A stretch of 64,000 nt of DNA, from positions 1-64,000 of the forward strand of contig CP066694.1 of assembly GCA_016432545.1 (NCBI GenBank). Direction: 5' to 3'. This DNA comes from an archaeon. Its GTDB lineage: Archaea; Thermoproteota; Nitrososphaeria; Nitrososphaerales; Gagatemarchaeaceae. Positions 1 to 64,000 of this stretch are shown here, one piece after another. The number at the start of each line of letters is the position of its first letter. Within the stretch, counting starts at the first letter, position 1. Under the pieces are notes generated by a model. It saw only the letters and a program-made list of their open reading frames with translations, was not told the origin of the DNA and did no database searches. The position numbers were made by a program, and so were the translations under genes.

Positions 1-39
1 AGTCGGCCGCCGTTAAATCTGGCCATGGCTTGAGTTCCC

Positions 40-261
40 ATGAAGCTGCTTGGCCAGGGAACTGTCGATTTGCGTTCCTTCAAGGAGAAGGTCCGTGCCA
101 AGCTTCCTGCCGACAGCCCCGTCGTCTCCGACCTCCTTCAAGAGCCCGACGCCATGCCCGCCGACAGGGCCGCAGTCCTCATCCCACACTACCTCCGCAG
201 GCTCGAGCGGGAGTTGGAAAGTTACCAGGTCTCCGGCCCTGCAGTCCTAGCCCGTCCTTAG
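40..261 (+). CDS. small hypothetical protein (73 aa)
   Basis: A short, charged, probably helical protein with no family I recognise. The middle (VDLRSFKEKVRAKLP, then PADRAAVLIPHYLRRLERELE) has the amphipathic look and codon use of a real gene, unlike the overlapping frames. It starts at ATG 40 and its last 15 nt overlap convergently with the 3' end of the integrase gene. It could be a cargo or regulatory gene of the integrated element, but nothing in the sequence gives a function. Confidence 0.45.
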   Translation: MKLLGQGTVDLRSFKEKVRAKLPADSPVVSDLLQEPDAMPADRAAVLIPHYLRRLERELESYQVSGPAVLARP

Positions 262-1572
262 CCCTATCACGACCTTCCCGTTCGGCAGATCCCTCTTGTA
301 GTCCCACCCCTGCTCTATCCATCCCTCAAGCTCCTCCGCCGGGACCACCTTCTGCGTCCCTCCGTTCAGCCCGAGCATCTTCTTCGTCCTCTCGTTGATC
401 AGCTCCTGCAGCCTGTCCATGTCGAACTTGGCTACGTCTCCCAGTTCTGCGAGCTCCTCGTCCGAATACCCGAACATCTTCAGCGCCTCGACCCTGGCCG
501 TGCTCACGACCTCCCCTTTGTCGATGGTGGGCTGCACAATCGTCTCCAGGTGCCTCTCCGCAGCCCGCGCGTAGGCCTGCCTCATCCCGTCGAGGAGGTC
601 CTGGGGGAGTTGCCCTTTGTTGAGGGTGTAGACGTGCTCTATGTCCCCGACGTGTCCCATCCAGAAGGTCCGGTAGTCCCTGATCACATGCCCCTCCTGC
701 TCCGCCCCCATCATCCTGGTGTCGAAATACCTCCTGAGGACATAGGGCCTCCACCTGAACCCCGCCGCCCTTATCGTGTGCCTGACATCGTCCCCTATGT
801 TGGTGGTCCTGACGAACTTCCCCCTGTGCCAGGGGTTCATCTGGTTCGCGGTCACCAGGGGGGAGGAGGGTCCCACCCTCTCGCCGGTTATCCTCACCCT
901 CCAACCGATGTACTCCCTGACGTAGCCGCAACCCTGCTCCGGCAGGAAGGTCAGGTACTGCCTGCCGGACTTCGACAGGGTCCTCCTCACCATGACCATG
1001 GCCGGGGTCCTCGCGAAGGAGACGGACCCGTCCTCCCCCACGGTCAGCTCAGGAAGGTCCGAGACCCTCAGCCCGTCGTCCCCGTACATGTTCCCTATCA
1101 CCCCGGGCCTCACCCCCGAGAATGCCATCAGGGCGCAGCAGACCCTTTTCTGGGGATCGGCGTGCCCGAAGATCGAGTGTAGCTCCTGCCTGGTGGGGAC
1201 CCGCTCGTTGTCGTAGAGCCCCACGTACCTCGAGAGCCTGACCCTCCTGGTCACCTCCAGGTCGTTGAAGAGCCACCACCCCCTCAGGGTCTTCATGTAC
1301 CCCGCGATGCTGGAGCTCCTGTTCCCCTCCTTCTCGAGCCGCGATACCAGCCTGAAGAGGAAGTCCCCGGCCTCGCCCCTGGACATCTTGGCTAGGTCCC
1401 GCTGCGTCGTCTGGAACAGCCCGCAGATGCGCCCCATCCTCCGCAGGGCGACCTCGGCCCCCACCCTGGAGCCCCGGGAGACGTTCTCGATCCAGACCGC
1501 GAACCCCTCGTCCTCGAGGAGGTCCCGGTACACGCTCCTGGGGAACAGGACTGGCTTCTCTTCTTCTGCCAC
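247..1572 (-). CDS. tyrosine recombinase (archaeal integrase)
   Basis: A site-specific recombinase of the tyrosine family. The catalytic domain shows the box I arginine in FSGVRPGVIGN, a beta-hairpin lysine in TLSKSGRQY, box II as RPYVLRRYFDTR (Tyr in place of the usual His of HxxR), then FWMGHVGDIEHVYTLNKG with the GH and the probable nucleophile Tyr. The N-terminal 130 residues are a helical core-binding region. A C-terminal tail ends in WIEQGWDYKRDLPNGKVV, as I recall from soil thaumarchaeal integrases. The frame stays open upstream to 1677, but that extension translates a tRNA 3'-end-like repeat (GPDGTRTRT), so I place the start at GTG 1572 (441 aa). It probably mobilised the adjacent accessory DNA. 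Start position is uncertain. Confidence 0.85.
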   Translation of the reverse strand: MAEEEKPVLFPRSVYRDLLEDEGFAVWIENVSRGSRVGAEVALRRMGRICGLFQTTQRDLAKMSRGEAGDFLFRLVSRLEKEGNRSSSIAGYMKTLRGWWLFNDLEVTRRVRLSRYVGLYDNERVPTRQELHSIFGHADPQKRVCCALMAFSGVRPGVIGNMYGDDGLRVSDLPELTVGEDGSVSFARTPAMVMVRRTLSKSGRQYLTFLPEQGCGYVREYIGWRVRITGERVGPSSPLVTANQMNPWHRGKFVRTTNIGDDVRHTIRAAGFRWRPYVLRRYFDTRMMGAEQEGHVIRDYRTFWMGHVGDIEHVYTLNKGQLPQDLLDGMRQAYARAAERHLETIVQPTIDKGEVVSTARVEALKMFGYSDEELAELGDVAKFDMDRLQELINERTKKMLGLNGGTQKVVPAEELEGWIEQGWDYKRDLPNGKVVIGLRTG

Positions 1573-1633
1573 GCCTTTCGTGGGCTTTTTGGCTAATAAC
1601 GGGGGCGGGCTTGAACCCGTTCGGGTCCGTGTA

Positions 1634-1674
1634 CCGTCGGGCCCGCAAAGCTCAAAATGAACTACGTTAAGCCT
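1634..1674 (+). repeat. tRNA 3'-end-like direct repeat, copy A
   Basis: A 41-nt sequence that matches positions 3670-3710 at 35 of 41 bases. It holds the core TCGGGCCCGC, which looks like the 3' acceptor strand of a tRNA. A T-arm-like GTTCGGGTCC lies just upstream. No tRNA 5' half is present. It sits at the 5' end of the integrase reading frame, the position of attP in SSV-type integrases. I infer an attachment-site remnant. Confidence 0.55.
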
Positions 1675-1746
1675 CATTAGCCTGAGAAAAACTATCTGAG
1701 CACCCTCGGAACGGGTCGGAAGTCCTGGTTACCGCACAGGTGTGTC

Positions 1747-1755
1747 CTTAAATAC
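1747..1755 (+). promoter_or_regulatory. TATA-like box for the relBE pair
   Basis: CTTAAATAC centred 25 nt before the GTG start at 1776, matching the archaeal TATA position for a leaderless transcript. Confidence 0.5.
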
Positions 1756-1775
1756 AAGTCTGCACTGTATGACAA

Positions 1776-1994
1776 GTGTTGAGCGAAGCAGTATCGGTTC
1801 GGCTCCCTGAGGACATAGCGAAGCGCTTGGACGAATTGGCTAGGTCGCTCGACCGGCCCAAGACATACATCGTAACCAGAGCCCTGAAGGAGTACCTAGA
1901 GGAGTACGAGGATTACCTCATCGCGCTGCATCGGTTGCGTGACAAAGATGATAGGATTGTTTCCGCGAAAGAACTAGCCAAGCTTGACCAGTAG
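1776..1994 (+). CDS. RelB/ribbon-helix-helix antitoxin
   Basis: A 72-residue antitoxin. The N-terminus EAVSVRLPEDIAKRLDELA is a ribbon-helix-helix DNA-binding fold (beta strand, then two helices continuing through RPKTYIVTRALKEYLEEYEDY), and the C-terminal tail would wrap the toxin. It starts at GTG 1776 and overlaps the downstream toxin gene by 11 nt, the usual arrangement of a type II module. A TATA-like box lies 25 nt upstream. Autoregulation by the antitoxin-toxin complex is expected from the family but no operator was identified. Confidence 0.85.
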   Translation: MLSEAVSVRLPEDIAKRLDELARSLDRPKTYIVTRALKEYLEEYEDYLIALHRLRDKDDRIVSAKELAKLDQ

Positions 1995-2235
1995 AATCCT
2001 CTACAAATCTTCCGTCCGTCACGACCTCAAGAAGATTGCGCGAGGAGACCAGGAGAGGATCCTTCGTCAGATAGAAGCGACCTTGGCAAGAAACCCGAGG
2101 CGTGGGGACCAACTGCATGGCGATTTCGAGGGACTCTTCAAGCTCAGAGTGGGAGACTATCGGATCATGTATGCATTGGTTGGACAGGATGTGTTAGTGC
2201 TCAGAATCAGGCACAGGAGTAAGGCCTATGCCTGA
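1984..2235 (+). CDS. RelE/ParE-family toxin
   Basis: An 83-residue toxin of the RelE superfamily. Landmarks are the N-terminal YKSSVRHDLKKIARGDQERILRQIE helices, FKLRVGDYRIMYAL in the central sheet, and the C-terminal RIRHRSKAY. RelE enzymes cleave mRNA at the ribosome; the ParE branch attacks gyrase, and this sequence alone does not separate them, though the RVGDYR and RHR residues favour RelE. It starts at TTG 1984 inside the antitoxin's 3' end, so the two are probably translationally coupled. The module sits between tRNA-like repeats. Confidence 0.85.
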   Translation: MTSRILYKSSVRHDLKKIARGDQERILRQIEATLARNPRRGDQLHGDFEGLFKLRVGDYRIMYALVGQDVLVLRIRHRSKAYA

Positions 2236-2283
2236 GCACCTAGGGGATTCGGGTCCAGTTCTGGCACGGGCTCCATTTGGGTC

Positions 2284-2302
2284 CCATCGGGCCCGCAAAG
2301 CT
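2284..2302 (+). repeat. tRNA 3'-end-like repeat, short copy B
   Basis: Nineteen bases that match the start of copy A at 18 positions (core TCGGGCCCGCAAAGCT), preceded by TTTGGGTCCC resembling a T-arm. It lies just after the RelE toxin gene. The match to copy A fades downstream. Confidence 0.45.
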
Positions 2303-2360
2303 TGATTTGGGCGTTTTTTGACCGAATGAGCCCGTGACCAGGTGTTCCGATATTAGAGGA

Positions 2361-2383
2361 AGAGTTCGAGTCCCACCGGGGCC
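2361..2383 (+). repeat. tRNA-Pro-like 3' end fragment (copy C)
   Basis: GTTCGAGTCCCACCGG matches the T-arm and start of the acceptor 3' strand of the window's own tRNA-Pro (49522-49538) at 15 of 16 bases. The rest of a tRNA is missing. It probably marks another decayed integration end. Confidence 0.4.
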
Positions 2384-2424
2384 GTTTTGGTCACACTCCA
2401 AATGGAGCAGAAAATGCTGACAAA

Positions 2425-3459
2425 CTAACGGAGCCCAGGAATGATGCTCTTGAGGTAACTGGAAAGGAGTATTGCCGTGACAGAGAGCAAGATCGCGATT
2501 AGCCTGCCAATGATGCTGGTGTCGAAAGGCCAAGTCCCCATAGCGGCGACTTTGCGGTCTAGGAGTTCGGCTTTCATGATGTCGGACTGTGGGGCCAGTC
2601 CCTGGTCAGCCGTCCTATCAAAGATGCCTCGCAGCTTCGTGGCAAGCGCCTGTCTTTCACTCCTTTTCCGTTCCAGCATCAGCCGGTGACTTCGCGTAAG
2701 TGGCAAAAAGAACATCAGCAAACCTACGGCCGTCATCCCGATGGGGAACATTGCAGTTATTATCGTCACTGTACCTGCGGTGGAAAGGCCCGCTATCGTG
2801 AAGGCCACCAACAGACCAAAGAAAGGAGCGACCGACTGAAGTGCGAGGGCTCCCACTGGCCTGAGGCCCAGCAGCCTGTCTGTGTAGAAGGGCGACAGCC
2901 GAAGTCGCAGACCCCCCACCCGGTACAGCCCTCGAAGAGCAACGAACATAGCCCAGATTATCGACGATACAGCGATTGCGGGAAGGAGGAACCCGATTGT
3001 GAGCAGGAGGAGGGTTGGACCTTCAAGTCGTGTCAAGTCTAGGCTGTAAGCTGACACTTGACCTGAGAAGAAGAAGAGGAAGAGAAATAGGGTGATTGCG
3101 AGCTGAGGCCTCACAGCCCCGGTATCTGAGAAGGCACGACGGTAGGCATCCATCCCATCCTCTAGGAGCGGTGAGAACGACTCTTCAGCCCCGCTTATCC
3201 GTTTTCGCATGTACTTGGGCAAGTAGAAGGCAAACATGACGGAGAGCCCAGCTACATAGAATGGCAAGGTCATTGAACCTCTTAAGAGAGCACTCGGCAA
3301 ATTCGTGATGTCAAATGTGCCTTGAGCCGCATAGGCGGCAGGTGAGGTGACAGCTTGCGCCACCGTCATGATTACGCACCCCGCCAAGTAGGGCAGATGG
3401 AACACCCCGACACACCGTTCCCAGAGAGTCGAACGCTCGGACCATTGGGTGCCAGTCAA
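2425..3459 (-). CDS. multi-pass membrane protein, WPFDT family, paralog 1
   Basis: An integral membrane protein of unknown function with about seven hydrophobic segments. Family landmarks are a cytosolic loop with DRLLGLRPVG, the segment SHRLMLERKR after a long hydrophobic stretch, then WPFDTSIIGR leading into a final hydrophobic helix at the C-terminus. Three other proteins here share these (3829-4824, 6283-7269, 25984-27045); this copy is closest to the one at 25984. The frame is open back to 3615, but that part reads through tRNA-like sequence, so I choose TTG 3459 (344 aa), which aligns with the paralog N-terminus; no ribosome-binding site supports it. Base composition looks less GC-rich than the surrounding genes. 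Confidence 0.75.
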   Translation of the reverse strand: MTGTQWSERSTLWERCVGVFHLPYLAGCVIMTVAQAVTSPAAYAAQGTFDITNLPSALLRGSMTLPFYVAGLSVMFAFYLPKYMRKRISGAEESFSPLLEDGMDAYRRAFSDTGAVRPQLAITLFLFLFFFSGQVSAYSLDLTRLEGPTLLLLTIGFLLPAIAVSSIIWAMFVALRGLYRVGGLRLRLSPFYTDRLLGLRPVGALALQSVAPFFGLLVAFTIAGLSTAGTVTIITAMFPIGMTAVGLLMFFLPLTRSHRLMLERKRSERQALATKLRGIFDRTADQGLAPQSDIMKAELLDRKVAAMGTWPFDTSIIGRLIAILLSVTAILLSSYLKSIIPGLR

Positions 3460-3828
3460 GTTTCTGGTGATTCGCGTCTTTTGGTTCGAGAACTTATTAT
3501 TCTTTCGAACTGGCTTCGGTCCAGACCCCGAGACAAAAGGAGAAGCAGGTGGGTCGAAATCCTTTCGTAGAAACAGTTTGGGGGGCTCCCCCATCGGCCC
3601 CGTGTTCGATTCCAAATGGTTTCAAACCCGATTACGTAACCAAATCTAGCACCAAAAACGCTGCGACTCCCGTCGGGCCCGCGAAGCTCGAAATGAACTC
3701 TGTTTTGCCTGAGAGAACCAGAATCAAGCTAGGCGCTGATTCAGGACTACTGGCGGAAGTTCGGGCGCTGCGCTAAATTCGATCAAAAGGACCTACAGTG
3801 ACAATCAACGAAGATGTATTCTGCGAGT
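3460..3828. other. intergenic stretch with tRNA-like fragments
   Basis: No convincing gene. It contains a T-arm-like GTGTTCGATTCC at 3602-3613, repeat copy D at 3670-3710, and otherwise nothing I can name. Short open frames here are not protein-like. Confidence 0.5.
3670..3710 (+). repeat. tRNA 3'-end-like direct repeat, copy D
   Basis: This copy matches copy A (1634-1674) at 35 of 41 bases in the same orientation. GCGACTCC precedes it, resembling a T-arm. The A-D pair encloses the relBE module and membrane paralog 1, about 2.0 kb. Confidence 0.55.
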
Positions 3829-4824
3829 TCAGAAGTGAAGCAAGTTCCTGATGATACCACTAATTAGGATGCCTACGACTGTGAGAAGGACCGCCAAGAG
3901 CCTGGCCAGTATGCCCGTGTCGAAGGGCCAAGTGTGGATTTGCTGGGCCTCTCGCTTCAACATGTCAAGTACGCTTATCTCGTTCGCGGTTCGATCGTCG
4001 ATCTGATCGTTGCCACTGGCCTTTACTCTTTGGAGGAGAACGGTCGCCCGAGGCCCTATCCACGCCAACTCTTGCTTCTTAGCGTCGACTAGCCTGGAGT
4101 GCATGCTCAAGAGCGGGAATAGGAAGAGAAGAAACCCGACAGGATATAGTATCAGGAATGCTAGAGATAGTTCAAGTGGAAGGAATCCTTGAAAGATGAC
4201 AGGAATCACGACAGTACTAACAACTCCGACGTAAATTAGCGTGGAGTTCAATGACGCTTTGCCAAACGGCCTCAGGCCAAGTGTCCTGTCCTCTGTGTAT
4301 GGTCGAAGCTTCAAAGGGAGCTTGCCCATCTTGTAGATTGAATACATCGAGTAGCCAAACGTCCAAAGGAATGTGGCGAAGACGAAGTTGAACCAGAAAA
4401 AGGGAACCTCCCCTTCCAGAGCAACAGGAAGAGAAATGCCAGTCTGGCCGAGGGTAAACAACGGAACTACGAAGGCGAGTGTGACCAGGTAAACCAATAT
4501 CACGCGACGGGCCGACGAGAAGTGGGACAGGTCGAGCTGAGTTGAAGCCCCCGTGAGCCCACCGTGTATTTCATCAACGAATTTCAACAGGCGTGTCAAC
4601 TCCCGGCGAAGATAGCTGGCTGTTTGGAAGGCGAAGACCGCGAAGACCAAATCAAAGGCGTTGAGGAAGATCACAGTCGGCGGAGGAAACGCTGAAGCCA
4701 AAGCTGGAAGCAACGAAAGCAAAAGGAAAGGTGCCCATCCAAAACAGATCGCGCCTGCCCAGTTGGGAAGCCCGACCCAATCGCTAAGCTTCTCGAACCA
4801 GAGCTCCGGTACTGAATAGCCCAA
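3829..4824 (-). CDS. multi-pass membrane protein, WPFDT family, paralog 2
   Basis: An integral membrane protein of unknown function, 331 aa from TTG 4824. A GGGAGG ribosome-binding site lies 6-8 nt upstream, and the N-terminus (SVPELWFEKL) aligns with paralog 3 (PRLWFEKF). Shared motifs are YSIYKMGKLPLKLRPYTEDR, LGLRPFG, a histidine-lysine segment HSRLVDAKK, and WPFDTGILARL before the last hydrophobic segment. The frame is open to 5010, but the upstream part passes through tRNA-like sequence and is not protein-like. It resembles paralog 3 more than paralog 1. Function unknown. Confidence 0.8.
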   Translation of the reverse strand: MGYSVPELWFEKLSDWVGLPNWAGAICFGWAPFLLLSLLPALASAFPPPTVIFLNAFDLVFAVFAFQTASYLRRELTRLLKFVDEIHGGLTGASTQLDLSHFSSARRVILVYLVTLAFVVPLFTLGQTGISLPVALEGEVPFFWFNFVFATFLWTFGYSMYSIYKMGKLPLKLRPYTEDRTLGLRPFGKASLNSTLIYVGVVSTVVIPVIFQGFLPLELSLAFLILYPVGFLLFLFPLLSMHSRLVDAKKQELAWIGPRATVLLQRVKASGNDQIDDRTANEISVLDMLKREAQQIHTWPFDTGILARLLAVLLTVVGILISGIIRNLLHF

Positions 4825-5018
4825 TTGATGCCTCCCCAACGGCGCCCTCCAGGGCGAATAAAAGATATCTTGCCGAGCATGGCCCGAGTCAATATTTTCG
4901 ACTCCATGCGGCCCGATTCTAGGCCCTGGTCCCTGAACGGCGCCGAACGTGTGCAGCCCACTAAGAACTACTGTCACTCCTAAGGTCTCCCCTGTAGGAG
5001 TCGAGAACACAGCTAGTC

Positions 5019-5030
5019 TGTCGGGCCCGC
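5019..5030 (+). repeat. tRNA 3'-end-like core, copy E
   Basis: The decamer TCGGGCCCGC recurs here, followed 10 nt later by ATCTGAACTC, which resembles AAATGAACTC in copies A and D. This is a weak, more decayed copy. Confidence 0.3.
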
Positions 5031-5097
5031 CTTCAACCCCATCTGAACTCGACTCTCTTCTTCAGCCCTCACCTAATTCCGCGGGAGCCAGGACTAC

Positions 5098-5988
5098 TCA
5101 CTTCTCGCGGGTCCGCTTGTGGCCTCGATTCTTCGACGGGACCCACCCTCCATCGCTCGTCCTCTTGTATCCCTGGTTGTAGTGGCGAAAGAAGTCCTCG
5201 GGCGTAATCAAGGCCTCTTCTGGAACGATGGCGCCCCACCCAGAACCACTCAAGAGGAGCTCCTTGAAGTCTGGGTTGACTATGATGTCTTTTGAGACTT
5301 GAGCCCGCTCGTGCCAGACCTCCATGTCGAGTATCCGGAGCCGCTCCCCTCGGTCGGCAATGAGCTGCGTAGCAATCTCAGGCCCGGCCGGTTTGCCGAC
5401 GAGGTCTCCTGTCTTCACCTCAGTCTCCGAGCCGTTGTATCTCAGCGTCCCCTTCCCGCTTAGGATCAAGTAATACTCGTCCACGTGTGAGTGACTGTGG
5501 TATCGAGCGGCGCTCTCGTCCTTCTCGACCACTCTGACCCTGAAGAAGGCGCGCCCGGACCCGAGTAGCGGCATCAGGAATCTGTCGGTCGAGCCCGTTT
5601 CTTTCTTCGAAGTCAGCAGGCGCTCCGCTCCCTCGAGAGAGTCATCGTCGAGGACGTTGACCACCGGCCTCCTCCACATGTTCTCCGACAGAGTCCCTCC
5701 CTTTCTCACATGGACCTCGTCGGCCCAGAACGACGCCAGTCGCAGCACGAAATCCAAGGCCTCAGGGGCCAGAGGAGGGATCGTGACCGTCGCCTCCCCC
5801 TTCGAGTACTTCATCAACCGCCCTGCCCTCTGGCCCATCTCGTCCCAAAACCAGTTGGTGAAGGGGAGCAGAGGCTCACCATGTCCCTTCGGCATCTCGG
5901 TCTTCGACTTGAAGAACAGTTCCCACGCAAGATCTGCGCGGACCGACCGTTCCGTAAGTTGGTCGTCGAGCACGATCTTCATGTTCAT
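5098..5988 (-). CDS. cupin-domain protein
   Basis: A 296-residue protein with a C-terminal-half cupin barrel. Metal-binding motif 1 appears as YHSHSHVDEYYLILSGKGTL, followed by VKTGDLVGKPAGPEI (motif 2 region). The N-terminal 130 residues contain the pattern NWFWDEMGQRAGRL and no domain I recognise. Cupins of this kind bind a divalent metal and act as small-molecule enzymes or sensors; the substrate cannot be read from the sequence. The start is ATG 5988, with a TATA-like box at 6008-6017 about 25 nt upstream; TTG 5991 or ATG 5982 are alternatives. Confidence 0.75.
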   Translation of the reverse strand: MNMKIVLDDQLTERSVRADLAWELFFKSKTEMPKGHGEPLLPFTNWFWDEMGQRAGRLMKYSKGEATVTIPPLAPEALDFVLRLASFWADEVHVRKGGTLSENMWRRPVVNVLDDDSLEGAERLLTSKKETGSTDRFLMPLLGSGRAFFRVRVVEKDESAARYHSHSHVDEYYLILSGKGTLRYNGSETEVKTGDLVGKPAGPEIATQLIADRGERLRILDMEVWHERAQVSKDIIVNPDFKELLLSGSGWGAIVPEEALITPEDFFRHYNQGYKRTSDGGWVPSKNRGHKRTREK

Positions 5989-6007
5989 CAATACTTCAGG
6001 TCAAGAA

Positions 6008-6017
6008 GAATTTAAGC
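6008..6017 (-). promoter_or_regulatory. TATA-like box for the cupin gene
   Basis: On the minus strand this reads GCTTAAATTC, centred about 25 nt before ATG 5988. Confidence 0.45.
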
Positions 6018-6282
6018 TCGCATAGGGGAGGTCTAACGCCCCACCTTAGGAAGGATTTCCAGGGCCGCGAGCCATGTCTGGAGGGCAGGCAGTCCAAGGA
6101 GGGTCGAGTGCAACTCCTTCTGGATAGTAAATGTGGATGTCCGATGTCCCTACTTCGAAGCAAGAATCCTCCACAAAGAGTGTAGGGGTCGACAGTTTGG
6201 GCGGAGTCCCATGCGACAAGAACGACGGCCTAAACGGAGTCCCTGCAAGGCTTGATATCCAGCACTTCGGAGGGCAAATTCC

Positions 6283-7269
6283 ATGGATGAGCAACCTCGG
6301 CTCTGGTTTGAAAAATTCTATCTTGGCAACGGGATTCCCAAGATCGTCTGGGCCGTCGTGGCCTTTCTCCCTTTCGTGCTCATCTACACCGTCGCAATCT
6401 ACCTGGCAGGCCTCTCTCAAGACTTCTATTCGATTGTGCTGGCCCCTCTCCCGTTCTATCTCGTAGTCAACCTGTACATCCAGTACGCGTCAAGGTTCGC
6501 TGTAGCACGCATCGAAGGGCTTGCGAAGGAGTGGGGCCTCGTCGAGAAACACTCCATCGCCCTGGAACCTCTTTTTGGCCTGAAAGGGCCGACTGTCGCC
6601 TCACTGGTGGTCTACGCCGTGATGTTCCCGCTCTTCATCTCGAACAACGCGGTCGTGTTCACCCCGGTCCAAATCGTACTGGCCACGATACTCCCCTGGC
6701 TCTACTACGCATACTTCTTCGGGACCTTCTTCTGGGTGCTGGGGTACTCCGCGTACACCATCAACAAGATGGGCAACCTTCCTCTAGAGCTGAGGCACTT
6801 CACTGAAGATCGGACGCTCGGCCTGAAGGACTTCGGGTCTGTCTCGCTGAGATTCGCGGGCCTTTATGTCGTCTTTGTCGCCCTCTTTTCGGTGCCGAAT
6901 ACGTTCAACGGATTCGTGAGTCTTGGCTTCCTTCTCTTGTACATCGGGCTCTTCCTGTTGGCCGTCCCGCTTTTCCTCCTGCCTCTTTTCAGTCTTCACC
7001 GAAGACTTGTATCCGAGAAGCGCCTAATTGTCGGCCGTTTCGCGCCACCTTACAGGCAGTTGGTTCAGTCTCTGGAAGTGAACGGGATGGCCGGGGCGGA
7101 CGGGAAACTCACCGACCAACTCACTGCCACGCGCCAGCTCCTCCAGGAAGCGGGTCAGATACACTCTTGGCCCTTCGATACGGGAATAATTGTTAGACTC
7201 TCCGCAATTGTGCTGTCGGTCGTGGCTATTCTACTCTCTCGCGTCTTGGCAATTTTCTTGCACGTGTGA
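6283..7269 (+). CDS. multi-pass membrane protein, WPFDT family, paralog 3
   Basis: A 328-residue integral membrane protein with six to eight hydrophobic segments. It carries YTINKMGNLPLELR, the charged loop FTEDRTLGLKDFG, LHRRLVSEKR after the central hydrophobic pair, and WPFDTGIIVRLSAIVLS at the start of the last membrane helix. ATG 6283 has GGAGG ten nt upstream. It is nearest to paralog 2 but on the opposite strand, with the cupin gene between them. The segment before WPFDT is polar and helical, probably cytoplasmic. Function unknown. Confidence 0.85.
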   Translation: MDEQPRLWFEKFYLGNGIPKIVWAVVAFLPFVLIYTVAIYLAGLSQDFYSIVLAPLPFYLVVNLYIQYASRFAVARIEGLAKEWGLVEKHSIALEPLFGLKGPTVASLVVYAVMFPLFISNNAVVFTPVQIVLATILPWLYYAYFFGTFFWVLGYSAYTINKMGNLPLELRHFTEDRTLGLKDFGSVSLRFAGLYVVFVALFSVPNTFNGFVSLGFLLLYIGLFLLAVPLFLLPLFSLHRRLVSEKRLIVGRFAPPYRQLVQSLEVNGMAGADGKLTDQLTATRQLLQEAGQIHSWPFDTGIIVRLSAIVLSVVAILLSRVLAIFLHV

Positions 7270-7412
7270 CGTCTCAGATAGCAGGGCGAAGGGAACCCTG
7301 CCCAGCTCTCGCCCATTCTGTCTCACCGGGCTGCCGCACCCGCGGATCCGAACCTCTCTTCGTTCGATTCCGTTCTTGAATGTTAATATGAACCCAGATT
7401 CCCCTTTGACCA

Positions 7413-7670
7413 ATGGACAGGTTTCTCGTGGAGTCTCCTCACGACCCAGGGGACTGCAGGAAGGTAGTGAAGAACATCTATGCGCAAGGCTACCTGTACA
7501 ACTGTGACTGGGGATGCAAGGGCGGAGTGCACAAGGCATGGGTCATGATTGAGGCGGAAGACGAGAAACAGGCCCTGTGGGTTGTCCCTCCTATCCTGCG
7601 AACAAACGCGAAAGCGACAAAGATAGTGAAGTTCGACCCCGAAATGGTCAAGGACTGGAAGGACGAATAG
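7413..7670 (+). CDS. small conserved hypothetical protein
   Basis: An 85-residue soluble protein starting MDRFLVESPHDPGDC, with a central CDWGCKGGVHKAWVMIEAEDEKQAL and ending IVKFDPEMVKDWKDE. The strand-helix-strand pattern suggests a ferredoxin-like fold. Three cysteines (CR, CDWGC) could bind a metal. ATG 7413 lies 27 nt after a TATA-like GTTAATATG at 7382-7390. I do not recognise a named function. Confidence 0.7.
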   Translation: MDRFLVESPHDPGDCRKVVKNIYAQGYLYNCDWGCKGGVHKAWVMIEAEDEKQALWVVPPILRTNAKATKIVKFDPEMVKDWKDE

Positions 7671-7726
7671 CGGATAAGGCCCTTCAGACAAGGCAGGAAG
7701 TGTTCCGGAGGGCAGTAAACCTGGAG

Positions 7727-8491
7727 TCATCTCGCAACGGCATTCAGAACCTCTCGGCACCAGTCGGTCGCTTCTGCGTATTTCTCTCTAAGTTCAGAGA
7801 CGTCCGTGACATAGGATAGCCTCCTCAGCCGCTTCACAACGCCGGGGGGCAGCTCTGAGTCAACGTAGTGCGCCCTAAAGTCGAAGTGCACCGGGGTGTA
7901 TCTGATGCGAAGTGCCTCGATGAGTGTGGACAGTGTTATGGCTCTGTAGTCCTCTAGAGCCTCCAGTTGATGACCTCGCCCAATCTCTTTCGTGACATAG
8001 TTGTTGAAGATGGCGAACCTTGTCTTCAGCCTCAGCGCCCTATCCCTCCTCTTCTTGGCCTGCGCAGAACGATCGAGGTGCCTGACCTTCGCGGCGCCTG
8101 ACTTGTTGAAGTGGAAGACGTTCTTCCCGTGTACTTCCGGGGCGAGGAACATCTCTCGACTCTCGGGAGTCAAGACCGCAAGGTCCACGATTGCGAATTC
8201 CCCCGCGTCTCGAAGTTTGTAGAATTTCTGCGAAACTCCCTCGAACCCCAGTTGGACCACGTAGGTCTCGGAGATGGGCGAGATAGCCCTGAGAGCGCGC
8301 TCGATCTCTTGAAAGGTCTGGAGGACCTTTGCTCCCTCAACAAGGACGTAGAGGTCAAGGTCTGACCACCTGTCCACCCTGTCGAAGGACGCAGACCCTC
8401 CCTCCCAAAGGGCAAGGACGTGTCGCTTGGGACGCAGAGACCTGACTAGTGCCTGCACTATCGCGGACCTCGAGATGGGTTGGTTCGGCAC
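7727..8491 (-). CDS. nucleotidyltransferase-domain protein
   Basis: A 254-residue protein with a polymerase-beta-type nucleotidyltransferase core near the N-terminus: WEGGSASF (GGS), then RWSDLDLYVLV with the paired metal-binding aspartates, and IVDLAVLT as the third acidic strand. The C-terminal half is helical and resembles the substrate-binding part of aminoglycoside or lincosamide nucleotidyltransferases. Such enzymes transfer AMP to a small molecule or protein; the acceptor is unknown. The start is GTG 8491. It stands alone, convergent with the small gene at 7413. Confidence 0.7.
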   Translation of the reverse strand: MPNQPISRSAIVQALVRSLRPKRHVLALWEGGSASFDRVDRWSDLDLYVLVEGAKVLQTFQEIERALRAISPISETYVVQLGFEGVSQKFYKLRDAGEFAIVDLAVLTPESREMFLAPEVHGKNVFHFNKSGAAKVRHLDRSAQAKKRRDRALRLKTRFAIFNNYVTKEIGRGHQLEALEDYRAITLSTLIEALRIRYTPVHFDFRAHYVDSELPPGVVKRLRRLSYVTDVSELREKYAEATDWCREVLNAVAR

Positions 8492-8581
8492 GAGGCTTTC
8501 ATCCGGGTGACAGCAGATTCAAAGGTATCGAACCATCATCTCCGAGGAATCAGTGAACCTCCCTCTCGCGCTGGTTAGAAC

Positions 8582-9547
8582 TCAGATAGTTAAGACGACC
8601 TTGCCCCGAGTGTGCCTTCCCTCCAGATATAGGAGGGCGTCTGGGGTCTCACTGAGGGGATAGGTCCGGTCTATCTGCGGGGTCATCTCTCCGGACTCCA
8701 TCATCCCCTGCAGGATTTGCAGGTCCTTCTTGTTGATCTTTGCGATGTGGAAAACAACCTTCTTGCTTGACACCCGCGAGACCAAAATCGCCCTTAGCAG
8801 GCGAAACACGAATCCTATGAACCCCCGCCTGGGCCCGGCGTTCATGACCAGTGTCCCGTTGGGGGTCAGCACCCGCCTCAGGTCTGACAGCGAGCGATTC
8901 CCCGCGTTGTCGATGACGAGGTCGTAGAACCTCCCGTCCTTGACAAAGTCCACTTTGGTGTAGTCTAGGACGAGGTCTGCACCGAGTTTCTTTACAATCT
9001 CGACATTCCCGGTGCTGCACACGCCGGTCACGTTGGCCCCGAGCGACTTCGCAATCTGCACTGCGAAGGAGCCCACTCCTCCTGACGCGCCGTTGATCAG
9101 GACCTTCTGCCCCGCACGCATGCCACCCCAGTCGCGGAGGGCTTGGAGCGCAGTTATGCCTGCGATGGGGACGGCCGCAGCCTGTTCGAACGACACCCGT
9201 GCTGGCTTCGGCACCAGCCTGTCCTCCCGGGCGCTTGAGTACTCGGCCAGGGCCCCGAGACCTGTCCCGAAGACCTCGTCGCCCGGATGGAACTGGGTCA
9301 CCTTGGCGCCCACAACCTCTACGACCCCGGAGAGGTCGGACCCCAGCGGTCCGCGCTTGGGTCGGAGCAGACCGTTGCCGAACATTCGGACCATCAAGGG
9401 GCCCCTCACCGTGTACCTCTCGACCGGATTGATCGACGCAGCCTTGACTTTCACCAGGACGCGCTCTTCGGTGGGCGCCGGCTTCTCGACCTCTCTGAGC
9501 TCGAGGAGCTCGGGCGACCCGTACTTTCGATGGATTATCGCCTTCAT
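8582..9547 (-). CDS. MDR-family NAD(P)-dependent oxidoreductase
   Basis: A zinc-independent medium-chain dehydrogenase/reductase of the quinone oxidoreductase type, 321 aa. The N-terminal GroES-like domain starts MKAIIHRKYG, with ASINPVERY and GSDLSGVVEVVG. The Rossmann fold is marked by INGASGGVGSFAVQIAKSLGA, with a bound-cofactor region VLDYTK. The structural and catalytic zinc cysteines of classical alcohol dehydrogenases are absent. Likely substrates are quinones or enones, using NADPH. No operon partner is evident; the gene is 36 nt from the next one on the same strand. Confidence 0.85.
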   Translation of the reverse strand: MKAIIHRKYGSPELLELREVEKPAPTEERVLVKVKAASINPVERYTVRGPLMVRMFGNGLLRPKRGPLGSDLSGVVEVVGAKVTQFHPGDEVFGTGLGALAEYSSAREDRLVPKPARVSFEQAAAVPIAGITALQALRDWGGMRAGQKVLINGASGGVGSFAVQIAKSLGANVTGVCSTGNVEIVKKLGADLVLDYTKVDFVKDGRFYDLVIDNAGNRSLSDLRRVLTPNGTLVMNAGPRRGFIGFVFRLLRAILVSRVSSKKVVFHIAKINKKDLQILQGMMESGEMTPQIDRTYPLSETPDALLYLEGRHTRGKVVLTI

Positions 9548-9583
9548 GCTGCCCCTACCCTTCCCTCCACGCGCGCGAGAGCC

Positions 9584-10978
9584 TCAGGCATATTTCTTCA
9601 ACAACTCCTCGGTCCCGCTCATCATCTCGTCAAGCTCGATCGGCAGCCCTTCGAGCACGTCGCTGACCTGCTTCTTCGCCATTTCCGCGAGCAGCGTCCT
9701 GAGGTCCCTCGCCAGCTCTGCCGAGTCTGTGCTCTTCGACCCGTCCTCTGTCCTCAGGACTACGCGCGTCCCGACGACGTCCAGCGTGAACCTCTTGGTG
9801 TTGAGCGTCACCTTGCTCTGGGTTACCCTCAGCGTGTGAAGGGGGGTGTTAGTCTCGAGCTCTTGAGGCGAGTAGGAGAAGCCATCCGACCCTACCTTCA
9901 ATTTCATGGTGTCCTGCTTGAGGTCCAGCGAGCTCCCATTCCACTTCGCCTTGATCCCCCCGCCCGATGAGCTGATGTAGCTCGAGTCCCGGATTCCCTT
10001 GACAGACCACCAGGACGAGAACCTTCCGTGCTTCCCCCACTGGCGGCGACCGAACCACTTCTCCGAGGCCTCGTCCGCGTTGATCAGGATTGGGCCTATC
10101 TTGACCGTCTCACCGTTGGGCCCGCTCCTCACGCTCAGGGGGCCTATGTCCACAGAATCCTGGTACGGGTCCATCTTGACATGGACGAAGGGGGGAAGGT
10201 CCACCTCGAACTCTGTCTCCCCGACTATCGAATTCTCAACCTCAGTCTCCTTGATCAGGTCGCGCAGCTTCTTGCCCGTGAGCTTCTCCACCTGTTCCCC
10301 GGTCGCTTTCATGCCCCTGAACGGAACTCCGAAGCTCGTTACAGGTCCTGCGATAGTCGCGGTCACGCTGCCCATCGGAGTTTCGAAGACCGCATTCAGG
10401 TCACCGGAAACTACGCATCCGACCGTCCTCTTTGACTTCCTCACCGGCAGGCCTATCGAATCGGCCTTGACCGTGAGCTTGATCTCGCCCATGGTAGTGG
10501 AGGAAGTCGACTTGAGAAGCAACGCAGGTCCGGTGGCCTGGAGCTCTCTGGTCCTAGAGGAGCCTTGGCCGACGATGATCGATACCAGCCATAGGAAGAT
10601 CGCGGCGATGGCCAGGTTGGGAATCTCCATCCCGAAGACCGCCGGGTAGGCGTTGTCGCCTTGTAGAATGGCAATCCAGCCAAAGAACCAGATCAGGATA
10701 ATGATGAGGATGCATTGAAACCCCATGTTCCCAAGTAGGGTCGACACAGCCCGCGCGGCCCCCCTGCTCGTGTTCGTCCGGAATGCACTCGCGAAGAAGC
10801 CAGCGCCGAAAGACGCGGCCAGGAGCGTCTCCGAATACTGAGAAACGGCGAGGTACCCTCTTAGGAGCCAAACGAGGACTAGGACCGCCCCGATGGCATA
10901 GAACGCATTTGCTGTCCTTCGGGCGCCGTGGGCTAGGGTCCGCTCCTTTCCTATCTCAATCAACGCTCTCCCCTCCAA
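9584..10978 (-). CDS. membrane-anchored beta-rich protein, partner of HTH regulator
   Basis: A 464-residue protein with three or four hydrophobic segments in the first 140 residues, then a soluble part rich in alternating strands (FEVDLPPFVHVKM, SVDIGPLSVRSG, TVKIGPILINA) and a charged C-terminal helix. No family recognised. Its start overlaps the 3' end of the upstream winged-helix gene by 23 nt, so the two are one transcription unit and are probably functionally linked, for instance a membrane sensor or effector with its regulator. Which side the beta domain faces is not clear. Confidence 0.7.
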   Translation of the reverse strand: MEGRALIEIGKERTLAHGARRTANAFYAIGAVLVLVWLLRGYLAVSQYSETLLAASFGAGFFASAFRTNTSRGAARAVSTLLGNMGFQCILIIILIWFFGWIAILQGDNAYPAVFGMEIPNLAIAAIFLWLVSIIVGQGSSRTRELQATGPALLLKSTSSTTMGEIKLTVKADSIGLPVRKSKRTVGCVVSGDLNAVFETPMGSVTATIAGPVTSFGVPFRGMKATGEQVEKLTGKKLRDLIKETEVENSIVGETEFEVDLPPFVHVKMDPYQDSVDIGPLSVRSGPNGETVKIGPILINADEASEKWFGRRQWGKHGRFSSWWSVKGIRDSSYISSSGGGIKAKWNGSSLDLKQDTMKLKVGSDGFSYSPQELETNTPLHTLRVTQSKVTLNTKRFTLDVVGTRVVLRTEDGSKSTDSAELARDLRTLLAEMAKKQVSDVLEGLPIELDEMMSGTEELLKKYA

Positions 10979-11513
10979 GGGCCTCGTTCATCAGCGCAAG
11001 CGTCCTGACCAGAAGCCTGCCCCGCTTGGTCAGCTGGTACCCTCCCTCGTCCGCGTGGGCGACGAGCCCCATCCTGAGGAGGCTCTTCAGGTGATGAGAC
11101 ACAGAGGCAGCCTCAAGGTTCGTTGAGGCCTTCATCTCCGAGAACGTCCTGTCAGAAGAGTAGAGCATCTTGACTATCCTTATCCTCTCGATGTTCGCCA
11201 AAGACTTCAGAACGTCTGCGGCCGTCCCTTCGGGCATCCCCGACACTAGGTCATCGACGGCACGTTCCCCCTTCTCCACCAGGCTGGACCTCACGTTGTC
11301 GCGGATCAGCTTCACCAGGTCTTTGGCCACCACTGAGGACGGCTCCGCATCCCGAAGATCCCCGCTTCCGATATCGACCCTGATTGAACTCGCGGCGTCC
11401 CCGGATGACTCCCGCGCCTCGCGAAGTGCTTCCCTGAACTCGTTCCTGATCTCCTCCCGCAGGTGCTTGATCTCGTTCCTCAGGTCTTGGCTCAATTCCT
11501 TCTTGTCTTCCAA
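10956..11513 (-). CDS. ArsR-like winged-helix transcriptional regulator
   Basis: A 185-residue regulator. The N-terminal 90 residues are a charged, coiled-coil-prone region (DLRNEIKHLREEIRNEFREA). The C-terminal winged helix contains LKSLANIERIRIVKMLY, the recognition region ASVSHHLKSLLRMGLVAHA, and the wing GGYQLTKRGRLL. It starts at TTG 11513, and a TATA-like box lies at 11547-11555. A near-palindrome at 11578-11595 could be its operator. It overlaps and precedes the membrane protein gene. Confidence 0.85.
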   Translation of the reverse strand: MEDKKELSQDLRNEIKHLREEIRNEFREALREARESSGDAASSIRVDIGSGDLRDAEPSSVVAKDLVKLIRDNVRSSLVEKGERAVDDLVSGMPEGTAADVLKSLANIERIRIVKMLYSSDRTFSEMKASTNLEAASVSHHLKSLLRMGLVAHADEGGYQLTKRGRLLVRTLALMNEALGGESVD

Positions 11514-11546
11514 GTAAACTCGCCTATACTCCCTCCCCTATTGGGA

Positions 11547-11555
11547 TATATATTT
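11547..11555 (-). promoter_or_regulatory. TATA-like box for the wHTH/membrane operon
   Basis: Minus-strand AAATATATA about 38 nt before TTG 11513. The transcript would start near 11525 and carry a short leader. Confidence 0.5.
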
Positions 11556-11577
11556 CTTTACTTAAGACGCTTGTCGA

Positions 11578-11595
11578 GATAAATCAAGATTTACC
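11578..11595. promoter_or_regulatory. candidate operator (inverted repeat)
   Basis: GATAAATC-AA-GATTTACC forms arms matching at 7 of 8 positions, just upstream of the TATA-like box of the winged-helix gene. Autoregulation is inferred, not shown. Confidence 0.35.
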
Positions 11596-11634
11596 TCAAT
11601 CAGGCATGGCCTCCCTACAACTGTTGAAGGAAGT

Positions 11635-12342
11635 TCACTCTTCGATCGCACCCCCGATCCTCTGGAGGTGCTTCCTGAAGGTGTAGCTGGGGTCAAGTGC
11701 GCGCTCTTTCAGATAACCCGCGACCTGCAGCTGGTCCTGTAGCTTTCTCCCGCCTCTGATCTCGTCGGCCTGCTTCCTTTCGGTCTTGGAGATTGCTTGC
11801 GCGACCGAGAGCACCTCCTCGATGTCGTCGCCGGAGGCGAAGACCAGGCCGTCGTCATCCCCGAAGACGACGTCTGCCTTGGCCACAGTGAAGCTTCCCA
11901 CCCTGGCGGATTCGAGGGCGTCTGACTCTCTAGAATCAAGCCTCCGAGGTCCCGAAGGGCAGGCGCCTTGGCTGAAAATCGGCAGTCCAATCCTTCGGAG
12001 CTCTTCCGTATCTCTGTGGAGCCCCCATACGACAATCCCAGCGAGTCCGCCGGCCTTCGCCTCCAGGGCAGTCAGGTCTCCGATGCATGCCTCGTCTGTC
12101 CTACCGCCGTTGTCTATCACCAGGACTCCCCCTCGCCCGGACGAGGCCATCGCCTCGAGGAACACGTCGACGCTCCCATAGTGTTTAGCCGGGACCACGC
12201 TCCCTGAGACGCGGCTCCCAGGGATCAGCGGCCTGATCGTATCGGGAGCAGCCCGATAGGGCCGCTTCAACCGGAGACAAGCATCGGCTACGAGCGCCGA
12301 CGACAGGCCAGAGAATGTCTCTACCAATCCCCGGCTTGACAT
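11635..12342 (-). CDS. RraA-like aldolase/decarboxylase-family protein
   Basis: A 235-residue member of the RraA / 4-hydroxy-4-methyl-2-oxoglutarate aldolase fold. Typical features are [11 protein letters not shown] near the N-terminus, [16 protein letters not shown], and [18 protein letters not shown], which carries the Arg-Asp pair that binds substrate and metal in the aldolases. The later [12 protein letters not shown] and [14 protein letters not shown] are also typical. Family members act on 2-oxo acids or, in bacteria, inhibit RNase E. No neighbouring gene points to a substrate. Confidence 0.8.
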
Positions 12343-12532
12343 CCCCTCGTCCCCGAACCGCTTGAACTAAAATGGGTTTGCCATGAACAGAGATAGCGCG
12401 CGAACCCCACCACAAGTTCTCTTCAACTATCTTGATGAGCAACGACAGTCTAGGGGATCTTTCCCGCAAGTCATTGTGGGGATTCGGCGACAGTCCCAAA
12501 TACCGTCTTCCCGACGAGCCCATCAAAGTGTT

Positions 12533-13966
12533 TTGGAGATTCTAACCCCGAGGATTGGTCGCAGCTCTTCCCTTCGCCTCGCCCTCACGGCGCTGTTCGC
12601 TGTCATGCTGTCCTCCCCCCTTGCATATGCTACTACCGCGCCGACGTCGATCGCTCCGGTGTGGACGGTCTTCAAGGGAGGGCCACACTCGGACGTGGGT
12701 TGGGGAGTCGCGACGGACGATTCAGGCTCCTCATACTTCGTCGGCAGCACGACGGTTCCGGGCCCGTTGGCTGACATTTTTGTCAGCAAGGTCGGACCGA
12801 ACGGGGCCTCCATCTGGAATGCTTCCTTTGACGGCGGTGGCGACGACGCTGCGTATCAGGTAGTCTGGCGGGCCGGGATGCTCTATGTAGGAGGAAGGTC
12901 CTTCGTATCGACCGACCACGAGCTGAACATGCTGGTGCAGGCCTACAACGCCTCCACCGGAGAGCTCGCCTGGTCGACTACGTGGGAGGTCTCTCCGGGT
13001 GCCGGATACAACGAAGTCGATGGCATCGTCCTTGAGGGAGACGACCTCTATGCCGCCGGATGGGCAGCCGTGCCCGGGCACTCCGAGGACCTCGGCCTGC
13101 TCAAACTCGACGCGCCCACGGGCCATGTCGTCTGGAATTCGACCTGGGGCACGAGCGGGTGGGACGAAGCTAATGGCGACATCGTTTTTGACTCCGCGCA
13201 CGTGTACGTCGCGGGCCGGTACAATTCCCCGAACCTCCTCTACGGGGGCCGGGCCTTGATTGCTTCGTTCAACAAGTCTGACGGGGCTTACGTGAAGAAC
13301 GCCACGTGGTGGGAGGGCTCCGGAGAGGCGGACTTCCTAGGGATGACGGGCGACTCGACCTCCCTTTATCCCGTGGGGATCTCCGCGACCACGGGCGACA
13401 GGATAGTGCTTCAGAAGTACGACCACGACCTGAAATTGGCATGGAGTTCGTACTGGGAGGGCTCGAAGTCGGAGTCGTCGAGAATGGTGAGGTTGACCGC
13501 CAACGGCACAGGCCTTGTGGTAGCTGGACAGACATCAAGCTTCGGGAACGGGGCTACCGACGCTCTCCTGCTCGGCTACGATCTTGGCGGGAACCTGAGA
13601 TGGTCAAGGACCTGGGGAGGAATCGGGAACGACCAGCCTCAGGGTCTGGCAATCGCTGGGGGGCTAGCGTTTGTCTCCGGGCAGACGACCAGCTTTGGTG
13701 CGGGCTCACAGGACGCATTCCTCGCCAAGTTCACTTTACCTGACCAAGGAAGTTCAACTACCTCGACAACTTCATCAATCCACTCTGTCACCACGAGTTA
13801 CGGATCGAGTTCGACCACTTCGACCGGTACCTCTTCATCCAAGGGCGGGGTCCCAGAATTCTCGCCAGGGTCTTACCTGCCACTTCTCATTGCCGCACTA
13901 GTAACGATCTCATACCTGTTCGCCCGCGCGCCAGCCAGGAAGCGCCGGAATCAAACGGTGACTTGA
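12533..13966 (+). CDS. secreted, membrane-anchored beta-propeller protein
   Basis: An extracellular protein of about 477 aa. After a signal-peptide-like SLRLALTALFAVMLSSPLAYA it has six or seven repeats with the pattern W...GG...D...VAT/VA...YVAG (for example TWGTSGWDEANGDIVFD, RTWGGIGNDQPQGLAIAG), as in SBBP-type propellers. A Ser/Thr-rich stalk follows, then PEFSPGSYLPLLIAALVTISYL and a basic tail as a C-terminal anchor. The frame is open back to 12383, but that part is not protein-like, so I choose TTG 12533. Probably a surface-layer-associated protein; ligand unknown. Confidence 0.75.
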   Translation: MEILTPRIGRSSSLRLALTALFAVMLSSPLAYATTAPTSIAPVWTVFKGGPHSDVGWGVATDDSGSSYFVGSTTVPGPLADIFVSKVGPNGASIWNASFDGGGDDAAYQVVWRAGMLYVGGRSFVSTDHELNMLVQAYNASTGELAWSTTWEVSPGAGYNEVDGIVLEGDDLYAAGWAAVPGHSEDLGLLKLDAPTGHVVWNSTWGTSGWDEANGDIVFDSAHVYVAGRYNSPNLLYGGRALIASFNKSDGAYVKNATWWEGSGEADFLGMTGDSTSLYPVGISATTGDRIVLQKYDHDLKLAWSSYWEGSKSESSRMVRLTANGTGLVVAGQTSSFGNGATDALLLGYDLGGNLRWSRTWGGIGNDQPQGLAIAGGLAFVSGQTTSFGAGSQDAFLAKFTLPDQGSSTTSTTSSIHSVTTSYGSSSTTSTGTSSSKGGVPEFSPGSYLPLLIAALVTISYLFARAPARKRRNQTVT

Positions 13967-14043
13967 CCTCTTATTGCCTGTCTCCCTCGACCAACACCAA
14001 AAACCGGGAAGCCTCTTCTACGCGTCCTAGCGGGTCGCCCACG

Positions 14044-14367
14044 ATGCCACAGTACGCGATAATCCAGAGCCACCCACCGGGCAACTGCCCTATCTCCGGC
14101 AAGGGCGCAAGAGACTGGGCAAACGAAACGCTCCCAAAGAGCGAAGAGCTTGCCAAGAAGATGGGAATTCGGATGGTTGTCCCATACATGCACCTCGACC
14201 CTGCCCACAAGGGACTCCTGCTCCTTGAAGGTCCGAGCGGAGAGACCGTGCGCGACTTCCTCATCCAGGGCGGGTTCTTCCACCTCCTGGACAGCGAGTT
14301 CTATTTTGTGACTCCCATCGCCGACCTCCTGAAAGCATCCGCGGGCATGCCCACGATCTTTCCATAG
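14044..14367 (+). CDS. small conserved hypothetical protein
   Basis: A 107-residue soluble protein starting MPQYAIIQSHPPGNCPISGK, with a central KKMGIRMVVPYMHLDPAHKG and ending in VTPIADLLKASAGMPTIFP. The pattern suggests a ferredoxin-like alpha/beta fold. ATG 14044 fits better than the upstream open frame to 13963, which overlaps the preceding gene's end. I do not recognise the family. Confidence 0.65.
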   Translation: MPQYAIIQSHPPGNCPISGKGARDWANETLPKSEELAKKMGIRMVVPYMHLDPAHKGLLLLEGPSGETVRDFLIQGGFFHLLDSEFYFVTPIADLLKASAGMPTIFP

Positions 14368-14414
14368 GGCCGCAGGCCTCTCTCCTTTTTCGAAACTAGT
14401 AAGCTCGCAGGCGC

Positions 14415-14765
14415 TTACTTCTGGACTATGCAGAAGTGATTTCCTTCCGGGTCTGAAAGGATCACGTAGTCGTGGCCCTCCCCGGGGTCTTTGACCAGGG
14501 TCGCTCCCAACTTCAGGAGCCTCTCCACTTCTGCCTTCTGGTCGTCAGCGTAGAGATCAAGGTGCACCCTGATCCTCCCAGAGACCGGCTTGTCCAGAAG
14601 GTTGAATGAGACGTTCGGGCTCTTCCCCTCGGGGTCCCTAAGGATGACCCATCCGTAAGCTGGGGGCCTCTTCGGGTCGTAGTGGAGCGCCTCCTGCCAG
14701 AACGAGTGCATCCGGTCAAAGTCGTTGCAGTCGAAGACGACGGACCCTATCCTGATGTCTGGCAT
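14415..14765 (-). CDS. VOC-family (glyoxalase-like) protein
   Basis: A 116-residue vicinal-oxygen-chelate protein with the two-module arrangement: RIGSVVFDCNDFDRMHSFWQ at the start, RVHLDLYADD in the second module, and DPEGNHFCIVQ at the end. The metal-ligand positions are only partly conserved (His in VHLDLY). Members include glyoxalases, dioxygenases and resistance proteins; this one cannot be assigned further. Its start is 3 nt after the stop of the Tag-like gene, so the two are co-transcribed. Confidence 0.8.
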   Translation of the reverse strand: MPDIRIGSVVFDCNDFDRMHSFWQEALHYDPKRPPAYGWVILRDPEGKSPNVSFNLLDKPVSGRIRVHLDLYADDQKAEVERLLKLGATLVKDPGEGHDYVILSDPEGNHFCIVQK

Positions 14766-14768
14766 GGC

Positions 14769-15245
14769 CTACTGGTGCTCGTGCGACGCAATCCAGGACT
14801 TCTCTTCTCTGTTTGGAGCCAGTGGATAGCCTGCCAGCCACAGGAACATCCTCGCAGACGAAGGCCCGATGTGGTGGAACCTCTCCTGCAGGTCCTCCTG
14901 CAGCCTGTCCTCCTCCTTACCGAAAGAGTCTAGGTACTTCTTGAACGACCCGAACTCTTTCTTGAGCTTCACGACCTCCCCGGCGTTATGAATCGTAGCC
15001 CTGACTTTCTTCTCGTTCCTCACGATCCCGGTATCCTTCATCAGCCTGCTCACATCCTTCTCGGTCATCTTCGAAACCGCGGCAGGGGAGAAGCCCTCGA
15101 AGGCCTCCATGAAGTTGGGCCACTTGTTCTCTATCATCCTCCAGTTCAACCCCGCAGCGAACATCGCGCGAGACATGCGGGCAAGGTACTCGTCGTCAGT
15201 GGACGCCGGCTTCGTCTTCCAAGATGGAGGCATGCGCCCAGCCAT
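14769..15245 (-). CDS. DNA-3-methyladenine glycosylase I-like protein
   Basis: A 158-residue protein of the Tag superfamily, shorter than the usual 180-190 residues. Recognisable are AAGLNWRMIENKWPNFMEAFEGF, then DVSRLMKDTGIVRNEKKVRATIHNA (helix-hairpin-like core), and a shortened C-terminus. The glutamate that E. coli Tag has just before AGLSW appears to be alanine, and the zinc ligands of bacterial Tag are not evident, so base excision of 3-methyladenine is uncertain. It is co-transcribed with the VOC protein. Confidence 0.7.
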   Translation of the reverse strand: MAGRMPPSWKTKPASTDDEYLARMSRAMFAAGLNWRMIENKWPNFMEAFEGFSPAAVSKMTEKDVSRLMKDTGIVRNEKKVRATIHNAGEVVKLKKEFGSFKKYLDSFGKEEDRLQEDLQERFHHIGPSSARMFLWLAGYPLAPNREEKSWIASHEHQ

Positions 15246-15345
15246 GGGGCCGCGCCCTTATCAGACTATCCAGCTCCAATAGTTTCACTGCCCACAATAA
15301 TCCCATTCGGCAAGCCCCTTATCCCATCCTCGGTCTTAGAAATGC

Positions 15346-15666
15346 ATGAGACAAGAAATAGAACTGACGGAAAGAACGGAGCCTACGCGAAGTGCCTTCA
15401 CGAGGGAGACCTTTGACATCCTCTTCGCCCTGGCCAAAAGGTCGACTTCAGCTGCAGAGCTCAGGGATTCATTGCCCATGAGCCAGCCCGACTGCGAATC
15501 CCTCGTCTCGGAGCTCCTGTCGGCCGCGCTACTGGACATCGTGCCGGGGCCACTGACTTCAAGAGAGGCGCAGAGGTTCTGCCTGACGGACAGAGGAGGC
15601 GCAGTCCTCCTGAGGATTCTCGAACAGACGTGCGAGATTCCGGAAGCCTCAGCTACGGTTCCCTGA
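15346..15666 (+). CDS. small winged-helix DNA-binding protein
   Basis: A 106-residue protein with one winged-helix domain: FDILFALAKRSTSAAELRDSL (helices 1-2), SQPDCESLVSELLSAALLDIV (recognition helix region), and the wing REAQRFCLTDRGGAVLL. Its last 14 nt overlap convergently with the end of the AbrB-PhoU gene. Role unknown; it could be a local regulator. Confidence 0.7.
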   Translation: MRQEIELTERTEPTRSAFTRETFDILFALAKRSTSAAELRDSLPMSQPDCESLVSELLSAALLDIVPGPLTSREAQRFCLTDRGGAVLLRILEQTCEIPEASATVP

Positions 15667-16663
15667 CCATCAGGTCTAGGGCAGTCTCCGAAATGTCAGC
15701 TCCGTACTCGGCGATTCTGCGGATGCTCTCAAGGACGAGCCGGACTGAGCCCACCTGGGCCCCGTTCATCCTCGCAGCGAGCATCTCTCCGCTCAGCTTC
15801 TCCTCGATCCTGGACACTTCGCCAGCCTTCCCTATCGCCTCTTCCGCGAACTTCGGGTCAAGGCGTAGTAGCGCGGTGACAGACCCCTCGAAAACCTTCC
15901 TCGAGAGTTCTGCCAGGTCTTTGATCCGCTTTAGTGAGCTCTCCGGGAGGGAGTTCAAAGCCTCGGCCTGCGATGCAATCTGGACCGCGTGGTCCCCGAC
16001 CCTCTCGACGCTCTTCGCGACTAGCCTGTAGCCCAGACAGTCCCTTGCAGAGCCCAATCCCATCTCCTGAATGACTGATCGGTCCCTGATGGCGATATTG
16101 AGCTGTCTCAGGATGAAGTGATAGAACCTGTCCACCTCGTCGTCCCTGTCTATCACCTCCTTGGCGAAGCCAGACTCGTCTGAGCGCAGTGCGGCGACGG
16201 AGTCGCTGACCATTCCGGAAGCGATGATCCCCATCCTCTCCACTGCCTTCTTCAGCGGCAGGTCGGCGTACCCTGAGAGGCATTGCGTGAGCAGGGCCGT
16301 CGGGGACTCCTCGATTATCTCCACTCCCACCAGCTTTCTTCGTATCCCGTCCCTTATCGCTCCCCTGAATGCGGCGTCTGCCTTGCCCAGGTTGACCCGG
16401 ACGACGTCGTACCCGGTCAGATAGTGCGAGATATAGTGTCGCAGCACACCGTCCCTGTCCATACCCGAGACGACGTCAATCGCGGCCTCCGGCTTGGAGA
16501 CCTGCCTAAGGTCCCGCCTGGGGACTATTAGGAGAGAATCGTCCGGCTGCGTTATCACCGCCACCGCATCCTTCGGTCTGAGCCCGACTTCCTTGACCCA
16601 ACTCTTGGGCAGTGAGACGACGAAGCTGTTACCTCCCGTGACCTGAACCTTGCGAAAGTCCAC
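15653..16663 (-). CDS. phosphate uptake regulator, AbrB-PhoU fusion
   Basis: A 336-residue regulator. The N-terminus VDFRKVQVTGGNSFVVSLPK followed by SWVKEVGLRPKDAVAV is a SpoVT/AbrB DNA-binding fold. Two PhoU helical bundles follow (HYLTGYDVVRVNLGK onward; SVERVGDHAVQIASQAE as the PhoU metal-site motif; RRIAEYGADISETAL in the second). The start is GTG 16663, 25 nt after a TATA-like box, so probably leaderless. It is divergent from pstSCAB-phoU and is its likely repressor or sensor, as for archaeal AbrB-PhoU proteins beside pst operons. Confidence 0.88.
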   Translation of the reverse strand: MDFRKVQVTGGNSFVVSLPKSWVKEVGLRPKDAVAVITQPDDSLLIVPRRDLRQVSKPEAAIDVVSGMDRDGVLRHYISHYLTGYDVVRVNLGKADAAFRGAIRDGIRRKLVGVEIIEESPTALLTQCLSGYADLPLKKAVERMGIIASGMVSDSVAALRSDESGFAKEVIDRDDEVDRFYHFILRQLNIAIRDRSVIQEMGLGSARDCLGYRLVAKSVERVGDHAVQIASQAEALNSLPESSLKRIKDLAELSRKVFEGSVTALLRLDPKFAEEAIGKAGEVSRIEEKLSGEMLAARMNGAQVGSVRLVLESIRRIAEYGADISETALDLMVREP

Positions 16664-16683
16664 GGTCCGGAGCAGGCAAGGAT

Positions 16684-16693
16684 GTATATATGT
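16684..16693 (-). promoter_or_regulatory. TATA-like box for the AbrB-PhoU gene
   Basis: Minus-strand ACATATATAC centred about 25 nt before GTG 16663. Confidence 0.55.
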
Positions 16694-16729
16694 GTGTCCG
16701 AAATCCACTTCGTCTCTATACTTCCTGTC

Positions 16730-16744
16730 GTCCACAATATGGAC
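16730..16744. promoter_or_regulatory. candidate Pho operator (inverted repeat)
   Basis: GTCCA-CAATA-TGGAC, with perfect 5-bp arms, lies between the divergent AbrB-PhoU gene and pstS. It is a candidate binding site for the regulator; position is the only support. Confidence 0.35.
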
Positions 16745-16799
16745 ACGTGGAATACTTCGGCGACCCCTAAAACCGGCGCGCCTGCGGGAAGGCTCGAAA

Positions 16800-17978
16800 A
16801 TGAACACCGAACGGAAAGCAGTAAGCACAACTACAATCGCAATTGTCGTGGTGTTGATCGTCGTGGTAGCGGGTGCCGGGGCGTATGCGCTCTACGGATC
16901 CAACTATGGCGGGAACACTACCTCATCCAACACGACAACCTCGGCCCAGGCCGAAACGCTGGGCGGCGCCGGCTCGACATTCGTCTATCCGCTGATGTCG
17001 GCGATGATAACCCAGTACTCGGGCCTGCACACGAACATCCACATCAACTACCAGGCAGTAGGCAGCGGGGCAGGAATCACCGACCTGGAGAGCCACACCG
17101 TCGACTACGCAGCCTCGGACGCGCCCCTGAAGGCAGCCGACCAGGCAAAGGCTCCAAACGCCCTGACGATTCCCGTCACAATAGGCGCAATCACTGTCGC
17201 CTACAACCTCCCGCACATCGCGACGGGCTTGAACCTCACGGGTGACGTGATCGCCCAGATCTACGCAGGGAACATCACCATGTGGAACGACCCCAAGATA
17301 GTCAACCTCCAGACCAACGCGACCCTCAAAGCAGCACTACCAGCCCAGCAGATCATAGTGGTCCACCGCTCTGACAGCTCAGGAACCACCTTCACCTTCA
17401 CAGGCTTCCTCACGCAGGACAGCCCGGCCTGGGCAAAGGAAGTTGGGCAGGCGAAAGCACCCTCCTGGCCGACTGGGTACGGGGCAAACGGCAACGCGGG
17501 CGTCGCAGGGTTCGTCCAAGGGACACACCTGACGATAGGCTATGTGGAACTCGCGTACGCGCTCACGTCCACGCCGAAGCTGACCCTGAGCGCCGTCCAG
17601 AACCCTGCGGGCAAGTACGTGGTCCCCAGCCTCCAGACCTCTGCAGCGGCAGCGTTGGCACTTAGCAACCTCCCCGCGGGCAACGGGGACTGGTCCGGAG
17701 TCGACCTCCTGAACAAGCCTGGAGCCACGACATACCCAATCGTCACTTTCACCTACATCTTCGTCTACAAGGAGCTGAGCGTAAACACGGCGCAGACCTC
17801 AGGCAAATCGATTGCAGGGGCGACCGCCCTCGTGCAGTTCCTGTGGTGGGCCGTGCACGACGGCCAGCAGCAATCCCAAACACTAGACTACGTCCCGCTG
17901 CCACAGAACGTGGTAACGCTGGACGAACAGACTATCCAGACCATCACCCTCAACGGACAACCACTCCCAACATCATAG
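16800..17978 (+). CDS. pstS: phosphate ABC transporter substrate-binding protein
   Basis: Periplasm-equivalent phosphate-binding protein, 392 aa. An N-terminal membrane segment (TTIAIVVVLIVVVAGAGAYAL) and a short Ser/Thr linker (NTTSSNTTTSAQA) anchor it to the membrane; no lipobox cysteine is seen. The binding domain starts GGAGSTFVYPLMSAM, with VGSGAGITDL, DYAASDAPL and VVHRSDSSGTTFTFT as phosphate-contact loops. ATG 16800 has GGAAGG eight nt upstream; the open frame to 16650 overlaps the divergent gene. First gene of pstSCAB-phoU. Confidence 0.93.
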   Translation: MNTERKAVSTTTIAIVVVLIVVVAGAGAYALYGSNYGGNTTSSNTTTSAQAETLGGAGSTFVYPLMSAMITQYSGLHTNIHINYQAVGSGAGITDLESHTVDYAASDAPLKAADQAKAPNALTIPVTIGAITVAYNLPHIATGLNLTGDVIAQIYAGNITMWNDPKIVNLQTNATLKAALPAQQIIVVHRSDSSGTTFTFTGFLTQDSPAWAKEVGQAKAPSWPTGYGANGNAGVAGFVQGTHLTIGYVELAYALTSTPKLTLSAVQNPAGKYVVPSLQTSAAAALALSNLPAGNGDWSGVDLLNKPGATTYPIVTFTYIFVYKELSVNTAQTSGKSIAGATALVQFLWWAVHDGQQQSQTLDYVPLPQNVVTLDEQTIQTITLNGQPLPTS

Positions 17979-18041
17979 GCATGGTGCCGGGCTTCCGACA
18001 CCAGCCTCTACCCATTTTACAGACCATAGGAATCGTCACTT

Positions 18042-18986
18042 ATGAGGAGCCTCCCAAGCGGCGATACAGCGTTCAAGGTCGGGGCCGCCCTTCTTGCTTC
18101 ATCCGTCGTACTCATAGTCTTCTTGGCCGGGTATGTCCTAGTCAGCGGCTCGACTCTAGTCCTCTCGAAGTTCGGAACCTACTTCTTCACAGGGATTGAA
18201 TGGAACTCGGCCGAAGGGCACGAGATCTACGGCGCGCTTCCCTACCTCTTGGGGACGCTCGCCACATCCGGGATCGCTATCGTAGTAGGAGTCCCGATCA
18301 GTCTCGGCATCGCCATCTTCCTCTCCGAGATGTCTCCCAGGCGACTGCGAATCCCGGTCTCGAACCTGGTCGAGTTGCTCGCCGCTGTCCCCAGCGTGAT
18401 CTACGGGCTCTGGGGATTCTTCGTCTTCCGCTACTTCCTGGCCGACTACATCGAGACCCCGCTCTCTGCCTACTTGGGATGGCTCCCTGGCCTAGGCGGT
18501 TCTCCCGTGGGGGTCGACGTCCTCTCGGCTGGCTTGATACTGTCGATCATGATCATACCCACGGTCTCCTCCGTGAGCCGCGAAGTCATTTCTGCCGTCC
18601 CCAACTCGATCCGCGAGGGCGCCTACAGCATCGGCGCTACCCGATGGGAGGTTACGCGCCACTGGGTGCTCAACTACGCACGCTCCGGTCTCTTCGGGGC
18701 CGTCATTCTGGGCCTCGGGAGAGCGGTGGGCGAGACCATAGCGGTGAGCATGGTGATAGGCAACGCGGTCGGCCCCCTTGCCCTGCCTACTTCACTGCTC
18801 AAGCAGAGCCAGACGATGTCGTCATACATAGTCAACATCTTCTTCGACGCGACCCCGGGGACCTACGAGTTCTCTGCGATTCTCGGCGTTGGCCTCTTCC
18901 TTCTTGTCTTGGCCCTCGTGATTAACGTGCTAGCGCGACTCATGGTCACAAGGCTGCTGAAAGTGAAGGGGGGCGCGGTGGAATAG
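18042..18986 (+). CDS. pstC: phosphate ABC transporter permease PstC
   Basis: A 314-residue permease with six membrane segments. The binding-protein-dependent transport loop is visible as EGAYSIGATRWEVTRHWVL followed by GLGRAVGETIAVSMVIGN, which contacts PstB. A large loop between early helices (SEMSPRRLRIP) is typical of PstC. It lies 63 nt after pstS and 1 nt before pstA. It forms the channel with PstA. Confidence 0.92.
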   Translation: MRSLPSGDTAFKVGAALLASSVVLIVFLAGYVLVSGSTLVLSKFGTYFFTGIEWNSAEGHEIYGALPYLLGTLATSGIAIVVGVPISLGIAIFLSEMSPRRLRIPVSNLVELLAAVPSVIYGLWGFFVFRYFLADYIETPLSAYLGWLPGLGGSPVGVDVLSAGLILSIMIIPTVSSVSREVISAVPNSIREGAYSIGATRWEVTRHWVLNYARSGLFGAVILGLGRAVGETIAVSMVIGNAVGPLALPTSLLKQSQTMSSYIVNIFFDATPGTYEFSAILGVGLFLLVLALVINVLARLMVTRLLKVKGGAVE

Positions 18987-18987
18987 C

Positions 18988-19827
18988 ATGGACCACTATG
19001 CCGCGCGCAGGCTGAAGGACAGGGTCTTCACGATACTTGGTGGCCTCTGCGTGGTCCTCGCTGTCATACCCCTCGGGAGCATCTTGTTGGGTGTCATCGC
19101 GAAGGGCCTCCCTGCGATGAGCTGGGCCTTTCTCACCACGGACTCTCTTCCGAGCACGACTAGCCCCGGGGGAATAGGGCCGGCGATACAGGGGACGCTG
19201 ATGCTCGTAGGCCTCACCAGCCTGATCGGAATTCCGATCGGCATCATGTCCGGGATCTTTCTTGCAGAGTATGGGACCAATCGCTACGCGTCAGTCCTGA
19301 GGCTTCTCAACGACGTCCTAACCGAATTCCCGTCGATAGTTGCAGGGATCACGATTTATCTTACCTTCGTCCTGATATTCGGCTACTCGACCATCGCCGG
19401 AGCACTCGCCCTGTGCTTCATCCTGATTCCCATCGTTTCGAGGACCACGGAGGAGTCGGTCAAGCTCGTGCCCAACTCCCTAAGGGAGGCCTCTCTGGCT
19501 CTGGGGATAAGGAAGTGGAGGGGGACGGTCAGCGTGGTCCTCCGTGCCGCACGGTCGGGGCTCATCACCGGGTCCCTTCTGGCCGTCGCAAGAGTAGCCG
19601 GAGAGACGGCACCGCTGATTTTCACTGCGTTCGGAAACAGCTACTTTGCCACAGGTCTGAACGGGCCTGTGGGCTCGCTTACCATGTACATCTTCTCGGA
19701 CTGGAAGCAGCCCTACCAGGGTTACCAGCTTCAGGCGTGGGGCGCCGCCCTTGTCCTGATCCTGATGGTACTGCTGATCAACATAGCCGTCAGGCTCGCG
19801 ACCAGAGGAAGAGGAGCCAGAAGGTGA
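18988..19827 (+). CDS. pstA: phosphate ABC transporter permease PstA
   Basis: A 279-residue permease with six membrane segments. The EAA loop reads [20 protein letters not shown], followed by [19 protein letters not shown], a PstA hallmark. It starts one base after the pstC stop and overlaps pstB by 4 nt (GTGA), so translation is coupled. Confidence 0.92.
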
Positions 19828-20666
19828 CCCTAGTCTTGCAGGAGACCCTTGAGATGAAGACAAAAGAACTACGGCCGCCAGACCCGTTTCCGATGGGCGC
19901 TCCCGGCTCCAGCGAGAAGATGAGGAGCGAGGGGCTCAGCGCATGGTATGGGGGAAAGCAGGCCCTCGACGGCGTCAGCCTTGGGATAGCGTCTCACGCG
20001 ATTACGGCTATCATAGGGCCTTCGGGGTGCGGAAAGTCTACCTACGTCAGATGCCTGAACAGGATGCACGAGCTGGTCCCCGGAGCCAAGACCGAAGGGC
20101 ACGTCTTCCTCGATCGGAACGACATCTATGGGCCAAAGGTGGACCCGGTCCTCATTAGACGAAGGATAGGAATGGTCTTCCAGAAGCCCAATCCATTTCC
20201 CACGATGTCAATCTATGACAACGTCGCAGCAGGGCTGAAGCTCACGGGAGCGAGAAAGGGAAAGGACCTGGACGAGGTAGTACGAAGGAGCCTTGAGCTT
20301 GCCGGTCTGTGGGACGAAGTCAGAGACGACCTGGACAAGCCGGGGACGAGCATCTCCGGGGGGCAACAGCAGCGACTCTGCATCGCGAGGGCAATCGCCC
20401 TCGAGCCCGAAGTGATATTGATGGACGAGCCTTGCTCGGCCCTGGACCCTGTGGCTACCGCTAAGATCGAGGGCTTGATGACCTCCCTGAAGAGCAGGTA
20501 CACCGTGGTCGTCGTGACCCACAACATGCAGCAAGCCTCCAGGGTCGCGGACTATACCGCCTTCCTCTACCTGGGGAAGCTGATCGAATATGATGACACC
20601 CCCAAGATTTTCGAGAACCCGAAGGAGGAGCTTACTGAGAGGTACATCACCGGGAAGTTCGGATAG
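19824..20666 (+). CDS. pstB: phosphate ABC transporter ATP-binding protein
   Basis: The ATPase of the phosphate importer, about 280 aa. Walker A is [10 protein letters not shown], followed by [10 protein letters not shown] as in PstB; the Q-loop is FQKPNPFP; the signature is [15 protein letters not shown]; Walker B is [13 protein letters not shown]; the switch His is in [13 protein letters not shown] 19824 overlaps the pstA stop and has GAGGAG 7 nt upstream; ATG 19854 with its own GGAG is an alternative. The open frame further upstream is a shadow of pstA. Confidence 0.93.
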
Positions 20667-20675
20667 TGGTATGGA

Positions 20676-21302
20676 TTGACTAGGCTCATGGACATGGGGC
20701 TCGAGCGGCTCAACGGGCTCCTCCTGGAAATGGCCGCCCTCTCTGAGAACGCCGTAGCCTCGTCCATAGAGGCGTACGCCAGCGGCGGAAAGGCCGGACA
20801 GGTGCGTGAACAGGCTCAGAAGCTGCAAGGCCTCCACCGCCAGGTCAGCGACCTCACCATGGAACTGATCGCAAGGTTCCAGCCGGTCGCCTCGGACCTC
20901 AGGTTCATCAAGGCCTGCTTCGAGATTTCATACGGCTTCCACAGATTCGGCCGATATGCCCTGGACATAGTGGAGGTGCTCGAGATGTTCGGGGACCTTC
21001 GAAAGTGCGACCACGAGGCCGTGGTTAAGGCAGCCGCCACGACGAAGGAGATGATCAGGATGAGCGTGGACGCCTTCGCGAAGAGGGACGTCGGGCTGGC
21101 GAGGCGCATTCCAAAGCTGGACGACCTGGTCGACGAGAGCTACAGGCAGCACTTGAGGGGAGTCATGGACCAGAAGAAGGACGTCAGGTGCGCACTTTCA
21201 GCCAGCCTCATCCTCAGGTACCTGGAGAGGATCTCGGACCACGCGACCTACATCGGCGAGTCCGTCGACTACATCGTGACAGGTATCGAGCCCTCGGCTT
21301 GA
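20676..21302 (+). CDS. phoU: phosphate-specific transport regulator PhoU
   Basis: A 208-residue two-bundle PhoU protein. Metal-site motifs appear as HRFGRYALDIVEVLE in the first half and LRYLERISDHATYIGESVDYI in the second. PhoU proteins link Pst activity to phosphate signalling. TTG 20676 starts 9 nt after pstB; ATG 20688 or 20694 are possible. This is the second PhoU-domain protein in the locus; unlike the AbrB-PhoU protein it has no DNA-binding domain. Confidence 0.9.
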   Translation: MTRLMDMGLERLNGLLLEMAALSENAVASSIEAYASGGKAGQVREQAQKLQGLHRQVSDLTMELIARFQPVASDLRFIKACFEISYGFHRFGRYALDIVEVLEMFGDLRKCDHEAVVKAAATTKEMIRMSVDAFAKRDVGLARRIPKLDDLVDESYRQHLRGVMDQKKDVRCALSASLILRYLERISDHATYIGESVDYIVTGIEPSA

Positions 21303-21362
21303 CACCCGGTCGACAGGACAGGTCGACCAAATCCGTAACTATCACCGGTTCTGGAATCCCGC

Positions 21363-21497
21363 GTGCCTAACTGCCCGAAGTGCGGGAAGCTGATCAGCGG
21401 GAAGAAGTACAAGAGGCACCTTGCACGATGCGGACAGAAGCACAAGATGCCCCCGAAGCCCCTGGACCACCCAGAGAATTTTTACATGAAGATTTAG
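21363..21497 (+). CDS. 44-residue zinc-finger protein
   Basis: A very short gene, GTG 21363 to TAG 21495-21497, encoding a protein that begins MPNCPKCGKLISGKKYKRHL. The cysteine and histidine spacing, CPKCG then H-x3-C (HLARC), makes a C2HC zinc finger; the rest is basic (GQKHKMPPKP) and ends HPENFYMKI. It probably binds nucleic acid or ribosomes, as many archaeal mini zinc fingers are thought to do. It follows phoU by 60 nt. Confidence 0.65.
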   Translation: MPNCPKCGKLISGKKYKRHLARCGQKHKMPPKPLDHPENFYMKI

Positions 21498-21565
21498 GAT
21501 TCTTGGGACATTCCATCCTGTTCTGGTAACTATTCTAATTAACGGCCCCCAATACTTTGTAGCCG

Positions 21566-22429
21566 TTGGCAAAGCCCGCCCGGCCCGGCGTCGCTGGTGC
21601 GACCGTCGTCCTCCTGATAGCTGTAGCAGTCCTGGCGACGTCGACCGGGTTCATGTCTTACCTCTACTTGCAAAAGACCACGGAGAGGACCGGTCCGATT
21701 CAGATTGGAGATGGTTCGGTGACCTTTCCTCCCTCGTCAGGGCCATATTCTTCTCAGTCTGGGAACTTCGATCCAACTTACACAATCTCTGTCTCTGGCT
21801 CCGCCCAAATCCAATACACTCCCAACGAAGCGCTAGTTGGCATCTCCGTGGTCGCGAAGAACGCAACCGCCCTGGGTGCCACCAAGGAGGATGCGATTCT
21901 CACCGCCAAGGTGATCAAGGCGCTAAATTCGATAGGCATAGCCAACACGAGCATGCACACTCAGGGGTTCTCTCTTTATCCGAACTACTACGAATGCTAC
22001 TGCTACAATCCGAATCCGCCGGCCATCGTGAGCTACACAGTTTCAAACAGCCTTACTATCAACATCACCAACAGTGACCCGGCAGCTCTTGGGCTAAAGG
22101 CTGGCCAGGTGATAGACACGGCTACAGGGGCCGGCGCGAACCAGGTCAATCTGGACTTCTCCGGGACTAGGTCGATGGTGCAAAAGCTTCAGAACCAGGT
22201 CCTTAGCTGGGCTGTCGATTCGGCTCATCAACAGGCCACTTTGATAGCAACCGAGGCTGGAGTCAATATCACCGGAGTCGTCAGCGCGAGTAGCGGGTAC
22301 TCCTCCTACTGCTGTTATTCAGACTACGCACCCAGAGGGATACAGGATGCAAGCGCATACCTCACTCCGATCATCCCGGGAACTCAGACGCTCTACTCTT
22401 CAGTCCAAGTCGTCTACTCAATCGACTGA
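21566..22429 (+). CDS. SIMPL-domain (YggE-like) membrane-anchored protein
   Basis: A 287-residue protein with an N-terminal membrane anchor (GATVVLLIAVAVLATSTGFM) and an extracytoplasmic SIMPL/DUF541 domain: YTISVSGSAQIQYTPNEALV, VIKALNSIGIANTSMHTQGF, and SYTVSNSLTINI. An unusual tyrosine- and cysteine-rich loop (NYYECYCYNP, SSYCCYSDY) interrupts the domain and could form disulfides. The family is linked to oxidative stress and envelope functions, but its biochemistry is unclear. It starts at TTG 21566. Confidence 0.8.
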   Translation: MAKPARPGVAGATVVLLIAVAVLATSTGFMSYLYLQKTTERTGPIQIGDGSVTFPPSSGPYSSQSGNFDPTYTISVSGSAQIQYTPNEALVGISVVAKNATALGATKEDAILTAKVIKALNSIGIANTSMHTQGFSLYPNYYECYCYNPNPPAIVSYTVSNSLTINITNSDPAALGLKAGQVIDTATGAGANQVNLDFSGTRSMVQKLQNQVLSWAVDSAHQQATLIATEAGVNITGVVSASSGYSSYCCYSDYAPRGIQDASAYLTPIIPGTQTLYSSVQVVYSID

Positions 22430-22481
22430 CTTGGTCAGTTCTGGTAAACTAAATAGCCGACATCGGGCGGGGTCTTTCGAC

Positions 22482-22589
22482 GCCCTGGTAGTATAGAGGT
22501 CAGTATGCTGCCCTGTCAACGAGCGCGTCTTGGCAGAGCGGCGGCGACCCGGGTTCGAAATCCCAAGGACGAAAATCCCGGCCAGGGCG
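22482..22589 (+). tRNA. tRNA-Asp (GTC) with two apparent introns
   Basis: The acceptor strands GCCCTGG (22482-22488) and CCAGGGC (22582-22588) pair fully, with G as discriminator. The anticodon GTC is at 22515-22517 in a stem CTGCC/GGCGG. About 20 nt (22519-22538) must be removed at the usual 37/38 site, and about 16 nt (near 22559-22574) interrupt the T-loop, which otherwise reads TTCGAAT between CCGGG and CCCGG. Spliced length is about 72 nt. CCA is not encoded. Confidence 0.85.
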
Positions 22590-22603
22590 CTTTCTTAATT
22601 CGG

Positions 22604-23026
22604 TCATCGGGCCGGAGTTCTGTCCCACGGGAACGGGAGAAGTTGAGAAAGCCTGACCTTCTTGGCCTCCCTCGTGCTACTCCCGACCTGAAGAATCACG
22701 TACGGATTCCCAAAACCTCTGACAAGGTCTCGACACTTTCCGCACGGTGGCAAGACTCTGTAGCCGCCTCTTCCTTTCTCAGCTACCGCCACGATGGTCC
22801 GGATTCGCTTCTCGCCACTTGAAAGCATCGTCCCGACTGCGGAGTACTCTGCGCAGGAGCCGAGCGTCGCCGTCTTCAGATCGATGCAAAGCCCGAAGAA
22901 CTCCGTCCCCTTACTGGTCTGAATCCCGGCCGCGACATTGGAAATCTCCGAGCCGTACTTCTTCAAGTGAAGCCTTGTCTTCTCGACCAGCGACTCTTCT
23001 TGGTCGTCAAGCCCTAGCAGTTGCAT
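22604..23026 (-). CDS. cytidine deaminase-like protein
   Basis: A 140-residue zinc deaminase. Motif 1 is GSCAEYSAVG (Cys as zinc ligand, Glu as proton shuttle); motif 2 is PPCGKCRDLV (two zinc cysteines). The Cys in motif 1 and the short length are typical of the tetrameric cytidine deaminase and blasticidin-S deaminase group. It would deaminate cytidine or a related base; specificity is not readable. It ends 15 nt from the tRNA-Asp gene on the opposite strand. Confidence 0.8.
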   Translation of the reverse strand: MQLLGLDDQEESLVEKTRLHLKKYGSEISNVAAGIQTSKGTEFFGLCIDLKTATLGSCAEYSAVGTMLSSGEKRIRTIVAVAEKGRGGYRVLPPCGKCRDLVRGFGNPYVILQVGSSTREAKKVRLSQLLPFPWDRTPAR

Positions 23027-23111
23027 CGGAGCACCGAACGAGCCCGAGAAGATAAGGCTGTTCCGTTCATGATTCCCAAAGCCTTCCCCGGCCGAAGTAG
23101 CTGACTGAACT

Positions 23112-23633
23112 CTAATTGTCTATGTAGGCGACCACGTTCGGCCTTCTCAGGTAAAGCCATAGCATCGCCAGGGATCCGCCACCCACGGCGAGATTAACAA
23201 GGACCAGCGGGGTCCTCAAACCAACGATTACTGGAACTGAGTAGTAAGCTAGAAACAAAGAGGTGTAGGCGAGCATGACCAAGACCGAGATTAGAAGGCC
23301 TGCATAATGGGCCCACACCCTTCCCTTCATGATCGCAAACGCCGTTACTATCTGAAATACCGAGAGAACTTGGATCAATAGCCTGAGCGCGACGTCGTCG
23401 GTCACTACATGAAACCAAGGGCATGCGACGCACCCAACGTAGAGATTCTTGCTATCGCTCGGCCCGTAGAGATACAGGGTGACCCACAGTCCATAGGCCG
23501 CCGCGGCAGTCCACAGCAACATCACAGGGATAATCCAGGTAGGCCTCTTCATGGGAGTGAACGTAGTTCGGCTGACCGGAGGCTGCCCGGATTCGCCCCC
23601 CTGTCCGCTTCCAGTGCCACTCTCTAAGCTCAA
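23112..23633 (-). CDS. four-helix membrane protein
   Basis: A 173-residue protein with four hydrophobic segments (IIPVMLLWTAAAAYGLWVTL, a second around QVLSVFQIVTAFAIM, a third at AGLLISVLVMLAYTSLFLAY, a fourth at LVLVNLAVGGGSLAMLWLYL). An extracellular-side loop has CVACPWFHV, a CxxC that could bind metal or form a disulfide. Family not recognised. Confidence 0.6.
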   Translation of the reverse strand: MSLESGTGSGQGGESGQPPVSRTTFTPMKRPTWIIPVMLLWTAAAAYGLWVTLYLYGPSDSKNLYVGCVACPWFHVVTDDVALRLLIQVLSVFQIVTAFAIMKGRVWAHYAGLLISVLVMLAYTSLFLAYYSVPVIVGLRTPLVLVNLAVGGGSLAMLWLYLRRPNVVAYIDN

Positions 23634-23737
23634 CTTCTATGACCACCCCGTACCTAGAGCGATTTTAACATCTTGGAGCCGGCTGGAATGTTGACAACCC
23701 CCGAAACTGCCCCAATCCTGAAGACATCCTGAAATAG

Positions 23738-23747
23738 CGTTAAATCG
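23738..23747 (+). promoter_or_regulatory. TATA-like box for the cupredoxin gene
   Basis: CGTTAAATCG centred 27 nt before ATG 23770. Confidence 0.45.
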
Positions 23748-23769
23748 AATTTGTCTCAAAATCCGCTGC

Positions 23770-24249
23770 ATGCGACCCAGGGGCGCCTACCTCTTGGCAG
23801 CCCTGCTCGTCTCCCTCTCGCTCCTGGCCGTCCTCGCCTCATCCCCGCGAGTCATCGCGACCGTATCTCCAGTCTCCGTGAGCATCCAGGACTTCTCGTT
23901 CAATCCAGGCACGATTCACGTGGTTATTGGAGTAAACAACACCATCGTCTGGACTAACAATGGGGCGGAGCCCCATACTGTGACAGCGAACGGCGGCGCC
24001 TTCTCGGGAAGCAGCACGCTGTCGCCTGGGGAGAACTTCACACACACCTTCTCGACACCGGGCACCTTCGGATATCACTGCGCGATACACACCTTCATGA
24101 CCGGTACTGTCGTCGTCATCGGCACGGGGACCACGTCGACCTCCAGCTCTGTGACCACCACGACATCAACAACGACGACCACCACGACTGTGATCCTCCC
24201 AAGCCACTCTGGTGCCGGAAGGGTCGATGAGCCCCCCGAACTCATGTAG
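23770..24249 (+). CDS. plastocyanin-like cupredoxin, secreted
   Basis: A 159-residue blue-copper protein. A signal peptide (LLAALLVSLSLLAVLASSP) precedes a cupredoxin fold with copper ligands His in AEPHTVTA and Cys, His and Met in YHCAIHTFMTG. A Thr-rich low-complexity tail follows (TSSSVTTTTSTTTTTT), probably a glycosylated stalk, without a clear membrane anchor after it. Small cupredoxins carry electrons outside the membrane; the partners are not in the window. Confidence 0.88.
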   Translation: MRPRGAYLLAALLVSLSLLAVLASSPRVIATVSPVSVSIQDFSFNPGTIHVVIGVNNTIVWTNNGAEPHTVTANGGAFSGSSTLSPGENFTHTFSTPGTFGYHCAIHTFMTGTVVVIGTGTTSTSSSVTTTTSTTTTTTTVILPSHSGAGRVDEPPELM

Positions 24250-24281
24250 CCGGCCAGCCAAGCCAATGTCAGGTCTTCTCC

Positions 24282-24291
24282 CTTTAAATAC
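24282..24291 (+). promoter_or_regulatory. TATA-like box for the helicase gene
   Basis: CTTTAAATAC (24282-24291) would start a transcript near 24312-24318, giving a leader of about 60 nt before the helicase GTG. Confidence 0.45.
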
Positions 24292-24328
24292 GGGGCTCCA
24301 GGCGTAAAGTCGTCAATCTCTGCGTCTC

Positions 24329-24376
24329 ATGGCGCCACTCAGCAAGGCCGCCAGCGGACAACGAATTGTTGAGTAG
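24329..24376 (+). CDS. possible 15-codon upstream ORF in helicase leader
   Basis: ATG 24329 opens a 15-codon frame (MAPLSKAASGQRIVE) whose TAG stop at 24374-24376 shares its last base with the GTG start of the DEAD-box helicase. It lies within the leader predicted from the TATA-like box. It may couple or limit translation of the helicase; it could also be chance. Confidence 0.3.
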   Translation: MAPLSKAASGQRIVE

Positions 24377-25611
24377 TGAAAAAATTGGACAGCTTCATGG
24401 AGTTGCACCTGAGCCCGGCCGTTCGAAAGGGCGTGGACGAGGCAGGGTACCGCAGGCCCTTCCCAATCCAGGCCCAAGCGATAGGCCCCCTCCTGGAGGG
24501 AAGGAATCTGATCGGACAGGCGAAGGCAGGCTCGGGCAAGACACTCGCATTCGGGATACCCCTGCTTCATTCCATAGACACGTCCTTGCCGGTCATCCAG
24601 GCTCTCGTGCTCGCGCCCACGAGGGAGCTAGCCGTCCAGATCACCAAGGAACTGATCAAGATCGGGTCCTTCACGGGCGTGAGGATTGTCACAATCTACG
24701 GAGGCCAGTCCATGAACCTCCAACTCGACGCTCTTCGCCGAGGACCACACGTCGTCGTGGGGACTCCCGGGAGGACGATCGACCATATCAAGCGCGGGAC
24801 GCTGAGGCTCGGGTCCGTGAGGTTCGCTGTCCTCGACGAGGCCGACACGATGCTGGACATGGGATTCATCGACGACGTAGACTTCATCCTGGGCAAGACC
24901 CCCAACTCGAGGCAGCTGAGCCTCTTCTCGGCGACGATGCCGAGCTCCATCATGAGGCTGGCGGAGAAGTACATGCCCCAGTCGACGCACATCATGGTCG
25001 ACCAGAACGAGCCCTCTCCTGAGGCCCTCGAGCAGTTCTACGCAAGGGTCGACGCTGACAAGCGCCTGGAGCTCCTACTCGACATCCTCTCCAAAGAGAG
25101 GCGCGGCTCCGCAGTGATCTTCTGCAGGACCAAGTGGGGCACGGCCAGGCTGGCCCGCGAACTGGAGAGGAGATTCATGAGCGTAGTGTCGCTCCACGGC
25201 GACCTCTCCCAGAACCAGAGGGACCACTCGATGAGCCTCTTCAGGTCGGGGAAGGCGGACATCATGGTGGCCACCGACGTCGCCAGCAGAGGCATCGACG
25301 TCAGGCAGATCGGGTGCGTGGTGAACTACGACGTCCCCGAAGACCCGGTCGTATACTTCCACAGAGTTGGAAGGACAGCGAGAGCAGGCGACCCTGGAAG
25401 GTCGTACACCTTCGTCACTCCCTTCGAGGAGGGGGACTTTGCGCGGATCCTAGGCCAGGCAAAAGCGGAGATCAGGCCCCTGAGACCTGGCGACGAAAAG
25501 CGCAGGCACGTCGACAAGGGGCAAATGAGGCACGCCGGAGGCAGGCAGGGCGGGCGGTGGGCCAGGAAGGGAGACCGCGGTGCCCGACAGAAGTGGCGGA
25601 GATACAGATAA
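24376..25611 (+). CDS. DEAD-box RNA helicase
   Basis: A 411-residue ATP-dependent RNA helicase with all core motifs: Q motif (FPIQ, residues 29-32), motif I AKAGSGKT (49-56), PTREL, TPGR, DEAD (154-157), SAT, and in domain 2 RGIDV, and HRVGRTARAG. The C-terminal extension is a basic Arg/Gly-rich tail (GGRQGGRWARKGDRG) that binds RNA nonspecifically, as in bacterial CsdA/DeaD. Likely roles are ribosome assembly or cold adaptation. It starts at GTG 24376 and is followed by aIF1A. Confidence 0.93.
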   Translation: MKKLDSFMELHLSPAVRKGVDEAGYRRPFPIQAQAIGPLLEGRNLIGQAKAGSGKTLAFGIPLLHSIDTSLPVIQALVLAPTRELAVQITKELIKIGSFTGVRIVTIYGGQSMNLQLDALRRGPHVVVGTPGRTIDHIKRGTLRLGSVRFAVLDEADTMLDMGFIDDVDFILGKTPNSRQLSLFSATMPSSIMRLAEKYMPQSTHIMVDQNEPSPEALEQFYARVDADKRLELLLDILSKERRGSAVIFCRTKWGTARLARELERRFMSVVSLHGDLSQNQRDHSMSLFRSGKADIMVATDVASRGIDVRQIGCVVNYDVPEDPVVYFHRVGRTARAGDPGRSYTFVTPFEEGDFARILGQAKAEIRPLRPGDEKRRHVDKGQMRHAGGRQGGRWARKGDRGARQKWRRYR

Positions 25612-25664
25612 AATGCGCCCGAATTCCGCAAGGATGCGAATGAAGGTAGAGCCGGTGAGCCTAG

Positions 25665-25970
25665 TTGGGTAAGCGCAAGGTTCTCAGCGAATCCAACCTC
25701 AAGGAACTGGTCATGCCCCAGCAGGGCGAGATCCTCGGCCGGGCGATCAAGATGACCGGGGGCGACCAGGTGATCGTAAAGTGCGTGGATGGCGAGACGA
25801 GGCAGTGCCGGATCAGGGGCAAGCTCAAGAGGCGAATGTGGATCAGGGAAGGCGACATCGTCCTTATCGCTCCCTGGGACTTTGACAACCGGAAGGCCGA
25901 CATCCTCTGGCGCTACATCAAGGCACACGCAGAATGGCTCAACACCAACGGCTACCTGAAGAACGTCTAG
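25665..25970 (+). CDS. eif1A: translation initiation factor aIF1A
   Basis: A 101-residue S1/OB-fold initiation factor. The order GEILGRAIKMTGGDQVIVKC, GETRQCRIRGKLKRRMWI and GDIVLIAPWDFDNRKADILW is diagnostic for aIF1A. It binds the small ribosomal subunit A site and helps position initiator tRNA. It starts at TTG 25665, 54 nt after the helicase, and may be co-transcribed with it. Confidence 0.95.
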   Translation: MGKRKVLSESNLKELVMPQQGEILGRAIKMTGGDQVIVKCVDGETRQCRIRGKLKRRMWIREGDIVLIAPWDFDNRKADILWRYIKAHAEWLNTNGYLKNV

Positions 25971-25983
25971 CCTGACCCGGCGG

Positions 25984-27045
25984 TCAGATGTGCAGGGTCC
26001 CTGAGATTATCCTCGAAAGGAGGATCGCCACGACCGATAGCACGATCGCTGTGAACCGTCCGAGGACTCCAGTGTCGAAGGGCCACGTCGGGACGGCCGA
26101 GACCATATCCCTCCTGAGCTGAAGCATCTGCACTTCCTTGATGTCCCTGAGCAGTGAGTCTGCGTCTCCCGCCGGACCCGATACCCTCGCCAGGCCCTCA
26201 GCGATCCTCCGCCTCTCCTGTCTCTTCCCCGCGAGCATCATCTTGTGGACACTATTGAGCGGGAGGAAGAGCATGATGGCCCCGACCACTTCCAGTACCA
26301 GGACTGCGGCAATCGAGAACGGGTCGGCGATGATCACAACCACGGCCCCGACAAAGAGGATGACGGCCGTGTACGAAATGAAGAGAGTAAAGGAGATCGA
26401 GCCGATCGGCCTCACGCCGAGCATAGGGTCCACTTCGGCCGAAGTCAGCTTGAGGTCCTCCTTGCCGAGCCTATAGAGCCCCCAAAGGGTTCTGAAGTAG
26501 ACCCAGACGAAGACCCCGAAGACGACGCTGACGACTGTGTTGCTGACCGCGACATAGATCTCCATGAGGGGCCCGGTCGCAAGGCCGAGGAGGCTGTAGA
26601 CGTACTCGACTGAGGCCAATCCAAGGACTGCGGAGACGACGAGCATCGGCTTCAGGCTTGAAATCCCCCCGAAGACCTTGCGGAGCGTCCGAGGCCCATC
26701 GGGCGCAAGCGCGGTCAGCTCGGCCTCGTACTCCTCGACCTTGGTCCGGACGAACTTCGGCATGTACATGACCGTGAAAGTGCTCAAGGTGAAGATGGTC
26801 TGCGCTGCAACGCCAGACTCAACGGAAGTCGTGACCACGGAGAACGAAGAGTATCCAGTCAGGAAGGTCAGCTTGAACGCTGCATCCAAGCTCCCTGTAT
26901 CTATGAAGATCGCCACAAACTGAGCCGGCGGCCCCAGCAAGACCGCAAAGACAGCACAGAGCACGATGTAGGGGATGTGGACGCTCTTGGCGACCCTCTC
27001 GAAGACGGTCAGCCCTACGGAGGTTGAGACTCCGGCAGACTCCAA
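25984..27045 (-). CDS. multi-pass membrane protein, WPFDT family, paralog 4
   Basis: A 353-residue integral membrane protein, the fourth family member and the only one outside the 0-7.5 kb region. It keeps LGVRPIGSISF, LNSVHKMMLAGKRQERRR after a hydrophobic pair, and WPFDTGVLGRFTAIVLSVV before the final membrane segment. N-terminal FERVAKSVHIPYIVL aligns with ERCVGVFHLPYLAG of paralog 1, so these two form a subgroup. It is convergent with aIF1A and divergent from the FAD oxidoreductase gene. Function unknown. Confidence 0.85.
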   Translation of the reverse strand: MESAGVSTSVGLTVFERVAKSVHIPYIVLCAVFAVLLGPPAQFVAIFIDTGSLDAAFKLTFLTGYSSFSVVTTSVESGVAAQTIFTLSTFTVMYMPKFVRTKVEEYEAELTALAPDGPRTLRKVFGGISSLKPMLVVSAVLGLASVEYVYSLLGLATGPLMEIYVAVSNTVVSVVFGVFVWVYFRTLWGLYRLGKEDLKLTSAEVDPMLGVRPIGSISFTLFISYTAVILFVGAVVVIIADPFSIAAVLVLEVVGAIMLFLPLNSVHKMMLAGKRQERRRIAEGLARVSGPAGDADSLLRDIKEVQMLQLRRDMVSAVPTWPFDTGVLGRFTAIVLSVVAILLSRIISGTLHI

Positions 27046-27135
27046 ACCAACTCATCGCCTCTCCCTTGGTTAATATCCGTTCAGTCAAATCACCAACTCG
27101 ACAATCCTATCAAACCCTCTCCACGAGACGCCGTC

Positions 27136-28458
27136 GTGCGGTCGTCCAGATGGAAGGAGTACGACCTTCTCGTGGTCGGGGCGGGGGTGCTGGGGGTCTC
27201 CATCGCCTACTGGCTCTCAAGCGTCTATGACTGTTCGATTGCGGTCGCCGACTCTGCCGGCGGCGTGGCCGCCCATACTTCTTCGAGAAACACGGGTGTA
27301 GTGCACAGGCCCTTCTACCTCGACCCCGACCGGAAGAAGGTCTTTGCACGCTCCGCCGCCGTCTCCTACCCTCTGTGGAGGAAGTTCTCGAGGGAGTCGA
27401 TGCTTCCGTGGGTGGAGACCGGAACCCTCGAGGCCGCTCCGACCGAGTCGGGCATCGCCGTCCTTCACAAGTACCTCGGCTGGGCAGAGAAGAATGGGAT
27501 GGAAGAGGCCGAAACCGAGTTGCTCGACGGCAGGGAGGTGGCCTCGCTCGAGCCCGAAGTGCACTGCGCCGCAGCTCTGCACTCGAAGACCGACACTTCA
27601 GTCGACTTCGGACTGATGACCAGGAGACTCTTCGACCACTGCGACAGGGCTGGCGTGGACCTCCTCTCGACGAGTCGGGTGGAGAGAGTCTCCACAGGCC
27701 CAACTGGAAGATGTCTCGTCTCGTTCTCCCCCGCTGCAGACTCGAGCGGCGTCTCCTGCCGCTTCCTGGTCAACGCCGGAGGTGCGGGTGCTCTCACCCT
27801 TGCTCACAAGGAGGGCCTGGCACGGGACCTGTCGGCCCTGTACTTCCGCGGGGACTACTGGAGGGTCGCGGGAGGCTTCGCCAAGAAGGTCGGGAGGAAC
27901 GTCTACACCCCTCCCCGGCACCCGGCGTTTCCATTCCTCGACCCTCACTTGGTCGTCCGTGCGGACGGGACTCGCCAGGTCGGCCCGAACGCGGTCCTGG
28001 TCGGCGGCCCCTACGCCTACCAGGGTTTCGGTTTCAGGCATGCACCTTCTAGCTTGGAGAGGCCTCTGGGCCCCAAGCTGAGGTTGGCCATGAACACAGA
28101 GTTCCTCTCCCTCTTGGCTGGCGAGTGGCGGAGCTCCTTGTCCAAGGATGCCATGGCCCGAAGAGTGAGGAAGTTCATCCCCCGGTTAGACACTTCTCTC
28201 CTGGAGGAGCGCGGGCTCGCAGGGGTCAGGGGGTCGGTCGTGAGCTCGAGGGGGTTCGAGCCAGAAGCAATACTCGTCTTCGGGGAAGAGTCTTGTCACG
28301 TCCTGAACTACAATTCACCTGGCGCGACCGGAGCCCCAGCGTTCTCGGCAAAGGTCGTAAAGGACCTCCAGTCCGAAGGCCGCCTCGACGGACTCAGGAA
28401 GAGGCCGAGGCTCACAGAGTCGCCCTGGTCCTTCGACGAGGTCGCCTCCTCCATCTAA
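27136..28458 (+). CDS. FAD-dependent oxidoreductase (L-2-hydroxyglutarate oxidase-like)
   Basis: A 440-residue flavoenzyme of the DAO superfamily. The N-terminal dinucleotide-binding motif is VVGAGVLGVSIAYWL. Further signatures are SSRNTGVVHRPFY near the flavin and VDFGLMTRRLFDHCDRAG in the substrate domain; NYNSPGATGAPAFSA is the C-terminal FAD loop. The SRNSG.VH-type motif and length match LhgO, which oxidises L-2-hydroxyglutarate to 2-oxoglutarate; sarcosine or glycerol-phosphate oxidases are less similar. It starts at GTG 27136. Confidence 0.8.
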   Translation: MRSSRWKEYDLLVVGAGVLGVSIAYWLSSVYDCSIAVADSAGGVAAHTSSRNTGVVHRPFYLDPDRKKVFARSAAVSYPLWRKFSRESMLPWVETGTLEAAPTESGIAVLHKYLGWAEKNGMEEAETELLDGREVASLEPEVHCAAALHSKTDTSVDFGLMTRRLFDHCDRAGVDLLSTSRVERVSTGPTGRCLVSFSPAADSSGVSCRFLVNAGGAGALTLAHKEGLARDLSALYFRGDYWRVAGGFAKKVGRNVYTPPRHPAFPFLDPHLVVRADGTRQVGPNAVLVGGPYAYQGFGFRHAPSSLERPLGPKLRLAMNTEFLSLLAGEWRSSLSKDAMARRVRKFIPRLDTSLLEERGLAGVRGSVVSSRGFEPEAILVFGEESCHVLNYNSPGATGAPAFSAKVVKDLQSEGRLDGLRKRPRLTESPWSFDEVASSI

Positions 28459-28483
28459 GCCGCCCAACTCCCTCGCTTCCCAA

Positions 28484-28494
28484 GGATAAATACG
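28484..28494 (+). promoter_or_regulatory. TATA-like box for the membrane cupredoxin gene
   Basis: GGATAAATACG centred 27 nt before TTG 28516. Confidence 0.5.
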
Positions 28495-28515
28495 CCCACA
28501 CGGGAGCGTTCACAA

Positions 28516-29322
28516 TTGTCCGCTGAAGAGACCCACACTTCACGCTGGTGGACGGTGCCCGAGGTCCTGGTACCCTTCGTGGGCCTTGTCTACTCAGGCC
28601 TCTATCTGATCTCCGTGGTCGTTCCGATCCTCATGGCCGGCGGGGCGAGCAGTCCCTTCGTCTTCATCCTTGTGCCGTTCATCATACTCTTCTTGGCTCT
28701 TGGTTTCGGCGTATGGAAGAGGAATAGGTTCGCATATGTCGGCTCCATAGTCCTGAGCGTCGTGTTCCTGTTCCTTGAAGGCTCCTTCGCGTCCGACGCG
28801 CTCGCAAGCCCCTCCGACTACGTCACCTTCTTCGGAGTAGTGACAGTGATCCTCTCCCTCGTTGCCGTGCTTGTCTACTCGATCGCGGGTGTCAGGATGT
28901 TCTGGAAGAAGCCCTCTGCCATCCCGCAGCGGAAGATGATGGCCTCCTCTGGCTCCCTAGCTCTCGTGATCGTCGGTTTCATAGTCGGGGCGCTCGTAAT
29001 CGGCGCCCTCGCCGGCGCGACAGAGTCACGGCTCCTCGGCGGGGCCACGGGCGACATTGCAATTGTCTCAGGGGCATCCAACACGAACAACGCAGAGTTC
29101 TATCATCCGGGGACGTACAGTGTGGCGGCCGGGACAACCGTCAGCTGGGTCAACAGAGACGGGACCACCCATACAGTGACCAGCAACGTAACAGGTTCGT
29201 TCGACTCGGGCGTAATGCAGCCAGGGGGCACATACTCGCTGAAGTTCAACACACCTGGGACGTACTCCTACTACTGCACCATCCATCCGTGGATGAAAGC
29301 CAAAGTCGTAGTCACGCCCTAG
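28516..29322 (+). CDS. membrane protein with C-terminal cupredoxin domain
   Basis: A 268-residue protein with four or five membrane segments in the first 175 residues, the last being SLALVIVGFIVGALVIGALAG. An extracytoplasmic cupredoxin domain follows, with ligands His in TTHTVTSN and Cys, His, Met in YYCTIHPWMKAKV. Fusing a copper protein to a multi-pass membrane domain suggests membrane-bound electron transfer or copper handling. It starts at TTG 28516. Confidence 0.8.
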   Translation: MSAEETHTSRWWTVPEVLVPFVGLVYSGLYLISVVVPILMAGGASSPFVFILVPFIILFLALGFGVWKRNRFAYVGSIVLSVVFLFLEGSFASDALASPSDYVTFFGVVTVILSLVAVLVYSIAGVRMFWKKPSAIPQRKMMASSGSLALVIVGFIVGALVIGALAGATESRLLGGATGDIAIVSGASNTNNAEFYHPGTYSVAAGTTVSWVNRDGTTHTVTSNVTGSFDSGVMQPGGTYSLKFNTPGTYSYYCTIHPWMKAKVVVTP

Positions 29323-29323
29323 G

Positions 29324-30502
29324 CTACCTGAACTTCTTCCTGTACGCAGAATAGATCGCAAGGTCGTATCCTATCTTAGTCAGGCCTCCTGCGTAGAGGA
29401 GCCCTGAGTACGCCCCCAAGGCTATCAGCCCCGTGGCAACCGGGCCACCTCCAAAGGTCCCTAGGCTCCTGACTACGTTTGTAGCTGCATAGGCCTGGAC
29501 CCGGTCGTCCTTTTCGAACATCTCCGCCATGAGGGCCTGCCTCGTCGGGACGTCCATTTGGGAGAGGCTTTGCCTTAGGAAGAGGACGGCCACGGACCCG
29601 ACGAGGGAGCCGGCCAGCGGCGTCAGTAATAGGAGTACGCCGGAGGGGATGTGGGTGAAGACCATCGTCCTCAAGTTGCCAATCCTCTCAGCGATGAGCG
29701 CCGCGCCATAGGTCGAGGCGGCCGAGATGAGGCTGGATACGAAGAAGATCGCGGCCAGTCCCGTCAGAGGGACTCCGTACACAACGAAGAACCAGTACGA
29801 GAGGAGGTACTGAGATACGAAGGCGCCCCCGAACGCGTCCACCGAGAAGAAGGCCGAGAGCCTGACGATCTGTCCTTTAGCTTCCTTGCTGAGCTCTCTT
29901 GCGGCAGGTTCCTCTTTGGGCCAGGCCAGGGTCGCATAGATGACGAGCAGGAGGGCACCCGCCCCGGCGAATGCCAGGAAGAGGGCCCTGAAGGCCCAAA
30001 GGCTCCCGCCGAGGAGCCCGGGCACTGACAGGGAAGACGTCCCGAACGCGGCCGCCAGATACCCCACGAAGTTGTACCTCCCGAAGGCCCTCACTATCTT
30101 TCCCTCGGGGACCAGCTCTGGCAGTATTCCCGCTTCGGCAGATTGGAACGGTCCCGCCTCGGTGCCAGTCGTACTGACGTTGCCCATGAAACAGGCCAGA
30201 AGAATCGCCCACGGAGAGGCGGTCCAGGCAAGGATCACCCCGGCGATGACCATCAAACCGCTGAACCCCTGAAGGATCTTCTTGGTCGGCGCCTTTCCCC
30301 TCAGGAAGTTCAGGACTATGTTCGAAGCCGCGTTCCCGGCCAGAATCGCCGCCAGTGCCACCCCGACGAAAAGGCCCCCAGATCCTATCGCCTGCAGATA
30401 GGCGGGGATGGAGACGCTCATCAGTCCTGAAACAAAGACCCTGGAGCCCTTTGCTGCGTACAGCAGAGAAGGGCCGTTCCTGCCTGCCCGCGCGCTCTCC
30501 AA
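29324..30502 (-). CDS. MFS transporter
   Basis: A 392-residue major facilitator protein with about twelve hydrophobic segments (for example LFVGVALAAILAGNAASNIV, ILLACFMGNVSTTGTEAG, LAIYSAYRKKF at the end). The MFS motif A loop is weak (FLRGKAPTKK). Substrate unknown. The gene starts 6 nt after the ChrB-domain gene, so the pair is co-transcribed; such pairing suggests chromate or related oxyanion export. It ends 1 nt from the membrane cupredoxin gene, convergently. Confidence 0.8.
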   Translation of the reverse strand: MESARAGRNGPSLLYAAKGSRVFVSGLMSVSIPAYLQAIGSGGLFVGVALAAILAGNAASNIVLNFLRGKAPTKKILQGFSGLMVIAGVILAWTASPWAILLACFMGNVSTTGTEAGPFQSAEAGILPELVPEGKIVRAFGRYNFVGYLAAAFGTSSLSVPGLLGGSLWAFRALFLAFAGAGALLLVIYATLAWPKEEPAARELSKEAKGQIVRLSAFFSVDAFGGAFVSQYLLSYWFFVVYGVPLTGLAAIFFVSSLISAASTYGAALIAERIGNLRTMVFTHIPSGVLLLLTPLAGSLVGSVAVLFLRQSLSQMDVPTRQALMAEMFEKDDRVQAYAATNVVRSLGTFGGGPVATGLIALGAYSGLLYAGGLTKIGYDLAIYSAYRKKFR

Positions 30503-30508
30503 CAGGCG

Positions 30509-30976
30509 CTACTTTCCTGCGTGTTCGAGCTTCGCAGTTCCGGCGAGCCTCCGTGCGCAATACTCGTAGAGCGCGTCGTACGCCGGGAACTGCATCTTCA
30601 TGTTCTCGAAGTCGTCCTTTGCAAGAGACCTGAACCCCATGGCCGCCGCTTCAAGCCCGGCCGACTCCGGGGGCGCGTCAGGGATCTTCGCGTCTGCCCC
30701 TCGCACTATCTTCGCGAGTTCGAGCAGCGCCGGATCTTTTAGCACAAACTTCTTGATGATCGCATCGAAGCTGACATACTCCTTTCCTGCCTCGACATAG
30801 TGCGTGAGTTCTATGTCCTTGGCGTCAAATGGAGTCGCACCCTCTCTCCTTGCGACCTCCTTGACGGTCTCAGCGGGGACAAAGAGGAACTCGGCCTGGG
30901 GGTCCACGAACTTCTTGATCAGCCAAGGGCAGGCGATCCTGTCCACTTTTGCTTTTTCCCTCGTGACCCACTTCAT
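30509..30976 (-). CDS. ChrB-domain protein
   Basis: A 155-residue protein matching the C-terminal domain of ChrB: VTREKAKVDRIACPWLIKKFVDP at its start (quoted in part from RIACPWLIKKF), FDAIIKKFVLKDPALLELAKIVRGAD in the middle, and a final MGFRSLAKDDFENMKMQFPAYDALYEYC-type helix. Bacterial ChrB regulates chromate resistance; the stand-alone C-terminal domain also occurs as a predicted chromate-stress protein. The MFS gene follows it. Whether it binds chromate is not known from the sequence. Confidence 0.75.
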   Translation of the reverse strand: MKWVTREKAKVDRIACPWLIKKFVDPQAEFLFVPAETVKEVARREGATPFDAKDIELTHYVEAGKEYVSFDAIIKKFVLKDPALLELAKIVRGADAKIPDAPPESAGLEAAAMGFRSLAKDDFENMKMQFPAYDALYEYCARRLAGTAKLEHAGK

Positions 30977-31037
30977 TCGCGCATCGGCCGGCGACTCGAA
31001 TTATGTAAGGGCTCCGCACTCGCCCGTCCCCATGCCG

Positions 31038-32525
31038 CTAGGTCACCGTCACGAAGAGGTAGACCGTCTCAAAGATCAAGCCGTCCGTGAGGGTTACCCC
31101 GACCGTATACCTGCCTGCGGGCAGGTTGCTCGCCGCAGTAAGTTGGACCGTGAGAACCTGTTCTCCAGACCCGGCAGGAACGCTGGTCTCCGACGATACC
31201 GCAGAGAGAAGGCGCGGCACCGAGGTCTTGTTCTCGGAGTCCGTGACAATCACTCCTTGTGCAGGCCAACTCCCGCTCCCCGGACTCGCTGCGATGTCCA
31301 CCTGGACGCTCGTAGCCACTCCCCTTGCCAGCTCTACTTCGTTCCCCCCTGCTACGGACAAGGAGAAAGGCCCATTAGCGCCAGCCCCGACGAACCCTAC
31401 GTATCCTCCTGACATCGAAGTGAACCACACGCCCTCCTGCGTCGCCGCGATCGTCAGGTCGTTCTGGACTTGGCTTCCGGACTCGGGAGGAGGGTCAGAC
31501 TCGCTGAACTCCACCGACGTCCCGGAGATGGGGTCGAGCATCCCGACCCTGTTCGCAAAATGCTCGTTGAACCAGACTTGGGAGGACTGCGCCTCGACGA
31601 AGTAGGGCAGCGTGGTCCCCGTGTAGCTCGGCTTTGCGAGAGGGAAGACGGTCCACGTCCTCGAATCGGTATCGTACCTGACTATGGAGGAAGGCCCATG
31701 CTGCGCCACCCACACGAATCGCCCGTATGAGGACACGCTGTCCGGCTCTGAGAGGTCGAGTCCTCCGACCTTTGCGACTCGGACGTCCATCTGCCCCGGG
31801 TCCACGTTGAACCTGTAGAGCCCTTGTTCCCCCCCGGGGTTCGAGGGGGTGAGGCCGACGAGATATCCCGCCGTAGAGTTGGTGAACTCCAGCTGAAGCG
31901 GCTCGAACCCTTCCGCCGCGAGCACGTCGAAGTAGGAGAGCGAGAGGTCAGGCCCGATCCTTCCCACCTTCGGCGGGTCCGAGAGAGAGGTGAACCAGAG
32001 GGACCCATCCGGGGACGCGGCGAAGGTGTAGGGGATCGGAGCTAGCTCGGTCACGTTGAGGACGGTCAACTGGCCCCCAGACGGGTCGACCCCGACTATC
32101 AGGCTGTTCTCCGAGTCGGTCCCCCAAACCTTCCCGTTCCATACTGCGACTCCCCAGATTCCCGTCCTGGGGCTGTTGTTGCTCCCGGTCTCGAAGGGTT
32201 GCGCCCCGGGCCATCCGTACTCGACCACAGTCCCGTTCGTCATCAGCCTGCCGAGCCCGGGCAGGGACTGCTCGCCGAACCAGACAGAGCCGTCGGGTCC
32301 GACCGCGACTCCGTTGGCCCACCGCGAAGGAGCCCCCAGGCAGTACTCCGTAACCGGGCCAAACGCGATCTTCTGGGCCTGATATCTCCCGGCGCTCCCG
32401 ACTACAGGCGGGTTGCACGCGGTGGCCCTTCCCGTCGTCTGCAGGGCAAAGAGTCCTCCGGCCACGACCAAGGCAGCGACTACCATCAAAGTCAGCGCTC
32501 TCTTCGACGACGCCGTCCATCTCAC
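31038..32525 (-). CDS. secreted Vgb-like beta-propeller protein
   Basis: A 495-residue protein starting at GTG 32525 with a signal or anchor segment (KRALTLMVVAALVVAGGLFAL). The main part is a propeller with repeats typical of virginiamycin B lyase and NHL-like proteins (GVAVGPDGSVWFGEQ, AASPDGSLWFTS, DLTIAATQEGVWFTS). A C-terminal beta-sandwich follows (SLSVAGGNEVELARG onward), ending LIFETVYLFVTVT. Vgb-like annotation does not imply lyase activity. It lies 10 nt after the acyl-CoA dehydrogenase gene; this may be only positional. Confidence 0.8.
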   Translation of the reverse strand: MRWTASSKRALTLMVVAALVVAGGLFALQTTGRATACNPPVVGSAGRYQAQKIAFGPVTEYCLGAPSRWANGVAVGPDGSVWFGEQSLPGLGRLMTNGTVVEYGWPGAQPFETGSNNSPRTGIWGVAVWNGKVWGTDSENSLIVGVDPSGGQLTVLNVTELAPIPYTFAASPDGSLWFTSLSDPPKVGRIGPDLSLSYFDVLAAEGFEPLQLEFTNSTAGYLVGLTPSNPGGEQGLYRFNVDPGQMDVRVAKVGGLDLSEPDSVSSYGRFVWVAQHGPSSIVRYDTDSRTWTVFPLAKPSYTGTTLPYFVEAQSSQVWFNEHFANRVGMLDPISGTSVEFSESDPPPESGSQVQNDLTIAATQEGVWFTSMSGGYVGFVGAGANGPFSLSVAGGNEVELARGVATSVQVDIAASPGSGSWPAQGVIVTDSENKTSVPRLLSAVSSETSVPAGSGEQVLTVQLTAASNLPAGRYTVGVTLTDGLIFETVYLFVTVT

Positions 32526-32535
32526 CTCTTGAGAG

Positions 32536-33756
32536 TCAGGAATATGCCTCGAAGTCCCTTCCGAGAGACCCGACCGCGATCTTCTGCTCCAGGATCTCAT
32601 TGGTTCCCTCGTAGATGGTGGTGACCCGTGTGTCCGCAAGATGGCGCGCGGGCCTGTTCTCGTAGGAATACCCGTTCGCCCCGAAGACCTGGACCGCCCT
32701 GTTGGCTGCGTCGAAGGACGCGTTCGCCGCGAAGTACTTCGCCTTGGTTATCGCCAAGTCGGCCACCTCCCTGAGGCCCACGTCCCTCGGGCTCTCCTCG
32801 AACTTCTGCTTCAGGTACGCAGCTCTGAGCAGAAGCCACTTCGAGGCCTCGAGGTTCGTCGACATGATCCCGATGTGCCTCTGGACGAGCTGGTGCTTCC
32901 CTATCCTCCTGCCGTGCTGCTGTCTCACCCCAGCGTACATGACCGCTTCATCCAGACAGTCCTGTATGACCCCAACGCAGCCTGCCGCAACGCTCAGCCT
33001 CCCGCTCATGAGCCCGTAGTAAGCTACAGAGAGCCCCTTCCCCCTGGGGCCCAGGAGGTTCTCCTTCGGCACCTCCACCTTGTCTAGGTATATGGTGGAA
33101 GTGTCGGCCGTGGGCAGGCCCAGCTTGTTCTCGATGGGCTTTGCCGAGTAGCCCGGGCTCTCCTTGTCGACCACGAAGGCGCACATCCCCTCCTTCTTGC
33201 CCTTGGGGTACGCGAAGACGAGCGTGCTGTCCGCGATCGAGCCGTTGGAGATCCACATCTTCTGCCCGCTCAAATAGAACTTCCCGCCCCTCTCCTCGAA
33301 GGAGGAGCTCAGCGAGGCTGGGTCGCTTCCTGCCCCCGGCTCAGTGAGCCCAAACGCGAGCAGCATCTCCCCTCTTGTCGCAGGCGCCAGAATCCTGCGC
33401 TTCTGTTCCTCGTCTCCCCAGTGCTGGACCGTCATCTGGCAGAGCGCGATGTGGACCGAGAAGAAAGTCCTGACGCCCGTCCCTTCCCTTCCGATCCTCT
33501 CTATGGCCAGAGCGTAGGTCACCATGTCGGCCCCCTGCCCGTCGCCGTACCTCCTCGATATCGGGAGCCCGAGCATGTGCGCCCTTGCGAAGACGGGCCC
33601 TACCTCGTCGTTCCTCCTCCTCTCCAGGTAGCACTTGTCCTCGATGGGCCTGATCTGCTTGCAGGCCCTGTCGACCTGCTCCAGGATCAACTTCTGCTCC
33701 TCCGAGATGTCGAACTCCATCTTGGAGAGGCTCGCGAACTCGTCCTGCTCAAGCAT
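32536..33756 (-). CDS. acyl-CoA dehydrogenase
   Basis: A 406-residue flavoenzyme oxidising an acyl-CoA to the enoyl-CoA. Signatures are FGLTEPGAGSDPASL and KMWISNGSIAD (flavin and substrate binding), QVFGANGYSYE, and TTIYEGTNEILEQKI with the catalytic glutamate position of short-chain dehydrogenases. Its start overlaps the B12-binding mutase subunit by 8 nt; MEFDISEEQ at ATG 33720 is an alternative start. The operon context suggests butyryl- or isobutyryl-CoA as substrate. Electrons would pass to an ETF that is not in the window. Confidence 0.92.
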   Translation of the reverse strand: MLEQDEFASLSKMEFDISEEQKLILEQVDRACKQIRPIEDKCYLERRRNDEVGPVFARAHMLGLPISRRYGDGQGADMVTYALAIERIGREGTGVRTFFSVHIALCQMTVQHWGDEEQKRRILAPATRGEMLLAFGLTEPGAGSDPASLSSSFEERGGKFYLSGQKMWISNGSIADSTLVFAYPKGKKEGMCAFVVDKESPGYSAKPIENKLGLPTADTSTIYLDKVEVPKENLLGPRGKGLSVAYYGLMSGRLSVAAGCVGVIQDCLDEAVMYAGVRQQHGRRIGKHQLVQRHIGIMSTNLEASKWLLLRAAYLKQKFEESPRDVGLREVADLAITKAKYFAANASFDAANRAVQVFGANGYSYENRPARHLADTRVTTIYEGTNEILEQKIAVGSLGRDFEAYS

Positions 33757-34192
33757 GAGCGCGCACCCCCCAACGCTCCTTCCTAACCCTTGTCCTCACG
33801 TGCTCCACTATCTCATCCAGAGAGCTGCCGGGGCCGAAGAGCCCGGTGATGCCCATCTTGACGAGCTTGGGCTTGTCCTCCTCGGGGATTATCCCTCCTC
33901 CTACCACGATCACGTCGCCTCCCCCGGCCTTCACGAGCAGCCGCTTGACCTTGGGGAATGCGGTCATGTGCGCCCCGTTGAGAAGCGAGAGCGCCACGAC
34001 GTCCACGTCTTCATCGACTGCCATCTGCGCGACCTTCTCCGGAGAAGGAAGTAGCCCGCTGTAGATCACCTCCATACCCGCGTCACGGAGGGCCCGAGCC
34101 AGTACTAGGACGCCCCTGTCGTGCCCGTCGAGCCCGGGCTTTGCTACGAGCACCCTGATCTTGCGCTGCGCCGCCACGGCCTTGCGCGCCAT
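33749..34192 (-). CDS. B12-binding subunit of acyl-CoA mutase
   Basis: A 147-residue cobalamin-binding domain. The motif DGHDRG (residues 22-27) provides the axial histidine (DxHxxG); later SLLNGAHMT and VVGGGIIPEED complete the B12 pocket. It is the separate small subunit of a mutase of the MCM/ICM type. It follows the large subunit by 43 nt and overlaps the acyl-CoA dehydrogenase gene. The subunit itself does not tell methylmalonyl- from isobutyryl-CoA mutase. Confidence 0.93.
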   Translation of the reverse strand: MARKAVAAQRKIRVLVAKPGLDGHDRGVLVLARALRDAGMEVIYSGLLPSPEKVAQMAVDEDVDVVALSLLNGAHMTAFPKVKRLLVKAGGGDVIVVGGGIIPEEDKPKLVKMGITGLFGPGSSLDEIVEHVRTRVRKERWGVRAHA

Positions 34193-34235
34193 CTCGTTGC
34201 TGGCGAGGCCCGGCCGGTTTGAAAACCTTTGGGGG

Positions 34236-35993
34236 TCAGACGATTACAGGCTCTTCCCAAGTCCCGAAGATGTCGCGTCCCACCTGGACGATCTCCCCTA
34301 GCGTGGCATATCTCATGACCGCCTCGAGCATGGGGTAGATCGAGTTTGCATCCTCGTTTTCAAAAGCCTTCCCGATTTTCGCGAGCGCCTGCCTTACCCT
34401 GACCTCGTCCCTCTCCTTCTTCACGCCGCGAATCCGCCTGACCTGTCTCTTCTGGGCCCTGAAGTCGATCTTCAGAGTCTTGATTGGCTCTCGCTCCTCG
34501 ACCTCGTACCTGTTGACTCCCACTACGTTGTCCTTTCCGTCCTCTACCCTCCTCGAGAGCCTGTACGAGTTCTCCGCGATCTCCCTCTGTAGGTAGCCCG
34601 ACTTGATCGCCTTGAGGAGCCCGCCCGCCGAGTCAATCCTGTCGAAGTACTTGTAGGCCTCCTCCTCCATCTGTTCCGTGAGCCACTCGACGTAGTAGGA
34701 CCCGCCCAGCGGGTCGATCACGTTGGGGGCCCCGGTCTCCTCGGCGATTACCTGCTGGGTCCTCAGGGCCACCTGGACTGCCTCCTCGGTTGGAAGCGCC
34801 CACGCCTCGTCATAGGAATTCGTGTGGAGCGACTGCGTCCCCCCGAGCACCGCAGCCAGCGCCTCGATGGTTGTCCTGATCACGTTGTTGAGGGGCTGCT
34901 GCCAGGTGAGGGAGGCGCCTGAGGTCTGGGTGTGGAACCTCATCAGGAGGCTTCTCTTGTCCTTCACGCCGTACTTCTCCCGAAGTACAGTGGCCCAGAT
35001 CCTCCTGGCGGCCCTGAACTTCGCTATCTCCTCGAAGAAGTCCATAGTCGAGTTGAAGAAGAAGCTCAGTCGCGGGGCGAACTGCTCGACCTTCAGGCCA
35101 GCCTCGAGCCCCAGCTCGACGTACCCGAACCCGTCCGCGAGCGTGAAGGCCAACTCCTGGACCGCGCTGGACCCGGCCTCCCTGATGTGGTACCCGCTTA
35201 CGCTGATGTAGTTCCACTGAGGCATCTTCTTTGTGCAGAAGACCATGAGGTCCCGCACCAACCTCAGGTGCGCCTCGGGCGGGTAGACCCACTCCTTCTG
35301 CGCGATGTACTCCTTCAGCATGTCAGCCTGCACGGTCCCCCTTAGCTTTTCCATCGGGACCCCCTGCCTCTGAGCCACGCCGGCGTACATGCATGTCAGG
35401 ATCGTCGCAGGCGCGTTGATCGTCATTGACGTGCTCACCTTGTCTAGTGGTATCCCGTCGAAGATGACCTCCATGTCCTTCAACGAAGAAACGTTGACCC
35501 CGCACCTCCCCACCTCGCCGTGGGCCCTCTCATGGTCGCAGTCGTATCCGTAGAGAGTGGGCATGTCGAACGCGATGCTAAGGCCCGTCTCTCCATGTTC
35601 GAGGAGGAGCTTGAGCCGATTGTTGGTGTCCTCCGGCGTCCCGAACCCCGAGAACATCCTCATGGTCCACTGCCTCCCCCTGTACATGTTGGGGTAGACC
35701 CCCCTCAGGTACGGATAGACTCCGGGGAAACCCTGGTCCGCATAGTCGTGGTCCGTGACGTCTCCGGGGGTGTAGAGCGCTTTCACCGGTATGCCGGAGG
35801 CGGTCTGATACTCTTTCTCAGACTCTGGATGTTCCCTGACCCATCGGCCGTGGACAGATTCCTGCCACTGCTTGATCCCCTTCCTGACCTCCTTCATGGC
35901 GGGCCTGTCGTACAGGGAGCCGGCCTTCGCCCTCCTCTCGACGATAGACTTGGCCTTGCGCCTCCAGTAAGCTTCGCGGCCGTTCCTGAGCAT
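34236..35993 (-). CDS. acyl-CoA mutase large subunit, isobutyryl-CoA mutase-like
   Basis: A 585-residue catalytic subunit of a B12-dependent CoA mutase. The TIM barrel shows FDMPTLYGYD, SISGYH-type VSGYHIREAGS (His269), FAPRLSFFF, RFHTQTSG and GTQSLHTNSYDEA. In methylmalonyl-CoA mutase Tyr89 and Arg207 fix the substrate carboxylate. Counting gives Phe114 (RMFSGFG) and Gln232 (YIAQKEW), with the same spacing to the conserved His. Those are the residues of isobutyryl-CoA mutase. Automatic annotation would call this methylmalonyl-CoA mutase; I favour isobutyryl/butyryl-CoA interconversion. Operon: large subunit, B12 subunit, acyl-CoA dehydrogenase; MeaB is divergent. Confidence 0.9.
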   Translation of the reverse strand: MLRNGREAYWRRKAKSIVERRAKAGSLYDRPAMKEVRKGIKQWQESVHGRWVREHPESEKEYQTASGIPVKALYTPGDVTDHDYADQGFPGVYPYLRGVYPNMYRGRQWTMRMFSGFGTPEDTNNRLKLLLEHGETGLSIAFDMPTLYGYDCDHERAHGEVGRCGVNVSSLKDMEVIFDGIPLDKVSTSMTINAPATILTCMYAGVAQRQGVPMEKLRGTVQADMLKEYIAQKEWVYPPEAHLRLVRDLMVFCTKKMPQWNYISVSGYHIREAGSSAVQELAFTLADGFGYVELGLEAGLKVEQFAPRLSFFFNSTMDFFEEIAKFRAARRIWATVLREKYGVKDKRSLLMRFHTQTSGASLTWQQPLNNVIRTTIEALAAVLGGTQSLHTNSYDEAWALPTEEAVQVALRTQQVIAEETGAPNVIDPLGGSYYVEWLTEQMEEEAYKYFDRIDSAGGLLKAIKSGYLQREIAENSYRLSRRVEDGKDNVVGVNRYEVEEREPIKTLKIDFRAQKRQVRRIRGVKKERDEVRVRQALAKIGKAFENEDANSIYPMLEAVMRYATLGEIVQVGRDIFGTWEEPVIV

Positions 35994-36075
35994 GCCGATG
36001 CGCTTGAGGACGGCCCTGTCATAAAGGATTCATCGAACCGATAAAAATGGCGGACATGGAAGGTGCACTTCGCAC

Positions 36076-36987
36076 TTGGCATCGGCTTCGCTCGCATCTC
36101 GGGTAAAGAAGGGGGACCGCAGGGCCCTAGCAAAGGCGATCACCCTGGTCGAGAACGGGGGGCGCGGCTCTTCCGAGCTGTTGGACTCGATCGGAAGGAC
36201 GGGCAAGGCGTTCGTAGTCGGGATAACCGGGCCGCCCGGTACCGGCAAGAGCGCCCTCGTCGACCGCCTGGTCACCGCCTACAGGCGCAAGGGGCTCAGG
36301 GTCGGCGTCGTCGCAGTAGACCCCACGAGCCCGATCACAGGTGGAGCCCTGCTCGGAGACCGGGTCCGCATGACGAGACACGCGGGCGACAGAGGGGTCT
36401 TCATCAGGAGCATGGCCTCGCGAGGCTGGCCTGGGGGCCTTTCCACGGGGACCTCCCTTGTCATACAGCTCCTCGACGCGTCCGGCTTCGACGTCGTGCT
36501 CGTCGAGACCGTCGGCATAGGCCAGTCAGACATCGAGGTGGTCGGGGTCTCGCATGCGGTCCTTGTCGTCCTCATGCCGGGCCTGGGCGACGACGTGCAG
36601 GCCTCCAAGGCAGGCCTGATGGAAGTGGGCGACGTCTACGTTGTAAACAAGTCCGACCTCGAGGGGGCGGATGCCATGGTGGTGAACCTCCTCGGGCTCG
36701 TCCGCGGTCTTAGGACTCGCAGCCCGGCAGTGGTCAAGGTCAGTGCCCTGAAGGGTGAAGGTCTGGACAAGCTTGAGGCTGCACTCGAGCGACTGAGGGA
36801 GCGGGTCGCATCCGGGGACCGCGACATGCTACTGAGGAGCATCAGAGGGATGATCGTCGAGACTGCCAGGGGACGGCTCGTGGACGCCTATGGGCGCTTC
36901 GACGAATCGAAGGTCCAGGCCCTCTCGAGGAAGGTCCTCTCCGGGGAGCTGACGGTGTCGAAGGCTGCCGCCAGGCTTCTACCCTAG
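36076..36987 (+). CDS. meaB: MeaB/ArgK G3E-family GTPase, mutase chaperone
   Basis: A 303-residue GTPase that protects and reactivates B12-dependent acyl-CoA mutases. Walker A is GITGPPGTGKSALVDRL; the switch region VAVDPTSPITGGALLGDRVR and VETVGIGQSD are diagnostic of MeaB/ArgK; the base-specificity motif is NKSD. It starts at TTG 36076, divergent from the mutase operon with 82 nt between starts, which fits partnership with that mutase. TATA-like ATAAAAAT lies near 36041. Confidence 0.92.
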   Translation: MASASLASRVKKGDRRALAKAITLVENGGRGSSELLDSIGRTGKAFVVGITGPPGTGKSALVDRLVTAYRRKGLRVGVVAVDPTSPITGGALLGDRVRMTRHAGDRGVFIRSMASRGWPGGLSTGTSLVIQLLDASGFDVVLVETVGIGQSDIEVVGVSHAVLVVLMPGLGDDVQASKAGLMEVGDVYVVNKSDLEGADAMVVNLLGLVRGLRTRSPAVVKVSALKGEGLDKLEAALERLRERVASGDRDMLLRSIRGMIVETARGRLVDAYGRFDESKVQALSRKVLSGELTVSKAAARLLP

Positions 36988-36989
36988 GG

Positions 36990-38102
36990 CTACCTCTCAG
37001 CGAGGGGCACATACTTCAGGTCGGAGCGTCCCACGTAGGTCGCATCGGGCCTGATCAGCTTGTTCTCCGTGACCTGCTCCGAGTAGTGCGCCATCCATCC
37101 AAAAGCCCTGCTCGCCGCGAAGATCGGGGTGTAGAGGGGGATCTCGATCCCCAACAGGTAGAAGATCGGTGCCGCATAGTAGTCCAAGTTGGGGGGGATC
37201 TGCTTCCTCGCCCACATCTCCCTCTCGACCTCGTCGCAGAGCCTGTACAGAGTGTCGTCCCCTCCCCTCCTCTTGAGAATCTCCAGAAGGTAGTCCTTGC
37301 ACAGTCGCGCCCTGGGGTCGAACTTCTTGTAGACCCTGTGCCCGAAGCCGATGACCTTCCTTCCTTCCCTGAAGGACTTCTCTATGAACGCCGCAGCCCT
37401 CTCTGGCGAACCGATTTCAAGCAGCGTCTGCATCGCCACCTCGTTCGCGCCGCCATGGAGAGGACCCTTCAGCGCTGCGAGGCCCGCGGAGGCAGCTGCA
37501 TACGGGTCGGCGAGGGTCGAAGCAACCACCCTTACCGTGAACGAGGAGGCGTTCAGGTCGTGCTCCATGTAGAAGATCAGCACCCTCTCGAAGGTCCACC
37601 TCTCATACTCGGTCGCCTCCTTTTTCGTCAGCATCTGCAGCAGGTTGTCCGAGTATCTCAGTCCTTCCGTGGGCCCTCGCACATCCTCGCCTCGCGGGAC
37701 CCTGTAGCAGTTGGCGGCGAGGACCGCCATCTTTGATTCTATGGAAGCCTGCTGAGCTTCGACCCCCGAGGCCCTGTCCAGACTGCCGAGTGCGGAGACC
37801 GAGGTCCTGAGGGCGTCGATCGGGTGGGCCTCGGGTCCAAGCTCTCTCATTATCTTGAAGACCTTTTCAGGGACCTTCATCCCCGAGGTCAGCCCTGTCG
37901 TGAAGGCGCTCAGCTCGTCCTTCTTTGGAAGCCTTCCCTTCAGGATAAGGTACGCCGTCTCTTCAAAACCGGCGTTGCCTGCGATCTCACTGATGGGATA
38001 CCCGCGGTAGACGAGGGCCCCGTCCGCATCCGACTTTGCAATCGCAGTCTCAGTAACTGAGACTCCAGCCAGCCCTCTCGGCACCTTGAGCTGCCCGGGC
38101 AC
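36990..38102 (-). CDS. citrate / 2-methylcitrate synthase
   Basis: A 370-residue synthase of the short archaeal/bacterial type. The N-terminus (KVPRGLAGVSVTETAI) and YRGYPISE match the citrate and 2-methylcitrate synthase group; catalytic motifs are LHGGANE, and GFGHRVYKKFDPRA with the His, plus the downstream Arg. GTG 38102 shares one base with the stop of the upstream gene (TAGTG), so translation is coupled. Its pairing with a methylisocitrate lyase suggests propionyl-CoA as a substrate, although archaeal enzymes often use acetyl-CoA too. The upstream open frame to 38636 is a shadow. Confidence 0.9.
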   Translation of the reverse strand: MPGQLKVPRGLAGVSVTETAIAKSDADGALVYRGYPISEIAGNAGFEETAYLILKGRLPKKDELSAFTTGLTSGMKVPEKVFKIMRELGPEAHPIDALRTSVSALGSLDRASGVEAQQASIESKMAVLAANCYRVPRGEDVRGPTEGLRYSDNLLQMLTKKEATEYERWTFERVLIFYMEHDLNASSFTVRVVASTLADPYAAASAGLAALKGPLHGGANEVAMQTLLEIGSPERAAAFIEKSFREGRKVIGFGHRVYKKFDPRARLCKDYLLEILKRRGGDDTLYRLCDEVEREMWARKQIPPNLDYYAAPIFYLLGIEIPLYTPIFAASRAFGWMAHYSEQVTENKLIRPDATYVGRSDLKYVPLAER

Positions 38103-38986
38103 TAACTCCCACCGTGAACTTTCTTGGCTGCGTCCATCGTCTTCTTGTCCGCCTCTTGATACCGGTAGTAATCGATCAGCTCGTAGAACTCCTCCCGCGT
38201 CATGAGCCACCCCAACATCGGCTTCTGAGTCCCGCCCGCCTTCAGGCCCTCGAAGACCTTCTCCACAGCCTTCATCGCGGCTCTGAACGCGGTGACCGGG
38301 AAGAGCACCATGTTGTAGCCGAGTCCCTGGAACTGCGCAGCTGTCATGTAGGGGGTCTTTCCGAACTCTGTCATGTTCGCGACCAGGGGCGCATTTACCT
38401 TCCTCCTGAACTCTGAGAATTCGGCCTCGCTTTCGAGGGCCTCGGGGAAGATCGCGTCTGCGCCCGCCTTCTCGTAGAGAAGCGCCCTCTCCACAGCGCC
38501 GTCGATTCCTTCCACGGCCCTGGCGTCCGTCCTCGCCACGACGAGGAGCTCCTTCCCGGCCTCCTCCTTGGCGGCGATCACCTTCTTGACCATCTCGTCC
38601 GCCTGAACGAGCTCCTTGCCGTCGAGGTGGCCGCATCTCTTGGGAAGCACCTGGTCCTCGATTTGCATCCCGGCGGCTCCTGCAGCCTTGAGTTCGAAGG
38701 CCGTCCTGCCCACGTTTAGGGCCTCGCCGAAGCCCGTGTCCGCGTCGACCAAGAGAGGGATCTTGACCTTGGAAGTGATTTCACGCGTAGCTCTGGCGAC
38801 CTCCGAGAGCGTCGTGATCCCCAGGTCAGGGAGCCCAAGGAGTCCGGAAAAGCCCGCCCCTGAGAAGTAGGCTGCTTCGAATCCTGCCTTCTCCGCCAGC
38901 CTCGCCACCGACGGGCTGAAGACCCCTGGGGCGACGACGATCTTTTCTCCTTCGAGTAGCCTCTTCAGGTTCTCGGCGGGCGACAT
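38102..38986 (-). CDS. prpB: methylisocitrate lyase (PrpB-like)
   Basis: A 294-residue member of the isocitrate lyase/PEP mutase superfamily. Diagnostic segments are YFSGAGFSGLLGLPDLG, VDADTGFGEALNV (metal binding), and the catalytic loop LPKRCGH, whose KRCGH form is typical of 2-methylisocitrate lyase; classical isocitrate lyases have KKCGH and are much longer. It would cleave 2-methylisocitrate to pyruvate and succinate. No PrpD is in the window. ATG 38986 preferred over TTG 38995; the TATA-like box is at 39021-39030. Confidence 0.88.
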   Translation of the reverse strand: MSPAENLKRLLEGEKIVVAPGVFSPSVARLAEKAGFEAAYFSGAGFSGLLGLPDLGITTLSEVARATREITSKVKIPLLVDADTGFGEALNVGRTAFELKAAGAAGMQIEDQVLPKRCGHLDGKELVQADEMVKKVIAAKEEAGKELLVVARTDARAVEGIDGAVERALLYEKAGADAIFPEALESEAEFSEFRRKVNAPLVANMTEFGKTPYMTAAQFQGLGYNMVLFPVTAFRAAMKAVEKVFEGLKAGGTQKPMLGWLMTREEFYELIDYYRYQEADKKTMDAAKKVHGGS

Positions 38987-39020
38987 GGTTCCCAATTCGA
39001 ATTGCCGGGCCTTCGCTTCT

Positions 39021-39030
39021 GTTTTATCTG
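39021..39030 (-). promoter_or_regulatory. TATA-like box for prpB-citrate synthase
   Basis: Minus-strand CAGATAAAAC about 30-40 nt before the prpB start. Confidence 0.4.
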
Positions 39031-39063
39031 TATTCCCGTCCTCCGCCTCTCGACCTCACGCCA

Positions 39064-39074
39064 CGATTAAATCG
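39064..39074 (+). promoter_or_regulatory. TATA-like box for the alpha/beta hydrolase
   Basis: CGATTAAATCG centred 27 nt before TTG 39096; it decides the start of that gene against the longer open frame. Confidence 0.5.
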
Positions 39075-39095
39075 GGACCTGACGACGAAGGGGCG

Positions 39096-39827
39096 TTGCT
39101 GGACCACTTCGTCCACCAGGCTCCTGCGAACTGCGTGTTGATTCACGGCGCAGGAGGGACCAACCTCATCTGGCGCGGGGCGGTGCGCGAGCTCGCGGGG
39201 ACCGGTCGAGCGTTCGCAGTCAACCTCCCCGGGCACCCGTCTGGTGACATCACCTGCAAGACCGTGCACGAATACGCGGCCTCGGTTGGCGGGTTCATCG
39301 CCGAGATCGGAGTGGAGAGACCCGTCGTGTGCGGCCACTCGATGGGTAGTGCCATCGCCCTCCAGTTGGCGATCGACCACCCGGAGAGTGTGGGCGGCCT
39401 GATTCTCGTCGGCGCTGGCGCGAAATTGGGGGTCGACCCGAAGATAGTCGAGGGCCTCAGGACTGCCCCGATGAAGACAATCGAAGAGACGATTACCCCA
39501 ATGAGCTACTTCAAGATCGACGTGGGCCTCGGAAGGGAAGCTCGGGCCGCCCTTTCCTTCTCGAACCTGCCCGTCTTCCTCAACGACTACCTCGCGTGCG
39601 ACGGGTTCGATGTCAGGAGACAACTTCCTTCGATTGGCGCCCGAACGCTCGTCGTCTGCGGCGAGGACGACAGGATGACCCCGCCGAAGTGGTCGGAGTT
39701 CCTCGCGAAGAATATGCAGGCCGCCTCTTTGGAGCTCGTCCAGGGCGCCGGTCACATGCTACCGCTGGAGAAGCCTGCCGTGACCGGGAAGATCCTCCAG
39801 GACTTTCTTCTGAAGCTCAGTCGGTGA
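39096..39827 (+). CDS. alpha/beta hydrolase
   Basis: A 243-residue hydrolase. The oxyanion region is VLIHGAGGTNLIW, the nucleophile elbow is GHSMGS, the acid is in VCGEDDRMTP, and the catalytic His is in GAGHMLPLE. TTG 39096 is chosen because a TATA-like box lies 27 nt upstream; the longer frame to 38985 overlaps the divergent prpB start and is not protein-like. The substrate is unknown: esterases, C-C hydrolases and thioesterases all look like this. Its last 11 nt overlap convergently with the GPN GTPase gene. Confidence 0.85.
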   Translation: MLDHFVHQAPANCVLIHGAGGTNLIWRGAVRELAGTGRAFAVNLPGHPSGDITCKTVHEYAASVGGFIAEIGVERPVVCGHSMGSAIALQLAIDHPESVGGLILVGAGAKLGVDPKIVEGLRTAPMKTIEETITPMSYFKIDVGLGREARAALSFSNLPVFLNDYLACDGFDVRRQLPSIGARTLVVCGEDDRMTPPKWSEFLAKNMQAASLELVQGAGHMLPLEKPAVTGKILQDFLLKLSR

Positions 39828-40575
39828 GTTCTTCCCCGCCCCGCCCGATCCTGGCCAGTTCCCCGACCAGAGCGATGAGCCCCTCCTGGGTCACCGAGGA
39901 CACCGGGTATAGGTCCGCTCCGAAGGAGAGCCTCTTCATCCCTCTGAAGAGCTCGGAGTAGAGGCTGTACTGCTCGCTGTCCTTGGTCGCCGCAAGCGCG
40001 TCCTCGAAGACCTTCGCGTCCCGGCTCCACTCGATTATCCTCTTGACGCTTTCCTTCGCGATGTCTCTCTTCGTAAGCACCGTCAGCCTCGGGACCTTGA
40101 GCCTCAGCCCGACGGACGCGGAGAGCAGCGCGAGAGAGAGGAAGTTGGTGGGCGTGGTCGCTAGGAGCGGGTCGATGAGGAAGAGAAGGGCCTTCGACTC
40201 GGCCGCCATCTCCTTCACAATGAATTCCCCGCTCTCCCTGAACGCGAAGAGCTCTGTCTGACCGGGCGTGTCGACGACCACGTACTCGGGCTTGAAAGCG
40301 TCAATCTCTTCCTGGATGGCCGCAAGCTTGGTCGCGACCAGGTCGGCAGAGAGTATCAGGGCCCCGTTGGGTCCCAGCTCGTAATCCTCCATGACCTGCC
40401 TAAGGTCTATGGTGTCCCTGATGTCGATATCAGGCTCGTAAGGGAGGTTCAGGACTCCGGGGTCGAGGTTGAGCGCAATGGCGTCCTCCCCCCGGCCCAC
40501 ATACCAACTCTTCAGGGCGCCCGTCAGGAGCGACTTCCCGGACCCCGCCGTTCCCGCGATGAAGATCAGGTCCAC
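39817..40575 (-). CDS. GPN-loop GTPase
   Basis: A 252-residue homodimeric GTPase of the archaeal GPN family. Walker A is GTAGSGKS, the GPN loop is LGPNGALI, the G3 region is VVVDTPGQTELF, and the specificity motif is TKRD. Eukaryotic relatives (Npa3/GPN1-3) act in RNA polymerase II assembly and import; the archaeal role is likely RNA polymerase or ribosome assembly. It starts 5 nt after the CinA-like gene and is co-transcribed with it. Confidence 0.92.
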   Translation of the reverse strand: MDLIFIAGTAGSGKSLLTGALKSWYVGRGEDAIALNLDPGVLNLPYEPDIDIRDTIDLRQVMEDYELGPNGALILSADLVATKLAAIQEEIDAFKPEYVVVDTPGQTELFAFRESGEFIVKEMAAESKALLFLIDPLLATTPTNFLSLALLSASVGLRLKVPRLTVLTKRDIAKESVKRIIEWSRDAKVFEDALAATKDSEQYSLYSELFRGMKRLSFGADLYPVSSVTQEGLIALVGELARIGRGGEELTD

Positions 40576-40580
40576 GAGCC

Positions 40581-41393
40581 CTACAACCTCGCCTTCACGG
40601 GCCTGGCCCTTCCTCCTGCTCTGCGGACGGCACGGACGATCTCCATGACCACGGCCTCCACCTCGGACCTCGAAGCGACGGCGTCGTCCGAAACAACAGC
40701 GACGTCGAGCTCGATCATCGAAAGCCCTCCCTCGATGCCCCTCGGGTGGGACTTGATGTAGGTACCGGGGCGCGCTTTGAGCTGCCTTTCTATCACCGGC
40801 GCCAGGGCGGACTCCATCACTCCTTCCAGCTTGAGAGTTGCCGCATGACGATAAACCCTGCCGAACGCCTTCTTCAGCTCGGGCTCGACGCTCCTCCTGA
40901 ACATGCGGCGCATCTCGAGCGGGACCCCCGGGAGGCAGAAGATGACGGCCCTTCCAGACACCACCCTGACTCCAGGGGCCGTCCCCGTCTCGTTTTCAAG
41001 AGGTTCGGAGCCCTCCGGCAAGAGCGCCATCTTCCTCCTTGCGGCCGTCATCGGGACGCGGCCCAGACCCGCGCCCTCATAGTGGCCAGCGATCATAGCC
41101 ATGGCCCTCGGGTTGGTGCGAAGTCCGAAGCCGAGCCCGGCGGCAACTCCTCTCAGGGTCATGTCGTCAGGGGTGGGCCCGAGTCCTCCGACCACGATTG
41201 CAAAGTCCGTCCTCCTTTCCATGCTCTCTCGCAGCGCCCCAACGATCTCGCCGAGCTCGTCGTCGACTGTGGAAGTCCTGCTCAACTTGGCCCCAAGGGT
41301 CGCGAGCCTCCTTCCGACCCAGTTGGAGTTCGTGTCAAGCGTCCGCCCGATGAGAAGCTCTCTCCCCACTGCAAGCATCTCCACCCTGACCAA
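40581..41393 (-). CDS. CinA-like molybdopterin-binding-domain protein
   Basis: A 270-residue protein of the MoaB/CinA N-terminal domain family: VGRELLIGRTLDTNSNWVGR, DFAIVVGGLGPTPDDMT, and FCLPGVPLEMRRMF are typical. It lacks the C-terminal amidase (PncC) domain of bacterial CinA, so NMN deamidase activity is not expected; an ADP-ribose or nucleotide hydrolase role has been proposed for relatives. It starts near TTG 41393, in operon with the GPN GTPase. Confidence 0.85.
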   Translation of the reverse strand: MVRVEMLAVGRELLIGRTLDTNSNWVGRRLATLGAKLSRTSTVDDELGEIVGALRESMERRTDFAIVVGGLGPTPDDMTLRGVAAGLGFGLRTNPRAMAMIAGHYEGAGLGRVPMTAARRKMALLPEGSEPLENETGTAPGVRVVSGRAVIFCLPGVPLEMRRMFRRSVEPELKKAFGRVYRHAATLKLEGVMESALAPVIERQLKARPGTYIKSHPRGIEGGLSMIELDVAVVSDDAVASRSEVEAVVMEIVRAVRRAGGRARPVKARL

Positions 41394-41415
41394 CCCGCAC
41401 CTCGTCTCTCCTCAG

Positions 41416-41425
41416 GCTTAAAACG
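41416..41425 (+). promoter_or_regulatory. TATA-like box for the NUDIX gene
   Basis: GCTTAAAACG centred 27 nt before GTG 41447. Confidence 0.5.
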
Positions 41426-41446
41426 ACTCCAGGGCCCTCGAAGCTC

Positions 41447-41899
41447 GTGAAGGTAAGGAGGGTCTATCCATCCGCACCGCTCGTCGGAGCCGGAGCGGTC
41501 GTGTACCGGGGAAAGAAGGTCCTTCTGCTCCGCAGGAGGTTCCCCCCGAACGAGGGGAAGTGGGCGTTGCCTGGAGGACTTGTGGAGCTGGGCGAAGGCG
41601 TCGAACAGGCGGTCCTGCGAGAGGTCGAGGAAGAGACGGGCCTCCGGGTGAAGCTCGAACGACTCCTAGGCGTCTCGACGGACATCCACCTCGACGGTGC
41701 CTCCAGGCCAAGGTACCACTACATCCTTGTCGACTATGTAGCTAGGGCTCTCGGGACGCGCATCGAGCCGAACGGCGAGTCCTCGGATTCGGGGTGGTTC
41801 TCAAGAGCTGAAGTGAAGAAGCTCAGCATGACCAAGGGGACGAGAAAGGCCTTGGAGCGGTTCTTCTCGGGTCCACGAACTGCACCCTGGGCCAGGTAA
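41447..41899 (+). CDS. NUDIX hydrolase
   Basis: A 150-residue NUDIX enzyme. The Nudix box is complete: GGLVELGEG then AVLREVEEETGL, with the REVEEE metal-binding glutamates. Flanking LPGG and YHYILVDYVA are consistent with an ADP-ribose or nucleoside-diphosphate-derivative hydrolase (the WALPGG version is common in ADP-ribose pyrophosphatases). It starts at GTG 41447 with a TATA-like box 27 nt upstream. Confidence 0.9.
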   Translation: MKVRRVYPSAPLVGAGAVVYRGKKVLLLRRRFPPNEGKWALPGGLVELGEGVEQAVLREVEEETGLRVKLERLLGVSTDIHLDGASRPRYHYILVDYVARALGTRIEPNGESSDSGWFSRAEVKKLSMTKGTRKALERFFSGPRTAPWAR

Positions 41900-41907
41900 G
41901 GGAAGCT

Positions 41908-42138
41908 CTACTTGTCCTTGTTTCCGCTCAGCCACCACTCAAGGTAGTCCGATTGCTGCCTGGCTCTCTTCCTTCTCTCATCGTCGACCGGAGCCTTGGC
42001 CTTGTACCTTGCGTCAGAGAGCTGGTCCCTCGTGAGGAAGGCGCCGCAGTTCTTGCAGCCGAATCTCTTTGTGGGGATGTCGTACATCATTATCCCGACA
42101 TTGCACTCGGGGCAGATCTGGTCCACGATTCGGAACAC
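41908..42138 (-). CDS. small zinc-ribbon protein
   Basis: A 76-residue protein with a four-cysteine zinc ribbon, CPEC near residue 9 and CKNC near residue 28, followed by a charged helical tail (DDERRKRARQQSDYLEWWLSG). Such ribbons bind nucleic acids or act as basal transcription or translation accessories. The start is GTG 42138. It is convergent with the NUDIX gene and divergent from the PRPP synthase gene. Confidence 0.75.
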   Translation of the reverse strand: MFRIVDQICPECNVGIMMYDIPTKRFGCKNCGAFLTRDQLSDARYKAKAPVDDERRKRARQQSDYLEWWLSGNKDK

Positions 42139-42243
42139 GCTAACTCCGACGTATCCTTAACTTTTCTCCTAGAACCTTCGCGACCGGCGTTTCCGAGCGT
42201 AATCCGTTAAATATGGATGAGAGAGGGCAAAACAAGGAGCGAA

Positions 42244-43134
42244 GTGGTCGAGAAGCTCGTCCTCGGCGGGCCCGCCTCCCAGGACCTCGCCAAGGCTGTA
42301 GCGGAGAAGCTCGGGCTCGGCGTCCTGAACGCGACGTTCAAGGCTTTCCCAGACGGGGAATCGAAATTCACACTGGACGAGAAGGTCTCAGGCAAGAGCA
42401 TCTTCCTCATTCAGTCGACGCATCCACCCGTCGACCAGCACCTCTTCCAGCTCTTGACGGCCTCTCACAAGCTCAGCGAGGACGGAGCGAGGGTCACCGC
42501 CGTGGTCCCATACTTGGGCTATGCCCGCCAGGACAAGGAGTTCCTTCCAGGAGAGGGTGTGACGCTAGGGATAATCGCCCACTTAATGCGCTCCGCAGGA
42601 GTGAGAAGGCTGGCCACCGTGGACATCCACTCCGCCGAAGGCCTGTCCCTCTTCTCCTTCCCCACGTATAGCGTGTCTGCGATACCCAGCCTGGTGGAGT
42701 ATGCGAGGTCGCACGTCCGCGCCAACGACCCGGTTGTGATCGCGCCCGACTTCGGTGGGTCGAAGAGGACGGAGGCATTCGCACAGCTCTACGGCGCCAA
42801 ATTCCTGCAGCTCTCGAAGACCCGCGACAGGAGCAGCGGCGAGGTCAAGGTTGACGACTCGAAGATCGACGTCAAGGGGAAGGACGTCCTGATTGTGGAC
42901 GACATCATCAGCACAGGAGGCACCGTGAAGGCAGCCGCCGAGCAGGCACTGAGGCAGGGCGCCAAGAAGGTCTCAGCGATCTGCGTCCACGGGCTCTTCG
43001 TCGAAGGAGCCGAGAAGAAGCTCAAGAGCGCGGGGATAGACCAAATCATCAGCACGAACACTGTGCCGGGAGAATTCAGCAAGGTCGACGTCTCAGAAGC
43101 CATCGCGGCTCACCTCGGGACGCTTGACGAATAG
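42244..43134 (+). CDS. prs: ribose-phosphate pyrophosphokinase
   Basis: A 296-residue PRPP synthase making phosphoribosyl pyrophosphate from ribose 5-phosphate and ATP. Signatures are LVLGGPASQ at the start, FPDGESKF, YLGYARQDKEFLPGE (ATP flexible region), TVDIHSAEG, and the PRPP loop VLIVDDIISTGGTV. I choose GTG 42244, which matches the usual N-terminus of archaeal PRPP synthases and lies about 34 nt after TATA-like GTTAAATATGG (42206); ATG 42217 is the alternative. It overlaps the TrmG10 gene by 11 nt. Confidence 0.93.
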   Translation: MVEKLVLGGPASQDLAKAVAEKLGLGVLNATFKAFPDGESKFTLDEKVSGKSIFLIQSTHPPVDQHLFQLLTASHKLSEDGARVTAVVPYLGYARQDKEFLPGEGVTLGIIAHLMRSAGVRRLATVDIHSAEGLSLFSFPTYSVSAIPSLVEYARSHVRANDPVVIAPDFGGSKRTEAFAQLYGAKFLQLSKTRDRSSGEVKVDDSKIDVKGKDVLIVDDIISTGGTVKAAAEQALRQGAKKVSAICVHGLFVEGAEKKLKSAGIDQIISTNTVPGEFSKVDVSEAIAAHLGTLDE

Positions 43135-44080
43135 ATCCCTCGTCCTCCTTTCCGGAGAAGGGAGCACCATCCCTGCTGCGGAGGCGAAGGCTCTCTTCTT
43201 TGCCTACGACCCGCAAGCGAAGTTCGAGGAGCCCGAACCGAGAGTACTCCTCTCGGAGTCCGACGCCGCTCCTGACTTGGTGTCCAGGAGGGTCGCCTTC
43301 TCCAGAAGGGTGGGGAGGCTCCTCTCGAGCCCCGGGGAAGCGTCGGAGTTCCTGGAGGGCCGGACGTTCCGGTTTCGGTCCTTCGACCTCTCTCCAAAGG
43401 CGACCCAGGTCGACCCAAGGAAGACCCTCGAGGGGATCGAGGGTCGCATCGACCTGAGGAGTCCGGACTTCGAGATTACCCTGGTCCGGGGCCGACGGGA
43501 GTACCTGGCCCTCACGCGGCCCATGCAGATGCTCCAGGACTGGTCCCTCAGAAGGCCGCGCAAGCGAGCCTTCTTCCACCCCTCGGCAATCTTCCCGAAG
43601 CTCTCTCGCGCCCTCTTCAACCTGACCCGGTGTACCGAAGGCCAGGCCTTCGTTGACCCGTTCTGCGGGACCGGAAGCATACCGTTGGAGGCCTTCATCG
43701 TCGGGGCTCGGGTCCTTGCTTCAGACAGGGACTCGCGAATGACGAGGGGAGGGCTTGCCAACATGCGGCGCTTCGACCAGCAGTGGGAGGGCGTCATCAG
43801 GTGCGACGCGATGTCGCTCCCGTTGACAAGGGTCGACGCGGTTGCCACAGACATCCCCTACGGCCGTCTGTCAAGCACTCGCGGCTCCGACGCATCCAAG
43901 GTCGCGGAGGGCTTCATGGGAACGCTGTCTGAGGCCCTAAGGCCTGGGGGGAGGGCCGTTGTCATGCACCCTCAGCAGGTGCCGCTTAAGGGGAGCGGGT
44001 CCGTCTCGATTGATGAAGAGCATCATCTCTACGTTCATAAGCTCTTGACCAGGACGATTACAGTCCTGAGGAGGAGCTAA
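43124..44080 (+). CDS. tRNA (guanine-10-N2) methyltransferase TrmG10-like
   Basis: A 318-residue methyltransferase. The first 150 residues contain a THUMP-like region (IDLRSPDFEITLV), then the linker FFHPSAIFPKLSRALFNL typical of TrmG10/Trm11, and a Rossmann domain with motif I DPFCGTGS and motif IV TDIPYGR. Most relatives have DPPYG; the Ile is unusual. It would methylate G10 of tRNAs using AdoMet. It starts at TTG 43124 inside the prs 3' end and is 2 nt from rnz, so prs, trmG10 and rnz form an operon. Confidence 0.87.
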   Translation: MTNRSLVLLSGEGSTIPAAEAKALFFAYDPQAKFEEPEPRVLLSESDAAPDLVSRRVAFSRRVGRLLSSPGEASEFLEGRTFRFRSFDLSPKATQVDPRKTLEGIEGRIDLRSPDFEITLVRGRREYLALTRPMQMLQDWSLRRPRKRAFFHPSAIFPKLSRALFNLTRCTEGQAFVDPFCGTGSIPLEAFIVGARVLASDRDSRMTRGGLANMRRFDQQWEGVIRCDAMSLPLTRVDAVATDIPYGRLSSTRGSDASKVAEGFMGTLSEALRPGGRAVVMHPQQVPLKGSGSVSIDEEHHLYVHKLLTRTITVLRRS

Positions 44081-44082
44081 CA

Positions 44083-45003
44083 ATGGTCAATCTAACAGTC
44101 ACCTTCCTGGGGACCAGCTCTGCCGCACCCACCAGAGACCGCAGCCTCCCTGCGATTGCGATTCAACGAGAAGGAGAGGTCATTCTCCTCGACTGCGGAG
44201 AGGGCGCACAGAGGCAGTTCCTCGCGCAGGGCCTCGGCCTGAACAAGGACATGACCGTCCTCGTCACGCACCTCCACGGAGACCACGTGACCGGGCTCCT
44301 GGGCCTGCTTCAGACAATGAGCCTTGCGCAGAGGACCAAGCCGCTCACCGTGGTCGCGCCGGCGGCCCTCTCGAAGTGGCTCAAGGTCACCTCGGAGCTC
44401 CTCAACGTCGGGCTCACCTTCAAGATCAACTTCATCACCTCCAGGCCAGGGGTCCTGGCGAAGACGAAGTCGTTCAGGATCAGAGCTGCTAGAGCTGACC
44501 ACTCTGTGGAGGCCTACTCCTACATGGTAGAGGAGCACGAGAGACCAGGAGTCTTCTATCCCAAGAAGGCGAAGGCGCTGGGGATTCCCGAAGGCAAGCT
44601 GTGGTCGAGGCTCCAGGGAGGCAGGACCGCCTCGTTCGCCGGGAAGGTCTTCCGGCCAACTGATGTCACAGGACAACGGCGCCACGGGAGGAAGATCGGG
44701 TATTCCGGCGACACCCGCCCGAGCCCGCGCCTTGCAAGGTTCTTCCTCCGGTCCGACCTCCTGATTTTCGACTCTACGTTCAAGGGGGCCGACTGGGCGA
44801 AGGCAGTCGAGAGAAAGCACAGCACCTGCGTCGAAGCCGCTAAGCTGGCCCGAAGTGCCAAGGTGAGGAAGCTGGTCCTCACACACTTCAGCGCCAGGTA
44901 CTCTGACGTCTCGAGCCTTGTCTCCGAGGCGAGGAGGGTCTTCCGACGGACCGTAGCTGCCTCTGACGGGGCCCGCGTCGAAGTGCCCTATCCGCCTTCG
45001 TAG
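44083..45003 (+). CDS. rnz: ribonuclease Z
   Basis: A 306-residue metallo-beta-lactamase RNase that matures tRNA 3' ends. Motif II is THLHGDHVTGLLG (HxHxDH), further metal ligands are in GYSGDTRPS and LTHFSARY, and the N-terminal VTFLGTSSAAPT is standard. The exosite region is short, as in archaea. It matters here because CCA is not encoded in the two tRNA genes, and the CCA enzyme is encoded 1.5 kb downstream. It overlaps the UPF0201 gene convergently by 16 nt. Confidence 0.95.
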   Translation: MVNLTVTFLGTSSAAPTRDRSLPAIAIQREGEVILLDCGEGAQRQFLAQGLGLNKDMTVLVTHLHGDHVTGLLGLLQTMSLAQRTKPLTVVAPAALSKWLKVTSELLNVGLTFKINFITSRPGVLAKTKSFRIRAARADHSVEAYSYMVEEHERPGVFYPKKAKALGIPEGKLWSRLQGGRTASFAGKVFRPTDVTGQRRHGRKIGYSGDTRPSPRLARFFLRSDLLIFDSTFKGADWAKAVERKHSTCVEAAKLARSAKVRKLVLTHFSARYSDVSSLVSEARRVFRRTVAASDGARVEVPYPPS

Positions 45004-45392
45004 GCCGTGAGCCAGTCTACAATCTCTTCGATCTTGGGCGACGATATCCTGATGCGGATAGCTCCCAGCGGCGACTCTTCCTCGTTCCCGCAGAGGGCCA
45101 CCACTCCGGCAACTGCAGCCTGCTTGTTGAGGAGGATCGTCGCGGTCCCTCTGTCGATGCTCCTCAGCAGGATCCTCCTCCCTGCGGCACGCACGTGCCT
45201 GTCTCTCAGCTGGTCGTGTATCTTCTCCAACGCCGACAGGTCTCCGACGTCCATTCTAACCTCGCTCTTGCCGATGTGGAACTCGCCGCCCTCGCCGAGG
45301 ACGTTCTGCAATGCCCGCAAGACCTTCTCGGGATCCTCGGAGGGCTTGAGCGGTGCCCCTACCGTGACCCTGGCCCTGACTTCAGGCCTCAA
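44988..45392 (-). CDS. UPF0201 RNA-binding-domain protein
   Basis: A 134-residue protein of the archaeal DUF54/UPF0201 (PF01877) family. It has VRARVTVGAPLKPSEDPEKV, a middle LRDRHVRAAGRRILLRSI, and the C-terminal GAIRIRISSPKIEEIVDWL. It starts 11 nt inside the end of the UPF0200 gene, a pairing that is common in archaea and is sometimes a fusion. Exact role unknown; RNA binding is predicted. Confidence 0.88.
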   Translation of the reverse strand: MRPEVRARVTVGAPLKPSEDPEKVLRALQNVLGEGGEFHIGKSEVRMDVGDLSALEKIHDQLRDRHVRAAGRRILLRSIDRGTATILLNKQAAVAGVVALCGNEEESPLGAIRIRISSPKIEEIVDWLTAYEGG

Positions 45393-45954
45393 CGTTGTCT
45401 GCCCAGGCCACGACGATCTCGAGCATGCTTGCCGAGAGTTGCGATGCCGTCGAGTGTTCGTTGGAAACCATCTCGTCCGCCTGTGCTATCGCGCTTCCAA
45501 TCCCGACCCCGAGCTCCCTCCGATCCCTCTCCGCGAACATCTCGCGGGTCAGCGGGTCGTCGGCCCTCCCTCTCTCCCTGAGGAGAGAGAACCTCCTTGC
45601 GGGCGACGCGTGGACGGCGACGAGCAGGACCTTCGCCCACTTCCTGAACTCTTCGACTTCGGAGATGGACCTGATCCCGTCGACTACGACCCTTTCAGAC
45701 CCGGCCTTCTCCACCGACTTCATGCAAAGCTCGGCGACTGCTGCCTCGCCTCGCTCAGCGCGGAGCTGCTTCATGACCTCTCCTGTGTTCTTCGCATCAG
45801 GCTCCAGGCCCCTGCGCTTCGTCTCCTCTCTTATCACATCGCCCATCACTACCCTCGTCCACCCTCCCGCCACCAGGGCCTTGGCCGCCGTGGACTTTCC
45901 TGCGCCGGGCATCCCAGTGATCGCAGCTATGTACACGCCGAAGACCTTCGCCAA
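45382..45954 (-). CDS. UPF0200 nucleotide kinase-like protein
   Basis: A 190-residue P-loop protein. Walker A is ITGMPGAGKST; MGDVIREETKRRGLEPD and VVDGIRSISEVEEFRKW resemble adenylate and dephospho-CoA kinases, and the lid arginines are in LLRERGRADDP. The archaeal UPF0200 family has been suggested to supply missing nucleotide or CoA-pathway kinase activity, without proof known to me. It starts near TTG 45954 with GGAGG upstream and is coupled to UPF0201. Confidence 0.88.
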   Translation of the reverse strand: MAKVFGVYIAAITGMPGAGKSTAAKALVAGGWTRVVMGDVIREETKRRGLEPDAKNTGEVMKQLRAERGEAAVAELCMKSVEKAGSERVVVDGIRSISEVEEFRKWAKVLLVAVHASPARRFSLLRERGRADDPLTREMFAERDRRELGVGIGSAIAQADEMVSNEHSTASQLSASMLEIVVAWADNVEA

Positions 45955-45970
45955 CCTCCGACGAATAGCG

Positions 45971-45980
45971 GATTTAAATC
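45971..45980. promoter_or_regulatory. palindromic TATA-like box between UPF0200 and thpR
   Basis: GATTTAAATC is centred 27 nt before the thpR TTG (46003) and about 21 nt before the UPF0200 start, so it best serves thpR. Confidence 0.45.
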
Positions 45981-46002
45981 AAGTTCCCAAAAAAGGGATA
46001 CG

Positions 46003-46557
46003 TTGCGAGTCTTCGTCGCCCTCGAAATCTCCGACCCCAAGGCCCTCGATGCGATCGGAGAGGTCCAGAGAGAGCTAGTTGAAACCGGCGCGGACCTCAA
46101 GACCGTAGAGAGGGGCAACATCCACTTTACCCTGAAGTTCTTGGGGGAAGTGAGCGAGGCGCAGGCGAAAAAGGCAGCGGCGCGACTGAAGAAACTTGAA
46201 CTGAAGGGCGCGGCCCTCGAGGTGAAGGGAGTGGGCGCTTTCCCCCGGCCGGCGGACGCGAGGATAGTCTGGGTCGGGGTGGGAGAACCCGGCAGAACCA
46301 GCGTGACCGCCTTTGCAGCCGCAGTAGTCGGAGCACTCGCAGGGATTGGAGAGACAGACTCAAGGCCCTACACTCCCCACGCGACGGTCGCCAGGATTCG
46401 CTCAAGCCGCGGGGTCAGCCGTCTGGCAAAAGTGCTCCGGGAGCACGCTGACACTCCATTCGGCGCCTTCACCGCAGGAGAGCTCAAGCTAAAGTCGAGC
46501 GTCCTCTCGCCGGTAGGCCCTTCTTATCGAGACCTGGGAGTGTATCCCCTGCATTGA
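46003..46557 (+). CDS. thpR: RNA 2',3'-cyclic phosphodiesterase (ThpR)
   Basis: A 184-residue 2H-phosphoesterase. The paired motifs are IHFTLKF near residue 45 and PHATVAR near residue 125. The N-terminus LRVFVALEISDP is typical. It hydrolyses 2',3'-cyclic phosphates and can ligate tRNA halves in vitro. TTG 46003 lies 27 nt after a TATA-like box and the longer open frame is antisense to UPF0200 and UPF0201. Its stop overlaps the start of the CCA enzyme (TTGA). Confidence 0.93.
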   Translation: MRVFVALEISDPKALDAIGEVQRELVETGADLKTVERGNIHFTLKFLGEVSEAQAKKAAARLKKLELKGAALEVKGVGAFPRPADARIVWVGVGEPGRTSVTAFAAAVVGALAGIGETDSRPYTPHATVARIRSSRGVSRLAKVLREHADTPFGAFTAGELKLKSSVLSPVGPSYRDLGVYPLH

Positions 46558-47867
46558 AGACCTTAACGAGGGTGCTCAAGCAAGTACGCCTGGAGGTAGA
46601 GCCGACCCCTCAGGAGGAGTCGCGCGTGAGGTCCCTCTCGAAGTCTTTGCTCTCCAAGACCAGGGCGGCGGCGGCGCTGCATCCCGAAACAAGGGGGGTC
46701 CTGCTCGGAGGCTCGCTGGCAAAGGGGACTTGGCTCCCTCAGAACGTGGACATCGACATCTACGTGAAGATCGACCCCTCTACGACCGAAGAGAGGTTCG
46801 AACAAGTTGGGCTCGAAGTGGGACGAACCGCGACCCGGGGCCATGCGAGGGGCAAGAAGTACGCCCAACATCCATACACAGAGGCGATCGTCGACGGGGT
46901 GAGGGTCAACGTCGTGCCATGCTTCGACGTCCGCAAGGGGGAGTGGAAGAGCGCAGCCGACAGGTCGCCGTACCACGTCAGTCTCATCCGGAGGCTCCCG
47001 GCCAAAGTCAAGGCCGAGGTCAAGGTTCTCAAGAGATTCATGAAGGCCGCCGGGGTCTACGGGGCTGAAATCGAGATCCGCGGCTTCAGCGGATACGCGG
47101 CAGAAGTGCTGGTCTACAAACACGGGTCCTTCGAAAGGGTGCTGAAGAGCTTCGCGACGATCAAGCCTCAGGACCCCAAGAAGCTCTTCGTCCTCCCAGA
47201 TCCCGTCGACAAGAAGAGAGACCTCGGCATTGCAGTCTCCGGTGAGAAGCTCGGGGTCATGGTCATGGCCTCCAGAGAGTTTCTAAGGCACCCGGAGGCG
47301 GCCCAGTTCGAGCCGATGAACAGGAAGAAGAGGTCCGGCCTGGCTGACGACGTAGTCGCCCTCACTTTCTCGCACCCACCCCTCAGCGAAGACACCCTAT
47401 GGGGGGAGATCCGGAAGACGATGAAGCACGTAGTCAGGCACTTGGAGGTCAGTGGGTTCCACGTTGCCAGGGCGATGGGGGCCTCTGACAACGCCCGCAA
47501 GAGCGCGATCCTGCTCCTTCCAGAGTTCCGAGAACTGCCCCACCTGGAGCAGAGGATCGGGCCCACCGTCGACAGGTCGCGCGACGTGTCGGCCTTCATC
47601 TCATCCAACAGGAAAGAGGCCAACCTCTTGTGGGTCGACGACGACGCGAGGGTCAGGTTGGTTAGGCGCCGGAAGTATATCCGGGTCACCGACCTCCTCG
47701 AACATCTCATGGCGGGCGAGGCTGGTTCCTTCGGGGCCTCGAAGGACCTCGAGAGTTCACTGAAGAAGACCGGAAGGGTTCTTCAGGGGCCCGGACTCAG
47801 GAAGGCTGCTGCCGCAAGCCCATGGCTTGAAAGTGGAATCAACGAGCTCCTCACCAACGCATTCTGA
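46554..47867 (+). CDS. cca: class I (archaeal) CCA-adding enzyme
   Basis: A 437-residue tRNA nucleotidyltransferase. The catalytic motif is GGSLAKGTWLPQNVDIDIYV, with the two metal-binding aspartates; a third acid is in VDGVRVNVVPCF. AEVKVLKRFMKAAGVYGAE and GFSGYAAEVLVYKHGSF are family hallmarks. It adds CCA to tRNA 3' ends after RNase Z. It starts at TTG 46554, coupled to thpR, and is followed by the kinase gene. Confidence 0.95.
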   Translation: MKTLTRVLKQVRLEVEPTPQEESRVRSLSKSLLSKTRAAAALHPETRGVLLGGSLAKGTWLPQNVDIDIYVKIDPSTTEERFEQVGLEVGRTATRGHARGKKYAQHPYTEAIVDGVRVNVVPCFDVRKGEWKSAADRSPYHVSLIRRLPAKVKAEVKVLKRFMKAAGVYGAEIEIRGFSGYAAEVLVYKHGSFERVLKSFATIKPQDPKKLFVLPDPVDKKRDLGIAVSGEKLGVMVMASREFLRHPEAAQFEPMNRKKRSGLADDVVALTFSHPPLSEDTLWGEIRKTMKHVVRHLEVSGFHVARAMGASDNARKSAILLLPEFRELPHLEQRIGPTVDRSRDVSAFISSNRKEANLLWVDDDARVRLVRRRKYIRVTDLLEHLMAGEAGSFGASKDLESSLKKTGRVLQGPGLRKAAAASPWLESGINELLTNAF

Positions 47868-48627
47868 GCGCGCGACCCTCGCGCAGCTGACGAGCACGCC
47901 CTACATCCGAGTCCTCACCTACCCGAGGATATCCCTCAGCCACGCGAAGAGGAGGGTAAAGCAGCTCGAGAAGCTCGGGGTCGAGGAGTTGGTCTTCCAA
48001 GGGAAGACCAAGATCGGCAGGCTGGGCCTCCTAGGGATAGGGACAGTCGGCGTGGTCGTGAGGGCAAAGACCGAGAGAGGGGTCGAGGCATTGAAGGTCA
48101 GGCGGCTCGACGCGAACAGGCCCAACATGGATGGCGAGGTCCGCGTCGCTAGGATGGCGAACAGACTCGGAATCGGGCCCGAAGTTCGCGCTCACTCGAA
48201 GGACTTCATCCTCATGAAGCTCCTCGAACACCAGGAGGTAGAAGACTGGGTGCGCGGCCTTAAGGGTACGGGCACCAGAGATGCGGTAAGAGAAATGCTC
48301 CACGCCCTCCTGAACCAGTGCAGGAAGCTCGACATAATGGGAATCGACCACGGGCAGCTGAGCAACCTGAGGAAGCATGCAGTCATGGCGGAGGGGCTCC
48401 CCTGGATCATCGACTTCGAGTCGGCGGGGACGGCCCGACGGCCAAGGAACGTTACCACGGCAGCCCAGTACCTTCTGATAGGGGGCAAGGTCTCGCCACT
48501 GGTCCGAAGGGTCCTCGGAGTCCGAGACACATCAGGGATACTTGAGGCCCTGTCAGCGTACAAGTCGGAAGGCTCAGACTACTCTTACTCAAAGCTCCTG
48601 GAGGAGCTGAAGATCCAGGCCGCCTAG
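47827..48627 (+). CDS. COG2112-type Ser/Thr protein kinase
   Basis: An archaeal protein-kinase-like protein, 266 aa from TTG 47827. The glycine loop is LGIGTVGVVVRAK, the lysine is in EALKVRRLD, the catalytic loop is ex-pressed as DIMGIDHGQLSN (HGQLS in place of HRDLK), and the metal motif is IIDFESAG. An N-terminal 80-residue HTH-like part precedes it, as in RIO-type kinases. It overlaps cca by 41 nt, so a downstream start is possible. Position beside cca suggests a role in tRNA or ribosome quality control, without further proof. Confidence 0.8.
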   Translation: MKVESTSSSPTHSERATLAQLTSTPYIRVLTYPRISLSHAKRRVKQLEKLGVEELVFQGKTKIGRLGLLGIGTVGVVVRAKTERGVEALKVRRLDANRPNMDGEVRVARMANRLGIGPEVRAHSKDFILMKLLEHQEVEDWVRGLKGTGTRDAVREMLHALLNQCRKLDIMGIDHGQLSNLRKHAVMAEGLPWIIDFESAGTARRPRNVTTAAQYLLIGGKVSPLVRRVLGVRDTSGILEALSAYKSEGSDYSYSKLLEELKIQAA

Positions 48628-48909
48628 TCAGACTTCGTCCAGCCGGAAGGACTCGACCTCGACCTCCTCCCATTCGTCGAACCGGTCGTTCTTCGTGGAC
48701 TCTTCCATCCTGGGCCTGGCTGCGACCATTGAGTCGAAATCGTCCCAGAGTGCGATTCCCACCAGCCAACCTGTCCTCCGGTCCTTGTAAGTCCCAACAG
48801 ACCTGAATCCAGGGCTGCCCTTGAGCGCCTCTTGGAACCTGTGCATCGAATCGACCACCAGGGCCTCCTTGCCAGGCCTTGGTCTGTGTATCGACATCTG
48901 GACGTACAT
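48628..48909 (-). CDS. antibiotic-biosynthesis-monooxygenase-fold protein
   Basis: A 93-residue ferredoxin-like protein of the ABM superfamily. MYVQMSIHRPRPGKE, then MHRFQEALKGSPGFRSVGTY, and GIALWDDFDSM show the strand-helix-strand pattern. Such small dimeric proteins include quinol monooxygenases and heme-degrading enzymes; most are uncharacterised. It is directly convergent with the kinase gene. Confidence 0.7.
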   Translation of the reverse strand: MYVQMSIHRPRPGKEALVVDSMHRFQEALKGSPGFRSVGTYKDRRTGWLVGIALWDDFDSMVAARPRMEESTKNDRFDEWEEVEVESFRLDEV

Positions 48910-48988
48910 CGCAGGCTGAATCGACGAATTGGTATTAGGGCCTTCACTTTCACACTCGCCTCCGTTCTGGCCCGACGCATCGGAGATG

Positions 48989-48999
48989 GCTTAAATTAC
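48989..48999 (+). promoter_or_regulatory. TATA-like box for the VOC gene
   Basis: GCTTAAATTAC centred 28 nt before ATG 49022. Confidence 0.5.
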
Positions 49000-49021
49000 G
49001 CCGGACAAACGCCGGGCAGAC

Positions 49022-49411
49022 ATGAACGGACGAGTTGTGCACTTCGAGGTGCCAGCAAAGGACATGAAGCGCGCGAAGGCGTTTTATTCAAAGGTCTTCG
49101 GGTGGAAGTCCAACGACGTCGAGATGCCCGGAATGGAGTATTCGCTCGTCAGCACCAAGGGTTCCGATGAGAAGGGCAGGCCGACCAGCCCAGGATCGAT
49201 CAACGGAGGGATGATGAAGCTGGAGAAGCCCTTCACCGGGCCGGTCGTGACCCTCCAAGTCGACGACATCGCCGCCTCTCTGAGGTCGATAGAGAAGAAC
49301 GGGGGCAAGACCGTGACCAAGAAGACGTCGATGGGCGACTTCGGGGCCTACGGCTACTTCAAGGACAGCGAGGGGAACCTGATGGGCCTCTTCGAGTCTC
49401 CGAGCAAGTAG
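49022..49411 (+). CDS. VOC-family protein
   Basis: A 129-residue vicinal-oxygen-chelate protein. It begins GRVVHFEVPAKDMKRAKAFY (His metal-ligand position), has VVTLQVDDIAASL in the second module, and ends GYFKDSEGNLMGLFE with the Glu ligand. It resembles glyoxalase/bleomycin-resistance proteins of the hydroxylase-like PhnB branch. Function not resolved. No partner gene. Confidence 0.85.
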   Translation: MNGRVVHFEVPAKDMKRAKAFYSKVFGWKSNDVEMPGMEYSLVSTKGSDEKGRPTSPGSINGGMMKLEKPFTGPVVTLQVDDIAASLRSIEKNGGKTVTKKTSMGDFGAYGYFKDSEGNLMGLFESPSK

Positions 49412-49469
49412 AAACACGCCCGAAGGCTGCCAACCTTTAAACCGACTAGGAGGTCGGCCGACTTCGCCT

Positions 49470-49543
49470 GGGGCCGTCGTCTAGCTTGGCAGGATACTTG
49501 CTTGGGGTGCAAGTGGTCGTGGGTTCGAATCCCACCGGCCCCA
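49470..49543 (+). tRNA. tRNA-Pro (GGG)
   Basis: The acceptor GGGGCCG pairs with CGGCCCC; the anticodon stem CTTGC/GCAAG holds loop TTGGGGT with anticodon GGG at 49504-49506; the T-arm is GTGGG-TTCGAAT-CCCAC. The discriminator is A and CCA is not encoded. No intron. Confidence 0.93.
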
Positions 49544-49656
49544 TCCGAAGCCTACAGCCAAGACGCCCTCAGTGTTCATGTCTCGCATTACAGCCTTATC
49601 AAACGCTTTCCTACCTTAGAACGCAGGTCTATCTCTTGCTCCCCCTTGGATCTCCA

Positions 49657-50295
49657 ATGGTAGTTGCAGTGGGAGCGACCTTAGGCCTTGTCTCCGTCCT
49701 CCTTTTCGCACCAATCGTTCCTTTCGAGAGGCAAGCCTACGTTACTGTGCCAGCGGAGACGACCCAGTGTATTCCTACCGAAGTCATTTGTCCTACAACC
49801 ACTTCGAAAGTCTGGGTGCGGAGTTATGCCTCGCTCACCTATGACGCCTTCGGCTTCGGGACCCCGCCATTCAACTCTCCCATCTCGGTTGAGAGAGGCG
49901 GAATAGTCACGAGGTTCATCTTCGACGGAACGGAAATAGCCCATCAAGTTTCTTACCCAGCGACCCTCCAGCCGGAACCGATACCCTCGATCAGGCTGAA
50001 CCAATTTGTAATACTTCGGAACGGGGCTCAGTTCGGAGGGACTGTGGCCCAGGTCTCTGTCACGAATGTGGGCTTCAACGAGACCGCAGGGGTTGACCTG
50101 TGGTCCAGCTTGGAGAGCTTCCAGACTCCATTGATATTGGGGTCGGGGCAGACAGCCCTCTTGAACTCCACAACCTGGACCGGGCCGGTCCCGGCGCCCG
50201 GGACCGTCATGAACATCACCCTCTATTCTAGGCTGCAATTTGCTCACTTTTGGTTGTATTCTGAGGACACCTACCATGTCCAAGTCCTCTCCTGA
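49657..50295 (+). CDS. secreted or membrane-anchored hypothetical protein
   Basis: A 212-residue protein with one N-terminal hydrophobic segment (VVAVGATLGLVSVLLFAPIV) and an extracytoplasmic beta-rich part (SVERGGIVTRFIFDGTEI, VAQVSVTNVGFNETAGVDLW), possibly immunoglobulin-like. The open frame starts inside tRNA-Pro, which is not credible; ATG 49657 or TTG 49636 is better. Family not recognised. Confidence 0.65.
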   Translation: MVVAVGATLGLVSVLLFAPIVPFERQAYVTVPAETTQCIPTEVICPTTTSKVWVRSYASLTYDAFGFGTPPFNSPISVERGGIVTRFIFDGTEIAHQVSYPATLQPEPIPSIRLNQFVILRNGAQFGGTVAQVSVTNVGFNETAGVDLWSSLESFQTPLILGSGQTALLNSTTWTGPVPAPGTVMNITLYSRLQFAHFWLYSEDTYHVQVLS

Positions 50296-50449
50296 TCATG
50301 ACTGGGGTTGTTACGTGGGTCTCCAAGCCAGCCGGACATTCCTAGTCTTTCGAAGACTGCCAAAGGAAAGAGTCCCAAACTCCGTTCACTCTGTTTGAAC
50401 ATCCACCCTTCAGGCGTCGCATACCGGTAGTTCAAATTGGTCGGCAGCC

Positions 50450-51649
50450 ATGAAGTCGCCGGGGAAAGGAAGGGAACATGCTAGGATGAGTACGCTAGTC
50501 CTGATATTCTATGCGCTCCTGGTGGTGGCGCTCTTCCGGGTCTTCAGCCTCTGGATACTCTCCATAGGGTACTCCTTTAGGCATAGACCCCAAACCGCCT
50601 CGTCATCCAGGGTCTCTGTCATTGTCCCAGCCTACAACGAGGAGAAGTCGATCGAGCCCGCCATCAAGTCTCTTCTCGAGCAAGACTACGCCAACTACGA
50701 AGTGATCCTCGTAGACGATGGGTCCACGGACGGCACCGTGGCCGTCGCGAGAGGACTTGAGGGGCCTATCCTCAGGGTACTCAGTACTCCCAACAGAGGG
50801 AAGGCGGAGGCCCTCAACACCGGCATCGCAGCAAGCAACGGAGACATCGTGGTCACGGTCGACGCGGACACGCGCCTCAACAAAGGGGCTCTCACCAGCC
50901 TTGCTGCCCGGTTCGAGGCGGACTCTAAGATAGGGGCGGTGGCGGGCAACGTCAAGGTGGACCGACCTTCGGGCCTCCTGCAGCGGCTCCAGGAGGTCGA
51001 ATACACGACCGGCATAGGCCTCACACGGAAGGGCCAGTCGATGCTCTCCACGGTCATGATCGTGCCAGGCCCAATCGCCGCGTTCAGGAGGGCAGCCGTC
51101 GCCGAAGCCGGAGGGTTCTCTTCAGACACATTCGCCGAGGACTTCGACATGACGCTGGGCATCTTGAAGAAGAGACACAGAGTTGAATACGAAGACACTG
51201 CGGTAGCCTACACGATAGCCCCCCTGGGAATCGAGAACCTCATCAAGCAGCGGAGGCGGTGGTACCGTGGCATGATGCAGGTCCTGGGCAAGAACGAGGG
51301 CATGCTCTTTCGTCCGAGGTATGGCGTGGCAGGCCTCTACGGTATACCGTACATGTGGTACGACACCGTCGCACCGCTGGTAAACCTCTTTCTCGCCCTC
51401 TTCGCCGTCCTCGCAGGGTCCGTGACAGGAGACTGGGCTCCCGTGGTCCTCGGGCTCGGGTCTTACTGGGCGCTCCAGACCGTCGTCGCCGTGTCTGCCA
51501 TACTCCTGGACAGAGAGAGGAAACTCAGGCAGATCCTCGTCAGCCCGCTGCTGATGCTCTACAGCACCTTCCTGGACGGCGTCCGGACGGGGGCGTTCAT
51601 CGAGGAGGTCCTGAGCCTGAAGATGAAGTGGGAGAAGCCGGGAAGATGA
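50450..51649 (+). CDS. family 2 processive glycosyltransferase
   Basis: A 399-residue membrane glycosyltransferase. After one N-terminal membrane helix (LVLIFYALLVVALFRVFSLW) the GT-A domain shows VSVIVPAYNEEKSI, LVDDGSTDGT, TVDADTRLNKG, AEDFDMTLG and QRRRWYRGMM (the QxxRW of processive enzymes). Two or three membrane helices follow. It resembles PNAG, hyaluronan or cellulose-type synthases and probably builds a surface polysaccharide. It is translationally coupled (ATGA) to the next membrane gene. Confidence 0.9.
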   Translation: MKSPGKGREHARMSTLVLIFYALLVVALFRVFSLWILSIGYSFRHRPQTASSSRVSVIVPAYNEEKSIEPAIKSLLEQDYANYEVILVDDGSTDGTVAVARGLEGPILRVLSTPNRGKAEALNTGIAASNGDIVVTVDADTRLNKGALTSLAARFEADSKIGAVAGNVKVDRPSGLLQRLQEVEYTTGIGLTRKGQSMLSTVMIVPGPIAAFRRAAVAEAGGFSSDTFAEDFDMTLGILKKRHRVEYEDTAVAYTIAPLGIENLIKQRRRWYRGMMQVLGKNEGMLFRPRYGVAGLYGIPYMWYDTVAPLVNLFLALFAVLAGSVTGDWAPVVLGLGSYWALQTVVAVSAILLDRERKLRQILVSPLLMLYSTFLDGVRTGAFIEEVLSLKMKWEKPGR

Positions 51650-52341
51650 TTGCACTGGCCGCAACGGACTACACGATAGTCGGGACCGTGCTCGCCATCT
51701 CCGTCGCCATCATACTGCTATCCGGCATCGCCCTCTACGTGTCCTTCCGGGTCAAGGAGGCCCTGAAGGAGGAAAGGGGCACTGCTGCGCGCACCGCCAA
51801 GGTCGCCCTCCTGATCGGCCTTCTTTTCCTCTCCGGGGGCGTCTTCTACTTCTTCGCCGCCGGGTTCTCCTCAGGTGGTCCGACCTCGACGCTCTCCTCA
51901 TCGTCGGGTTTCTCTACGACAGTCTCCTCAACCAGCACTTCTGTAACCTACACGACGGCCTCCCCTCCCGGGAGCCAGGTCACCATGCAGGTCTCCTTCC
52001 CTGACCGGGTCGTCGCCGGCTCCTCCTTCACGATCTCCTTCACAATCGACAACAATGGGCCTGCCACACTGACCGGAGGTTCGCTCGACGTGGGGAACCT
52101 CTTCTACACCTTCTCGGTCAATTCAGCCGAGAAGTGTGCGCCAGCCTGCGCCTCGACCACATGGTCTGGAAGCGTCGTCCAGATCGGGGACATGACTCCG
52201 GGGGTCACCGTAGTCACGTTGGGACTGACCGCTCCCTCTCAACCTCAGCAGTTCTCAACCTCGGCAACGCTATACTACGTCGGCATGCCGCAGCAGATCT
52301 CAGCGACGATTTCAATCCAAGTGGTCTCGGGGCACCCTTGA
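51646..52341 (+). CDS. membrane-anchored beta-sandwich protein, coupled to GT2
   Basis: A 231-residue protein starting at ATG 51646, whose ATGA overlaps the glycosyltransferase stop. It has two membrane helices (VGTVLAISVAIILLSGIALY, AKVALLIGLLFLSGGVFYFF), a Ser/Thr-rich linker, and an extracytoplasmic beta-sandwich (ITITVD-type ISFTIDNNGPATLTGGS) with one cysteine pair (CAPAC). The tight coupling suggests a subunit or anchor for the polysaccharide made by the glycosyltransferase. Family unknown. Confidence 0.75.
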   Translation: MIALAATDYTIVGTVLAISVAIILLSGIALYVSFRVKEALKEERGTAARTAKVALLIGLLFLSGGVFYFFAAGFSSGGPTSTLSSSSGFSTTVSSTSTSVTYTTASPPGSQVTMQVSFPDRVVAGSSFTISFTIDNNGPATLTGGSLDVGNLFYTFSVNSAEKCAPACASTTWSGSVVQIGDMTPGVTVVTLGLTAPSQPQQFSTSATLYYVGMPQQISATISIQVVSGHP

Positions 52342-52411
52342 GGCCGGGACGCACCGATCCGCTCTTTCCCCCTTAAATACGAACTCCGCGGAGACGCCCG
52401 CAGGGACAGCT

Positions 52412-52822
52412 TTGATCGAGATCATCATGCCAAACCTCGTGGGCGTCCTAATCGCCACGATAGTCAGCTTCGTCATCGGCGCGGTATGGTTCGCTCCTCA
52501 GGTCATGGGGCGCATGTGGATGAACCTCCTCGGCAAGAACGAGGAGATGCTCCGGAAGAACCGCAACAAAGCCATAGTCTTCGGGTTCCTTGCAAACCTG
52601 CTCACAGCATATCTTCTCGGGGTCTTCGTCAAGGCGTTCTTCGCCGCCGACTGGCTCGACGGGGCAGAAGTAGGCTTCCTCGCCTGGCTCGCCTTCTCTT
52701 TCACCATCCACTTCACCTCCTACATCTTCGAGGACCGCCCTGTCAAGCTCTTCGGCATCGACGCCGCACACCAGCTCGTCATCTTCGTGGTGATGGGCGC
52801 AATCCTGGGAATCTGGGCCTAA
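52412..52822 (+). CDS. DUF1761-like membrane protein
   Basis: A 136-residue protein with four hydrophobic segments: VGVLIATIVSFVIGAVWFAP, FGFLANLLTAYLLGVFVKAF, GFLAWLAFSFTIHFTSYIFE, and HQLVIFVVMGAILGIW. The layout and VWFAPQVMGRMWM after the first segment match DUF1761 proteins. It starts at TTG 52412 with a TATA-like TTAAATAC at 52373-52380. Function unknown. Confidence 0.8.
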   Translation: MIEIIMPNLVGVLIATIVSFVIGAVWFAPQVMGRMWMNLLGKNEEMLRKNRNKAIVFGFLANLLTAYLLGVFVKAFFAADWLDGAEVGFLAWLAFSFTIHFTSYIFEDRPVKLFGIDAAHQLVIFVVMGAILGIWA

Positions 52823-52868
52823 GCACAGGCGGGCCTGCCCGCATAGTCTGAGTACGACCCTCTCAATC

Positions 52869-52879
52869 GGTTATATCTG
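52869..52879 (+). promoter_or_regulatory. TATA-like box for the Doc-like gene
   Basis: GGTTATATCTG centred 26 nt before GTG 52900. Confidence 0.5.
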
Positions 52880-52899
52880 AGTGTCCCGTTCGAGGGGCC

Positions 52900-53391
52900 G
52901 TGGCCCCCCGCAAGGTCCATCACATGGACCTCCAAGTTGTCGTCTCGATCAACAAGGAAGTAGTCTCCATCACCAACGAGCCACACGAAATTTCTCAGCC
53001 CGACAGCGACGCCCTGGCGACCCTACTGGGGGACGTGGAGTCCAGGGCCACGAACCAGGACTTCGAAGAAGCCGTCCCAGAGAAAGCCTCTCTCCTTGTC
53101 TTCAGAATCGCGAGCGGCCAGCACTTCAAAGCTGGCAACAAGCGAACCGCACTCGTTGCTGGCCTGACCTTCCTCCGAAAGAACGGGTACGCTTTCGACA
53201 TGCGGAGGCCTGAATGGGTCAACGTCGTGGACAAGGCCGGCGTCGCCGCCGCGGACCTGGACGACCTGGCCAACGTCTTGAAGTACATTGTCAAGAAGAC
53301 TCCGACAGAGCGGAAAGGCTGGGACAACGCGCTGAAGCAGGTGGTAGAGACCAACCGCCGCTTCCTTCGCGATGTCGGCCTACAGCGCTAG
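52900..53391 (+). CDS. Fic/Doc-fold protein with altered catalytic motif
   Basis: A 163-residue protein of the Fic/Doc superfamily, closest to Doc. The core reads RIASGQHFKAGNKRTALVAG (residues 69-88). The usual motif is HxFx[DE][GA]N[GK]R; here F76, G79, N80, K81 and R82 fit, but the catalytic His position is Gln74 (a His follows at 75) and the acidic position is Ala78. Activity as an AMP- or phosphotransferase is therefore doubtful. No antitoxin gene (Phd-like) is adjacent. Its stop overlaps ppdK convergently by 4 nt. Confidence 0.75.
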   Translation: MAPRKVHHMDLQVVVSINKEVVSITNEPHEISQPDSDALATLLGDVESRATNQDFEEAVPEKASLLVFRIASGQHFKAGNKRTALVAGLTFLRKNGYAFDMRRPEWVNVVDKAGVAAADLDDLANVLKYIVKKTPTERKGWDNALKQVVETNRRFLRDVGLQR

Positions 53392-56036
53392 ACCGTAGAC
53401 GCCAAAGCCGCCTTCCCCATGGCCGCGTGAGCCGCTGCGAGCCTTGCGATCGGGACCCTGAAGGCGGAACAGCTCACGTAGTCGAGCCCTACGTCGTGGA
53501 AGAACTCTATGCTCTTGGGGTCGCCGCCGTGCTCACCGCAGATCCCCACTTCAAGGCCCGGGCGGGCCTTTCTGCCCGCCTCGACCGCCATCTTGACGAG
53601 CCTGCCGACACCCGCCCTGTCCACCGAATCGAAGGGGCTGCTGGTCAAGATGCCCATCTCCAGGTACTTGGGGATGAACTTCGCCTCGACGTCGTCCCTG
53701 CTAAAGCCGAAGGTGGTCTGAGTCAGGTCATTGGTGCCGAACGAGAAGAAGTCCGAAGTTTCCGCGATCTCCCCGGCCGTGAGGGCCGCCCTTGGGGTCT
53801 CGATCATCGTGCCTATCTGGAACTCGACCCGCTTCCCCCTTTCCCTGAAGACCTCCTCGGCGGCCCTTTCGACGACCCCTCTGAGGAACCTGAGCTCGCC
53901 CGCGTGGGCCACCAGTGGTATCATGACCTTCACCTTGGCAGATTCTCTTTCCTCCTCTGCTACCTCCATGGTAGCCTGGACTATCGCCTTCGTCTGCATC
54001 TCGTATATCTCCGGGTAGGTGACCGCGAGCCTGCACCCTCGGTGCCCGAGCATCGGGTTGTGCTCTGCGAGCTGGCTGACCCTGTTGAGGACCCTGGTCA
54101 GCTCGGCCATCCTCTCTCTCGACGCGCCCTCCTCCTTCATCTTCTCCGCCTCCACCAGCAGCTCGTCGACGGAGGGGAGGAACTCGTGCAGAGGCAGGTC
54201 TAGGAGTCTGACCACCACCGGCTTCTTCGCCATCGCGGAGAAGATCCCCCGGAAGTCGGAGAGCTGGAAGGGGAAGAGCCTGTAGAGGTGCCTCCTCCTC
54301 TCTGCTTCGTCCTTGCTCATGATCATCTCCCTGACTATCGGGAGCCTCTCGGGCGCGTTGAACATCCTCTCAGTCCTGCAGAGCCCGATGCCTTCCGCGC
54401 CGAACTCCCTGGCCCTCTTCGCCCCCTCGGGCGTGTCGGCATTCGCCCAGACCCTGAGCCTTCTGACCTCGTCCGCCATCGAGAGGAGCCTCCCGAACTC
54501 GGGAGAGAGCTCCGGCTCCACCGTCCTGATTTCTCCCCTATAGACCGCCCCAGTTGTCCCGTCGATCGTTATCGTCTCGCCCTTGACCACCTTCTCCCCC
54601 GACTTTGTCGAGAATGACTGCCCGTCGGAGGAGATCTCGATCTCCGAGCAGCCAACAACGGCAGGCTTCCCCATCCCTCTGGCGACGACCGCTGCGTGTG
54701 ACGTCATGCCTCCGCGCGCGGTCAGGACCCCCTGCGCGGCTATCATGCCCTTGATGTCCTCAGGCGTCGTCTCGGGCCTGACCAAGATCACCTTCTCACC
54801 CCCTCCGGTCGCGGCTGCCTCGTCCGTGTCGAAGACCGCCCTCCCGAAGGCCGCCCCGGGAGATGCGTTGAGTCCTTTGGCGACGGGTACGTCGTTCTCT
54901 GTCGGGTCCAGGCGCCTGTGCAGCAGCGCGTCTAACATAGCAGGCTCCACCCTTCCAAGTGCCTCCTCTCTGCTGATCAGGCCCTCCTCAGCCATGTCCA
55001 CAGCCACCTTGACCGCAGCCTGGGCCGTCCTCTTGCCGTTCCTGGTCTGAAGTAGATAGAGCCTCCCGGCTTCGACCGTGAACTCGAAGTCCTGCAAGTC
55101 TTTGAAGTGCGACTCGAGTAGCCTCGCGAGTTCCTTCAGGCGGTCGACGAGCCTGCCTTCAATCTCTGCGATTCCGACCGGGGTCCTGACTCCCGCCACC
55201 ACGTCCTCCCCCTGGGAGTTGGGCAGGTATTCGCCGAAGAGCGCCTTCTCCCCGGTCGAGGGGTTCCTCGTGAAACCGACCCCGGAGCCGGAGTCCGGCC
55301 CGAGATTCCCGAAGACCATCGACTGCACGTTCACCGCAGTCCCGATGTCCTCTGCGATCCCGTAGTACTTTCTGTACTCCTTCGCCCTCCCGTTGTTCCA
55401 TGACTTTAGCACCGCCTCGATCGCCATCTGGAGCTGAACGTACGGGTCCTGCGGGAAGTCCACGCCAGTCTGCTCCTTCACCATTTCCTTGAACCTCGAG
55501 ACAAGCCCCATCAGGGCCGCAGGCTGTAGTTCGATGTCCGTCTTGACTCCTGCCTCGCTCTTCCTACTGGACAGCTCGCGTTCGAAGCTCTCTCCTTCAG
55601 CTCCCATGGCCACCTTCCCGAACATCTGGATGAGCCGGCGGTAGGAGTCGTATGCGAAGCTTTCGTTCCCGGTTGCCTTTGCGAGCCACTCCACCGCCTC
55701 GTCGTTCAGCCCGAGATTGAGGATCGTGTCCATCATCCCCGGCATCGAGAAGGGTGCTCCCGACCTGACAGAGAAGAGCAGGGTCTCTTGATGGGCCCCG
55801 AACCTCTTGCCCGTGCGCGCCTCGACCTCCTTCACCTTGGCCGCGACCTCGTCCATCAAGCCACGGGGGAGCTTGGAACCGCTAGAGTAGTACTCCTTGC
55901 AGACCTCTGTGGTGATCGTGAATCCCGGGGGAACAGGGAGCCCGATCGAGGTCATTTGGACTAGGCCGTACCCTTTGCCGCCAAGGCGGAACTTGTCGGC
56001 CCCTAGGGCCTCCTCGAAGAGCAGGACCCGGTCCAT
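53388..56036 (-). CDS. ppdK: pyruvate, phosphate dikinase
   Basis: An 882-residue enzyme interconverting pyruvate, ATP and phosphate with PEP, AMP and pyrophosphate. The N-terminal ATP-grasp domain starts GADKFRLGGKGYGLVQM and has SVRSGAPFSMPGMMDT; the swivelling phosphohistidine domain has GGMTSHAAVVARG with His447; the C-terminal TIM barrel has TERMF, GTMIETPRAAL and SFGTNDLTQ, GICGEHGGDP. It is full length. It can act in gluconeogenesis or reverse glycolysis and suits growth on organic acids. Confidence 0.95.
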   Translation of the reverse strand: MDRVLLFEEALGADKFRLGGKGYGLVQMTSIGLPVPPGFTITTEVCKEYYSSGSKLPRGLMDEVAAKVKEVEARTGKRFGAHQETLLFSVRSGAPFSMPGMMDTILNLGLNDEAVEWLAKATGNESFAYDSYRRLIQMFGKVAMGAEGESFERELSSRKSEAGVKTDIELQPAALMGLVSRFKEMVKEQTGVDFPQDPYVQLQMAIEAVLKSWNNGRAKEYRKYYGIAEDIGTAVNVQSMVFGNLGPDSGSGVGFTRNPSTGEKALFGEYLPNSQGEDVVAGVRTPVGIAEIEGRLVDRLKELARLLESHFKDLQDFEFTVEAGRLYLLQTRNGKRTAQAAVKVAVDMAEEGLISREEALGRVEPAMLDALLHRRLDPTENDVPVAKGLNASPGAAFGRAVFDTDEAAATGGGEKVILVRPETTPEDIKGMIAAQGVLTARGGMTSHAAVVARGMGKPAVVGCSEIEISSDGQSFSTKSGEKVVKGETITIDGTTGAVYRGEIRTVEPELSPEFGRLLSMADEVRRLRVWANADTPEGAKRAREFGAEGIGLCRTERMFNAPERLPIVREMIMSKDEAERRRHLYRLFPFQLSDFRGIFSAMAKKPVVVRLLDLPLHEFLPSVDELLVEAEKMKEEGASRERMAELTRVLNRVSQLAEHNPMLGHRGCRLAVTYPEIYEMQTKAIVQATMEVAEEERESAKVKVMIPLVAHAGELRFLRGVVERAAEEVFRERGKRVEFQIGTMIETPRAALTAGEIAETSDFFSFGTNDLTQTTFGFSRDDVEAKFIPKYLEMGILTSSPFDSVDRAGVGRLVKMAVEAGRKARPGLEVGICGEHGGDPKSIEFFHDVGLDYVSCSAFRVPIARLAAAHAAMGKAALASTV

Positions 56037-56114
56037 GTACGACTCTCTAGGGGGGCTCTCGGGGACTATATTTGTACGGCTGAAGACTCAGTCTACCAGG
56101 AGCTACGTCGTCGG

Positions 56115-56912
56115 CTAGGGGCCGGCGGACTTCCAAGTGACAGAGAAAGTCGACTGGTCGGTGGCCAGCGATGACGGCAATGCCTTCACAACGCCCCCGC
56201 TCGTGACCATGGTTATCTGCCACACTGTTGAGAAGGCTCCGATGTTCTTCGTCACACCCGAAATCGTTGCCTGATTGGTGGAGCCGAAGGAGACAGTCCC
56301 GAAGTTGGCCAACGGGAGGACGCCGCCGCTGCTCGATGGTGCTTCTGCGACCCATTCCGCCGAGGACCTCTGGGCGGAGTTCACCCTTGCTGAAGTGCTC
56401 GAGCTCTGACCCGTTGTGGTGTCAGTGATCGTTGTCACAAACTTCAACCCGTTGTACTGTACTTGCGCTGTGATCTGGTCGCCCGCGCTGACCGTCAAGC
56501 CGCTGATGATGAACGAAGGTCTGGGGTAGAATTCGTACCAAGCGTAGTACCTGGGACTACCGCTGGAGCAGTCCGAGTCCGTGCCTGTCTGCTCGACTGT
56601 TCCTGAGTTGTACCCGTCGATCCCCACCCAGAACGAGGAATAGGCTGTGTTGCTATCGCAAGTGGCCGTTGGCACTGTCCAAGACCCCTTCACGAACGTA
56701 ACGGTCCCCGCTCCTGAGGTAACCGCGTATCCGCTCCAGTTGGTGCTGCAGCTGTTTGTCGGGCACGAGACATTCCTCAGTCTCGAAGAGGCCACAATCG
56801 CGCTGCTGGACGCTGCGAAGGTGAATGCGGGAGCCACCGCGAGGGCAGCAAACGCCCCGATTAGGACGAGAGTGGCTAAGCGCTTCGCAACTGATTGCCT
56901 GTTCGTGCGCAA
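56115..56912 (-). CDS. glutamic (G1, eqolisin-type) peptidase
   Basis: A 265-residue secreted protein of peptidase family G1. After a signal peptide (LATLVLIGAFAALAVAPAF) come NWSGYAV, SSFWVGIDGYNSGTVEQTG with the catalytic Gln108, YAWYEFYP, and SSAEWVAEAP with the catalytic Glu186. These match the Gln/Glu pair of scytalidoglutamic peptidase. Family members work at acid pH, so this supports life in an acidic habitat or an acidic external space. No propeptide was separately identified. Confidence 0.85.
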   Translation of the reverse strand: MRTNRQSVAKRLATLVLIGAFAALAVAPAFTFAASSSAIVASSRLRNVSCPTNSCSTNWSGYAVTSGAGTVTFVKGSWTVPTATCDSNTAYSSFWVGIDGYNSGTVEQTGTDSDCSSGSPRYYAWYEFYPRPSFIISGLTVSAGDQITAQVQYNGLKFVTTITDTTTGQSSSTSARVNSAQRSSAEWVAEAPSSSGGVLPLANFGTVSFGSTNQATISGVTKNIGAFSTVWQITMVTSGGVVKALPSSLATDQSTFSVTWKSAGP

Positions 56913-56949
56913 TCTGGAGCTGGAAGAATAAATAAAGCTTCAGGTAGTG

Positions 56950-57435
56950 TCAGTCGCTTCGTCTCACCAGAGCACCTAGCCTCTCTTCATCCAGCCTGAA
57001 GACCTCCCATTCATCGAGCTTTCTGGCTCCAAGGCTCTCATAGAACTTCGCCGCCTTCTGGTTCCATCGGAGGACAGCCCACTCCATCCGTCCGCACCTC
57101 TCGGCCAAGGCTTCCCTGGCACACCACGAAAAGAGGGCCATCCCGGCCCCCTCTCTCCTGTGCCCCTCCTTGACGTAGAGGTCCTCTAGGTACAAGGTAG
57201 GTCTCGCGAGGAACGACGAGTATGTGTAAAAGTACAGCGCGTAGCCAACTGGCTCTTCTCCCACTTCGGCGATGACCAGCCTCAGTTTGTCCTTGTCGAA
57301 AACGTCCCGAAGGATCCTCGACTTCGCCTCTTCCGACGGCGGCTCGAGCTTCTCGAACCTGGCCAGCTCTCCAAGAAGGCTCAAGAATTGTTCCGAGTCT
57401 CCTCTCCTAGCCCTCCTGACTTTGACCTTGGCCAA
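56950..57435 (-). CDS. GNAT N-acetyltransferase
   Basis: A 161-residue acetyltransferase starting at TTG 57435. KVKVRRARRGDSEQFLSLLGELA, then YLEDLYVKEGHRREGAGMALF (acetyl-CoA binding, motif A), WNQKAAKFYESLGA and KLDEWEVFRLD are typical of the diamine/spermidine acetyltransferase (SSAT)-like branch. Substrate is probably a polyamine or thialysine-type amine. The frame is open to 57474, but MISLFRRVCALP is probably not translated. Confidence 0.88.
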   Translation of the reverse strand: MAKVKVRRARRGDSEQFLSLLGELARFEKLEPPSEEAKSRILRDVFDKDKLRLVIAEVGEEPVGYALYFYTYSSFLARPTLYLEDLYVKEGHRREGAGMALFSWCAREALAERCGRMEWAVLRWNQKAAKFYESLGARKLDEWEVFRLDEERLGALVRRSD

Positions 57436-57509
57436 TACAGGAAGGGCGCACACTCGGCGAAATAAGGAAATCACCTTAGCGCAAGTGAAAAACAGAAGGG
57501 AGACCTGGA

Positions 57510-57965
57510 TTAGTGATGCTGTTCCAGGTCCTTCGACATCTGTTCGAACTGGTCCTTCGTGATTTCGCCCCTCGCGTACCTCTCCCTGAGGATCTCACCG
57601 GCCTCGTCTCGGTGGTGCCAGCGTCCACTCCGGTACCCCCATCCCCACGGGAAGAAAGCGAATCTAGCGATCAGGAAGATGAAGAACACGAAGAAGAAGA
57701 ACCCGAATGGGAAGAAGTATGGGTACCGCATTCCTCCGACGTACCCGAAGCCTGCTGTTGGATAGAGCGCGTTCACAACTATCGCCGCGATGAAGATTAA
57801 CAGGACGAATGCAATGAACGCTCCGAAGAGGGGAATGAGTGCCCTTCTCGACCTGGGACTGAGCTCGAACTTGGTAGTCTCTTGCGTATTTCTCGCCTCC
57901 TGGTCGTGCCATGCCGGACGGGGATTCTTAAGAATATCGGAAAAACGATATTGCTTCTCACCCAT
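57510..57965 (-). CDS. membrane protein with C-terminal SHOCT domain
   Basis: A 151-residue protein with two hydrophobic segments (LIPLFGAFIAFVLLIFIAAI; PFGFFFFVFFIFLIARFAFF) joined by an aromatic loop, and a short C-terminal SHOCT domain (EILRERYARGEITKDQFEQM). SHOCT domains mediate oligomerisation and are common on envelope proteins. It is divergent from a PadR gene across 38 nt with AATATCG repeats, so PadR may control it. ATG 57965. Confidence 0.8.
   Translation of the reverse strand: MGEKQYRFSDILKNPRPAWHDQEARNTQETTKFELSPRSRRALIPLFGAFIAFVLLIFIAAIVVNALYPTAGFGYVGGMRYPYFFPFGFFFFVFFIFLIARFAFFPWGWGYRSGRWHHRDEAGEILRERYARGEITKDQFEQMSKDLEQHH
57933..57952. promoter_or_regulatory. AATATCG inverted repeat inside the SHOCT gene start
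   Basis: AATATCG and CGATATT arms (7 bp, perfect) separated by 6 nt, within the first codons of the SHOCT gene. A further AATATCG-AATATCC pair lies at 57978-57991 over the TATA-like box. Candidate PadR-binding sites. Confidence 0.4.
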
Positions 57966-57972
57966 CCCCCAA

Positions 57973-57991
57973 GGATAAATATCGAATATCC
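57973..57991. promoter_or_regulatory. shared promoter with tandem AATATCG-like repeat
   Basis: GGATAAATAT (57973-57982) is centred 26 nt before GTG 58004 of the PadR gene; the reverse strand GATATTTATCC can serve the divergent SHOCT gene. AATATCG and AATATCC follow directly. Confidence 0.45.
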
Positions 57992-58003
57992 GAATGACCC
58001 AAC

Positions 58004-58438
58004 GTGTGGTCCTTTCGTTTCGCCATGCACAGGAAGCGGGGGCTCCGCATGATGATCATGTCTCTCCTCTCGTCCTCGCCCAAGAACGGGGTAGAGCTCA
58101 TGGACGGGATTGAAGCGATGACCAGGGGCTGGTGGCGTCCTTCTCCTGGGTCCATCTACCCCCTCCTCAAGAGCCTCAAGCAAGAAGGCCTCGTCAAGCC
58201 TAGGGACGATGGAAGGTACGAGCTGACAGGAAAGGCACGCGTCGAGATCGAGGTCGCCTTCGGCCCATCCATGCGGGCACCCAAGAACCTTGAGGGCATG
58301 ACCGACGAGGTCGAGAGCTTCGTCACCTACGTCGAGGAGCTGGCTGCTTCGAACAGACCCGAGCTTGGACCATCGGCCGACAGAATCAGGTCTCTCGCGC
58401 AGCGCCTCCAGTCTGCGGTCGAAGGACCTTCGTCCTGA
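58004..58438 (+). CDS. PadR-family transcriptional regulator
   Basis: A 144-residue regulator. The winged helix is KRGLRMMIMSLLSSSPKNGVEL, with the PadR signature WWRPSPGSIYPLLKSLKQEGLV, and the wing GRYELTGKARVEIE. A C-terminal helix mediates dimerisation. GTG 58004 fits the TATA-like box; ATG 58025 is also possible. It is the first gene of a PadR-DUF47-PiT operon, so it may respond to phosphate or to a linked stress. Confidence 0.9.
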   Translation: MWSFRFAMHRKRGLRMMIMSLLSSSPKNGVELMDGIEAMTRGWWRPSPGSIYPLLKSLKQEGLVKPRDDGRYELTGKARVEIEVAFGPSMRAPKNLEGMTDEVESFVTYVEELAASNRPELGPSADRIRSLAQRLQSAVEGPSS

Positions 58439-58457
58439 GGTAGGCCGAGACCTAGGC

Positions 58458-59132
58458 ATGTACGCCGGGAAAGGATATTACGACGCCGAACTCGACGAAC
58501 CTTACATGGGCTTCAAGGAATGGATTATCCCGCAGGACAAGGCCTTCTTCGACCTGCTGTCCGAAGAATCGGCCAACGTCCTCGAAGGGTCCAAGAAGCT
58601 TGAGGAGGCCGTCCGTTCCTTCGACAGGATGGAGGAAAGGAGGAAGGAATTCAAGGAGATTGAGCACAAGGGCGACGAGATAGTCCACCAGATCTACGAG
58701 CGCGTCAACAGGAGCTTCATCACGCCGATCGACCAGGAGGACCTCACGAAGCTGGCATCGCTCTATGACGACGTCCTCGACTACATGTACGCCGTCATGA
58801 ACAGGCTGATTCTCTACGAGATTGCAGGCCCTACCGAGTCTATGATGAGGTTCGCAGGGATAGTCAGGGCCTCCGTCGAGGAGATACACCAGGCCTTCAT
58901 CTCGATGAGGAAGCTCGACAAGACGGAGATAGACAAGCGGTGCATCGAGGTGGACAGGCTCGAAAACGAGGCAGACGCCCTTCTTAACGACGCCGTAGCC
59001 TCCCTGTTCAAGAGCCCGGACGTGATCAGCATCTTGAAGCTGAAGGAGATATACGAGCACCTCGAGACAGTGACCGACCGCTGCGAGGATCTGAGCTTCG
59101 TCCTTCGCGACATCCTGATCAAGCACACCTAG
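58458..59132 (+). CDS. DUF47/PhoU-like protein, phosphate transport accessory
   Basis: A 224-residue helical protein of the DUF47 (TIGR00153) family. It contains KEWIIPQDKAFFDLLSEES, then EHKGDEIVHQIYERVNRSFI, DVLDYMYAVMNRLILYEI and KLKEIYEHLETVTDRCEDLS, the last a PhoU-like metal motif. Family members sit next to Pit transporters and are thought to control them. ATG 58458 is used; ATG 58506 (MGFKEWIIPQD) is a likely alternative. Nine nt separate it from the transporter. Confidence 0.92.
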   Translation: MYAGKGYYDAELDEPYMGFKEWIIPQDKAFFDLLSEESANVLEGSKKLEEAVRSFDRMEERRKEFKEIEHKGDEIVHQIYERVNRSFITPIDQEDLTKLASLYDDVLDYMYAVMNRLILYEIAGPTESMMRFAGIVRASVEEIHQAFISMRKLDKTEIDKRCIEVDRLENEADALLNDAVASLFKSPDVISILKLKEIYEHLETVTDRCEDLSFVLRDILIKHT

Positions 59133-59141
59133 GTGGGGCCA

Positions 59142-60134
59142 ATGGACGCCCAGACGCTCTACGTCTTCGGAATAATCCTAGTGGCCTACTCCTTCGATTT
59201 CATCAACGGCTTTCACGATGCAGCCAACTCCGTCTCGACGGTCATCTCCACTAGAGTCCTTCCGCCTTGGGCTGCGGTCTCAATGGCGGCCGTCTTCAAC
59301 TTCATCGCCTTCGGAGTCCTCGGGGTCGGGGTGGCGACGACTGTCGGGAAGGGGATAATCAGCTCGAGCGTCGTGGGTCCCAACCTCATCCTCTCCGCCT
59401 TAATTGGGGCGATCACCTGGGACCTCTTCACCTGGTACCTTGGCCTTCCCTCCAGCTCATCTCATGCACTCATCGGAGGATTGGTCGGTTCTGCAGTCAT
59501 GAAGGCGGGCACTGGGTCTCTGGTCTGGGCCGGGCTCCAGAAGGTCCTCACATTCATGGTCGTGTCCCCTCTGGTCGGTTTCTTGCTTGCGTTCGGGCTG
59601 ATGTCCTTGTTGATCAGAGTCTTCTTCAAGAGGCCCCTCGCGGTCGTAAACAGGTACTTCCGCAGGCTGCAACTGGTCTCGTCCGCCCTCGTGAGCTTGA
59701 GCCACGGAAGCAACGACGCCCAGAAGACCATGGGAGTGGTGACAGCACTGCTCTTCTCCGTCGGGTGGATCGGCACCTTCGAGGTCCCGTTCGTCGTGGC
59801 CGTCCTTGCTGCATCCTCCATCGCTCTCGGGACCCTCTTCGGGGGCTGGCGGATCATCAGGACCCTAGGATTCAGGATGACCAAGCTGGACCCCGTCCAC
59901 GGATTCTCGATCGAGACTGCGTCTGCGGCAACCATCATAGCGTCGACAATCTACCAAATACCCGTCAGCACCACTCACGTTGTCAGCGGAGGAGTCATCG
60001 GGTCTGGAGCGACCATGGGTGCGTCTATGGTGAAGTGGGGAATCGCGAGGCGTATTGTGTGGGCATGGATCATCACGATCCCTGCTGCAGCAATCGTCGC
60101 GGCCGCGTCCTACCTAGTCATCAGCCTGGTCTAG
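59142..60134 (+). CDS. PiT-family inorganic phosphate transporter
   Basis: A 330-residue transporter with ten or so membrane segments and the two PiT signatures, NGFHDAANSVSTVISTRV near the N-terminus and SHGSNDAQKTMGVVT in the middle. These are the duplicated phosphate-binding repeats. A third landmark is PVSTTHVVSGGVIGSGA. It imports phosphate using a proton or sodium gradient. ATG 59142 follows GGTGGGG; GTG 59133 is an alternative. With Pst at 16.8-21.3 kb the organism has two phosphate importers. Confidence 0.94.
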   Translation: MDAQTLYVFGIILVAYSFDFINGFHDAANSVSTVISTRVLPPWAAVSMAAVFNFIAFGVLGVGVATTVGKGIISSSVVGPNLILSALIGAITWDLFTWYLGLPSSSSHALIGGLVGSAVMKAGTGSLVWAGLQKVLTFMVVSPLVGFLLAFGLMSLLIRVFFKRPLAVVNRYFRRLQLVSSALVSLSHGSNDAQKTMGVVTALLFSVGWIGTFEVPFVVAVLAASSIALGTLFGGWRIIRTLGFRMTKLDPVHGFSIETASAATIIASTIYQIPVSTTHVVSGGVIGSGATMGASMVKWGIARRIVWAWIITIPAAAIVAAASYLVISLV

Positions 60135-60143
60135 GGAACATCG

Positions 60144-60545
60144 TCATCCGAACCTCAGCAGACGCTTCCTGATGTCCTCGGGAATCTTGGCCGCTCCTCC
60201 AACATCCTTGACCATGACGTCGGTCACCTCCCCCTCGGCGATCCTCTTCCTCCCCTTGGTAATCGTGTGCCTGTATTCGACGCTTGCGTTTCCCAGGCGG
60301 GCCACCTCCACACGCACTGTGAACTTGTCGTCGAATTTCAGGGACGAGAGGTACCGGCACGCCGCCTTCGCAGCCACGAACCCGAGCTTGCGCCTCCGGA
60401 GGAACTCGAGGGTTATCCCGGCCTTCCTCAGCATCTCGAGCCTGGCCAGGTCAAAGTAGGAGAAGTACTGGCCATAGTAGACCACGCCGAGGGCATCGGT
60501 CTCCGAGAGCCTCACGCGAATCGCCATACCGAACCCCCGCGCCAT
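60144..60545 (-). CDS. acyl-CoA thioesterase (YbgC/4HBT family)
   Basis: A 133-residue hot-dog thioesterase. ETDALGVVYYGQYFSYFDLARLEML is the 4-hydroxybenzoyl-CoA thioesterase signature, with the catalytic acid in the ETDA region; TVRVEVARLGNASVEY follows. It hydrolyses acyl-CoA thioesters; chain and aromatic preference are not readable. The next gene cluster handles hydroxyphenylacetate, so an aromatic CoA is possible. ATG 60545 or 60527 (MAIRVRL). Confidence 0.87.
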   Translation of the reverse strand: MARGFGMAIRVRLSETDALGVVYYGQYFSYFDLARLEMLRKAGITLEFLRRRKLGFVAAKAACRYLSSLKFDDKFTVRVEVARLGNASVEYRHTITKGRKRIAEGEVTDVMVKDVGGAAKIPEDIRKRLLRFG

Positions 60546-60607
60546 CCCCTTCGACGCCGTCCGAACAATCTTTTAACAGGTTCGAGGCTCGATGAAGGAG
60601 CCACCGG

Positions 60608-61135
60608 TTGAAGTCTGTCGATCCTCTGCAGGACGGGTTGAAGCGCGCGATGCGGATCTACCCGCAGGGCGTTACGGTCGTTACCACCCTATCCGCGGAC
60701 GGGCCTAAAGGAATCACGGTCTCCTCTTTCACGAGCGTTTCACTCGACCCTCCACTGGTGCTCATCTCAATTGCGAAGGGCTCCGCCCTCCACGACTTGT
60801 TCCGGGGCGCCGAAGCGTTCGCAGTCAACTTCCTCGCGGACGACCAGAAGTCGGTCTCCGACAGGTTCGCCGGTCGCGTGGAGCTGGAGGACCGGTTCCA
60901 GGGCCTCAAGTTCACCAGCGGAAAGGCAGGCTCTCCGATAATTGACGGCGCGCGCGCGTCAATCGAGTGCCGGAGGTGGCAGGTCTACGATGGTGGCGAC
61001 CACTCGATCATCGTAGGGGAGGTGGTCGACGCAAAGTCGCTAAATTCGAAGAGGCCGCTGGTCTACTATACGCAACTGTACACCACGACTGAGAAGACCG
61101 AGTATCCGGCCCCGCCCTCGGACATCGTCTGGTAG
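60608..61135 (+). CDS. hpaC: flavin reductase (HpaC-like)
   Basis: A 175-residue FMN-binding reductase of the HpaC/RutF family: MRIYPQGVTVVTT, GITVSSFTSVSLDPPLVLI, and a C-terminal DHSIIVGEVVDAKSL. It would supply reduced flavin to the HpaB monooxygenase encoded 1 kb away. It starts at TTG 60608 with a TATA-like TTTTAACAGG at 60571-60580. It is convergent with hpaD (3 nt apart). Confidence 0.88.
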   Translation: MKSVDPLQDGLKRAMRIYPQGVTVVTTLSADGPKGITVSSFTSVSLDPPLVLISIAKGSALHDLFRGAEAFAVNFLADDQKSVSDRFAGRVELEDRFQGLKFTSGKAGSPIIDGARASIECRRWQVYDGGDHSIIVGEVVDAKSLNSKRPLVYYTQLYTTTEKTEYPAPPSDIVW

Positions 61136-61138
61136 CCT

Positions 61139-62152
61139 TCAGCGGGCCGACATCAGGTAGTCGGGCCTGTCCTGGATCTTTGGAGAGCTCAGCTCCGCGA
61201 ACCGACCGCTCCTACGCGACCTGACAAGCATCGCATCGTTGAACCAACTGGCTGGGGTGGGCGCTCCCCAGAAGGTCTGCCTCTGGGGGTCGTTGAGCTT
61301 CCATCGGACCGGCTTCCAGTCCGGGTCTGCGCTGAGATAGTCGCCCGTGTACAGCTCTATGCGGTTCCCGTCAGGGTCCCTAAGGTAGAGGAAGAAGGCG
61401 TTCGATACGCCATGTCTCCCAGGGCCTCTCTCCATGCTCTCGAGATACCCCGCCGACGCGAGCAGGTCTGCGCAGTCCATGATCGCGGCCCTGTCCGGCA
61501 CTGTGAACCCGGCGTGGTGCACCCTCGGTCCATTTCCAGTCGTGAGCGCGAGGTCGTGGCAGGTGTGCTTCCTTCTCAGCCAGGCGGCCCACATCTCAGG
61601 CTGCGGTCCTTCAGTCTCGGTCGTTTCAGTGCAACCGAAGCCGAGCGACTCCGTGTACCATTCGTAGGCCGATGCCACGTCTGGAAGCATTATGTTGAAG
61701 TGGTCCAGCCTCATCACCTTGGCACCACGGTAGTCTGTGTACTTCTGCAGCTTCCATTCGACTTCATCCATCTTTGAGTAGAACTCCACCGGGAACCCGA
61801 ACTGGTCCTCCACCAGCACTGCCCTGCCCTGCCCCTTCTCCTCTCCCTCAGACACCCAAGCAGTGCTCCCACCCTTCGACTTCGCCAGCCTCTCGATCGC
61901 TTCCAGCCCTCCCTCCTCCGAGATCCTGAACGCAAGGTGTCCCACTCCAGGGGCCTCCGACTTTGTGAGGAGGAGCGAGTGATGACGCCTGTCCTCCAGA
62001 CCCCTCAAGTAGATTCGAGTGCTGTCCTCCTCAGTCACCACGAACCCGAGCGCCTCTGCGTAGAACCTCCTCGCCCTATCCAGGTCGGTAACCAGGAATT
62101 CTATGTGCCCCGCCTTGACGATCTCGAACCCCGGACTCTCCGTCAAAGTCAA
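61139..62152 (-). CDS. hpaD: 3,4-dihydroxyphenylacetate 2,3-dioxygenase (extradiol)
   Basis: A 337-residue two-domain type I extradiol dioxygenase. Iron ligands appear as His in RLDHFNIML, His in RVHHAGFTV, and Glu in NRIELYTGDY, in the usual spacing of homoprotocatechuate dioxygenase (HPCD). The N-terminal half is a second, vestigial VOC module (HIEFLVTDLDRARRFY). It cleaves homoprotocatechuate to the semialdehyde. It overlaps hpaB by 4 nt (ATGA). Confidence 0.92.
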   Translation of the reverse strand: MTLTESPGFEIVKAGHIEFLVTDLDRARRFYAEALGFVVTEEDSTRIYLRGLEDRRHHSLLLTKSEAPGVGHLAFRISEEGGLEAIERLAKSKGGSTAWVSEGEEKGQGRAVLVEDQFGFPVEFYSKMDEVEWKLQKYTDYRGAKVMRLDHFNIMLPDVASAYEWYTESLGFGCTETTETEGPQPEMWAAWLRRKHTCHDLALTTGNGPRVHHAGFTVPDRAAIMDCADLLASAGYLESMERGPGRHGVSNAFFLYLRDPDGNRIELYTGDYLSADPDWKPVRWKLNDPQRQTFWGAPTPASWFNDAMLVRSRRSGRFAELSSPKIQDRPDYLMSAR

Positions 62153-63600
62153 TCCTTCCTGTGGAGCAGGTCCCTGACCCTCTGTTTGTACGGCTCGCGG
62201 TCGTACCAGTTGTAGTAGGCGCTGGCCATCCTCACCGGGTCGCCGAAGAAGAACCTCTCATAGAGCTCTTGCCTTCCGCCGAACGAGCTCCCGGCGACGT
62301 CCCAGGCCAGCTTGAAGAGCCGGATCCTCTCCTCCGCATCAGCGAGCTTTGCCTGATAGTACCTGTCTACATCCGGCCTGACGTCGGACTTCAGGACCTC
62401 CTCGGGCGGGATGGCCATCAGCCCGCTGGCTCCTATCTGCTTTATGACCACCGCGAGGTTCGGCGCAACGCGCGGCCAGAGGTTCCTGGCAGTGTTGATT
62501 GGCACGTAGTCTGGGGTGAGCAGGCCCCACTTGTTCTGTTTGGCGTTCGCTTCGCTCCAGTTCAAGAGCGCTTTCATGGATTCCACCGTGATGAGGACAT
62601 CGGCCACCTTCTCTTGGACGTGTGGGAACTGATCTGCCCCGATCGTCTCGGCGACAAGGGAGACGAGTCCCGCCACGAACTCCGCCTTCGCGACCTCTCG
62701 TACGGTCGCCTGATGGGCCATGAAGACGATCGCGTCGGTGGCCTCGCTGACCTTGTTAGCCTTCTCAGGGTCCTCGAGGATGAAGACCCTGTCCCACGGC
62801 ACGAGCACGTCGTCGAAGACTACGACCGCATCCTGCTCGTCGAACCTGGCTGCGAGTGGATGGTCGTACTTCGACTCGGCAGCGAACGACTCCCTGCAAA
62901 TGAACTTCAGGCCTCTTGCGCTGACGGGCAGGGCGAACGCGATGGAGTACGGCATGTCGTCCTGGCCCGACCTCACCACCGTCGAAGGGAAGACCATGAT
63001 CTCGTCCGCGATGGGCAGGGTCGCGAGCATCCTTGCCCCCCTGATCACCACCCCCTCTGACTTCTTTTCCAGCACCCTGGCAGCCGTGAAGGGGTCGGCC
63101 TGCTTCGAAGGCCCAACACCCCTGTTGTTCTGAGGGTTGATCAGGGTGTGGGTCAGAACGAGGTCGTTTTCCCTGATGAATTCGTAGTAGTTCCTGATGT
63201 TCTGGCCGTAGTCGCGCCCGTCCGCGGCTCCGAAGAAGTCCGAGGCGGCGGCCATAGCCATTATCGAGCTGTTGAGGTAGTCGGCAGTCCGTCCAAGCAT
63301 GCCCCCCGAAAAGTCGGCCCACCTCTTCATCGCTCCCCTCCTCTTAGCGAGGTCTCCGACACTTTTCGGCTGCAGGAAGCTCGCGCCCACCCTCTTTCCG
63401 CTGGTAGGCGACCCGTAGGTCATCTCCTCTCTCGTCGCCTCGTCGACCTGCATGTCGTAAAGGGCAGCGAGAGACTTTGCTACGCTCGCGAACGCCTTGT
63501 GCTTCGAAACCTCCCCCGTAACCCTCTCATTGCCATACCACAGCTCTCTCCTGGTCGAGTCAAGCCTCTGGATGAATTCCTTCCCGCTCTTCGCGCCCAA
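62149..63600 (-). CDS. hpaB: 4-hydroxyphenylacetate 3-monooxygenase, oxygenase subunit
   Basis: A 483-residue FADH2-dependent hydroxylase. Typical features are LGRTADYLNSSI, HTLINPQNNRG, ARMLATLPIADEIM, VFDDVLVPWDRVFI and AQYTI-like MAHQATVREVAKAEF. The related 4-hydroxybutyryl-CoA dehydratase shares the fold, but this protein has one cysteine only, so it lacks the iron-sulphur ligands and is not that dehydratase. It hydroxylates 4-hydroxyphenylacetate with FADH2 from HpaC. TTG 63600 has GGAG upstream. Coupled to hpaD. Confidence 0.92.
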   Translation of the reverse strand: MGAKSGKEFIQRLDSTRRELWYGNERVTGEVSKHKAFASVAKSLAALYDMQVDEATREEMTYGSPTSGKRVGASFLQPKSVGDLAKRRGAMKRWADFSGGMLGRTADYLNSSIMAMAAASDFFGAADGRDYGQNIRNYYEFIRENDLVLTHTLINPQNNRGVGPSKQADPFTAARVLEKKSEGVVIRGARMLATLPIADEIMVFPSTVVRSGQDDMPYSIAFALPVSARGLKFICRESFAAESKYDHPLAARFDEQDAVVVFDDVLVPWDRVFILEDPEKANKVSEATDAIVFMAHQATVREVAKAEFVAGLVSLVAETIGADQFPHVQEKVADVLITVESMKALLNWSEANAKQNKWGLLTPDYVPINTARNLWPRVAPNLAVVIKQIGASGLMAIPPEEVLKSDVRPDVDRYYQAKLADAEERIRLFKLAWDVAGSSFGGRQELYERFFFGDPVRMASAYYNWYDREPYKQRVRDLLHRKD

Positions 63601-63643
63601 ATCTCCAACGCCTACCTTCGACTTCTATCCGACCGCCCGGACT

Positions 63644-64000
63644 CTACTTTAGCTTTCCCAGAAGTCCTTCCTCCCTGACCACCGGATTGGTGAGCGTTCC
63701 AATCCCTTCGATAGACAGGTCCAACGTCCCCAGGGCCATTGGAAGTATGTATTCGGTCGGGTCGAGGTCCCCGATTGCCTCCCTGGTCCACCCGACGCTC
63801 CCGCACGAGACCACATCACCCGGCTCCAGAGTCAAGAAACCACTCACGTACGACGCAATCTCGGCCGGCCCGAAGATGTACTCAGACGTGTTGCCTTCCT
63901 GGACCTTCTTCCCTGCGAAACTCGTCGACATCGCCTTGCCCAAAGGATCCCCAAACTCATCCTGCGTGACTATCCAGGGTCCTATGGGGCAGAAGGTGTC
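63644..64000 (-). CDS. FAH-family protein, C-terminal part (gene runs off window)
   Basis: The last 118 residues of a fumarylacetoacetate-hydrolase-fold protein; the 5' part lies beyond position 64000. Visible are GPWIVTQDEFGDPLG, STSFAGKKVQEGNTSEYIF and EPGDVVSCGSVGWTREAIG. Members include the HpaG isomerase/decarboxylase (5-carboxymethyl-2-oxo-hex-3-ene-1,6-dioate). Its place upstream of hpaB and hpaD makes that role likely. Stop at 63644-63646; 43 nt precede hpaB. Confidence 0.88.
   Translation of the reverse strand, partial: DTFCPIGPWIVTQDEFGDPLGKAMSTSFAGKKVQEGNTSEYIFGPAEIASYVSGFLTLEPGDVVSCGSVGWTREAIGDLDPTEYILPMALGTLDLSIEGIGTLTNPVVREEGLLGKLK

Follow-up and report, generated by a model that had tools for sequence, protein, structure and literature searches.

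The tRNA-Asp(GUC) gene described here is interrupted twice, once in the anticodon loop and once in the T loop, and lies in a window of 64,000 nucleotides, the whole stretch of an archaeal contig that was analysed. The question it raises is whether both inserts are introns whose removal yields a working tRNA and, if so, what their removal requires of the splicing endonuclease. An earlier note, made from the letters of the window, had proposed an insertion of about 20 nt after position 37, a second one of about 16 nt in the T loop and, once both were taken out, a normal 72-nt tRNA with perfect stems.

The borders that we assigned are listed in Table 1. The first insertion was borne out as proposed. 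The second exists and has the proposed size, but its borders, which had been placed near 22559-22574, were one base early. When the three exons were joined, they gave an RNA of 72 nt that ARAGORN called as tRNA-Asp(gtc), and removal of intron 2 restored the T loop UUCGAAU in the correct register. The acceptor and T stems of the spliced form are perfect, as had been claimed, but the anticodon stem is not, because it contains one U-G wobble (28-42); the D stem begins and ends with a G-U pair. The unspliced gene received no call from ARAGORN and no match to the Rfam tRNA model at the gathering score, so that the annotation of a complete genome could miss tRNA-Asp altogether. ARAGORN and Rfam reported just one tRNA in the window, an intronless tRNA-Pro(GGG) at 49469-49546. 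Upstream of the tRNA-Asp gene, at 16650-21302, is a phosphate-uptake cluster with PstS-, PstC-, PstA-, PstB- and PhoU-like open reading frames (named by eye from their translations).

Table 1. Features of the tRNA-Asp locus, in positions of the window
Feature	Position	Strand	Details
TATA-like element TAAATAG	22450-22456	+	26-32 bases upstream of the tRNA-Asp gene; putative box A
Pre-tRNA-Asp(GUC) gene	22482-22589	+	108 nt; acceptor 22482-22488 with 22582-22588; discriminator G 22589
Exon 1	22482-22518	+	tRNA positions 1-37; anticodon GTC at 22515-22517
Intron 1	22519-22538	+	20 nt; position 37/38, after A37; strict motif, inner helix 4 bp, central helix 4 bp
Exon 2	22539-22559	+	tRNA positions 38-59
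Intron 2	22560-22575	+	16 nt; T loop position 59/60, after A59; outer helix is the 5-bp T stem, inner helix 3 bp
Exon 3	22576-22589	+	tRNA positions 60-73

At both introns, two 3-nt bulges flank a 4-bp helix at the exon-intron borders, the arrangement that defines the archaeal bulge-helix-bulge. In each case the loop has seven bases, of which the first four pair with the 3' end of the intron, and the cut falls behind the sixth; the motif is thus strict. For intron 1, the outer helix is the 5-bp anticodon stem (the motif scan counts 7), the central helix pairs C32-U35 (CUGU) with GCAG near the 3' end of the intron, the bulges are CA^A and AG^C, and the inner helix is CGAG/CUUG. For intron 2, the central helix is UUCG/CGAA, the inner helix is UCC/GGA, and the bulges lie at 22558-22560 (AA^A) and 22574-22576 (AA^U). 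The geometry at 37/38 and 59/60 is thus identical, with four loop bases entering the central helix in two seven-base loops; at both sites the 5' bulge consists of loop bases five and six and the first intron base, and the 3' bulge of the last two intron bases and loop base seven. Intron 2 therefore shares the motif and geometry of archaeal 37/38 introns generally, but uses the T loop in place of the anticodon loop.

The earlier note had suggested folding both junctions, and the minimum free energy (MFE) structure of the 108-nt precursor drew each of them as a helix-bulge-helix-bulge-helix motif. Its energy was -50.2 kcal/mol (z -4.05), a value that none of 200 shuffled sequences reached. When the gene was scanned for 4-bp central helices with flanking helices, introns 1 and 2 ranked first and second. 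In 200,000 shuffles of the 16-nt insert, the central helix together with three or more inner pairs came back at a frequency of 3.5e-5; for the 20-nt insert, with four or more inner pairs required, the frequency was 1.5e-3. Under the set criterion, both strands of the window together contain 90 comparable motifs, or about 0.08 for every 108 nt of a single strand, and one motif alone is therefore only moderate evidence. The exact register of intron 2 is strong evidence.

We compared the gene with its counterparts in the same genus. The 3' exon pattern was found in 21 of 31 genomes (our own included), in 23 gene copies altogether; each of them has 15-17 nt inserted in the T loop, and no intronless T loop occurred among these readable copies. 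The 5' exon pattern was found in the same 21 genomes and in one more, where the contig ends inside the gene (G014), while nine of the 31 genomes gave no tRNA-Asp by either pattern. The exons are near-invariant across the genus, and each of the 17 congeneric genes compared has an A/T-rich element between about -38 and -27. An anticodon intron is present in 18 of the 20 copies that were extracted; the other two (L017 and L018) have a D-arm insert and keep the T-loop intron, which contradicts the idea, raised in the earlier note, of a different fold with a single intron. Three of the four inner-helix pairs of intron 1 have changed on both sides among congeners. In intron 2, the central helix is invariant within the genus and so offers no covariation there; in 11 of 14 congeners the third inner pair does not form, so that most keep only two inner pairs.

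Several tRNA-Asp genes carry further peculiarities. One congeneric copy (L016 240-365 in G009, the same gene as L064) carries an additional D-loop insert, its third, with a GTATAG repeat flanking it and a relaxed motif. Another tRNA-Asp (L021 in G028, near 1501-1640) has an insert in the D loop; on the 3' side of its acceptor stem, at 69/70, it probably also has an intron of 30 nt, with a good bulge-helix-bulge. In two congeneric genomes, G007 (C11, C16) and G015 (C1, C3), there are two copies of tRNA-Asp, and every one of them contains the T-loop intron; this may reflect strain mixture or duplication.

To look beyond the genus, we used the collection of species genomes (84,980 species), in which 115 stretches contained a tRNA-Asp with a T-loop insert. 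An exact-exon scan of the genome contigs had given no match, and the survey used a looser pattern (tRNA-Asp exons plus an insert of 9-39 nt); 80 of the 115 stretches were fetched. Going by record title, they came from Woesearchaeota (48), Thaumarchaeota/Nitrososphaerota (17, including Nitrososphaeria and Nitrososphaerales), Nanoarchaeota (3), Aenigmatarchaeota (2) and Brockarchaeota (1), with nine labelled only 'archaeon'. At the 59/60 register, central-helix pairing was found at all 80 loci, with four of four pairs in 65 and three of four in 15, whereas moving the register by 1-4 bases left full pairing in at most two. Base 57 and intron base -6 changed together: G-C in 23 loci, G-T in 3, A-T in 42, A-C in none and other combinations in 12. 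With introns of our genus's own type excluded (66 loci), the counts were 9, 3, 42, 0 and 12, although p-values for this pair of bases are inflated by shared ancestry. Outside the genus, many inserts have no inner helix where the strict motif would place it, and their motifs may therefore be relaxed.

The description of T-loop introns as rare therefore needs qualification. In a sample of 398 genomes of the phylum, searched with the exact exon pattern, the insert was present in five genomes and absent from 58, which agrees with rarity but is not a census because the remaining genomes mismatch the exon letters; against it stand all the readable congeners and the 115 stretches in several archaeal phyla. 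Within our own genome, a generic T-loop pattern matched 14 places, as many as in a reversed control (14), and a T loop was recognised in two of them, the tRNA-Asp and the initiator tRNA-Met. One candidate, L217, was rejected as a T-loop case: it overlaps a tRNA-Ala, though not as its T loop.

Could only the anticodon intron be real, with the mature tRNA keeping the 16 nt in a larger T loop? The folding of whole precursors lends this some weight, since the MFE contained the T-loop motif in just four of 20 congeneric copies (L001, L002, L003 and L016), with a different fold winning in the rest, and the cloverleaf-plus-motifs structure lay 9.6-20.8 kcal/mol above the MFE in 15 congeneric rows (one of which, L016, has the wrong 5' end, with its first exon and D-loop insert omitted). 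When the T arm was folded alone, the central helix and both bulges formed in all 15 rows. The exact restoration of UUCGAAU and the compensatory pairing of base 57 across the 80 loci speak against retention, as do relatives with an intact T loop, of which there are four outside the genus (L020, L023, L024 and L026, the last being the same gene as L030; another gene there, L022, has an unrelated T-loop insert). In addition, a 23-nt T loop would be incompatible with docking between the D loop and the T loop. We consider retention of the insert very improbable.

An anticodon intron of about 12 nt is just as improbable. In that solution GGCAG (22531-22535 or adjoining) would form the 3' side of the anticodon stem, and the variable region would be long. 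Such an intron was what ARAGORN proposed when introns were allowed and intron 2 had been removed, and GGCAG would pair perfectly with CTGCC, but there is no bulge-helix-bulge at that border. The two relatives that lack the anticodon intron have a 4-nt variable loop, CGAC, as the 20-nt solution predicts, and it is the inner-helix pairs of the 20-nt intron that vary on both sides.

The 20-nt and 16-nt introns of Table 1 being preferred, there remained the question of whether the cell has another tRNA-Asp. Our genome is a complete contig of 1,504,237 bases, rated 100% complete, in which BLAST with the tRNA-Asp region found one place and the 5' and 3' exon patterns one place each. Of the 38 tRNA-like matches in the contig, 30 were examined and eight weaker ones left out; no GTC anticodon occurred among the 23 of these 30 that ARAGORN called (seven were uncalled). 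A number of further tRNAs in the genome also look interrupted (L190, L194-L203 and L206), with lower RF00005 scores and in some cases no ARAGORN call. This is the only tRNA-Asp gene found in the genome, so that an essential tRNA seems to depend on it; the intact second gene that the earlier note had envisaged was not found by BLAST, among the tRNA-like loci or with the exon patterns. A decayed pseudogene, with the working tRNA-Asp elsewhere, would account for the failure of ARAGORN and the Rfam model to detect the gene, but the single BLAST match and exon patterns in a 100%-complete genome, the absence of a GTC tRNA from the 30 tRNA-like loci examined and the near-invariance of the exons in the genus make it the least probable reading of all.

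We therefore regard the locus, with great confidence for a reading drawn from sequence, as a single-copy, functional tRNA-Asp gene with two bulge-helix-bulge introns, which would be transcribed, cut by the endonuclease and joined by RtcB. In a host that is probably a non-ammonia-oxidising thaumarchaeon (Gagatemarchaeaceae-like), the precursor would be transcribed from its own promoter, a two-subunit endonuclease would cut each motif within its two 3-nt bulges, and RtcB would join the exons to give the 72-nt tRNA. Removal of the T-loop intron would have to precede both the modification of the T loop and its docking with the D loop.

The genome encodes candidates for this machinery, i.e., one RtcB ligase gene and two splicing-endonuclease genes whose sequences assign them clearly to family PF01974, which has at least one copy in 36 of 41 genomes (our own included). 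The product of one (L031, 185 amino acids) has 3p1z and 3ajv as its closest solved chains, and in the alignment it retains the tyrosine, histidine and lysine that we take to be catalytic. Its K40 aligns with a lysine of 3p1z taken as that of the specific loop; 3p1z is presumably from Aeropyrum pernix and the lysine presumably Lys44. The other (L032, 201 amino acids) is a second subunit without the catalytic histidine. Sequence comparison thus predicts that the host endonuclease is of the two-subunit (alpha-beta)2 type with the crenarchaea-specific loop, having one catalytic and one non-catalytic subunit. Yoshihisa (2014; PMC4090602), in the part of the review available, likewise assigns a two-subunit endonuclease to Thaumarchaeota. 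The loop and its lysine have been tied to broad specificity, and relaxed motifs require enzymes of this kind, according to the accessible portion of another review (PMC6379350). As the catalytic subunit carries this loop, the encoded enzyme is predicted to be of the broad-specificity type. Nevertheless, the proposal that the T-loop intron needs an endonuclease with relaxed specificity found no support: the review confines that need to relaxed motifs and, because both motifs here are strict, relaxed specificity is unnecessary for either intron. A T-loop intron by itself is no sign of it.

Position 59/60 is among the known non-canonical insertion points, and non-canonical introns at times accompany a canonical one (Yoshihisa, 2014; PMC4090602, available part). 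The 59/60 introns in that text share with intron 2 both the insertion between bases 59 and 60 and the splicing motif, but here the intron lies in the tRNA-Asp of a thaumarchaeal genus and in every readable member. In the accessible text on tRNAscan-SE 2.0 (PMC8450103), for which a clade-specific model exists, 107 non-canonical introns are given for Thaumarchaeota; these are of the same class, compared with ours by count and not by gene or position. The pre-tRNA-Ile(UAU) of Cyanidioschyzon merolae also has multiple introns, in the D, anticodon and T arms, although this is a eukaryotic alga and its T-arm intron, in the text available, is at 53/54 rather than 59/60 (PMC9602550). According to the same text, its U55 pseudouridine synthase is inactive on precursors with the T-arm intron, a parallel for the consequence of a T-loop intron. 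The tRNA-Asp gene is thus a fine addition to an established class of genes and brings no new mechanism.

Introns also interrupt the initiator tRNA-Met of the genus. In our genome the gene (C1:899138-899270; L213, L221) has three predicted introns (18/19, 37/38 and 59/60), and in two congeners, G435 (L226) and G011 (L230), it has four (18/19, 37/38, 52/53 and 59/60). Among 22 complete genes from 22 genomes (a count that excludes L253, cut by a contig end; L258, another gene; and a second, partial match in G023), an intron was predicted in the D loop in 21, at 37/38 in 15, at 52/53 in 12 and at 59/60 in 11, giving two introns in nine genes, three in 11 and four in two. All 22 spliced forms are 76 nt long and represent four distinct sequences, so each intron site is seen both filled and empty. 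Several motifs of the D-loop and anticodon introns form only three of the four pairs of the central helix and are hence relaxed. As long as a four-intron precursor retains its 52/53 intron, the 59/60 motif has a single outer pair, which implies that the 52/53 intron leaves first. The available text of two papers gives three introns as the published maximum per tRNA (PMC4033280; PMC8450103), and our literature search, with supplements and most subscription journals outside its scope, found no archaeal tRNA with four. The four-intron initiator tRNA-Met would, as predicted, stand one above that maximum.

Nearly every T loop begins with UUCR and so provides one strand of the central helix, a role that the anticodon loop plays at 37/38; this may be why the site recurs. 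We incline, with some reserve, to the view that the T loop offers the Archaea, at 59/60, a second standing site for introns, with the geometry of 37/38 and refilled many times through the near-universal UUCR, and that this genus has pushed multi-intron tRNAs furthest, with a four-intron initiator tRNA-Met one above the maximum in which removal at 52/53 would precede formation of the 59/60 motif. For specialists, the interest lies in the genus-wide series rather than in the single gene. The genus provides a natural series of intron gain and loss, in which four positions of one tRNA are found filled and empty while the mature sequence stays nearly constant, so that the spread of tRNA introns and the order of their splicing would be directly testable.
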